This document shows positions 1 through 41,032 of a DNA stretch of 41,032 nt, piece by piece; position 1 is the first letter of the stretch, and every line of letters starts with the position of its first letter. The translations under genes were made by a program, and so were the position numbers. Source of the stretch: an uncultured Alphaproteobacteria bacterium (GTDB lineage: Bacteria; Pseudomonadota; Alphaproteobacteria; HIMB59; GCA-002718135); NCBI GenBank assembly GCA_902512415.1, contig CABXJB010000004.1:1-41032 (forward strand). The letters run 5' to 3'. The notes under the pieces were generated by a model, which worked only from the letters and a program-made list of their open reading frames with translations, was not told the DNA's origin and did no database searches.

Positions 1-569
1 AGTTTATTTTGATACAAGAGTGGTAGGGTGTTCATCATTGTTTTTTTACCAAGATTTATAAGATTTAGAGTTAAATCATCGCTGTACATGTTTTTATCAA
101 GTAAAAAACTCTCCTGCATGAGAATATCTCCTGCATCTAGTTTTGGAGAAATGTTAATTATGCTGATTCCTGTTTTCTCATCACCTGCCAACAATGCATG
201 CTCTATAGGAGCCGCCCCTCTCCATCTAGGTAATAAAGAAACATGAATATTAATACATCCATATTTAGGAATATTTAATAATTGTGTAGGTAAAATTATA
301 CCATAGGCAACAACAATAATTAAGTCTGGATCTAAATGTTTAGTTTGCTTTATAACTTTATCATCAATTGTAGTGGGACAATAAAGCTCTAAACTATTTT
401 TTTTTGCTATTTGATGTACTTCACTCTCCTCAATACACATACCTCTATTTTTTTTTCTTGGAGGCTGTGTAAACACACCAACTATATTTAAATTATTTTC
501 AATCAAAGTATTTAAATGTTGAGCAGCTATATTAGGTGTGCCCATAAAAATTATTTTTTTATCATTCAT
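1..569 (-). CDS. fmt: methionyl-tRNA formyltransferase, partial (C-terminus beyond window start)
   Basis: Reverse-strand reading from ATG at 569 gives MNDKKIIFMGTPNIAAQHLNTLIENN...VVAYGIILP...GCINIHVSLLPRWRGAAPIEHALLAGDEKTGISI, a typical Fmt formyl-transferase core; directly upstream of/adjacent to def. Absent from the ORF track because it is truncated. Confidence 0.95.
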   Translation of the reverse strand, partial: MNDKKIIFMGTPNIAAQHLNTLIENNLNIVGVFTQPPRKKNRGMCIEESEVHQIAKKNSLELYCPTTIDDKVIKQTKHLDPDLIIVVAYGIILPTQLLNIPKYGCINIHVSLLPRWRGAAPIEHALLAGDEKTGISIINISPKLDAGDILMQESFLLDKNMYSDDLTLNLINLGKKTMMNTLPLLYQNK

Positions 570-1076
570 TTATTTTTTTATATTTTGTATTTTTTTTACT
601 TTTTTTATTAACATGTTTCTTTTTAAAGAAGATAAATAATCAACAAATAATTTTCCTGATAAATGATCTATTTCATGCTGTAAAATTCTTGCCTCATATC
701 CATCTATTTGCTTCTTTATAGTTTTATTATTTTCATCAATATATTCTAACACAATATCTTTTGGTCGTTCTACATCTGCATATTGTTCTGGTAAAGATAA
801 ACATCCCTCTTCCATTACAACGGTTTCTTGAGAATATTTAATAATTTTAGGATTAAACAAAATATAATTAGATTTTTTATTATTTTCCTTATCTTCGAAG
901 TTAATGGTAACAATTTGCTTTAAAATTCCAACTTGATTTGCTGCCAATCCAACTCCAGGTGCTTTAATCATAGATTTCATCATAAGATTAGCAGTTTTAA
1001 TATCTTCAGCTGTTACAGAATTTAATTTTTTTGCTTTTTGACGTAAAATTGGATGTGGAACTAATAATATTTCCAT
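570..1076 (-). CDS. def: peptide deformylase
   Basis: GVGLAANQVG, EEGCLSLP and HEIDHLSGKLF motifs. Confidence 0.97.
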   Translation of the reverse strand: MEILLVPHPILRQKAKKLNSVTAEDIKTANLMMKSMIKAPGVGLAANQVGILKQIVTINFEDKENNKKSNYILFNPKIIKYSQETVVMEEGCLSLPEQYADVERPKDIVLEYIDENNKTIKKQIDGYEARILQHEIDHLSGKLFVDYLSSLKRNMLIKKVKKIQNIKK

Positions 1077-1084
1077 AAGTGCAA

Positions 1085-1684
1085 CTAGATAATTTTTTTT
1101 CTAGATTGGAAAGCGGTGTTTAGTGTATTCTCATCTAGATAATGCACCTCACCTCCTATTGGTATTCCTTGTGCTAATCGTGTTACTGTTAAATCCTTAA
1201 ATGTTTCTAATTTATCAGCAATTACATGTGTTGTGGTTTGTCCTTCCATTGTTGTACTTAATGCTAATATTACTTCTATAATTTCATTTTCTTCTATTCT
1301 TTTTAAAAGTTTAGTTATTGTAAGTTCTTCTGTACCAATACCATTTATTGCTGATAAAGATCCTCCTAAAACATGGTATAGACCTCTATAAAAACCGATT
1401 CTCTCAAAAGTCCACAAATCTGACACATCTTCAATAATACAAATTGATTTTTTATCTCTATTAGAATTTGAGCAAATATTACAAGGGTTAATCATATCAA
1501 CATTCCCACAATTAGAACATTCAATAATTAATTTATGAGAAGATTCTAAGGTTTGCAATAAGGGTAATAAAGAGCGATCCTTATTTTTTAAAAGATAAAG
1601 AGCGATCCGTTGAGCTGAACGTCTTCCTAAACCAGGTAATTTAGAAATATCTGTTATCAATTTTTCTATTGCAGATCCTTCCAT
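1085..1684 (-). CDS. recR: recombination protein RecR
   Basis: LPGLGRRSAQRIALYLL, Cys4 zinc motif CSNCGNVD..CNIC, Toprim domain; ybaB-recR synteny. Confidence 0.96.
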   Translation of the reverse strand: MEGSAIEKLITDISKLPGLGRRSAQRIALYLLKNKDRSLLPLLQTLESSHKLIIECSNCGNVDMINPCNICSNSNRDKKSICIIEDVSDLWTFERIGFYRGLYHVLGGSLSAINGIGTEELTITKLLKRIEENEIIEVILALSTTMEGQTTTHVIADKLETFKDLTVTRLAQGIPIGGEVHYLDENTLNTAFQSRKKII

Positions 1685-1688
1685 TTTA

Positions 1689-2012
1689 TTAAAAAGGTAA
1701 TTTCATTCCTGGAGGTAGTGGTAATCCACCTGTAACCGACTTCATCTCTTCTTGCGCTGCTACCTCACCTTTTTGTTTAGCATCGTTAATAGCAGCAACG
1801 ATTAAATCTTCTGTTATCTCTTTATCTTCAGGTTTAAGTAAACTTTCATCGAGATTAATTCTTTTTATTTCTCCTTTTGCAGTAGCAATAACTTTTACAA
1901 CACCGCCTCCAGAGACTCCTTCAACTTCAATAGAATTAAGTTTTTCTTGTGCATCTGCCATTTTTTTTTGGAGTTGTTGAGCTTGCTTCATCATATTGCC
2001 TATATTAACCAT
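1689..2012 (-). CDS. YbaB/EbfC family nucleoid-associated protein
   Basis: MKQAQQLQKKMADAQEKL... and GGLPLPPGMKLPF C-terminus; located between dnaX and recR. Confidence 0.95.
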   Translation of the reverse strand: MVNIGNMMKQAQQLQKKMADAQEKLNSIEVEGVSGGGVVKVIATAKGEIKRINLDESLLKPEDKEITEDLIVAAINDAKQKGEVAAQEEMKSVTGGLPLPPGMKLPF

Positions 2013-3697
2013 TATACCTCCTGTTGCTTTTCAGTATCAGTTTCGTCCAATGTTTCATCAATAGTATCTGTAATATCAGTTATAGAATGAATACTCAAAC
2101 CTGGAAGAGTCTCTAAAATTTTTTTTATTTCTGGATGATTTTTCATAATTTTTATTTCATTCTGTTGATTGACCACATCTTCTTCGCTCAAAGAACTACC
2201 TACATTGCTATCTGATGAATGAATTTGCCATATTCTCCCGGTCCACTTTGAAATAAGTTTTGCTACATTACGATTAAAGTGTGGGTCCCTTATAGATGAA
2301 GTATTAATAGTAACTTCACCTTCTTTAAATGAAATTAATTTTACTGAATTATATAACTGAGTATGAAGCAATGCCTCTCTATTCTTATAAAAATAATCTA
2401 CAAATTGTCTAAAATTAGAAATATGTACTAACAAATTATTTGACATTTCATTCAAATTCGATGAATCAAAATTATTCGTATTACTTTTTATACTATTTTT
2501 TTTTTTAACTATTATGTCTTTAGTTTCTGATTTAGCTTGATTAATTTCTCTTGTAGGATTTTTCTTATTTGGTTCTTCTGGATGAGGATTATTACTTATA
2601 TAAATTAGTCTTATAATTATCATTTCCCCATGCTGATATAGATGAAAGCCATTTTGTAATTCTTGAAAACCTTTGAAAAGTACTTGCCACATCATACTAA
2701 GAGAGTTCATTGATAGTTGATTGGCAAAATCATTTCCCTTTACTCTATCTAGCTCAGGAATGGAAATATCGTTTTTTATATCTGGTGAAATTTTAATTTG
2801 AGTGATGGAATGTACTGTATTTAATAATTCTTCAAAAACCATTAAAATATCGGCTCCAGAATTATATAAGTCTCTAAATACAGCTAATGATTCAGAAGCT
2901 AAACCTTTACTTATATGTCCAAGAAGATCATAAATTTTTCCTCTATCTGCAAGTCCTAACATATTAGTGACTGTCTTAGCAGTAACAGTTGTGTTGTTAT
3001 TTATAATTGCTTGATCTAATAAACTTAAAGAATCTCTAACAGAGCCATCACCCGCTCTTACTAAAAGAGCAATTGCATCATCATCTATTTTCACTTTTTC
3101 TAGTTCTGAGATTTTTTTAAGATGTTGGCTTAAATTTTCCGACTCAACTCTTTTAAGATCAAATCGTTGACATCTAGATAAAATCGTAACAGGAATTTTT
3201 TTGACCTCGGTAGTAGCAAAAATAAACTTAACATGTTCTGGAGGTTCTTCTAAAGTTTTTAGTAAAGCATTGAAGGCGCTTTTTGAAAGCATATGAACTT
3301 CATCAATAATAAATATTTTAAATTCACTATTTACTGGCTTGTACTTGACGTTATCGATAATCTCCCTAACATCATCAACTCCAGTTTTACTTGCAGCATC
3401 CATTTCAATAACATCTAAATTATGATCAGATCTGATTGATTTACAGGAATCACAGTTTCCGCATGGTTCACAGGTATTTACTTTCTTACTCTCGCAATTC
3501 AAGCTCATAGCAATTAATCTTGCAGTTGTTGTTTTGCCAACCCCGCGCACACCTGTTAACAGATAAGCATTTGCAATTCTATTACTCGTAATTGCATTGG
3601 TTAGAATTTGAACTAACGTTTCTTGTCCTATTAAATCAGCAAATGTTTGAGGTCTGTATTTTCTTGCGAGTACTTTATATTCTATATTTTCAGTCAT
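2012..3697 (-). CDS. dnaX: DNA polymerase III subunit tau (and possibly gamma)
   Basis: YRPQTFADLIGQ, GVRGVGKTTTARL Walker A, Cys4 zinc motif, DEVHMLSKSAFNALLKTLEEPP. Confidence 0.97.
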   Translation of the reverse strand: MTENIEYKVLARKYRPQTFADLIGQETLVQILTNAITSNRIANAYLLTGVRGVGKTTTARLIAMSLNCESKKVNTCEPCGNCDSCKSIRSDHNLDVIEMDAASKTGVDDVREIIDNVKYKPVNSEFKIFIIDEVHMLSKSAFNALLKTLEEPPEHVKFIFATTEVKKIPVTILSRCQRFDLKRVESENLSQHLKKISELEKVKIDDDAIALLVRAGDGSVRDSLSLLDQAIINNNTTVTAKTVTNMLGLADRGKIYDLLGHISKGLASESLAVFRDLYNSGADILMVFEELLNTVHSITQIKISPDIKNDISIPELDRVKGNDFANQLSMNSLSMMWQVLFKGFQELQNGFHLYQHGEMIIIRLIYISNNPHPEEPNKKNPTREINQAKSETKDIIVKKKNSIKSNTNNFDSSNLNEMSNNLLVHISNFRQFVDYFYKNREALLHTQLYNSVKLISFKEGEVTINTSSIRDPHFNRNVAKLISKWTGRIWQIHSSDSNVGSSLSEEDVVNQQNEIKIMKNHPEIKKILETLPGLSIHSITDITDTIDETLDETDTEKQQEV

Positions 3698-3705
3698 AAT
3701 TATAA

Positions 3706-3793
3706 AGAAGGTTTAAGACCCGGATAAACTTGGTACAGCTGCTTCTTTTCAGACCTGACTGGATTAACAAGGTATTCGCCCTCAAACCTTCCA
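3706..3793 (-). ncRNA. ffs: signal recognition particle RNA, bacterial small type (4.5S-like)
   Basis: Reverse strand contains GTCAGGTCTGAAAAGAAGCAGC, the conserved SRP domain IV with UCU-GAAA-AGA apical hairpin; ends pair as GAAGGTTT/AAACCTTC (3784-3791 with 3707-3714). Located directly upstream of dnaX. Ends approximate. Confidence 0.9.
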
Positions 3794-3847
3794 AAACTAC
3801 TATATCATTAAAGATTGAAAAAATAACTTGTGATTTATGTTTTATGT

Positions 3848-4687
3848 TTATTTTTTCCTGAATTTAGACTTTTTATAGACACCTAAGACTTTAATCTCTT
3901 TACAAAAAAATTTCATTTCCTCAAAAGCTAATTTAACTGAATTATCTTCTGGATGTCCTTCAAAATCAATATAAAATTGGGCAACATCAAAGCCTTGTGG
4001 ATGAATGTAACTCTCTAATTTAGTTATATTTATGCCATTACTAGCAAATCCTCCAAGACATTTATACAAAGATGCAGGAATGCTTCTCACAACAAATACA
4101 AGTGTTGTTAAAAGATCACTCTCAGTAGATTCTATTTTAGTCTTATTTTTTGACATAACTAAAAACCTAGTCACATTATATTGAGCATCTTGAAAATTAT
4201 CTTCAAGAATCTCTAAATTATAAATTTCTGCAGCGAGAGTGGATGCAATAGCGGCATCTTCTTTTTTATTAAGTTGTGATATCTTTTTAGCAGAACCTGC
4301 AGTGTCTGCTGCTACAACCATTTCCTTGTTCAGTTTTATTATTTTGTTTCTACACTGTGCAATACCCTGCTCATGACTATGTATTCTTTTTATGTCATTT
4401 ATTTTAGCTCCAGGTATAACTAATAGATTGTGTTTTACTTCTAAAAAATACTCTCCAATAATGTTGAGATCAGAATCAGGTATCAACCTTTGCGTGTCTG
4501 CAACTCTTCCAGCTTGAGAATTTTCAATTGGAACTAATGCAATGTCAGCTTTATCATTTCTTACACATGCAAACATTTCTTCAAATGTTGCACATGGAAC
4601 ACTTTTGGCTTCTGGAAAAACATTTTTTCCAGCTTGCTCGCTGTAAGCGCCATTAACTCCCTGAAAGGCAAAATTATTGGTTTTCAT
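3848..4687 (-). CDS. pheA: prephenate dehydratase with C-terminal ACT domain
   Basis: FQGVNGAYSEQAG N-terminus, DTAGSAKKIS, TRFLV and ACT-domain segment ITKLESYIHPQGFDVAQFYIDFEGH. Confidence 0.93.
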   Translation of the reverse strand: MKTNNFAFQGVNGAYSEQAGKNVFPEAKSVPCATFEEMFACVRNDKADIALVPIENSQAGRVADTQRLIPDSDLNIIGEYFLEVKHNLLVIPGAKINDIKRIHSHEQGIAQCRNKIIKLNKEMVVAADTAGSAKKISQLNKKEDAAIASTLAAEIYNLEILEDNFQDAQYNVTRFLVMSKNKTKIESTESDLLTTLVFVVRSIPASLYKCLGGFASNGINITKLESYIHPQGFDVAQFYIDFEGHPEDNSVKLAFEEMKFFCKEIKVLGVYKKSKFRKK

Positions 4688-5411
4688 CTCTATTCTTTAA
4701 AATATTTTCTATTAACATTAAATCTTCCAATGTATCTACACTAATTGGCACATTTTCTACATAGGTTATTCCGATTTTAAGGCCCGCATCAAGTGCTCTT
4801 AGTTGCTCTAATTTTCTTTCTATTTCATTTTTAGAAGTGGGTAAGGAGACAAATCTTTTTAGAGCAATTGGCTTAAAACTATAAATCCCAACATGCTGAT
4901 AAATATTTGTTAGCTTTTTTTTTGAAGATTTAAAAAAATCTATACTTTCACCAACAACTCCTGATTTTTTCCAATCTATAGAAACTTTAGTAATGTTTTC
5001 ATTTTTTTCTTCATCACTTGATATGTCAGTTGCAATTGTGCCAATCTCATATCCATTTTCTAAAGGTATATTTACTCTTTGGATGTTGATAGAATCAATC
5101 AAGGGCATATCTCCTTGAAGATTAATAATACTTTCATAATCATCTTTATTTTCTAGCAAACTGAATGCAGCAAAGACTCTGTCTGTTCCCGAAGGTAGTT
5201 TTGGATCAGTCATTATTGCCTTACCACCTTTTGATGTAATCAAATTAAAAACTTCTTCCTCACAACAAGCAACGTAGACATCCCCTAATTTTGAGATAAT
5301 TCCCTGCTTCCAAACTCGCTCTATCATTGGGATTCCATTAATTTTTGCCATAGGCTTATTAGCGAAACGTTGTGAGGCCATTCTGGCTGGTATAATAATT
5401 GCTGTTTTCAT
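4674..5411 (-). CDS. kdsB: 3-deoxy-manno-octulosonate cytidylyltransferase
   Basis: IIIPARMASQRFANKPMAKINGIPMIERVW, NLQGDMPLI, HVGIYSFK motifs. Confidence 0.95.
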   Translation of the reverse strand: MKTAIIIPARMASQRFANKPMAKINGIPMIERVWKQGIISKLGDVYVACCEEEVFNLITSKGGKAIMTDPKLPSGTDRVFAAFSLLENKDDYESIINLQGDMPLIDSINIQRVNIPLENGYEIGTIATDISSDEEKNENITKVSIDWKKSGVVGESIDFFKSSKKKLTNIYQHVGIYSFKPIALKRFVSLPTSKNEIERKLEQLRALDAGLKIGITYVENVPISVDTLEDLMLIENILKNRDENQ

Positions 5412-5502
5412 AAATTATGCAACAATTAAGCCGTATTTAATTTTTTGTTGGACGTTTTCATTTCTATTCATTTCAAAAAAAATCTATATAGATGTTTTAC
5501 AC

Positions 5503-6048
5503 ATGTCTGGACTTGAAGTTAACAAAATTTTGGCTTCCATCATATTAGCTCTTATAGTGGTAAAAGTTATAGGCCATATAGGTGATTTTATCGTTGATGT
5601 TGATAATACAGAAATGCAGCAAACAGCCTATAAAATTGAAGTTCCAGAAACTGTTAACGATGTATCTGGATCAGATTACAAAGAAGAAGTTACAGAACCT
5701 ATCTCATTATTATTAGCAAATGCATCTCTAGATAAAGGGCAAAAAATTTTTAAAAAATGCAGTACATGTCATACATACAAAAAAGAAGGCGCAAATAAAG
5801 TTGGTCCGAATTTATGGAATCTAATTAATAATCCTAAAGCTAAAATAGAAGGTTTTGCCTATTCAAAAGAATTATCTGAATTTGGTGGTCAATGGGGTTA
5901 TGAAGAATTAGCTCAATTTTTGTATAATCCAAAAGAATATATAAAAGGAACTAAGATGAACTTTGCTGGTTTAAAAAAAGTTCAAGATAGAGCTAACTTA
6001 GTATTATTTTTAAGAGAGCAATCTGATAATCCAGCCCCTCTTCCTTAA
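5503..6048 (+). CDS. membrane-anchored class I cytochrome c
   Basis: N-terminal hydrophobic segment; CSTCH heme motif (KKCSTCHTYKKEGANKVGPNLW) and distal Met in TKMNFAGL. Confidence 0.9.
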   Translation: MSGLEVNKILASIILALIVVKVIGHIGDFIVDVDNTEMQQTAYKIEVPETVNDVSGSDYKEEVTEPISLLLANASLDKGQKIFKKCSTCHTYKKEGANKVGPNLWNLINNPKAKIEGFAYSKELSEFGGQWGYEELAQFLYNPKEYIKGTKMNFAGLKKVQDRANLVLFLREQSDNPAPLP

Positions 6049-6056
6049 ATTGAATA

Positions 6057-6833
6057 ATGAATAATTCCTATCAGGAATATATAAACTTTGCTAACACTCT
6101 TGCTGATGCGGCAAGCGAAACATCAATGCAATTTTTTAGAACATCTTTAGATATTGATAACAAGAGTGATGAAAGCCCGGTTACAATTGCAGATAAAAAT
6201 ACTGAACTAAAAATACGGTCTATGATAGAAAAAGAATATCCTGATCATGGGATCTTAGGAGAAGAGTTTGATAGCATTAATCCAGATGCAGAATTTATTT
6301 GGGTTATAGATCCTATTGATGGTACTAGAAGTTATATTGCAGGACATAAAGATTTTGGTAATTTAATATCTTTAACACAAAATAAAAAACCAATTATTGG
6401 TATCATTAATTGTCCTGCTCATGATGAAAGATGGGTTGGAATCAAAAACCAAAATACGACGATCAACAAACAATCTACCAAATGTTCTAAAGTAACAAAT
6501 ATTGAAGATGCTTATCTTTTTACTTCTGGACTCTATTTTGATGAACCTCGTTTGAGAAGGGCTGTAGAAAAAATTCAAAAAAAAATAAGGTATTTTAGAT
6601 ATGGTGGTGATTGCTACATGTATGGAATGGTGGCTTCAGGATTAATTGATATTGTTATTGAAGACACCTTAAAAGTACATGATTATATGGCTTTAGTAAA
6701 TGTAATTGAGGGGGCTGGGGGGAAAATTACAGATAAATTTGGTAATGAAATAACTACTGAATCACAAGGAAGTGTAGTAGTTTCTGCTAATGAAGAGCTT
6801 CACTCCAAATTAATTTCATTAATAAATGAATAA
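6057..6833 (+). CDS. inositol monophosphatase family protein (histidinol-phosphatase-like)
   Basis: GILGEEF and WVIDPIDGTRSYIAG metal-binding motifs; GGDCYMYGMVASG. Confidence 0.88.
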   Translation: MNNSYQEYINFANTLADAASETSMQFFRTSLDIDNKSDESPVTIADKNTELKIRSMIEKEYPDHGILGEEFDSINPDAEFIWVIDPIDGTRSYIAGHKDFGNLISLTQNKKPIIGIINCPAHDERWVGIKNQNTTINKQSTKCSKVTNIEDAYLFTSGLYFDEPRLRRAVEKIQKKIRYFRYGGDCYMYGMVASGLIDIVIEDTLKVHDYMALVNVIEGAGGKITDKFGNEITTESQGSVVVSANEELHSKLISLINE

Positions 6834-6873
6834 AATCAATTTAAATTTTATTTAAATTAATTATATTAACCCT

Positions 6874-8703
6874 ATGAAAATTTTAATCTCTGTCTCGACA
6901 ATTTTTATTTTATTAATTTCACAACAACTTTTAGCAAATACTTATGTTTCACATGCAATCGCCATGCACGGAGAACCAAAATATAATGAAGAATTTTTTA
7001 GTGTAGAATATGTGAGCAAGTCTTCAGTTAAAGGTGGAAATATTGTTAGAAGTTCAATTGGAAACTATGATACATTTAATCCCTTCACTTTAAAAGGTAC
7101 TTCAGCTGCTGGTATTGGCCTATTATACGAAAGCTTAACTGTTGGCTCTAGTGATGAAGCATTTACAGAGTACGGACTTTTAGCAAAGCATATAGAGTGG
7201 CCAGATGATCGTTCATGGGTAGCATTTACTCTTAGAGATGAAGCAGTATGGCACGATGGAAAAAAAATCTCTAGTGATGATGTAGTATGGACATTTAATA
7301 CCTTAATGGAAAAAGGACATCCATTTTATAAATATTACTATGGAGATGTAAGTGAAGTTATTAAGATGTCAGAAAAAAAAGTTAAGTTTATATTTTCTAC
7401 AAATACTAATAAGGAATTACCATTAATTGTTGGTCAACTTCCAGTACTTCCGCAACACTATTGGGAAGATAAAAATTTTGAAGAGACAACTCTTGATATT
7501 CCAATTGGAAGTGGCCCCTACAAAATTAAATCTTTTGATGCAGGTAGATCAATTACCTATGAACTTAATGAAAATTATTGGGGTTTTAAAAATAACCTTG
7601 TTCCAATTAAGGTAGGTAAAGATAATATTAGCATCATAAGATATGATTATTACAAAGATAGAGGTGTAGAAAGAGAGGCCTTTAAGTCAGGGGAAATAGA
7701 TTTTTTTTCTGAAAATACGTCAAAAGAATGGGCAACTGGCTATGATATAAGTGCAGTAGAAGAAGGATTGATTAAAAAAGAACTAATATCTCATGAGAAT
7801 CCTCAAGGAATGCAAGCTTTTGCATTCAATACACGTAAAGAAATTTTTAAAGATAAAAGAGTTAGAAAGGCATTATCTTATGCTTTTGATTTTGAGTGGA
7901 CTAATAAGAATTTATTTTATGGCGCTTATAAAAGAACTGATAGTTTTTTTGAAAACTCAGAACTCTCATCAAGTGGACTACCATCAAAAGAAGAACTTGC
8001 TTATCTAAACCCATATATGGATGTACTTCCTAATGAGGTTTTTAATGAACAATATTATAACCCTACAACCGATGGATCAGGCTTCATCAGAAACCAGTTA
8101 CAAGAAGCTACAAAGTTAATTAAAGATGCAGGGTGGATTTTGAAAGATGGTAAGCTAGAAAATTCCAAAGGAGAGCCATTTGAATTTGAAATTTTATTAG
8201 TATCTCCAGCTTTTGAGAGAATTGTATTACCATTTATTGATAACTTAGAAAAACTTGGAATTAAAGCTTCATTAAGAACAATTGATAGCTCACAATATCA
8301 AAAAAGAATTGAAAGCTTTGACTTTGATATGATTGTATTTACTTTTTCACAAAGTTTATCTCCTGGAAATGAACAAAGAAATTTTTGGGGGTCTGATGCT
8401 GCAGATACAAATGGTTCACGTAATGTCATTGGAATCAAAAATGAAATTATCGATAGTCTTATAGAAAAACTTATTAATGCTAAAGACAGAGAAGATTTAA
8501 TTACTATTACTAATGCCCTAGACAGGGTATTGCTATGGAATTATTATGTAATCCCCCAATGGCATATTTCAGCTTATAGAGTATTGTATTGGGATATGTT
8601 TGATCAACCTAAGCAAAAGCCCAAATATTCTCTTGGATTTGATACTTGGTGGATTAATCAAAATAAATTTGATTTTATTAATTCTCAAAGATCTGCAAAC
8701 TAA
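6874..8703 (+). CDS. peptide/oligopeptide ABC transporter substrate-binding protein (YejA-like)
   Basis: Signal peptide, family 5 SBP pattern (YESL, WHDGKKISSDDVVWTF, GSGPYKI); followed by YejB/E/F-like genes. Confidence 0.9.
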   Translation: MKILISVSTIFILLISQQLLANTYVSHAIAMHGEPKYNEEFFSVEYVSKSSVKGGNIVRSSIGNYDTFNPFTLKGTSAAGIGLLYESLTVGSSDEAFTEYGLLAKHIEWPDDRSWVAFTLRDEAVWHDGKKISSDDVVWTFNTLMEKGHPFYKYYYGDVSEVIKMSEKKVKFIFSTNTNKELPLIVGQLPVLPQHYWEDKNFEETTLDIPIGSGPYKIKSFDAGRSITYELNENYWGFKNNLVPIKVGKDNISIIRYDYYKDRGVEREAFKSGEIDFFSENTSKEWATGYDISAVEEGLIKKELISHENPQGMQAFAFNTRKEIFKDKRVRKALSYAFDFEWTNKNLFYGAYKRTDSFFENSELSSSGLPSKEELAYLNPYMDVLPNEVFNEQYYNPTTDGSGFIRNQLQEATKLIKDAGWILKDGKLENSKGEPFEFEILLVSPAFERIVLPFIDNLEKLGIKASLRTIDSSQYQKRIESFDFDMIVFTFSQSLSPGNEQRNFWGSDAADTNGSRNVIGIKNEIIDSLIEKLINAKDREDLITITNALDRVLLWNYYVIPQWHISAYRVLYWDMFDQPKQKPKYSLGFDTWWINQNKFDFINSQRSAN

Positions 8704-8743
8704 TAAGTTAAAAACAGAACATAAATAATATAAAATCATATTT

Positions 8744-9847
8744 ATGGGTGCTTATTTAATAAGAAGAATTCTTCTTATATTTCCAACACTTTTTGGAATA
8801 ATGTTAATTAATTTTGCTGTTATTCAAATTGTTCCTGGTGGTCCAGTTGAGCAAATGATTGCTCAAATGACAGGAACTGCTGTTGAATCTACAGCTCGAT
8901 TTTCAGGAGCTGGTGAGGGAGAATTAAATTCAAGTTTTGATGCATCAAGTTTTGAAGATGGTGATTCAAAATACAGAGGGGCTCAGGGTCTTGACCCAGA
9001 TATTATTAAAGAAATTGAAGTAATGTATGGAATGGATAAACCTGCTCATGAACGATTCTTCAAAATGTTAAAAAGTTATGTATTTTTTGATTTTGGTGAA
9101 AGCTTTTTTCGTGATCAAAAAGTCACCTCATTAGTTCTAGATAAAATGCCGGTATCTATATCTCTTGGCTTATGGACAACATTACTAGTTTATTTAATCT
9201 CCATTCCGCTTGGTATAAGAAAAGCAATACTTGATGGTTCTAGATTTGATATTATATCAAGTAGCATAGTAACTATTGGATATGCAATTCCAAATTTTTT
9301 ATTTGCTGTCATATTAATTGTTTTTTTTGCTGGTGGCCGATTTTATGATATTTTTCCATTAAGAGGTTTAACATCAGAAAATTTTTCTGAACTAAACTTA
9401 CTGTCTCAAATTAAAGATTATTTTTGGCATTTAACATTACCGCTTATTGCAATGATTGTTAGTGGATTTGCAGGTCTAACTTTTTTAACAAAAAACTCCT
9501 TTATTGATCAAATTAATCAACAATATGTTATGACTGCTCGAGCAAAAGGATTGCCTGAGAGAAAAGTTCTTTACGGTCATGTTTTTAGAAATTCTATGCT
9601 AATAGTTATAGCCGGTTTTCCTTCAGCTTTTATAGGTGTACTATTTTCTAGTTCATTATTCATTGAAGTAATTTTTTCATTGGATGGACTAGGTTTGCTT
9701 GGATATGAAGCAGCTCTTACAAGAGATTATCCTGTAATTTTTGCAACATTATATTTCTTTTCCCTCCTAGGTTTAGTCATGAGTATAATTGGTGATTTCA
9801 TGTATTCCATAATTGATCCAAGAATTGATTTCGAGTCAAGAGAATGA
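8744..9847 (+). CDS. yejB: peptide ABC transporter permease (YejB-like)
   Basis: MGAYLIRRILLIFPTLFGIMLINFAVIQIVPGGPVEQMIAQ; DppB-type C-terminus with YPVIFATLYFFSLLGL. Confidence 0.92.
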   Translation: MGAYLIRRILLIFPTLFGIMLINFAVIQIVPGGPVEQMIAQMTGTAVESTARFSGAGEGELNSSFDASSFEDGDSKYRGAQGLDPDIIKEIEVMYGMDKPAHERFFKMLKSYVFFDFGESFFRDQKVTSLVLDKMPVSISLGLWTTLLVYLISIPLGIRKAILDGSRFDIISSSIVTIGYAIPNFLFAVILIVFFAGGRFYDIFPLRGLTSENFSELNLLSQIKDYFWHLTLPLIAMIVSGFAGLTFLTKNSFIDQINQQYVMTARAKGLPERKVLYGHVFRNSMLIVIAGFPSAFIGVLFSSSLFIEVIFSLDGLGLLGYEAALTRDYPVIFATLYFFSLLGLVMSIIGDFMYSIIDPRIDFESRE

Positions 9848-10872
9848 TTAATTTATCACCAATTAATAAAAGACGATTAAAAAATTTTGTATCTAACAAA
9901 AGAGGTTTTTATTCGTTTTGGATTTTTGTTTTTTTATTCATAGTTTCTTTATTTGCTGATTTTATATCTAATGAGAAACCATTATTAATTAAATTTGAGA
10001 AACAATTTTATTTCCCAATTTTTTCAATATACTCTGAAACTACATTTGGTGGAGACTTTGAAACTGAAGCTGATTATAGGGACCCTTATGTAAAAAATTT
10101 AATTAATACATCCGGCTGGATGATAATGCCTATAATTCCATACAAGTATAATACTATCATTAGGGATATTGATAGTCCTGCCCCCTCTCCTCCTAGTAAA
10201 AAAAATTGGTTGGGGACAGACGATCAAGCAAGAGATGTATTATCTAGATTAATCTATGGTTTTAGAATTTCAATTTTATTTGGTTTTGCTTTAACTTTTT
10301 TTTCAATGATAATTGGTGTTTCAGCGGGTGCAATGCAAGGATATTTTGGAGGTAAAACAGATCTTTTTTTTCAAAGATTTATGGAAATATGGTCTGCTAT
10401 CCCCACTTTGTACATCTTAATAATTCTTGCTAGTGTGATTCAGCCAAATTTCTGGTGGTTATTAATGATTTTACTTCTTTTTAGTTGGATGGGTTATGTT
10501 GGCGTGGTTAGAGCTGAATTTTTAAGAGCAAGAAATTTTGATTATATTCGTGCAGCAAAAGCGCTTGGGGTGAGCACTTCCAAAATTATTATTAGACATA
10601 TGATCCCAAATGCAACAGTTGCAACAATAACTTTTCTTCCTTTTAGTTTAAGCGCCTCAGTTACTGCTTTATCTGGATTAGATTTTTTGGGCTTTGGTCT
10701 ACCTCCAGGATCTGCGTCTCTTGGTGAGATGGTTAATCAGGGCCGAAATAACCTTCAAGCACCTTGGTTAGGTTTAACAAGTTTTTTTACACTAGGGTTA
10801 ATGCTTGGTCTTTTGGTTTTTGTTGGTGAAGCAATAAGAGATGCTCTAGATCCAAGAAAGACGTTTAAATAA
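9844..10872 (+). CDS. yejE: peptide ABC transporter permease (YejE-like)
   Basis: NWLGTDDQARDVLSRLIYGFRISILFG, RAAKALGVSTSKIIIRHMIPN; overlaps yejB by 4 bp. Confidence 0.92.
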   Translation: MINLSPINKRRLKNFVSNKRGFYSFWIFVFLFIVSLFADFISNEKPLLIKFEKQFYFPIFSIYSETTFGGDFETEADYRDPYVKNLINTSGWMIMPIIPYKYNTIIRDIDSPAPSPPSKKNWLGTDDQARDVLSRLIYGFRISILFGFALTFFSMIIGVSAGAMQGYFGGKTDLFFQRFMEIWSAIPTLYILIILASVIQPNFWWLLMILLLFSWMGYVGVVRAEFLRARNFDYIRAAKALGVSTSKIIIRHMIPNATVATITFLPFSLSASVTALSGLDFLGFGLPPGSASLGEMVNQGRNNLQAPWLGLTSFFTLGLMLGLLVFVGEAIRDALDPRKTFK

Positions 10873-10873
10873 T

Positions 10874-12451
10874 ATGAGTAGTATTGTTTCAATTAACAAT
10901 TTGAGTATTAGTTTTAAAAATAATCAAAAAGTAGTTAACAATATAAATGTAGATATACCTAAGGGCAAAACTATTGCCATTGTTGGAGAATCTGGTTCTG
11001 GAAAAACTCTATCTGCTTTAAGTATTTTAAGATTATTACCTAGTAGTGCTATAATTGAAAAAGGAAGTATTAATTATAATCAAAAAGATTTACTCAACTT
11101 ACCAATAAAAGAAATTGAAAAAATTAGAGGAAATAAAATTTCTACAATTTTTCAAGAACCTATGTCAAGTTTAAATCCTCTACATACAATTGATAAACAA
11201 ATAAAAGAGGTTATCACAACACATAATAATATTAATAATAATGAACTTAATCAAAGGGTAAAAAAATTATTAAGAGAAGTAAATCTAGATGATTTATCGA
11301 ATAGACAAAAAATATATTCATATGAATTATCGGGTGGACAGCGACAGAGAGTGATGATTGCTATGAGTATTGCTAACAATCCTGATTTATTAATAGCTGA
11401 TGAACCAACCACAGCCTTAGATGTAACAGTACAACTTCAAATATTAGAACTGTTAAAAAAAATTCAACAAGAAAGAAAAATGTCGATCATGTTCATCAGT
11501 CATAATTTAGGAGTTGTTAACAAAATCGCAGATTATATATATGTTATGAAAGATGGTAAGATAATAGAAAGTGGTGAAAAATCAGAAATTTTTAATAATC
11601 CAAAAGAAGATTATACAAAACAATTAGTAAGTTTTCAAAATCAAAAAAGACAAAAAAATAATCTTGAATCATTAGAAATATTAAAGATAAATAAGTTAAA
11701 AGTTTGGTATCCTATTAAAAAAGGAATTTTTAAAAAAACAATTGATTATGTTAAGGCTATTGATGATATTAATTTTACATTAAACGAGAGAGAAACAATA
11801 GGTATAGTTGGCGAGTCTGGTTCAGGCAAAACATCACTTATATTGGCAATACTAAAATTAATTAATTCTTCCGGCCAAATAGAATTTAATAAAATAAATT
11901 TAAATTCAATTAAAAAAAATAAACTAAAAGATTTAAGAAAAAATATTCAGATAGTTTTTCAAGATCCCTACTCTTCTTTAAGCCCAAGAATGAATGTTGA
12001 AGAAATATTAACTGAAGGTTTGGAAGTGCATTTTCCTAAATTATCAAAAAATGAAAAACAAAAAAAGATTTCAGATATTTTAAATGAAACTGGAATGAAT
12101 TATGAACGTGATCACAATAAATACCCTCATGAATTTTCTGGTGGACAAAGACAAAGAATAGCTATTGCAAGAGCTTTAATCTTAAAACCTAAAATACTTA
12201 TATTAGATGAACCTACATCTGCTTTAGATATAACTATCCAAAATCAGATTTTGAATCTACTGCAAAATCTTCAAGACAAATATGCTCTTAGTTACATATT
12301 TATTAGTCATGATATGGACGTAATAAGATCAGTTTCAGATAAAGTCTTGGTTCTTAAAACTGGAAAATTAATTGAATATGACGCAGCTGAAATAATATTT
12401 AATAAACCAATTAGCAATTACACAAAAAACCTAATACGTTCCGTGATATAA
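10874..12451 (+). CDS. yejF: fused double-ATPase peptide ABC transporter ATP-binding protein (YejF-like)
   Basis: Two Walker A (GESGSGKT) and two signature (LSGGQRQR / FSGGQRQR) motifs in one 525-aa chain. Confidence 0.94.
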   Translation: MSSIVSINNLSISFKNNQKVVNNINVDIPKGKTIAIVGESGSGKTLSALSILRLLPSSAIIEKGSINYNQKDLLNLPIKEIEKIRGNKISTIFQEPMSSLNPLHTIDKQIKEVITTHNNINNNELNQRVKKLLREVNLDDLSNRQKIYSYELSGGQRQRVMIAMSIANNPDLLIADEPTTALDVTVQLQILELLKKIQQERKMSIMFISHNLGVVNKIADYIYVMKDGKIIESGEKSEIFNNPKEDYTKQLVSFQNQKRQKNNLESLEILKINKLKVWYPIKKGIFKKTIDYVKAIDDINFTLNERETIGIVGESGSGKTSLILAILKLINSSGQIEFNKINLNSIKKNKLKDLRKNIQIVFQDPYSSLSPRMNVEEILTEGLEVHFPKLSKNEKQKKISDILNETGMNYERDHNKYPHEFSGGQRQRIAIARALILKPKILILDEPTSALDITIQNQILNLLQNLQDKYALSYIFISHDMDVIRSVSDKVLVLKTGKLIEYDAAEIIFNKPISNYTKNLIRSVI

Positions 12452-12493
12452 GTTGCAGTAAGTAAATTATAATAATATAGAAGAAAATAAGTT

Positions 12494-13558
12494 ATGACTA
12501 AAAATACAAGAAATTTAATTGAAAGATTAAATTCTGGTCCTGTAATTTGTGCAGAAGGATTTCTTTTTGAAATAGAAAAAAGAGGATATATGTCTTCTGG
12601 AGAATTTGTTCCTATGGTTGCTTTAGATCATCCTGAAGTTCTAGAAAATCTTCATAAAGAATTTCAACATGCTGGTTCTGATGTTGTGCAGGCCTTTACA
12701 TACAATGGTCATAGAGAGAAAATGAGAGTTATCGGTAAAGAAGAACTTTTAGAACCTTTAAATAGATCAGCCTTAAAAATTGCTAAAAAAGTTGCACAAC
12801 ATCCATTGGGAAATGAACATAATCTAATGGCAGGAAATATTTCTAATTCAAACATCTGGAAACAAGATGATAAAAAATCACAATTAGAAGTTGAAAAAAT
12901 GTTTAATGAAATGGTTGATTGGGCGCTTGATGAAGGTGCTGACATGTTAATTGGTGAAACCTTTTATTATGCTGAAGAAGCATATAAGGCCCTAAAAGTA
13001 ATGAGACAAACAGGACTTCCATCAGTTATTACAATTGCTCCTATGGGAGAAAATATAATGAGAGATGGAATTTCTATAGTTGATACGTGTAAAGAATTAG
13101 AACAGCAAGGAGGGGAGGTAGTTGGCATGAATTGTCACAGAGGCCCTACTACTATGATGCCATACCTAAAGGAAATTAGAAAAGCACTTAAATGTCATGT
13201 TGCTGGATTACCAATAAGTTACCGCACCACTAATCAAAATCCAACATTTTTAAATTTACCAGATAATAACGGATGTTTTTGTCCCACACCTCATAAAACT
13301 CCCTTCCCAACAGCCTTAGACCCGATGCAATGTAATAGATATGAAATTGGAAATTTTGCAAAAGAAGCTTTTGATATGGGAGTCAATTATCTTGGAGTTT
13401 GCTGTGGTGCAAATCCAATGTTAATTAGAGAAGTTGCTGAAGCTGTAGGTTTAAAAGTTCCTGCCAGCAAGTATAGGGAAAATATGGCAAATCATTATAT
13501 GTTTGGAACAAATAAAAGGATTCCAAAACATATAAAAGAATATCAAGATAAAGCTTAA
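12494..13558 (+). CDS. homocysteine S-methyltransferase family protein (betaine-homocysteine methyltransferase-like)
   Basis: GPVICAEGFLFEIEKRGY, GMNCHRGP and zinc-binding GVCCGANP motif. Confidence 0.85.
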   Translation: MTKNTRNLIERLNSGPVICAEGFLFEIEKRGYMSSGEFVPMVALDHPEVLENLHKEFQHAGSDVVQAFTYNGHREKMRVIGKEELLEPLNRSALKIAKKVAQHPLGNEHNLMAGNISNSNIWKQDDKKSQLEVEKMFNEMVDWALDEGADMLIGETFYYAEEAYKALKVMRQTGLPSVITIAPMGENIMRDGISIVDTCKELEQQGGEVVGMNCHRGPTTMMPYLKEIRKALKCHVAGLPISYRTTNQNPTFLNLPDNNGCFCPTPHKTPFPTALDPMQCNRYEIGNFAKEAFDMGVNYLGVCCGANPMLIREVAEAVGLKVPASKYRENMANHYMFGTNKRIPKHIKEYQDKA

Positions 13559-13778
13559 TATTACAATATAAATCTACATGATCAGATATTTAACTTATGT
13601 TATTTTTTACTTTCTTCAGCAGCTAATTCAGGTGAAATTATTGAAAATAACTTTGAGTCTAAAAAATAATTATTACGTTTTCAAATCAATTATTAGCTGA
13701 ATACAAATTAATTTTACTTTAATGTGAGTAACCTATGCGTGACTAAACTTAATATTTATTAAATATTAATTCTCTATT

Positions 13779-13991
13779 TTAGTTGATTTTTTTAAATACA
13801 AGATAATAAGGGCGTGCACTTACAACTAAAAACAATAACACATACCAATACCACGGAGCAAGTAACAAAATATTTACATACTTGGCTATAAGTAAAGTAA
13901 TAATGCAAACTGATAACTTCACTAAACTAACATCATACCATTGCATATTGTTGATAAAGTTTTCGTTTACGTCTTTTATAAATTTAAACAT
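13779..13991 (-). CDS. small hypothetical membrane protein (70 aa, two predicted hydrophobic segments)
   Basis: ORF track; two hydrophobic stretches (SVCIITLLIAKYVNILLL, YWYVLLFLVV); no family recognised by eye. Confidence 0.5.
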   Translation of the reverse strand: MFKFIKDVNENFINNMQWYDVSLVKLSVCIITLLIAKYVNILLLAPWYWYVLLFLVVSARPYYLVFKKIN

Positions 13992-14015
13992 GTTTTTCCT
14001 ATCTTAGTTATATTA

Positions 14016-14043
14016 CCACTATACACGCTTTCCAAGCGTGCTG
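14016..14043 (-). repeat. tRNA-Ser(GGA) fragment 1: anticodon arm plus part of the variable arm
   Basis: ccactatacacgctttccaagcgtgctg is a 28-bp exact match, same orientation, to 18843-18870 of the intact tRNA-Ser. Confidence 0.92.
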
Positions 14044-14102
14044 CCTTTTAATTAATTGTATTATTCACTTAAAAAGAAATATATACCTACGCTCATAAAA
14101 AC

Positions 14103-14438
14103 ATGAAACCGCTAATGGGATATCTTATTTTGGCATTTGGAATATCAACCGGAATTGCCTCGAATAGTTTTGCAAAAATTTCTGATGGCTTTACAAAATT
14201 AACACCTTCTATTTTGTGTATATTATTAATGTGTATAACAATGTTTTCGCTTGCAAAAGCAATGTCAGTTATACCTGTTGGATTTGCTTATTCTACCTAT
14301 AGTGGACTAACGGTTACAGGTGTATTGATATTTGCTATGCTTAAATATAATCAAATTCCAAATGTTTATGCTTTAGTTGGTATACTATTAATTGTCATTG
14401 GCGTAGTGATGGTTAATTATCTTGGACGATTAAATTAA
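14103..14438 (+). CDS. small multidrug resistance (SMR/EmrE-type) family protein, atypical
   Basis: 111 aa, four hydrophobic segments, FAKISDGFTKLTPSI and PVGFAYSTYSG match SMR conserved regions; C-terminal LLIVIGVVMVNYLGR. Confidence 0.83.
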   Translation: MKPLMGYLILAFGISTGIASNSFAKISDGFTKLTPSILCILLMCITMFSLAKAMSVIPVGFAYSTYSGLTVTGVLIFAMLKYNQIPNVYALVGILLIVIGVVMVNYLGRLN

Positions 14439-14447
14439 TTTATTTTT

Positions 14448-14511
14448 GGCAGAGAGAGAGGGATTCGAACTCTCGGTAGTATTGCTACTTCACACACTTT
14501 CCAAGCGTGCT
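14448..14511 (-). repeat. tRNA-Ser fragment 2: anticodon arm through 3' end (CCA)
   Basis: 64-bp ungapped alignment to 18806-18869 of the intact tRNA-Ser with 8 mismatches (56/64 identical); preceded by tatttttggc as in the intact gene (tattttttggc). Confidence 0.93.
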
Positions 14512-14538
14512 AAAAAACAAAGTGTAGAGTTAATATAT

Positions 14539-15372
14539 TTACTTTAAACCTTTACCAGATATCATTGCAGGATTTGCGGTTCGCAAAAGTTTTTCAAGGA
14601 ACAACATTAGAACAACATTTGGAACTACAAGAATTAATGAAAGAACTGCAGCATTTGGTCTCACAAAATCCTGCCCCATGGTAGAAAAAAGAAGAGTTGG
14701 TATTGTTACAAAAGTTGGCGAACCTAAAATAAAAGCAACGGCAAATTCTTCAATAGATTGAATAAATACTATTAAAATACTGGCAAAAAATGCAGGTCTT
14801 AAAGCCGGGAAATAAGCTACTCGCCAACGAGAAAATGTTGTTGCAGATAAATCTCGTGCTGCATCTATATGTTCTTGACTTACTTGTTCAAAACCTACTG
14901 TCATAATTCTTATAGCGTATGGTAAAAACATAACAGCATGAGCTAAAACAATTGCAGCAACTCTATATTCTGAAAGTCCAAAAGAAATTATTGTTGCTGT
15001 TAAAAATACAGATAAAACAAAGTAAGGAGTTACTAAAGGAAGTAAACATAATAATTTAGCAATCTCTTTTCCTACAAAATTATATCTTCCAAAAACGTAA
15101 GCTGTTGGAATAGAGAATATAAGCGTAATTATTGAAACAGTTGGAGCGAGTAAATATGAATTAAAAAGAGCATCTTTTAAATTTGAGCTCTCCCACATAT
15201 AGGTCCATCTATAAAAAGACATAACGGGTGGTGTTACAAGATCTACTGTCCATGGTTCAGCAGGATCAACTAAAGACCATAAGATAGCCATAATAAAAGG
15301 AACTACAATCCAAATAACGCCTATGATAATCATACTAATAAACAAAATACGATGAAGAGATTTAGCAATCAT
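14539..15372 (-). CDS. ABC transporter permease (PotC/YnjC/FbpB-like)
   Basis: BPD-type permease: HAVMFLPYAIRIMTVGFEQVSQEHIDAARDLSATTFSRWRVAYFPALRPAF EAA loop. Confidence 0.88.
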   Translation of the reverse strand: MIAKSLHRILFISMIIIGVIWIVVPFIMAILWSLVDPAEPWTVDLVTPPVMSFYRWTYMWESSNLKDALFNSYLLAPTVSIITLIFSIPTAYVFGRYNFVGKEIAKLLCLLPLVTPYFVLSVFLTATIISFGLSEYRVAAIVLAHAVMFLPYAIRIMTVGFEQVSQEHIDAARDLSATTFSRWRVAYFPALRPAFFASILIVFIQSIEEFAVAFILGSPTFVTIPTLLFSTMGQDFVRPNAAVLSLILVVPNVVLMLFLEKLLRTANPAMISGKGLK

Positions 15373-16271
15373 TTTTGTCTAGTAATAATTGATTTAATAT
15401 TTTTCATTTTGACTGGAGAAAGCCACCCTGGATATTTAAATAATTTATTTATAATAAATGCAACAAGAACAGCGCCAAAAAAAGAAAGTACAATTAATGT
15501 AACACCTACTGTTGCTGCTTCATTCCATTTACCGCGACCACGATACTCAACCATCAATTGAGATAAAGAAAATGTGTTTCTTGGACCAGCTATTTTTTGA
15601 AAAGTGAAATCAGCAAAAGCACCTATAAAAATGATAATAGCAGCAGCAGTCATTGCTGAAATAGTTAGAGGAATAATAATATCAATGAATCTTCTATATA
15701 AGCTAGCACCTAAATCACGAGCTGCATCAAGTGTATCATCGCTAATAGATTGTAATGCACCAGCCAATAAAAGAAGTGCGAAAGGCATATTTTTCCAAGT
15801 TTGCAAGAATAGAACTCCAAAAGCATTTCTGTCATTACGCATTCGAATAGGTTGATCCGTAAAGTTCAAGTATTGTAAAAGTTGGTTTACTAATCCATGA
15901 TATTCAATAACATTTAAAAATAAAAAAGCTGCAACAAGACCATGTACAAGTAACGGGGCCTTTAAAATAGAACTTATGAATAAAGAACCTCGAAATGGTT
16001 TTCGTAACCAGAGTGCAATAGGATAAGCGATCAAAATAGAAAAAATAGTACTAAATGTTCCTATATATAGAGAATATCGAACCGAACGATTGTAAGATTT
16101 TCTTGCAAATATTTTATCCCAAAATTTGATAGTAAATTCATCTTCTCCAAATAAATTATTTAGACCAATTGATTGCATAATAACAATATATGTAACAAAA
16201 CCAATCAAGGCTAAAATAATTCCTAACCCAGGAATTAAGCATAAAATAATAAACAAATATTTTGCAAGCAT
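15369..16271 (-). CDS. ABC transporter permease (PotB-like)
   Basis: BPD-type permease: TWKNMPFALLLLAGALQSISDDTLDAARDLGASLYRRFIDIIIPLT; overlaps the next permease by 4 bp. Confidence 0.88.
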   Translation of the reverse strand: MLAKYLFIILCLIPGLGIILALIGFVTYIVIMQSIGLNNLFGEDEFTIKFWDKIFARKSYNRSVRYSLYIGTFSTIFSILIAYPIALWLRKPFRGSLFISSILKAPLLVHGLVAAFLFLNVIEYHGLVNQLLQYLNFTDQPIRMRNDRNAFGVLFLQTWKNMPFALLLLAGALQSISDDTLDAARDLGASLYRRFIDIIIPLTISAMTAAAIIIFIGAFADFTFQKIAGPRNTFSLSQLMVEYRGRGKWNEAATVGVTLIVLSFFGAVLVAFIINKLFKYPGWLSPVKMKNIKSIITRQK

Positions 16272-16273
16272 TG

Positions 16274-17323
16274 TTAGGATTGTTCTAAAACAAGTAAGTT
16301 TTCAGGTTTGATACCAAATTTAATTTCCTCGTTTATTTTAAATCCTCTTTTTTGAGTAATAATTTTTATTTTTATATTTTTAATTGCAACTTCCAATTCA
16401 GTGAAGGCTCCTTGAAAAGCTATTGATTTAATTCTTCCAAATAAAGTATTTTCTCTTTGCTCCCCTACTTCCGCTTTTTCTGGTCGCCAACTTACATAAA
16501 TATTTTTATCAGTTAGATTGTTCTTATAAAATAATTTTAACTTTCCAACATTGGTATCTACTTCAATAAAATTATTTTCTAATTTTTTTGGATTTTTAAA
16601 ATGATGAATATTTGAAATACCAACAAAAGAAGCTGAAAAATATGAAATAGGGTTATCATAAATTTTTTCAGGTGTATCAATTTGATTAATTTCACCTTCT
16701 TTCATTAAAAGAACTCTATCAGATATCGATAAAGCTTCTGATTGATCATGTGTTACATAAATTGCAGTTAACTTAAATTCTGATTGAATTCTTTTAATTT
16801 CATTACGAACAGTTCCTCTTAATATAGCATCAAGATTTGAAAGAGGTTCATCAAACAAAATAATTTTCGGACGTGTAACTAATGCTCGTCCTAAAGCAAC
16901 ACGTTGTTGTTGACCTCCTGATAACTCATTTGGATACTTACCTAATTCTTGTGAAAGTGATAAATGTTCAATAGCTTCTTCAAACAAATCTTTACTTTTA
17001 TTCTTAGGAATTTTTTTTTCATACAAACCAAATTTTATATTATCCTCAACAGTAAGATGTGGAAATAATGCATATGATTGAAAACACATCGCTGTATTAC
17101 GTTTTTCAGGAGGTGTATTAGAAACATCTATATCTTCAATAAATACAGTTCCTTTATCTGGTGAAATAAAACCAGAAATAATTTTAAGAACAGTTGTTTT
17201 TCCGCATCCCGATGGTCCCAACAAAGAAACAAATTCTGTTGAATCAATATCTAGTGAAAAATTTTTAAGAACCTCTATCTTTCCATAAGATTTGAAAAGA
17301 TTTTTAACTTTTAATATACTCAT
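16274..17323 (-). CDS. ABC transporter ATP-binding protein (PotA/FbpC-type with C-terminal TOBE-like region)
   Basis: GPSGCGKTTVLKIISGF, LSGGQQQRVALGRALVTRPKIILFDEPLSNLDA, ATP-binding and TOBE-like tail. Confidence 0.92.
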   Translation of the reverse strand: MSILKVKNLFKSYGKIEVLKNFSLDIDSTEFVSLLGPSGCGKTTVLKIISGFISPDKGTVFIEDIDVSNTPPEKRNTAMCFQSYALFPHLTVEDNIKFGLYEKKIPKNKSKDLFEEAIEHLSLSQELGKYPNELSGGQQQRVALGRALVTRPKIILFDEPLSNLDAILRGTVRNEIKRIQSEFKLTAIYVTHDQSEALSISDRVLLMKEGEINQIDTPEKIYDNPISYFSASFVGISNIHHFKNPKKLENNFIEVDTNVGKLKLFYKNNLTDKNIYVSWRPEKAEVGEQRENTLFGRIKSIAFQGAFTELEVAIKNIKIKIITQKRGFKINEEIKFGIKPENLLVLEQS

Positions 17324-17437
17324 AGTTTTTTACTACTTTACTTAATTAATGCTAAAATATTTAACTATTTTTCTATTGGTTACAATTTTATTTATAAACT
17401 TGTGGATAATTTTATTAATTAGAAAACATCATTAGTC

Positions 17438-17482
17438 TTGATATAAATCAAAAATTTACCACTACAAATCAGTTTATATCAA
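17438..17482. promoter_or_regulatory. candidate operator: 10-bp perfect inverted repeat TTGATATAAA-N25-TTTATATCAA
   Basis: Seen directly in the divergent intergenic region between the ATPase and SBP genes. Confidence 0.4.
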
Positions 17483-17502
17483 TTATTCATTTTAATATAA
17501 TA

Positions 17503-17517
17503 ATCTGTTTGACAGAT
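17503..17517. promoter_or_regulatory. candidate operator ATCTGT-TTG-ACAGAT overlapping a TTGACA -35-like hexamer
   Basis: 6-bp perfect inverted repeat upstream of the SBP gene; TTGACA at 17509-17514. No clear consensus -10 seen. Confidence 0.4.
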
Positions 17518-17566
17518 ATTATATTTTACTAAATGTTTTTATTTATATAAATTTTTAGGAGGAAAA

Positions 17567-18682
17567 ATGAGTATATTTAAAAAAATTATTTTAACAACAA
17601 TTACCTTCTTCTTTTCATTAGGAATGGCTTCAAATTCAATTGCTGACGGTCATATCAACTGGTCAGAAGTTGAAAAAAAAGCAAAAGAAGAAGGCCAAGT
17701 ATTTTGGTTTAACTGGTATTTAGAAGAACCTCTTCAAAATTTTGCCAAAAGATTTGAAGATGAATATGGTATCAAAGTTACAGTTCCAGCTGGTGAAAAC
17801 CAAACTAACCTAGATAAAGTTATTGCTGAGAAAGATCGTGCCAAAGGCGATGTAGACGTTTTGTCAATTGGTTTCAATAAAGTTCCTGATTTACCAATGG
17901 ATGCGCTTTTCATCAAACTTGTTGATGCAATTCCAACTGATGAAAATCGTACACCAGAAATTGCTGGTATTAATGGTCTTGGTTATGCTTATGCGTTCTG
18001 GGGAAACCAATCTGGTATAGCTTATGATCCAGAACATGTAGCTAAAGCTGATCTTCCACAAACTCCAGCTGAGTTTCAAGATTTTTGGAATGCTAATCCT
18101 GGTAAATTTGGATTTAATTTTGAAAATGGTGGTTCAGGACCATCTTTCTTCTTAAACGTTATTAAAAATTTAACTGATGTTGATTTTGATAATGGGGAAG
18201 TAACAGATGAAAAAATTGCGCAAGTTGCTGCATCTTATGATTACTTTAAAAATGGTGCTGAAAATTATATCATTACTGGCGGTAATGCAGATAGTATCCA
18301 AAGAATTAGTGATAGAGAAATTTGGATGGCACCAGCTTGGGAAGATCACTTAGCAGGATTAATGAATAGGGGAGAAGTAAGAAAAGGAATTGCATACTAT
18401 ATCCCTGAAATGGGTATGTATGGAGGTGGCAATGGTATTGTAATTCCAAAAAATGCTCCAAATCCAAATGCTGCTTTATTCTTTGCAAACTGGTTACTTT
18501 CCGCTGAAACTCAAACTGCGTTTAATACTGAATTTGGTACTGCTCCATTACACAAGTTAGCTGATGATTCAAATGCACTAGTACCAAACAGTCAACGTGC
18601 GTTTAGAACTAATTGGGCAGCTCAACCTTTTAGAGGTGTTGTAGAAGAACAGTTTATTGAAAACGTAATTTTAGAGAGATAA
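17567..18682 (+). CDS. ABC transporter extracellular solute-binding protein, family 1 (substrate unresolved)
   Basis: Signal peptide, aggaggaaaaATG ribosome-binding site, PotD/Fe(III)-type SBP pattern (FAKRFEDEYGIKVTVPAGENQTNLDKVIA..); divergent from cognate ATPase/permeases. Confidence 0.87.
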   Translation: MSIFKKIILTTITFFFSLGMASNSIADGHINWSEVEKKAKEEGQVFWFNWYLEEPLQNFAKRFEDEYGIKVTVPAGENQTNLDKVIAEKDRAKGDVDVLSIGFNKVPDLPMDALFIKLVDAIPTDENRTPEIAGINGLGYAYAFWGNQSGIAYDPEHVAKADLPQTPAEFQDFWNANPGKFGFNFENGGSGPSFFLNVIKNLTDVDFDNGEVTDEKIAQVAASYDYFKNGAENYIITGGNADSIQRISDREIWMAPAWEDHLAGLMNRGEVRKGIAYYIPEMGMYGGGNGIVIPKNAPNPNAALFFANWLLSAETQTAFNTEFGTAPLHKLADDSNALVPNSQRAFRTNWAAQPFRGVVEEQFIENVILER

Positions 18683-18694
18683 TTATATAAATTT

Positions 18695-18722
18695 TTCTAG
18701 GCTATTGAAAAATAGCCTAGAA
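18695..18722. terminator. hairpin downstream of the SBP gene (12-bp perfect stem, GAAA loop)
   Basis: ttctaggctatt-gaaa-aatagcctagaa. No clean T-tract follows on the + strand, so mRNA 3'-stabilising hairpin is equally possible. Confidence 0.6.
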
Positions 18723-18804
18723 GTAAAAAAATTGCCCAATTGAGAACTATGTGTACCCAAACCTAATTTTAAGTTGACTGGCGTTAAAAAAAAATCCTAT
18801 TTTT

Positions 18805-18894
18805 TGGCGGAGAGAGAGGGATTCGAACCCTCGATAGTGTTGCCACTATACACGCTTTCCAAGCGTGCTGATTAAACCGCTCTCACATCTCTCC
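18805..18894 (-). tRNA. tRNA-Ser (anticodon GGA)
   Basis: Reverse strand GGAGAGATGTGAGAGCGGTTTAATCAGCACGCTTGGAAAGCGTGTATAGTGGCAACACTATCGAGGGTTCGAATCCCTCTCTCTCCGCCA: acceptor, anticodon stem CACGC/GCGTG with TTGGAAA loop, long class II variable arm, T arm and encoded CCA. Confidence 0.97.
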
Positions 18895-18907
18895 TTAAAA
18901 AAATTCA

Positions 18908-20710
18908 TTAATTTTCATTCATCTTCAATGCATTTAAAAAAGCATTTTGAGGAATATCAACTTTTCCAAATTGTCTCATACGTTTTTTACCTTTTTTCTG
19001 CTTATCAAGAAGTTTATTTTTACGAGTAACATCACCTCCGTAGAGTTTTTGTGTCACATCTTTTCTAAATGAAGCTACAGTTTCTCTAGCAATAATTTTT
19101 CCACCAATAGCAGCTTGAATAGCAACCTTAAATTGTTGCCTAGGTATTAGGTCTTTAAGACGCTCACATAAAGCTCTTCCTCTTTGTTGAGATCTCTCTC
19201 TATGAACAATTAATGATAAAGCATCAACAGGATCTCCGTTAATCATAACACTTACTTTAACTAAATCATTGACCTTATAACCAACTAATTCATAATCAAA
19301 ACTTGCATATCCTTTAGTGATTGATTTTAAACGATCATAAAAATCAAATACTACTTCGTTTAAAGGAAGTTTATATTCAACCATTGCTCTTGAACCAGCA
19401 TAATTAAGATTTATTTGAATCCCCCTCTTAGAAGTACATAATTCTAATACTACTCCTAAATACTCATCAGGAACAATAATTGTTGCTTTGATCCAAGGCT
19501 CCTCAATTGTATCAATTTTAACTGGATCAGGCATATCTGTTGGATTATGTAAATCAACAACTGATCCATCATTCATATTTATTTTATAAACAACTGATGG
19601 GGCAGTTGTAACAAGTTCAAGATTGAATTCTAAATTAAATCTATCTCTAATAATCTCTAAATGAAGCAAACCTAGGAAGCCACACCTAAAACCATAACCA
19701 AGAGCAGGACTTACTTCTGGCTCATAAGAAAAACTTGAGTCATTTAAAGCAAGTTTAACCATGCTGTCTCTTAAGTGTTCATATTCATCAGAGTCTACAG
19801 GAAACATTCCACAAAAAACAACAGGTTGAGATGGCTTAAATCCTGGCAGTGGTTCTTGGGTAGGATTTTTTTCTTCTGTAATTGTATCACCAACTTTACA
19901 GTCTGATACACTTTTAATGCCAGAATTAATGAAGCCTATTTCTCCTGGCCCTAAAGTTTCTACTTCGGTTGGTTTTGGTGAAAAAATACCAACTCTATCA
20001 ATTGTATGTGTAGCTCCTGCAGCCATAAATCTAATTTTTTGATTTTTCTTCAACTGTCCGTGAATCACTCTAACTAAAACAATTACTCCAAGATAACTAT
20101 CATACCAACTATCAACAAGCATACACTTAAGTGGTTCATCCAAAGTTCCTTTGGGAGAAGGAAGGTTTGTAACAATTTTTTCTAATAACTGTTCAACTCC
20201 CTGACCTGTTTTGGCTGACACTAATGATGCATCAGAAGAATCAATTCCTAGAACATCTTCTATTTGTTCTTTAATTTTTTCAGGTTCTGAAGAAGGAAGG
20301 TCAGCTTTATTCAATACTGGTAAAATTTCGTGATCATTATTAATTGCTTGATAAGCATTAGCAAGTGTTTGTGCCTCAACACCTTGTGTTGAATCAACTA
20401 TTAAAAGAGAACTCTCACAAGCAGCTAGAGACCTTGATACTTCATAAGCAAAATCAACATGACCAGGGGTGTCCATAAGATTTAAAATATATTTTTTTCC
20501 ATCTTTTGAGGTATAATTTAAACGAACAGTTTGAGCTTTAATTGTTATCCCACGCTCTCGCTCTAGTTCCATTGAATCAAGAACTTGCTCTTTCATTTCT
20601 CTATCAGATAAACCACCACAAAACTGAATAAGTCTATCTGCTAAAGTTGATTTGCCGTGATCAATATGCGCTACTATAGAAAAATTTCTGATACTTGAGA
20701 GATCTCTCAT
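18908..20710 (-). CDS. lepA: elongation factor 4 (LepA)
   Basis: [42 protein letters not shown], LepA C-terminal [26 protein letters not shown]. Confidence 0.98.
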
Positions 20711-23106
20711 TACTTTCTTAGAGTTGCTTTAAAACTAGTGACTGTTGTATCGATAATTTGATTTGAAATATTCTCTATCTCTTCTTCACTGAATGTTTTT
20801 TCCAAAGGCTGAAGCAGAACCCTAATTGCAATACTTTTAGAATCATTGTCAATTTTTTCACCTTGATAAACATCAAAAATTGAAACTTTATTGATAATTT
20901 TTTTATCAATTTTTTTTATTTTGATTACCATATCGTTAGCCTTAACTGATTTTGGCAGTAAAAAAGCAAAATCTCTTTCAACAGTTTGAAAAGGATTGTT
21001 ATCAAAAGCTGATATAGTCGAGTTTTTTTTGCTTTGAAATTGAGCTAATGTTTCAGTAAATATTTCAAAAGCTACAACTGTATTTGAGATATCAAGTGAT
21101 CTCAATAATATTGGATTAAGCTCACCAAAATATGCAATTATATTTTTTCCAATTCGTAAGGATGAGGACTTACCAGGATGAAAAATTTTATTATCGATTG
21201 GTTCATAATTAAGATTATCTATTGGTGTATTAAGAGTTTTTAAGATTTGCATAAGATCTGACTTAATATCAAAAACATCAATATCTTTATTTGCTGAATT
21301 CCAATTATTACCTGAAATATTTCCATATGCAATTCCTGTAGCAACATTTACTTGCTTATCTTCCAAGGTTTCATCAAATATAGGCCCTACTTCAAATATT
21401 TTACCACTAGTAATCATTTTTGATTTATTCAGATTTACAGCAGTTAATAAATTAGGGAAATTAGAAGGACGCATCACATTAAGATCAGCACTTATTGGGT
21501 TTTTAATTTTAATAACATTATCAGAAAGTAATTTTGCCACTTTTTCATCCATGAATGACCAAGTGACTGCTTCTACATAACCTGTGTTAGCAATTACTCT
21601 TTTAATTTTATAAAAAGATTTTAATTCAGAACTTAAAACATTTTTCTTATTATTATTGTCGCTAATATTAGAAAGAGGTATTTGATCGAAACCATATATT
21701 CTTAAAATTTCCTCAACAATATCTGCTTCTCCTTCTATATCCGGTCTAAAACTAGGAACAGTTATATTAAAAATATTACTCTTTTCTAAAACAATAAAAC
21801 CTAAGGATTCTAAAATAGCTTTTTGTTTTTCTTTAGGTACTTCAGCGCCACCTAATGATTTTATCTTATCTGTATTAAAGTCAATTGTATTTTGGTTAGT
21901 CTCTAAAACTTGTGTTTGAACAGTTTTACTTACTTCACCACCACACAAATCCAATATCATTTTTGTTGCAGCTTGAACTCCCCACTGTATGGAGTTTGGA
22001 TCTATCCCTCTCTCAAACCTATATCGGGCATCACTTTGAAGTTTAAGATGCCTTCCTGTTTTTGTTACTGAAATTGGATCGAATAAAGCTACTTCAAGAA
22101 AAACATTTTTTGTATTAAGGCTACAACCACTATCCAAACCTCCCATCACGCCACCAATACCATGAAGTTGTTTGTCATCTGAGATTACGATCATTTCTTT
22201 TGTACATTCCCTATTTTCTTCATCAAGAGTTAGACAATTCTCATTTTCTTTTGCGTATCGCATTTTCAAATTACCACTGATCTTATCAGCGTCATATACA
22301 TGCAAAGGTCTTCCTAAATCATAAGTTATGTAATTTGTAATATCTACAAGAGCTGAAATAGGTCGCAAACCAATTGCCTTTAATCGTTGCTGAAGCCATG
22401 TTGGGCTTTCTTTATTAGTAATATTTTTAAAATATCTTCCTGCTACACCAGGACAAATATATTCCTCATCACCTTTGAAATCCTTTTTCCATATAACAGG
22501 ACTATCAAACGTACCTTCGATATTTTTAATTAATGTATTTTCTTTTAATTTTCCTAATCCTGCCGCACCTAAATCTCTTGCAACACCTCTGATAGAAAGA
22601 CAGTCTCCTCTGTTAGGCGTAATATTAATTTCAATAACAGGATCATCAAGATTAAATACTTCTATAAATTTTTCTCCTAATGAATATTTTTCATCAACTT
22701 CAATTATGCCATCATGTTCATCAGATAGTCCCATTTCTCTCTCTGAAACAAGCATGCCACATGATTCTACTCCTCTTATTTTAGATTTTTTTAATTTAAT
22801 TCCTGTGCCAGGAATAAAACTATTCTCAGGTGCAAAAATACCCTTCATTCCTTCTCGTGCATTAGGTGCGCCGCACACTACTTGAAAAGTTCCATCAATT
22901 GATTTAACAGTACATACTTTTAGTCTATCGGCATCAGGATGTTTTTCAGCTTTAAGCACTTCAGCAACCGTAAAATCATTAAAAGTTTTCGATTTATCTT
23001 CAACGCTTTCAATCTCTAGACCTATGTTTGTTAATTTATCAACGATTGTTTCGAGATCGCTATTCGTATCTAAATGATCTTTTAACCAACTAAGTGTAAA
23101 TTTCAT
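20710..23106 (-). CDS. pheT: phenylalanyl-tRNA synthetase beta subunit
   Basis: [15 protein letters not shown]-type tRNA-binding domain, [13 protein letters not shown]; adjacent to pheS. Confidence 0.97.
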
Positions 23107-23112
23107 AACAAT

Positions 23113-24177
23113 TTAAATTTCCGATCTCGTTTTTAAATCTAGCGGGGAAAAACCATAATGATCTAACCACTTAATATTTAAATCAAACAAACCACGCATA
23201 TCTGTTATTCCATATTTTAACATAGAGAGTCGTTCTATTCCCATTCCAAAGGCAAAGCCTTGGTAAATAGTGGAATCTATATTGCAGTTTTCTAAAACTT
23301 TTGGATTGACCATTCCACAACCTAAAATTTCTAACCAATCGTCTCCTTCGCCGATTTTTAGAACATTATTTTTTTTTGTATAAGCAACATCCATTTCTGC
23401 ACTTGGTTCTGTGAATGGAAAATAGCTCGGTCTAAATCTGTATTTTAAATTATCAATCTCAAAGAATTCTTTTAAAAATAAAATTAATGTTGATTTAAGA
23501 TCTGCCATTGTAGCATCTTTATTTACGACCAATCCTTCAACCTGATGAAACATCGGTGTATGTGTAGAGTCGGAATCACTTCTGTATGTTCTACCTGGGA
23601 CAATAATTTTTATTGGGGGCTTTGATTTAAGCATTGTTCTAACTTGAACTGGACTAGTATGCGTTCTCAAAACATTATCTTCTCCGCCGTTACCATTATT
23701 CACATAAAAGGTATCTTGCATCTCACGTGCAGGGTGATGAGGCGGTATATTTAAAGCAGAAAAATTATTAAAATCACTTTCAATATCTGGTCCAGCTTCA
23801 ACAGAATAATTTAAATTTCCAAAAATTTCTATGATGCTAAAGATTGTTTGCGAAATTGGATGAGTTTTACCTTTTAATTCTTCATTGTGAGGTAATGTAA
23901 CATCAATACTCTCATTTTTTAATTTTTTTTCTAACTCTTTATTTTCAATTAGAATTTTTTGCTCATTAACCGCATCTTCAATAAAAGTTTTAAGTTTATT
24001 TAGTTCCTGACCTTTGATTTTTTTTTGTTCAATCGGAAGCTTACCTAAAAGCTTCATTTCAGATGGTATTAATCCTTTTTTACCAAGGTACTCTAATCTT
24101 ATAACTTCTATATCTTGTAAAGTTTGACAAACTTCGATCTTCTTTTTAATACCTGAAGAATCAACTGATAAAGTCAT
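23113..24177 (-). CDS. pheS: phenylalanyl-tRNA synthetase alpha subunit
   Basis: HPISQTI, HPAREMQDTFY, RTHTSPVQVRTM, GFAFGMGIERLSMLKYGI. Confidence 0.97.
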   Translation of the reverse strand: MTLSVDSSGIKKKIEVCQTLQDIEVIRLEYLGKKGLIPSEMKLLGKLPIEQKKIKGQELNKLKTFIEDAVNEQKILIENKELEKKLKNESIDVTLPHNEELKGKTHPISQTIFSIIEIFGNLNYSVEAGPDIESDFNNFSALNIPPHHPAREMQDTFYVNNGNGGEDNVLRTHTSPVQVRTMLKSKPPIKIIVPGRTYRSDSDSTHTPMFHQVEGLVVNKDATMADLKSTLILFLKEFFEIDNLKYRFRPSYFPFTEPSAEMDVAYTKKNNVLKIGEGDDWLEILGCGMVNPKVLENCNIDSTIYQGFAFGMGIERLSMLKYGITDMRGLFDLNIKWLDHYGFSPLDLKTRSEI

Positions 24178-24208
24178 ATGGTTAGTATAAATTATTAAAA
24201 ATTAAATA

Positions 24209-24562
24209 CTAGTTAGCTGATTGGGCTTTTTCAACCAAAGCTTTGAAAGCATCTGGCTGATTAACTGCCAATTCTGCTAGAATTTTTCTATCAATTTCTA
24301 CTGATGATTTTTTTAATCCTGAGATAAACTGAGAATATGTCATGCCGTGCAATCTTACACCAGCATTAATCCTCTGAATCCACAAACCTCTAAAATCACT
24401 TTTTCTTTTTCGACGATCACGATACGCATATTGCATTCCTCGCTCAACTGCCTGAACAGCTACTCTGAATACATTCTTTCTTCTACCGTAATAACCTTTA
24501 GCTTTTTTAATTACTTTTTTATGTCTTGCTCTTGCTGTAACGCCTCTTGAAACTCTTGCCAT
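24209..24562 (-). CDS. rplT: 50S ribosomal protein L20
   Basis: [30 protein letters not shown]. Confidence 0.98.
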
Positions 24563-24571
24563 TGTAAACTC

Positions 24572-24772
24572 CTATTTATTATATGGTAGCATATGATCGA
24601 TAAGTGCTGCATCACCAGGTGACATTATTGCTGATCGTTTTGTGCTACGAATAAATTTGTTTGATCTTTTGCTCATGCCATGTCTTTTTCCAGCAGGCTT
24701 GAACTTAATTTTACCAGTTCCAGTTCTAGAGAAGCGTTTTTTCAAACTACTCTTTGTCTTAAGCTTGGGCAT
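24572..24772 (-). CDS. rpmI: 50S ribosomal protein L35
   Basis: [23 protein letters not shown]... Confidence 0.97.
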
Positions 24773-24796
24773 TCTATTCTCCTTGTTAAATTTACT

Positions 24797-24821
24797 GCTA
24801 GGCTGCCCCGCAGGCCATAGC
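24797..24821 (-). promoter_or_regulatory. GC-rich leader hairpin upstream of rpmI-rplT (candidate autoregulatory leader)
   Basis: Reverse strand GCTATGGCCTGCGGGGCAGCCTAGC: GCTA/TAGC, GG/CC, CTGC/GCAG pairing; 18/25 G+C in an otherwise AT-rich region, 24 nt upstream of the rpmI start. Confidence 0.45.
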
Positions 24822-24872
24822 TAGTTCAAATGGGCTTATAAGGATATTTATCTGAGAATCAATAATTAGTAT

Positions 24873-25412
24873 TTATTTTGCAACTTGAGGAACTAAAATC
24901 ATCATAATTTGTCTACCTTCAGACTTAGGATGCACCTCAACTTTTGCATATTCAATTACTTGTTCCGTTAGTTTTTTAAGTAAATCAAATCCTAGGTTTT
25001 GATGCTCCATTTCTCTGCCTCGAAAACGCATAGATACTTTTACTTTATTTCCACCGCCTATAAATTTTAATAGAGCCTTAACTTTAACATTATAATCGTG
25101 TGTATCTATTCCTGGACGCATTTTAATTTCTTTAACTTCTATGGTTTTTTGCTTTTTTTTCGCCTCTTTTTTACTTTTTTGTTCTCTGTATTTTAATTTA
25201 CCATAATCAATAATTTTACATACCGGTGGACTAGCCTCAGGGGATACTTCTACTAAATCAAAACCTTCATCCTCAGCATGATTTAAAGCTTCTCTAATAC
25301 TAATAATTCCAAGCTGCTTTCCAGTACTTGATATAACGCGCACCTCACTCGCTGTGATTTTCTCATTAGTCCTTGGACCAATATTCTTCTTTGCTCTGAA
25401 ATTTACTGCCAA
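24873..25412 (-). CDS. infC: translation initiation factor IF-3
   Basis: NEKITASEVRVI, GFDLVEVSPEASPPVCKIIDYGKLKYR, KIKMRPGIDTHDYNVK-like motifs; upstream of rpmI-rplT. Confidence 0.97.
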   Translation of the reverse strand: MAVNFRAKKNIGPRTNEKITASEVRVISSTGKQLGIISIREALNHAEDEGFDLVEVSPEASPPVCKIIDYGKLKYREQKSKKEAKKKQKTIEVKEIKMRPGIDTHDYNVKVKALLKFIGGGNKVKVSMRFRGREMEHQNLGFDLLKKLTEQVIEYAKVEVHPKSEGRQIMMILVPQVAK

Positions 25413-25552
25413 AACTGTTATTTAAAGTGGATTAAGCTATTAATAAATAGCATATTAGGAATTGAATATTTTTTTCATATTTTCTAGAGATATAATGAAA
25501 TTGAAATTAAATTCAAGGTCTGTTTTAAAAAAATGGTTAATTTAATAATTAA

Positions 25553-26554
25553 ATGAAAATTTGTATTGAGCGCAGTGATCGCATCGGAGATATGATCTTA
25601 ACTCTGCCTGTCATCCAAGGAATTAAACAAAAAAATCCACAGGCTATAATTCATGTAGTTGCATCACATAAAAATTTAAAGATATGTAAACAATTTAGTT
25701 TTATTGATAAAACGTATAAAAAATCAACTTCATCATCAGTTTTTAATAGTTTAACAAAGTCTATTAGTTCTGAAAAGTATGATTATTATTTTACTTTTAG
25801 CCCTGGCTGGTTTGGTTTACGTTTAGGATTTTTTTCAAAAAGTAAATTCAAATCTTCGCTAATACTTAAATCAAGATATAACTCAAATGTATTTAGTAAA
25901 TTAGGGCAGATAATTTTCAGTAAATTATTTTATTCAAAGTCCATAATTATAAAAAGATTTAAATCATTACAGGCAAATAAAAATATCCACCAAACCAATA
26001 TGATGATGGATGTAGTATCAAAAAGTGGACTTGCAATAAATGAGAATACTAAAACTGAATTTACGTTTACAAATATATTTCCATTAAAAAAAGATAAGCC
26101 TGTATGTGTTATTCATCTCTCTTCAAAATGGATTAATAATTTCTATTCAGAAGACAATTTTGAAGATCTACTAAAATTATTAAAGGATAAGAATATATCA
26201 ATTTATTTAACAAGTGATGAAACGACTAAAAATAAATTTAGCAAAATTTTTGACATATATCCTGTCGTTAATGATTCAAATAGCCTCCTACAGAATACTA
26301 AAGATATTTCAATATGTAATAATTTTAATTTTGAAAACTGGACGAGCTTAATAAATCAGTCAGATTATGTGATTACACCAGAGAGTGGATGTACGCATAT
26401 TGCCTCCTTAACAAATTGTAAACTGGCAGTTATATATGATGCAGATAATTCTCCTAAGAGTATTAAGCAAGAATATGCACCGTGGAATAAAGAATACCTA
26501 GCTTTAGAAACACATGATAAAGATTTAAATCAAAAACTACTCAATTTTATCTAA
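25553..26554 (+). CDS. glycosyltransferase family 9 (heptosyltransferase-like)
   Basis: MKICIERSDRIGDMILTLPVIQGIKQKNP; YVITPESGCTHIASL C-terminal motif. Confidence 0.82.
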   Translation: MKICIERSDRIGDMILTLPVIQGIKQKNPQAIIHVVASHKNLKICKQFSFIDKTYKKSTSSSVFNSLTKSISSEKYDYYFTFSPGWFGLRLGFFSKSKFKSSLILKSRYNSNVFSKLGQIIFSKLFYSKSIIIKRFKSLQANKNIHQTNMMMDVVSKSGLAINENTKTEFTFTNIFPLKKDKPVCVIHLSSKWINNFYSEDNFEDLLKLLKDKNISIYLTSDETTKNKFSKIFDIYPVVNDSNSLLQNTKDISICNNFNFENWTSLINQSDYVITPESGCTHIASLTNCKLAVIYDADNSPKSIKQEYAPWNKEYLALETHDKDLNQKLLNFI

Positions 26555-27481
26555 TAATTTATTTTTTGAAATGTAATCCTGAACTTCATTAACGGTCAAA
26601 TCTTCCATTTTCTTTTTAAGAAGTTGATGGCTGTTTTGACGAAAACTTAAGTTTGATTTTGTTACACTATTATCTAACGCAAGCCATAATATATTAACTT
26701 TACTAAGCGCTGCGATGTGACCAGGTCCTGTATCATTTGAAATTACCAACTTACTTTTGGATGCTGCCATATAAATAATCTCAGGAGGCGACTTATCGAT
26801 TAAATTAATAATGTTTTTACAGTGATCAAGAATTGGTTGGGAAGATTCAGCATCCTGTTTTGTTCCAACTAGACAGATATAATAACCTTTTGACTCTAAA
26901 AAAGTACATAGTTCTTGATACTTAGTCGGTGACCATTGTTTTGAATTACCTGATTTAGATACGCCGGGAATTACCAACACAAATTCTTTATTCTCAAAGC
27001 TTTGTTCTTTTTCAGATACTAACCAACTAAAATTTGGATCAATCTGATCAATATCCAAAAGTTTTAACTGATTAAATAAGCCTTGAGTTGGACTTTCTTG
27101 ACCTTGTGAGGGTATAATATATCGATAATGAGCACAACTTCTTGATCCATTAATTCTAGATCTAGAAAAAATTTTGATAAAAAAATGATATAAATTTGTT
27201 CTCTTCGAATTTTGTAGATCAATAATTAAATCATATTTACCACTTATGATTTTACTAATAAGTGATAATGTTGAAAAAAATCCCCCCCTATTATCAATTA
27301 TAAAATCATTAAACATTTTTATTTTTCTAAAAAAAGGAATAAATTTTTCTTCCGTTACAAGATCAATAACTGAATTATTAAATTTTTTTTGAATTGCTAA
27401 AATTGGCTCTAATGCAAAAACAATATCTCCAAGAGAACCTTGTTTAATGAGTAATATTTTTTTAGTATTTAACTGATTCAT
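26537..27481 (-). CDS. glycosyltransferase family 9 (heptosyltransferase-like)
   Basis: ILLIKQGSLGDIVFALEPILAIQKKF; LVISNDTGPGHIAALSK. Confidence 0.88.
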   Translation of the reverse strand: MNQLNTKKILLIKQGSLGDIVFALEPILAIQKKFNNSVIDLVTEEKFIPFFRKIKMFNDFIIDNRGGFFSTLSLISKIISGKYDLIIDLQNSKRTNLYHFFIKIFSRSRINGSRSCAHYRYIIPSQGQESPTQGLFNQLKLLDIDQIDPNFSWLVSEKEQSFENKEFVLVIPGVSKSGNSKQWSPTKYQELCTFLESKGYYICLVGTKQDAESSQPILDHCKNIINLIDKSPPEIIYMAASKSKLVISNDTGPGHIAALSKVNILWLALDNSVTKSNLSFRQNSHQLLKKKMEDLTVNEVQDYISKNKLLDKIE

Positions 27482-28589
27482 ATAATTTCATATACTGATT
27501 AACCATATTTATTTTTGAAAAATTTTTATAGATTACCGATTTTGCTTCTTGTAGTGCTTCTTTTTTTTGATCCTCAGTAAAATTTAATAATAACTCTATT
27601 TTTGCAGGTAAACCTTGATGATCATGGGGTTTTACTTTGAATAAATCACTCATATTTTCTAATTGATTTTTAACACCACCGTAATCAAAGGCTAGCACAG
27701 GTGTATTAGAATAAAGTGACTCACTTATTGTTCTCCCAAATCCTTCACCTCTCAAAGGAAAAGAAACGCATAGATCAGCTATCTGATATAAACTTCGCAT
27801 TTCATCCTGGTTTATACTTCCTAAAATTTTACATATAGTTGAAAGATTATTTTGATTAATTTTATCTTTAACCAATCTAGTATAACTTTCATTTTTTGTA
27901 TCTCCAGCAAATAGCACCGATACATTTTGCGTATTAATTTTTTTTATAATATCTATAAATTCTAATTGCCCTTTCCAACTTGTTAATCTTGCTGGAAATA
28001 AAATAATTTTTTTGGTAATATCAATCTGATAGGTGTTTACTACATCCTCTCTTTTTGTAGCATCAAGCGGTTGATTAAAATACTCAGTATCAATACCCCT
28101 ATTAATGACTGAAATATTATTTTTTGTAAGATTATATTTTTTTACAATTGTTTCCTTTACATATTCAGAGATGGCAACAAGATGATCCATTTTGGATAAA
28201 CCTTTATTATACATTTTTTTTAAATACGAACTTCCACCATAGACGTTATGAAAAGTAGAAATTGTTTTAATATTATTCTTCGGCATTAAATTAATCATCC
28301 AGGCAGGACCTCTAGAACGTACATGAACTAAATTAATATTATTAGCTTTAATAAATTGATTAATTTTTCTTGCTATAAAGGGATAAGAAAAAAAGTTTTT
28401 ACTACTTACTGGCAATTCATGAACATGGATGAAACTATTATCTAATTCTTTAATCATTTTACCACCTGAGGTAATAATAAAATTCTGTATTTTATTTGCA
28501 GCTAAAAAATTAGCTACATCAACAGTGCCTCTTTCAACACCACCAGATTCTAAAGAAGGAACTATTTGAACAAGATTAAAGGATGACAT
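27462..28589 (-). CDS. glycosyltransferase family 4
   Basis: LESGGVERGTVDVANFL; GT-B C-terminal domain LCVSFPLRGEGFGRTISESLYSNTPVLAFDYGG. Confidence 0.88.
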   Translation of the reverse strand: MSSFNLVQIVPSLESGGVERGTVDVANFLAANKIQNFIITSGGKMIKELDNSFIHVHELPVSSKNFFSYPFIARKINQFIKANNINLVHVRSRGPAWMINLMPKNNIKTISTFHNVYGGSSYLKKMYNKGLSKMDHLVAISEYVKETIVKKYNLTKNNISVINRGIDTEYFNQPLDATKREDVVNTYQIDITKKIILFPARLTSWKGQLEFIDIIKKINTQNVSVLFAGDTKNESYTRLVKDKINQNNLSTICKILGSINQDEMRSLYQIADLCVSFPLRGEGFGRTISESLYSNTPVLAFDYGGVKNQLENMSDLFKVKPHDHQGLPAKIELLLNFTEDQKKEALQEAKSVIYKNFSKINMVNQYMKLYESVKY

Positions 28590-28616
28590 TTTGAGTTAAT
28601 ATTTGTATTCTATAAT

Positions 28617-29348
28617 ATGTCTTTTTATAAGAACAAACAAAACCATAAAATTGCCTATAAATCCCTAAAAGGAAGAGGGCTAGGAATTATTTTTATTCAC
28701 GGTTTAAATTCTGATATGAATGGTGCTAAGGCGCTCACAGTAGAGAGATATGCAAGGAAAAATAACCTTAATTTTATACGTTTTGATTGTAGAGGACATG
28801 GTAAATCCGAGGGAAAATTTGAAGAATTTACCATGTCTGATTGGAGAAAAGACTTATTAGATATCATTGATAATATCTCTAGAGGTCCTCAAATTCTCAT
28901 AGGTAGCAGTATGGGTGGTTGGTTAATGATGTTGGCAGCAAAAGCACGACCACAAAGAATAAAAGGGATGATTGGTTTAGCGGCTGCTCCAGATTTTGGA
29001 AAAGATTTATACAGCGCCTTAAATAAAAAAAATAAAAAAGAAATTACAACCAAAGGTATCACCAAATATACATCGTATGGTTTTAGTTATTATCTAACTA
29101 AAAAATTTTTTGTCGAAGCAGAACAAAATAGAGTCCTCAAAAAACCATTTCGCTTTACAAAACCACTAGTTCTTATTCACGGTTTAAAAGATAATGTTGT
29201 TAAAGAAGATATACCTAGAAAAATATTAAAAAAGGTCACTGGTAAAAATGTCAATATTATTTATCTTAAAGATAGTGATCACCGTCTATCAAGTAAAACT
29301 GATTTAAAAATAATCACACAGTCAATTAACTATATGAGAAATATTTAA
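28617..29348 (+). CDS. alpha/beta hydrolase
   Basis: FIHGLNSDMNG, RFDCRGHGKSEG, GSSMGGWLM nucleophile elbow, KDSDHRLSS. Confidence 0.88.
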   Translation: MSFYKNKQNHKIAYKSLKGRGLGIIFIHGLNSDMNGAKALTVERYARKNNLNFIRFDCRGHGKSEGKFEEFTMSDWRKDLLDIIDNISRGPQILIGSSMGGWLMMLAAKARPQRIKGMIGLAAAPDFGKDLYSALNKKNKKEITTKGITKYTSYGFSYYLTKKFFVEAEQNRVLKKPFRFTKPLVLIHGLKDNVVKEDIPRKILKKVTGKNVNIIYLKDSDHRLSSKTDLKIITQSINYMRNI

Positions 29349-29349
29349 A

Positions 29350-32300
29350 TTAGGCTGTTTTAGTAGTCTCTACTAATACAGGTTCTTCAAATTTATTCAC
29401 CATCTCTTTTGGAATAATTTGCCAGAAAAGATATTTATCTCTTTCCCAGTTATCGAGAATATCTTTAGCATGTTGTGAATTTGTTTCACTGAAATATTGT
29501 TGAATTTTTTTATATAAAACATCTTCCCAGTAAGGTGTCATCTGTTGCTGATAAAAAACATCATCCAAATTAATTCTGAGAGGTAGTGTTCCTTCTTTAT
29601 CATATGCAAAGGCCATCCCACCTGTCATCCCTGCACCAAAGTTATTTCCGACTTCACCCAAGATAACAACACTGCCACCAGTCATATACTCACAACCATT
29701 ATCACCGCATCCTTCAATCACAGCATCGGCACCTGAATTTCTGACCGCAAATCTATCTCCTGCCATACCCGCAGCATATAGTGTTCCATTGGTTGCTCCA
29801 TAAAGACAAGTATTGCCAATAATCACATTTTTGTTTGTTTGAAGAGAGGATATTTCTGGAGGTATAATAATTAATTTACCTCCAGATAAACCTTTTGCCA
29901 CGTAATCATTTGCATCACCTGATATTTTTAGTGTTGTTCCTTTAACACTAAAAGCTCCAAACGATTGACCTGCTGAACCATTTAGATTAATTATTACCTG
30001 ATCATCCTCCAAAACATTCATTCCAATTTTTGTTGTAATTTCTGATGCAAGTCTTGTTCCAAGAGCTCTATCAGTATTTTTAATATTATAACTTAATTGA
30101 GTTTTTTGACGATTAGTAAAAAGAGAGTTAAGATCTTCAATCATCTTTAGATCTAAACTATCAGCTACCTTTGTAATTTTATCTTTTTTATTATTGTAAT
30201 CGCCAGTTGAAGAATCAATTGTTTGAATGATGGGATTTAAATCTAAATCATCTAAATCAGCACTTCCTCTACTTACTTGATATAATAAATCTGCACGTCC
30301 AACAATTTCATCAAGTGTTTTAAATCCAAGTTCTGATAATATTTCACGAACCTCTTCTGCTATATAAGTGAAAAGATTAATAACTTTATCTGGAGTTCCA
30401 GTAAATTTTTCTCTTAATTTTTCATCTTGAGAACACACACCAACAGGACATGTATTTGAATGGCATTGTCTTACCATAATACATCCCATCGCTACTAAAC
30501 TTGCTGTACCTATACCGTATTCTTCTGCACCCAACATTGCTGCAATCACTATATCCTTACCTGTTTTTAATCCACCATCCGTTCTTAAAATAACTTTATC
30601 ACGCAGATTATTTAAAGATAAAACTTGATGTACTTCACTAAGACCTAATTCCCACGGAAGTCCAGCATACTTAATACTTGTTTGCGGACTAGCACCAGTT
30701 CCACCATTGTGACCTGAGATTAAAATTGTATCTGCTTTAGCTTTAGCAACTCCAGCTGCTACTGTGCCTATGCCTGATTGTGCTACAAGTTTCACACAAA
30801 CTTTCGCTCTTGGATTGATTTGTTTTAGATCATAAATTAGTTGAGCAAGATCTTCGATAGAATAAATATCATGGTGTGGTGGTGGACTTATAAGTGTAAC
30901 TCCTTTTGTTGAGTGTCTAAGCTTAGCAATTAACTTAGTCACTTTACCTCCAGGTAATTGTCCTCCTTCACCAGGTTTTGCTCCTTGCGCAACTTTAATT
31001 TCAATTTCATCACAATTATTAAGATATTCAGCTGTTACTCCAAACCTTGCACTAGCAATTTGTTTTATTCTTGATGATGGATTGTCACCATTTGATCGTA
31101 ATTTGAAACGACTTGAATCTTCACCGCCCTCACCTGAGTCAGACTTTGCCCCTATCTTATTCATAGCAATGGATAGTGTTTCATGAGCCTCAGGACTAAG
31201 TGCTCCAAGAGAAATACCAGGCGCTACTAAGCGTTTTCTAATGTTTTGAGCTGAGTCTATATCACTGATATTTAATTTTTTATTATCCGCTTTGAAACTT
31301 AACAAATCCCTAATATTAATTGGAGACATATCATCAATCATCTCTGAATATTTTTTAAATAATGAATAATTTTTATTTCCAACTGCAGATTGGAGCATAT
31401 GAATAGATTTTGCTTCAAAAGCATGTTGCTCTCCTCCAAATCTGTATCGATAAAAACCTCCAACAGGCAATGTAGTGATTTGATCATCAAAAGCTTTTGA
31501 GTGTACCTCCACAGATCTATTTTCTATACCTGAGATACCAATTCCAGAAATCTTAGAACTCATAGATGAAAAAAATTGATTCATTAAATTTCGACTCAAA
31601 CCAATTGCTTCAAAATTACACCCACCTCTATAAGAATTAATTACAGAAATTCCCATTTTACTCATTACTTTCAGTAAACCATTGTTTATTGATTTAATGT
31701 ATCTTTCAACACATTGTTCATAAGAGAATGATCCGAATAAACCTTTTTTATGACGTTCTGCAATAGCTTGTTGAGCAACATAAGCGTTTACACTTGTTGC
31801 TCCAACTCCAATTAAAACTGCAAAATAATGAACATCTAAGCATTCAGCAGATTGAATATTCAAAGAAATATAGGTTCTTAAATTTTTTCTAATAAGATGT
31901 GAGTGTACTGAACTTGTTGCTAATATCATGGGTAGAGCTACGTTATTTTTAGATAAATTTTTATCAGTTAAAATGATATGAACATAACCCTCTCGAACAG
32001 CCTCTTCTGCTTGACGATTAAGATCTAATAATGCTTTTTCGAAATTATTATTTGAATCTGTTACATCCATTGTTGTATCAAGAATTTTAACAGTATCTTT
32101 CATATACTGTCTCATTGTCTTAAATTGATTGATTGATAAAACCGGAGAATTAAGTTGGAGATGATCGCATTGTTTTTCATCTTCATCTAAGATGTTACTG
32201 AGATTTCCAATTCTTGTTCTAAGAGACATTACAACTCTCTCTCGTAAAGAATCAACAGGAGGGTTTGTGACTTGACTAAAGTTCTGTCTAAAGTAGTGAT

Positions 32301-33864
32301 GAAGTCCTCTATATTTTTTTGAAAGAACTGCTAATGGGGAATCATCACCCATTGACCCTGTAGCTTCTTTTTGTTCCATAATCATCGGATGCAGAATAAG
32401 TTCCATATCTTCCATTGACCAATCAAAGGATGACATTCTTTGTCTTAAATCGTTGCCATCAATTTCTCTCAACTCTTCATCAACAGATTTCACTAATTTA
32501 TCAATATGTGTGATGTTCTTTGTCCAGTTTCCAAAAGGTTTTATTTCAGATAAATGTTTTTTAATTTCTGAGTCAGAATAAAATTTCTTTTCTTTAAAAT
32601 TAATAGCAATCATCTGACCTGGTCCAACACGACCTTTTTCAACTATGTCACTCTCTGGTAATACAACCATGCCTGTCTCTGAACCTGCAATTAAATATTC
32701 AGATGTTAAGGTATACCTAATTGGTCTAAGACCATTTCTATCCATACCTGCAATTGCCCAATCATCATGCGCACCACAAATTGCCGCAGGTCCATCCCAG
32801 GCTTCCATGACTGCTGTTGCATAGGCATATAAATTTTTTAATTTTTGTGAAAAATCTCTTCGATGCGACCAAGCTTCTGGAATAGTTAATATTTTGGCCA
32901 TTGGGAGAGATTTATTAGCCTTAACCAGCAATTCTATTGTTGAGTCTAATGCTGCAGAATCAGATGCATCTCTATCAATTATAGGTTTTAGATCTTTTAT
33001 TGATTTGCCAAAATTTTTATGCTCTAATCTTGGTTCGTGCGCCGCCATCCAATTTTTATTTCCTTTTAGGGTATTTATCTCACCATTATGAGCAATGACA
33101 CGAAATGGTTGTGCAAGAGACCACGTAGGAAAAGTATTTGTAGAATAGCGTTGATGATAAACAGCAAATTTTGATATAAATTTTTCATTTTGAATATCGG
33201 GATAGAAGTTTGATAACTGCTCGGCTAAAAACATTCCCTTATAAACAATCGATTGGCAAGAGAGTGAGCATATATAAAAATTATTAATATTATTTTTTCG
33301 TATTTGTTTTTCAATTCTCTTACGAATGATGAAAAGCAAATTATCAAATTCTTTTTCATCCTTAATTTTTTCATTACCTATTAAAATTTGTTCAATTTCA
33401 GGCCTTGTTGCTTTTGCTTTATCACCTATAATTGATGAATTTATAGGTACATGACGCCATCCATAAATTTTTAATCCTTCTTTAATAATTTCAGATTCAA
33501 CAATAGTACGCGACTTTTCTTGAGCGGCAAAATCAGTTCTTGGAAGAAAGATCATTCCAACTGCAAAAGGGTTATCATTTGCTTTGTTGCCTGTTCGCTC
33601 AATTTTATCAATAAAAAAATCTTTCGGTATGTTCAGCTGAATTCCAGCGCCATCGCCAGTTTTACCATCTGCATCGACTGCCCCTCTATGATAAAGAACT
33701 TTAAGGGCTTGAACCCCCATCTCAACTATTTCGCGTTTAGGACTTCCATCTAAGGATGCAATTAGCCCAACTCCACAAGATGAATGTTCATCTAATTCAT
33801 TATAAATATGATTTTCTTCAAGAATTTTTTTATTTTTATACCAATGCTCTTTAAAATTACTCAT
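29350..33864 (-). CDS. gltB: glutamate synthase large subunit
   Basis: HSSCGVGLIASLDG catalytic Cys, HQRYSTNTFPTWSLAQPFR, central FMN domain GEGGQLPGGKVTKLIAKLRHS, C-terminal GXGXG domain. Confidence 0.98.
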   Translation of the reverse strand: MSNFKEHWYKNKKILEENHIYNELDEHSSCGVGLIASLDGSPKREIVEMGVQALKVLYHRGAVDADGKTGDGAGIQLNIPKDFFIDKIERTGNKANDNPFAVGMIFLPRTDFAAQEKSRTIVESEIIKEGLKIYGWRHVPINSSIIGDKAKATRPEIEQILIGNEKIKDEKEFDNLLFIIRKRIEKQIRKNNINNFYICSLSCQSIVYKGMFLAEQLSNFYPDIQNEKFISKFAVYHQRYSTNTFPTWSLAQPFRVIAHNGEINTLKGNKNWMAAHEPRLEHKNFGKSIKDLKPIIDRDASDSAALDSTIELLVKANKSLPMAKILTIPEAWSHRRDFSQKLKNLYAYATAVMEAWDGPAAICGAHDDWAIAGMDRNGLRPIRYTLTSEYLIAGSETGMVVLPESDIVEKGRVGPGQMIAINFKEKKFYSDSEIKKHLSEIKPFGNWTKNITHIDKLVKSVDEELREIDGNDLRQRMSSFDWSMEDMELILHPMIMEQKEATGSMGDDSPLAVLSKKYRGLHHYFRQNFSQVTNPPVDSLRERVVMSLRTRIGNLSNILDEDEKQCDHLQLNSPVLSINQFKTMRQYMKDTVKILDTTMDVTDSNNNFEKALLDLNRQAEEAVREGYVHIILTDKNLSKNNVALPMILATSSVHSHLIRKNLRTYISLNIQSAECLDVHYFAVLIGVGATSVNAYVAQQAIAERHKKGLFGSFSYEQCVERYIKSINNGLLKVMSKMGISVINSYRGGCNFEAIGLSRNLMNQFFSSMSSKISGIGISGIENRSVEVHSKAFDDQITTLPVGGFYRYRFGGEQHAFEAKSIHMLQSAVGNKNYSLFKKYSEMIDDMSPINIRDLLSFKADNKKLNISDIDSAQNIRKRLVAPGISLGALSPEAHETLSIAMNKIGAKSDSGEGGEDSSRFKLRSNGDNPSSRIKQIASARFGVTAEYLNNCDEIEIKVAQGAKPGEGGQLPGGKVTKLIAKLRHSTKGVTLISPPPHHDIYSIEDLAQLIYDLKQINPRAKVCVKLVAQSGIGTVAAGVAKAKADTILISGHNGGTGASPQTSIKYAGLPWELGLSEVHQVLSLNNLRDKVILRTDGGLKTGKDIVIAAMLGAEEYGIGTASLVAMGCIMVRQCHSNTCPVGVCSQDEKLREKFTGTPDKVINLFTYIAEEVREILSELGFKTLDEIVGRADLLYQVSRGSADLDDLDLNPIIQTIDSSTGDYNNKKDKITKVADSLDLKMIEDLNSLFTNRQKTQLSYNIKNTDRALGTRLASEITTKIGMNVLEDDQVIINLNGSAGQSFGAFSVKGTTLKISGDANDYVAKGLSGGKLIIIPPEISSLQTNKNVIIGNTCLYGATNGTLYAAGMAGDRFAVRNSGADAVIEGCGDNGCEYMTGGSVVILGEVGNNFGAGMTGGMAFAYDKEGTLPLRINLDDVFYQQQMTPYWEDVLYKKIQQYFSETNSQHAKDILDNWERDKYLFWQIIPKEMVNKFEEPVLVETTKTA

Positions 33865-35290
33865 TAACAGCTCTATTATTTTCCTGGGTACTATTATGCA
33901 AATAATGGTGAATATGACTAGCTACATCTCTACCATCTTTAATTCCCCAAACAACTAAACTTGCACCTCTGACAATATCGCCAGCAGCAAAAACACCATC
34001 AAGAGAAGTCATGAGATTTTTATAATTTACTTTTATAGTTCCCCACTTAGTAATATTTAAAGAAGGTTCATCAAACATTGTTGGTAAATCTTCAGGCTCA
34101 AAACCCAGAGCCTCAATAACTAAATCAGCTTTAAGTATTTCTTCACTGTTTTTTTTAATTTCTGGCTTTCTTCGTCCAGTTTCATCAGGAGAGCCAAGTT
34201 CCATTTTTGCAATTTTTACTTCAACTAAATTATCTTTACCTTGATATTGGATAGGTAATGTTAACCAATTAAAATCAACACATTCTTCAATAGCATTTTC
34301 AACCTCTCTTTGAGATCCGGGCATATTATTTTTATCTCTTCGGTAAAGACATTTTACATCTTTAGCACCTTGCCTAACTGCAGTTCGTACACAATCCATT
34401 GCTGTATCACCACCACCAACAACAATAACATTTTTATTATGAGCATTAAGCAAACCATTATCGAAATCTTTTACTTTATCGTTAAGTCCTACCTTGTTGC
34501 TTGTAGTAAGATACTCTAGTGCTGGAATTACATTAGAGAAGTTTTCGTTATTTAGATTTATATCTCTTGATTTATAAACGCCAGTTGCAATAACAATGGC
34601 ATCATGCTCTTCCCTTAATTCATTAAAAGATTTATCTTTCCCAACGTTAAAATTTAAATTGAATTCAACACCACTATCTTGCAAAAGTTTTGTTCTTCTT
34701 TGAACAATTTCCTTCTCAAGTTTAAAATTAGGAATACCATAAATTAGAAGTCCACCTGCTCTATCATAACGATCATATATGATTATTTGATAACCTAACT
34801 TTCGAAGTTCTTCAGCTGCTGCAAGTCCAGTAGGTCCCGCACCAATAATACCAATAGATTCTTTTCTTTGAAATCTCGGTTGAATTTTTTTAATCCATCC
34901 TTTATCCCAAGCAGTATCTGTAATATATTTTTCTATGGACCCAATCGTAACAGTCCCATGACCAGATTGTTCAATAACACAATTTCCTTCACAAAGTCGA
35001 TCCTGAGGACATATTCTTCCACAAATCTCTGGCATATTATTCGTAGAACTTGAAAGTTGATAAGCTTCCTCAAGTCTATTTTCAGCAGTTAGTTTTAGCC
35101 AGTCTGGAATATTATTATGCAGCGGACAATGAACTTGGCAAAAAGGTACTCCGCATTGAGAACAACGTGAGGCTTGTTCTTCAGCTTTTTGTTTTGCAAA
35201 ATTTGCATAAATTTCATCAAAATTTTTAGATCTGATCTTCGAATCAGTTTTTCTTGGGCCTTCTTTATTAATTGAAGTAAATTTTAACAT
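33857..35290 (-). CDS. gltD: glutamate synthase small subunit
   Basis: RCSQCGVPFCQVHCPLHNNIPDWL, IGAGPTGLAAAEELRKLGY, VVGGGDTAMDCVRTAVRQGA. Confidence 0.97.
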   Translation of the reverse strand: MLKFTSINKEGPRKTDSKIRSKNFDEIYANFAKQKAEEQASRCSQCGVPFCQVHCPLHNNIPDWLKLTAENRLEEAYQLSSSTNNMPEICGRICPQDRLCEGNCVIEQSGHGTVTIGSIEKYITDTAWDKGWIKKIQPRFQRKESIGIIGAGPTGLAAAEELRKLGYQIIIYDRYDRAGGLLIYGIPNFKLEKEIVQRRTKLLQDSGVEFNLNFNVGKDKSFNELREEHDAIVIATGVYKSRDINLNNENFSNVIPALEYLTTSNKVGLNDKVKDFDNGLLNAHNKNVIVVGGGDTAMDCVRTAVRQGAKDVKCLYRRDKNNMPGSQREVENAIEECVDFNWLTLPIQYQGKDNLVEVKIAKMELGSPDETGRRKPEIKKNSEEILKADLVIEALGFEPEDLPTMFDEPSLNITKWGTIKVNYKNLMTSLDGVFAAGDIVRGASLVVWGIKDGRDVASHIHHYLHNSTQENNRAVNE

Positions 35291-35411
35291 TTGTACATTT
35301 CTGATACTTTTTTTTTAAGAATGAAGGCAATAAACAATATATAAATGAAAATAAATATAAAAAAGCAATAATTAGTACAACAATGGTACTGTTTTAGAAA
35401 AAAGCTAGACT

Positions 35412-36308
35412 TTATATAGAATTTTTAATCGCAGAAATTATCTTTTTTGGATGCATTTTTAAGTAATCAAAGCCAGAAATCTTATTTTTTAAAATATTAT
35501 CAGACTCGAAAAGTGTCAACTGTTCTAAATTAATTGGCGAAAATGGTGTTTTTTCAGCTATTCCAACAATTGGCTTAATTATTGGCATAAAAACAGGAAT
35601 GAATACTTTTTTTTTATTCATCAAATCAGCAATTTGAATATAAAATTCTTTGTAAGTAAAAACTTCAGGTCCCCCTAATTCAAATAATCTTTCATGTGTA
35701 TTTGGCTCTTCAATGAGTGTTGATATGAATTTTACAACATCCTCTATCAAAACAGGTTGAAACTTTGTACTCCCATTTCCAAATAGAGGTATAAAAAAAG
35801 AAATTTTAAATAATGGTAAAAGACTTGATAGAAATTTATCGCCATTTCCTAAAATTACACTTGGTCTTATAATTATTGAGCTCTCTAATTCTGTAGTAAT
35901 TAACTTTTCTGTTTTTGCAATTATCTCATTGCGCAAAGTTAATCCCTTTTCAGCACCTAATCCTGAGAAAAAAATAAATTTTTTAATTGATGATGAATCT
36001 TTAAAAGCCTTAATTAATTCTGAGTTAAATTTAAAAATTGAATTATTTAAAAGTGATTCCTTTGATTCCCATGAAGTTTTTAAGTTAATACATACCTCTG
36101 AACTATTAATCATTGATAGCAATCTTGGATTTTTCAAAGAAGTGAAATGGAAAGGTGTTATTTGACCGATTGATCCTAAAAGTCTTAAATTAGCTTCATT
36201 AATTTGCGTTTGATAAGGGACAATGATTTTGTACCCTTTTTTTGCAAAAGATCTTATTAAGTTTTTTCCGACGTAACCTGATCCACCAAATATAATTATA
36301 GATTTCAT
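35412..36308 (-). CDS. NAD(P)-dependent oxidoreductase, complex I NDUFA9-like SDR
   Basis: IIIFGGSGYVGKNLIRSFAKKGYKIIVPYQ; FIFFSGLGAEKGL; IIRPSVILGNGDKFLSSL. Confidence 0.85.
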   Translation of the reverse strand: MKSIIIFGGSGYVGKNLIRSFAKKGYKIIVPYQTQINEANLRLLGSIGQITPFHFTSLKNPRLLSMINSSEVCINLKTSWESKESLLNNSIFKFNSELIKAFKDSSSIKKFIFFSGLGAEKGLTLRNEIIAKTEKLITTELESSIIIRPSVILGNGDKFLSSLLPLFKISFFIPLFGNGSTKFQPVLIEDVVKFISTLIEEPNTHERLFELGGPEVFTYKEFYIQIADLMNKKKVFIPVFMPIIKPIVGIAEKTPFSPINLEQLTLFESDNILKNKISGFDYLKMHPKKIISAIKNSI

Positions 36309-36373
36309 GATTTTTATAGAGTTTGATGCTATAACAACTTAATTATTTGAAATAAAGAATAAATAAATTACTT

Positions 36374-36982
36374 ATGAAAATACAGTATTATGAAAATGAT
36401 TTACCTGAAAATTTAGATTTAGGTAATATTGTTGCGATTGACACGGAAACGATGGGTTTAAACCCGGCAAGAGATAAGCTATGCTTAATCCAGTTGTCTA
36501 GCGGTAATGGAGTTTGTCATCTACTAAAAATTATAGATTTAAGAAAAAGACCTAAAAATTTAATCAAGTTACTTAATAACAGCAAAGTTACGAAAATTTT
36601 TCATTTCGCAAGATTTGATGTTGCAGTATTAAAAAATACATACAAAATTAATATAAAAAATGTCTACTGTACTAAAATTGCCTCAAAGCTTGTTAGAACT
36701 TACACTGATAAACATGGATATAAAGATCTTTGTAAAGAATTACTAAATGAAACAATTTCTAAAGCTGAACAATCTTCAGATTGGGGAGGGGATCTCTCCA
36801 CAGAACAAAAAAAATATGCGGCAACTGATGTGTTACATCTTCACAAGATTAAGAAAAAATTAGATGTAATGCTTGAACGTGAAAATAGAGTAATTATTGC
36901 TGATGCTTGTTTTGAATTTATATCTCATCGAATTGATCTTGATTTATCTGGATGGCAAGACGTAGACATTTTTAAACATTAA
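36374..36982 (+). CDS. rnd: ribonuclease D, short single-domain form
   Basis: VAIDTETMGLNPARDKLCLIQLS DEDD exonuclease motif, HFARFDVAVL, YAATDVLHLHKI; 202 aa, no room for HRDC domains. Confidence 0.88.
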   Translation: MKIQYYENDLPENLDLGNIVAIDTETMGLNPARDKLCLIQLSSGNGVCHLLKIIDLRKRPKNLIKLLNNSKVTKIFHFARFDVAVLKNTYKINIKNVYCTKIASKLVRTYTDKHGYKDLCKELLNETISKAEQSSDWGGDLSTEQKKYAATDVLHLHKIKKKLDVMLERENRVIIADACFEFISHRIDLDLSGWQDVDIFKH

Positions 36983-36983
36983 T

Positions 36984-37940
36984 ATGATAAAATCAAAAAT
37001 AATAAATAGAGCAAAAAAAACTCTTTCAACTGAAATTAAAGAGATACAAAATCTCTCAAAAGTTTTAAATGATAACTTTTACAATGCTGTTATTTTGCTA
37101 AGCAAAGTAAAAGGAAGAGTAATAATAACGGGAATAGGAAAAAGCGCACATATTGGTAATAAAATTGCAGCAACGTTAACTTCTACGGGAACTCCCTCGT
37201 ACTTTATGCATGCCACAGAAGCAAGTCATGGAGATTTAGGCGGAATAAAAAAAAATGATTGTATTTTAGCAATTTCAAATTCAGGTGAAACTTCTGAATT
37301 AAACAATGTAATTAATTATTCAAAAAGATTTGCTATTCCACTTATTAGTATTTCCAGTAATGCAAAAAGCTTACTTAATAAAAGCTCAACCATCGGCATT
37401 GTATATAAAAAATCAATAGAGGCGTGTCCATTAAATTTAGCACCTACTAGTTCAACAACAGTTTCATTAGTTATTGGTGATTGTTTAGCTATGGCACTTT
37501 TAGAATTTAAGGGATTTAATAGTAATCAATTTAAAAATTTTCACCCAGGTGGAAATTTAGGAAAAGATCTAATAAAAATATCTGACATTATGCACAAAGG
37601 TAAATCTTTACCACTGGCAAAAGAAAAAGATAAAATGACAAAAACATTGATAACAATGACTAAAAAAAGTTTTGGTTGTGTAGGGGTAGTAAATAAAGGA
37701 AATAAATTAGTTGGTATAATTACAGATGGAGATTTGAGAAAAAAAATGAATAACAAACTATTTAATCTTACAGCTTTTGAAATTATGACAAAAAAACCCA
37801 CTACAGGTGATAAAGATATGCTTGTAGGTGAAGTTCTAAATATTATGAATACAAAGAAAATTACAAACTTATTTATATGTGAAAAAAATAAACCAATAGG
37901 AATTATCCATATCCATGATTTATTAAGGCTGAGTAGTTAA
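36984..37940 (+). CDS. kdsD: arabinose-5-phosphate isomerase (KpsF/GutQ family; SIS plus two CBS domains)
   Basis: GRVIITGIGKSAHIGNKIAATLTSTGTPSYFMHATEASHGDLG; C-terminal CBS segments VGIITDGDLRK and GIIHIHDLLR. Confidence 0.94.
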   Translation: MIKSKIINRAKKTLSTEIKEIQNLSKVLNDNFYNAVILLSKVKGRVIITGIGKSAHIGNKIAATLTSTGTPSYFMHATEASHGDLGGIKKNDCILAISNSGETSELNNVINYSKRFAIPLISISSNAKSLLNKSSTIGIVYKKSIEACPLNLAPTSSTTVSLVIGDCLAMALLEFKGFNSNQFKNFHPGGNLGKDLIKISDIMHKGKSLPLAKEKDKMTKTLITMTKKSFGCVGVVNKGNKLVGIITDGDLRKKMNNKLFNLTAFEIMTKKPTTGDKDMLVGEVLNIMNTKKITNLFICEKNKPIGIIHIHDLLRLSS

Positions 37941-37941
37941 G

Positions 37942-38391
37942 TTGAATTTTTTATTGTCATTTAACAAAAAATTATTTCTAATATTTTCTTTAACTTTTAT
38001 TATTATAATTTTTTTTATATTTTTATTTATATTTTTTCAATATACTGATTACTCTCAAGAACAAATAGATATAAATGAAAAAACATCTGATATTTCAAAA
38101 CCAAAATTCTCTATAAATGGTAAAAAGCAAAAAATATCTGTTACTGCTAATGAAGGAAATTTTTTGACTGAAGACGAAATAATTTTAGAAAAAAACGTAA
38201 TTTTTAAATCTAATAAATTTAAAATATATACAGATAATGTTATATTTAATAAAAAAACTTTAGTTGCATCAAGTCAAAATAAATCAAAATTTATTTCAAA
38301 TAATACTTCCATTGACTCTGCCGGTTTTGATATTATTGAAAATGGTAATATAATTTATTTTAAAGGTAAAACTAAATTAATATTAAAATGA
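37942..38391 (+). CDS. lptC: LptC-like LPS export protein
   Basis: Single N-terminal hydrophobic segment, OstA-like repeats, position between kdsD and lptA; TTG start codon. Confidence 0.75.
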   Translation: MNFLLSFNKKLFLIFSLTFIIIIFFIFLFIFFQYTDYSQEQIDINEKTSDISKPKFSINGKKQKISVTANEGNFLTEDEIILEKNVIFKSNKFKIYTDNVIFNKKTLVASSQNKSKFISNNTSIDSAGFDIIENGNIIYFKGKTKLILK

Positions 38392-39152
38392 TTAAATATT
38401 TAATTTTTTTTTTATTAGTATTAACCAATTATAAATATGCCTTATGCAGAAATATTGGTGAAACTGAAATAACTACTGAAGATGGAATTGAAGTTTTTCA
38501 AGAAGAAAAATATTATTTATTAAAAAAAAATGTAGAAATAATATCTGATGAATTTGAATTAAAAGGAAATCTTGTCAAAATATACTTTGAGCAAGATCTC
38601 TATGACATAAAAGAATTAATTGCTTCAACAAATGTTAATTTTTATTCAAATGAATATAATATCAAGGGTAAAGGGGATACGTTAAAATTTAATATTCAAA
38701 ATGAAATAATTAATATTAGTGGTGATAAAAGTGAGTTATTTCTAGAAGAAACTAAGATGTATTCTGATGGCTACATTAATGTAAATAATCTTGCTGGTTC
38801 TTTTAAGATTGAGGGACTTAATTCAAAGTTAATTAGTGATAATGTTTTTATAATTGGTTCTAAAATCAATGGTGTTTTTGATGATAAAAATGGAAATCGA
38901 GATATTAGCAGCCTAGAGGTCGAGGATGAAAATTTGCTTAGTATTATTACAGAAGATACAGAATTGTTTTCAAAAAAAGCTTTTTATGACAAAGAAAAAT
39001 CAATAATAGAGTTATTTGATAATGTAAAAATTAAAAGAGGGAGTGAAGTTATAACTGGTGATTATGGAATATTGGACACAAATAAAAACTCCTATAAAGT
39101 TTCATCAAACAATTCAAATAAAGTTAAAGCTATAATTTCAAATACAAAATGA
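38388..39152 (+). CDS. lptA: LptA-like (OstA family) LPS transport protein
   Basis: Signal peptide, repeated beta-strand OstA pattern, upstream of and overlapping lptB by 4 bp. Confidence 0.78.
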   Translation: MIKYLIFFLLVLTNYKYALCRNIGETEITTEDGIEVFQEEKYYLLKKNVEIISDEFELKGNLVKIYFEQDLYDIKELIASTNVNFYSNEYNIKGKGDTLKFNIQNEIINISGDKSELFLEETKMYSDGYINVNNLAGSFKIEGLNSKLISDNVFIIGSKINGVFDDKNGNRDISSLEVEDENLLSIITEDTELFSKKAFYDKEKSIIELFDNVKIKRGSEVITGDYGILDTNKNSYKVSSNNSNKVKAIISNTK

Positions 39153-39892
39153 ATAAATTTCAACTACTTGATGATGGACTAATAGTTAATAAGATATCTA
39201 AAACATATGGCAATAAAGAGGTGGTAAAAAATATAAGCCTTTCAATAAAAAGGGGAGAAATTGTTGGCTTATTAGGACCTAATGGAGCTGGCAAAACCAC
39301 AACCTTTTATATGATAGTTGGGTTAGTAAAACCAGATACAGGAAATATTCTTCTTGATAAAATTGATTTAACTAAAGCTCCAATATACCTTAGGGGTGCA
39401 AAAGGTATTGGTTATCTCCCTCAAGAACCTTCTATATTTAGAGGTATGAATGTAGAAGATAATTTATTATCAATCATTGAAGTGGTAGAAAAAGATAAAA
39501 ACAAGCATCAGATTATTTTGCAAGGCTTGTTAAACGAGTTCAGTATAAGTCATGTAAGGAAATCTAAATCACTAGTTTTATCTGGAGGTGAAAGAAGAAG
39601 ATTAGAAATTGCTAGAACGCTTGCTGCTAATCCAAAATTTTTACTTCTTGATGAGCCTTTAACTGGCATAGATCCTGTATCTATTGAAGAAATTAAAATA
39701 ATCATCAAAACTTTGATAAAAAAAAATATAGGAGTCTTGATTACAGATCATAATGTTCGTGAAACATTAAAAATTGTAAATAAAGTATATATTGTAAATG
39801 AAGGAAGCATCTATTTTGAAGGAAGTCCTGAAGAAGCTGTATCAAATGAAAATATCAAAAAATTTTATTTAGGATCTGAATTTAAAATATAA
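39149..39892 (+). CDS. lptB: LPS export ABC transporter ATP-binding protein
   Basis: GLLGPNGAGKTTTFYMIVGLVKPDTG, GYLPQEPSIFRGMNVEDNL, LSGGERRRLEIARTLA, LLLDEPLTGIDPVSI, ITDHNVRETL. Confidence 0.96.
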   Translation: MNKFQLLDDGLIVNKISKTYGNKEVVKNISLSIKRGEIVGLLGPNGAGKTTTFYMIVGLVKPDTGNILLDKIDLTKAPIYLRGAKGIGYLPQEPSIFRGMNVEDNLLSIIEVVEKDKNKHQIILQGLLNEFSISHVRKSKSLVLSGGERRRLEIARTLAANPKFLLLDEPLTGIDPVSIEEIKIIIKTLIKKNIGVLITDHNVRETLKIVNKVYIVNEGSIYFEGSPEEAVSNENIKKFYLGSEFKI

Positions 39893-41032
39893 ATGATATC
39901 AAATAAAATAAAACGGGGTATTTTTGGTAATATAAACATACCTTCGGATAAGTCAATTTCACATAGATCAATAATTATTCCTTCTATTGCTAAGGGAATT
40001 TCTGAAATTAATAACTTACTAATGTCAGAAGATGTACTCCATACATTAGAAGCTTTTAAAGCTTTAGGAGTTAAAATAGAAAACAATTATGACAAAATTA
40101 TAATTCATGGAAAAGGACTTAATTCTCTAACAAAACCAAATAAAAATATTTATCTTGGTAACTCTGGGACAAGTGCAAGATTACTTACCGGCTTACTTGC
40201 ATCACAACCTTTTGATTCTATTTTAGAAGGTGATGAATCTTTATCATTGAGGCCAATGACTAGGATTATGGATCCGTTAAAATTAATGGGAGCTGAATTT
40301 GAAAATATTTCCGGAACTCTTCCTTTAAAAATTATTGGTAAGAGTTTGAATAAATCAAAAATTGAAATTAAAATTCCCTCAGCCCAAATAAAATCTGGCC
40401 TTATACTAGCTGCCATTAATGCTAAAGGGGTAAGTCATTTAATTGAAAAAAATATTACAAGAGATCATACTGAAAACATGTTGGAATCTTTTGGGGCTGA
40501 CATTGAAATGCAAAAAAATGGTAATGAAACATCTATATATATAAATGGGAAAAAAGAACTAAAATCTAACAATATTCATGTACCTTCAGATTTATCGAGT
40601 AGTGCTTTTTTTATTGTTGCCGCTCTAATAAATAAAGGTTCAAAAATTACTATGAATAATATTAATATAAACCCAACAAGAGATGGAATTTTAAAAGCTT
40701 TAAAAAAAATGGGTGCAAAAATTAATACTAAAAATCAAAGAAAGGTCTCTGGTGAAATTTTAGCAGACCTTGAAGTAGAATATAGTAACTTATATGGATG
40801 TGAATTGGATAGTGAAATTGCAAAATTAATGATTGATGAATATCCAATCCTCTCTATTGCTGCAGCTTTTGCAAAAGGACCAAGTATTTTTAAGGGTCTT
40901 AAAGAATTAAAAGTTAAAGAGAGTGATCGACTTGAACTTATAAGATTAAATTTAGTAAATTGTGGTTGTGATTGTGAAGTAATAAATGATAATTTATTCA
41001 TTAACCCTTCTAAAATTTATAATCCTATAAAT
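39893..41032 (+). CDS. aroA: 3-phosphoshikimate 1-carboxyvinyltransferase, partial (3' end beyond window)
   Basis: Plus-strand reading MISNKIKRGIFGNINIPSDKSISHRSIIIPSIAKG..., NSGTSARLLTGLLA, LRPMTRIMDPLKLMGAEFE, VKESDRLELI. Absent from the track because it is open at the window end. Confidence 0.95.
   Translation, partial: MISNKIKRGIFGNINIPSDKSISHRSIIIPSIAKGISEINNLLMSEDVLHTLEAFKALGVKIENNYDKIIIHGKGLNSLTKPNKNIYLGNSGTSARLLTGLLASQPFDSILEGDESLSLRPMTRIMDPLKLMGAEFENISGTLPLKIIGKSLNKSKIEIKIPSAQIKSGLILAAINAKGVSHLIEKNITRDHTENMLESFGADIEMQKNGNETSIYINGKKELKSNNIHVPSDLSSSAFFIVAALINKGSKITMNNININPTRDGILKALKKMGAKINTKNQRKVSGEILADLEVEYSNLYGCELDSEIAKLMIDEYPILSIAAAFAKGPSIFKGLKELKVKESDRLELIRLNLVNCGCDCEVINDNLFINPSKIYNPIN

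Follow-up and report, generated by a model that had tools for sequence, protein, structure and literature searches.

A conserved A-tract in the linker of an alphaproteobacterial dnaX is a candidate site of programmed slippage at the gamma/tau boundary

Introduction

Why cells need two forms of DnaX, and how these forms are made, is still debated. In Escherichia coli, the ribosome shifts to the −1 frame on the heptamer A_AAA_AAG within dnaX and meets a −1 stop immediately. In Thermus thermophilus, RNA polymerase slips on a run of nine A's, yielding mRNA that is variable in its number of A's, and the gene has stops in both shifted frames (PMC5009743). Antonov et al. (2013, PMC3711429) describe a two-ORF type of dnaX, in which frameshifting makes tau and a poly-A run (7 to 10 A) marks the gamma/tau boundary. 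In Caulobacter, short DnaX forms arise from one gene through ClpXP processing, a proteolytic route that requires no slippery sequence (PMC5422525). This is the only alphaproteobacterial case that we found in the searched literature. A search of the open-access literature, with subscription papers and supplementary figures outside its scope, returned no prior report of dnaX slippage in Alphaproteobacteria.

Here, we analyze an A11 tract in the dnaX gene of an uncultured alphaproteobacterium (HIMB59; GCA-002718135). The tract lies in a 41,032-nucleotide stretch of contig CABXJB010000004.1, hereafter the window. A sequence-only reading of this DNA had proposed that the tract directs programmed production of a gamma subunit. 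We compared the run, the variation of its linker, and the nearby stops among the eight closest genomes, and find that the proposal is supported.

Results

The tract lies between the clamp-loader domains and the tau C-terminal domain

The window dnaX gene (positions 2012 to 3697, minus strand) encodes a DNA polymerase III tau subunit of 561 amino acids (TIGR02397, E 4e-132). Domains I to III (ATPase and collar; 2570 to 3697, minus strand) are covered by Pfam matches of AAA type and to DNA_pol3_gamma3 that reach residue 376, with domain III spanning residues 238 to 376. The tau C-terminal domain PF12362 (DUF3646; 2084 to 2419, minus strand) spans residues 427 to 538. The A11 tract (2496 to 2506, minus strand; T11 on the plus strand) falls in the linker between domain III and PF12362, where it forms codons 398 to 401 (K-K-K-N) of a coding strand that reads GTT AAA AAA AAA AAT AGT ATA. 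One additional A would give four lysine codons and then, directly past the run in the −1 frame, TAG (2493 to 2495, minus strand), for a product of 401 amino acids. One A fewer would give K-K-K-I-V followed by TAA in the +1 frame (2488 to 2490, minus strand) and a product of 402 amino acids. Sequence, ORF, and Pfam matches all agree with the position, frames, and shifted stops that had been read from the letters. The tract is also the longest homopolymer of the window, the runners-up being one T10 and several A9 and T9 runs. A small SRP RNA gene (RF00169; 3701 to 3794, minus strand) lies directly upstream of the dnaX start codon and shares its strand with dnaX and the two genes that follow it (ybaB-like and recR-like).

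Among the described systems, this arrangement is most readily compared with that of T. thermophilus: tau is the zero-frame product, an uninterrupted run of at least nine A's follows the clamp-loader domains, close stops lie in both shifted frames, and no stimulators were found. It differs in run length (9 to 12 A's in the window clade versus 9), in belonging to an unrelated phylum, and in its host, which is AT-rich and whose genes commonly contain A9 runs; the window is known from DNA, whereas Thermus mRNA is known to vary in its number of A's. Because PF12362 is in the zero frame, the window gene is not of the two-ORF type, for which tau is not the zero-frame product.

We consider it likely, on the sequence comparisons that follow, that the tract programs slippage by one machine or another, yielding a gamma-like DnaX. 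That RNA polymerase is the machine that slips at A11 is, on the same comparisons, an evenly balanced proposition. Under it, polymerase slipping on A11 during transcription would add A's to the mRNA or leave some out. Transcripts that stay in frame would encode full-length tau of 561 amino acids, and those off by −1 or +1 would reach the near stops and encode a gamma-like clamp-loader subunit of 401 to 402 amino acids. This predicted short form would contain domains I to III whole and lack the tau C-terminal domain. The tract, its location between domains, its stops, its conservation, and its recurrence in the class are seen directly in the sequences; we infer slippage itself, polymerase as its agent, and a short form that works in the clamp loader.

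The run and its stops persist while the linker diverges

Of 61 genomes from the genus and order, 56 yielded dnaX-type matches. The eight closest genomes comprise the window genome and the seven nearest in dnaX (78 to 84% identity); these are related to one another and are not independent observations. In all seven, AAA AAA AAA occupies the same columns of the alignment, within runs of A9, A10, A10, A10, A11, A11, and A12. The 58-column linker is otherwise nearly saturated with change: no more than five columns are invariant, among them the three of the tract's lysine triplet. The expectation that the homopolymer would be kept while its linker varies is therefore borne out. Interruption of the run by AAG in close relatives, which had been named as evidence against slippage, was looked for and is absent from all eight genomes, the lysine codons of the tract being AAA in 24 of 24 cases (86% of lysine codons are AAA and 14% AAG in these genomes). 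AAA choice alone was set aside as too weak a line of evidence for the close clade, since 14 of the 29 invariant lysine columns of dnaX are all AAA.

Stops close to the run, in both shifted frames, are likewise kept in all eight genomes, never more than five codons away. The −1 stop lies within two codons in seven genomes and five codons away in the eighth (range 0 to 5), and the +1 stop lies within three codons in all eight (range 2 to 3). The residues after the run vary (NSI, IGI, VDL, IDL, NNL, VEL, and VNL), and both stops persist. Both near stops occur together at 7% of all codon boundaries and after 14% of runs of at least seven A's. With the peptide held fixed, codon resampling yields both stops with a probability of 0.1 to 0.5 per genome, and of zero for the genome with its −1 stop five codons off.

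These figures bear on the alternative that no programmed shift takes place. An A-run would then arise by default in a lysine-rich linker of a 30% GC genome with 86% AAA usage, KKK would be a protein motif, and out-of-frame stops would be expected to be common in AT-rich DNA. The peptide alone gives a run of at least A9 with a probability of about 0.68 per genome, A9 runs are common in the window, and the other subclade of the genus has A7 to A9 only. Against this stand the gene-specific excess of long runs, the loss of comparable A11 tracts from two other genes, and the marking of the same dnaX zone in far less AT-rich genomes, some of them with tau in the −1 frame (all described below), and we regard the absence of any programmed shift as improbable.

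Long A-runs are confined to dnaX among the compared genes

Run length by itself was rejected as evidence. The 30% GC genome has 15 distinct A/T tracts of at least 11 in 925 kb, several of them inside ORFs, and about 0.7 such tracts are expected per 41 kb. In the compared genes of the window genome, codon shuffling predicts about 1.0 run of at least A11, and one is observed. The significance of the A11 tract therefore comes from its position, its stops, and its conservation, and not from its length. Runs of 11 or more A or T were also seen in ORFs of contigs C6, C10, C19, and others of the window genome; on C19, for example, a sugar nucleotidyltransferase-like gene has A13 and an epimerase-like one A12. 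It is possible that such genes are phase-variable or tolerant of slippage.

As controls, we used the 21 window genes with orthologs in the eight close genomes. Seven runs of at least A10 occur in the 41,032 codons of the 21 orthologous genes, and all seven are in dnaX, in seven of the eight genomes. Codon shuffling predicts 2.9 such runs in dnaX, and none of 300 shuffles reached seven. In the remaining 36,525 codons, 5.4 such runs are expected and none occurs, which indicates that long runs are avoided everywhere except in dnaX. Runs of A9 are not avoided in the same 21 genes (22 observed versus 22.9 expected by codon shuffling).

Two other in-gene A11 tracts of the window genome, in a tlyA-like and a mutT-like gene, are broken in every readable relative. 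Among the seven runs of at least A9 in other window genes for which orthologs are available, that of fmt alone (methionyl-tRNA formyltransferase; A9 at 448 to 456, minus strand) stays at A9 or longer in all genomes, as dnaX does, being kept in six of six close genomes. Retention of a run is therefore not unique to dnaX, and in fmt it probably reflects protein-level conservation of the motif PRKKNRG.

Polymerase or ribosome as the slipping machine

The 401-residue product could also come from the ribosome. By the mechanism of E. coli dnaX, tRNA-Lys would slip back one base on an in-phase A_AAA_AAA and translation would end at TAG. The window gene shares with that of E. coli the place of the site, a −1 stop directly downstream, and tRNA-Lys UUU. 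No tRNA-Lys other than UUU was seen in the incomplete window genome (G000), in G019, or in G020; the same holds for the sister genome G037, which is complete and had 30 of its 35 tRNA loci checked. This would suit ribosomal shifting. Two lysine tRNAs, suggested to be why the Thermus type avoids a ribosomal shift, are a correlate of that type, although not a strict requirement of it, and they were not seen here.

Other features of the window clade are less easily reconciled with a ribosomal shift. Its tract never contains AAG, so that the E. coli heptamer A_AAA_AAG does not occur; its run length is variable; and its +1 stops are kept as well as its −1 stops. In E. coli, A_AAA_AAA is less prone to shifting than A_AAA_AAG (PMC5009743). 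Moreover, neither of the stimulators of the E. coli site was found in the window clade or the sister family. Neither clade has a conserved Shine-Dalgarno–like element, the words AGGA or AAGG occurring only in isolation, in three genomes. Shuffled controls gave z-scores near 0, and RNAalifold found no shared stem at the site in either clade. A large z-score for downstream structure in the close clade was disregarded, as it reflects controls with almost no spread, together with a weak stem that lies some 100 bases farther on. Without stimulators, and with a pure run of variable length and stops in both frames, slippage by polymerase is favored over slippage by the ribosome for the window, and we judge a ribosomal shift there to be rather unlikely. 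Two observations count against polymerase slippage: A9 runs are not avoided in the eight close genomes, and one of these, G026, has only A9 in dnaX. Slippage at A9 may be weak in G026 (cf. PMC1088944).

The genus and its sister family

Conservation within the genus is partial. In the second subclade, 17 of 18 dnaX genes keep A7, A8, or A9 in the linker with a −1 stop at most one codon on; the other, L031, has A7 runs only and no near stops.

The sister family presents the E. coli heptamer itself. In all 21 of its genomes, the site reads GAA AAA AAA AAG, which is A10 combined with A_AAA_AAG. The run is followed by TCT or CCT and then by GAA or AAA, so that in every genome the −1 frame has TGA or TAA as its second codon, and the +1 stop drifts between 3 and 17 codons away. 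The third lysine codon is AAG in 21 of 21 genomes, although AAG makes up 19% of lysine codons, and the sole other all-AAG column lies near the end of the gene. A protein motif does not explain this invariant AAG, which is a further point against a run kept by default, and the fixed heptamer and −1 stop speak for ribosomal shifting. Antonov et al. reasoned that a fixed direction of shift favors ribosomal frameshifting and a free direction favors transcriptional slippage (PMC3711429). Judged from sequence, the window clade seems suited to slippage either way and the sister family to a −1 shift.

The same zone is marked across Alphaproteobacteria

We surveyed 158 further alphaproteobacterial dnaX genes, examining a 26-codon zone immediately beyond domain III, 240 to 265 codons downstream of the DEVH motif. 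Fifteen of these genes have a run of at least A9 inside the zone. In the subset with a GC content of at least 0.40 (139 genes), all ten runs of at least A9 are in the zone, compared with 3.1 expected, and none of 200 codon shuffles reached ten. One Bartonella dnaX gene has A_AAA_AAG, and its second −1 codon is a stop. Two genes of GC-rich genomes, L120 (Maricaulis) and L150 (Hyphomonadaceae), have G_GGA_AAG followed by CC TGA, again the second −1 codon, at the gamma/tau boundary; we note this as a candidate −1 site. Sites of these kinds add to the case for ribosomal shifting.

In five genomes, the zero frame of dnaX encodes gamma and ends after domain III, and the −1 frame encodes PF12362 (E 3e-13 to 2e-26). 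Three of these two-frame genes, L248 (genome G065), L251 (G194), and L252 (G197), have A9 or A10 in the overlap, and their zero frame ends just after the tract. They match the two-ORF type of Antonov et al., and with the tau domain in the −1 frame, a frameshift is needed for tau.

Proteolysis offers another account of short DnaX. If ClpXP-type cleavage of tau made the gamma forms, the A-run would be incidental. This route is established in an alphaproteobacterium (PMC5422525), and the majority of GC-rich alphaproteobacterial dnaX genes lack a slippery site in the zone, in line with it. It leaves the retention of the tract, its stops, and the two-frame genes unexplained, and we consider it very improbable as the explanation for the window, although it could coexist with slippage. 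The sequence-only reading had cited proteolysis in Caulobacter; given the recurrence of A9 to A10 tracts and the sister-family heptamer, Alphaproteobacteria as a whole probably do not follow that pattern. The same reading had suggested that A11 would be a separate solution within Alphaproteobacteria. Slippage as that solution is supported; its peculiarity to this organism is not, as A9 to A10 runs are found where domain III ends in many families of the class.

We tentatively suggest, with somewhat less than even confidence, that programmed slippage at the gamma/tau boundary is ancient in Alphaproteobacteria and widespread among them. It may have been rebuilt as an A-run read by polymerase, as A_AAA_AAG or G_GGA_AAG read by the ribosome, or the other way round, the −1 frame then encoding tau, and lost in GC-rich groups such as Caulobacter, where proteolysis serves instead. 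Two sister families with small marine genomes seem to arrive at one product by way of different slippery sequences, and A9 to A10 stands at the same spot in roughly one of every ten alphaproteobacterial dnaX genes surveyed. A switch among polymerase slippage, ribosomal slippage, and proteolysis thus becomes testable inside one class. Standard annotation should be read with caution for such dnaX genes, as it lists tau alone (or gamma alone).

The other two two-frame genes, L249 (genome G159) and L250 (G114), have no long A-run in the overlap. Their candidate shift sites are a G-run in L249 and C_CCA_AAG in L250.
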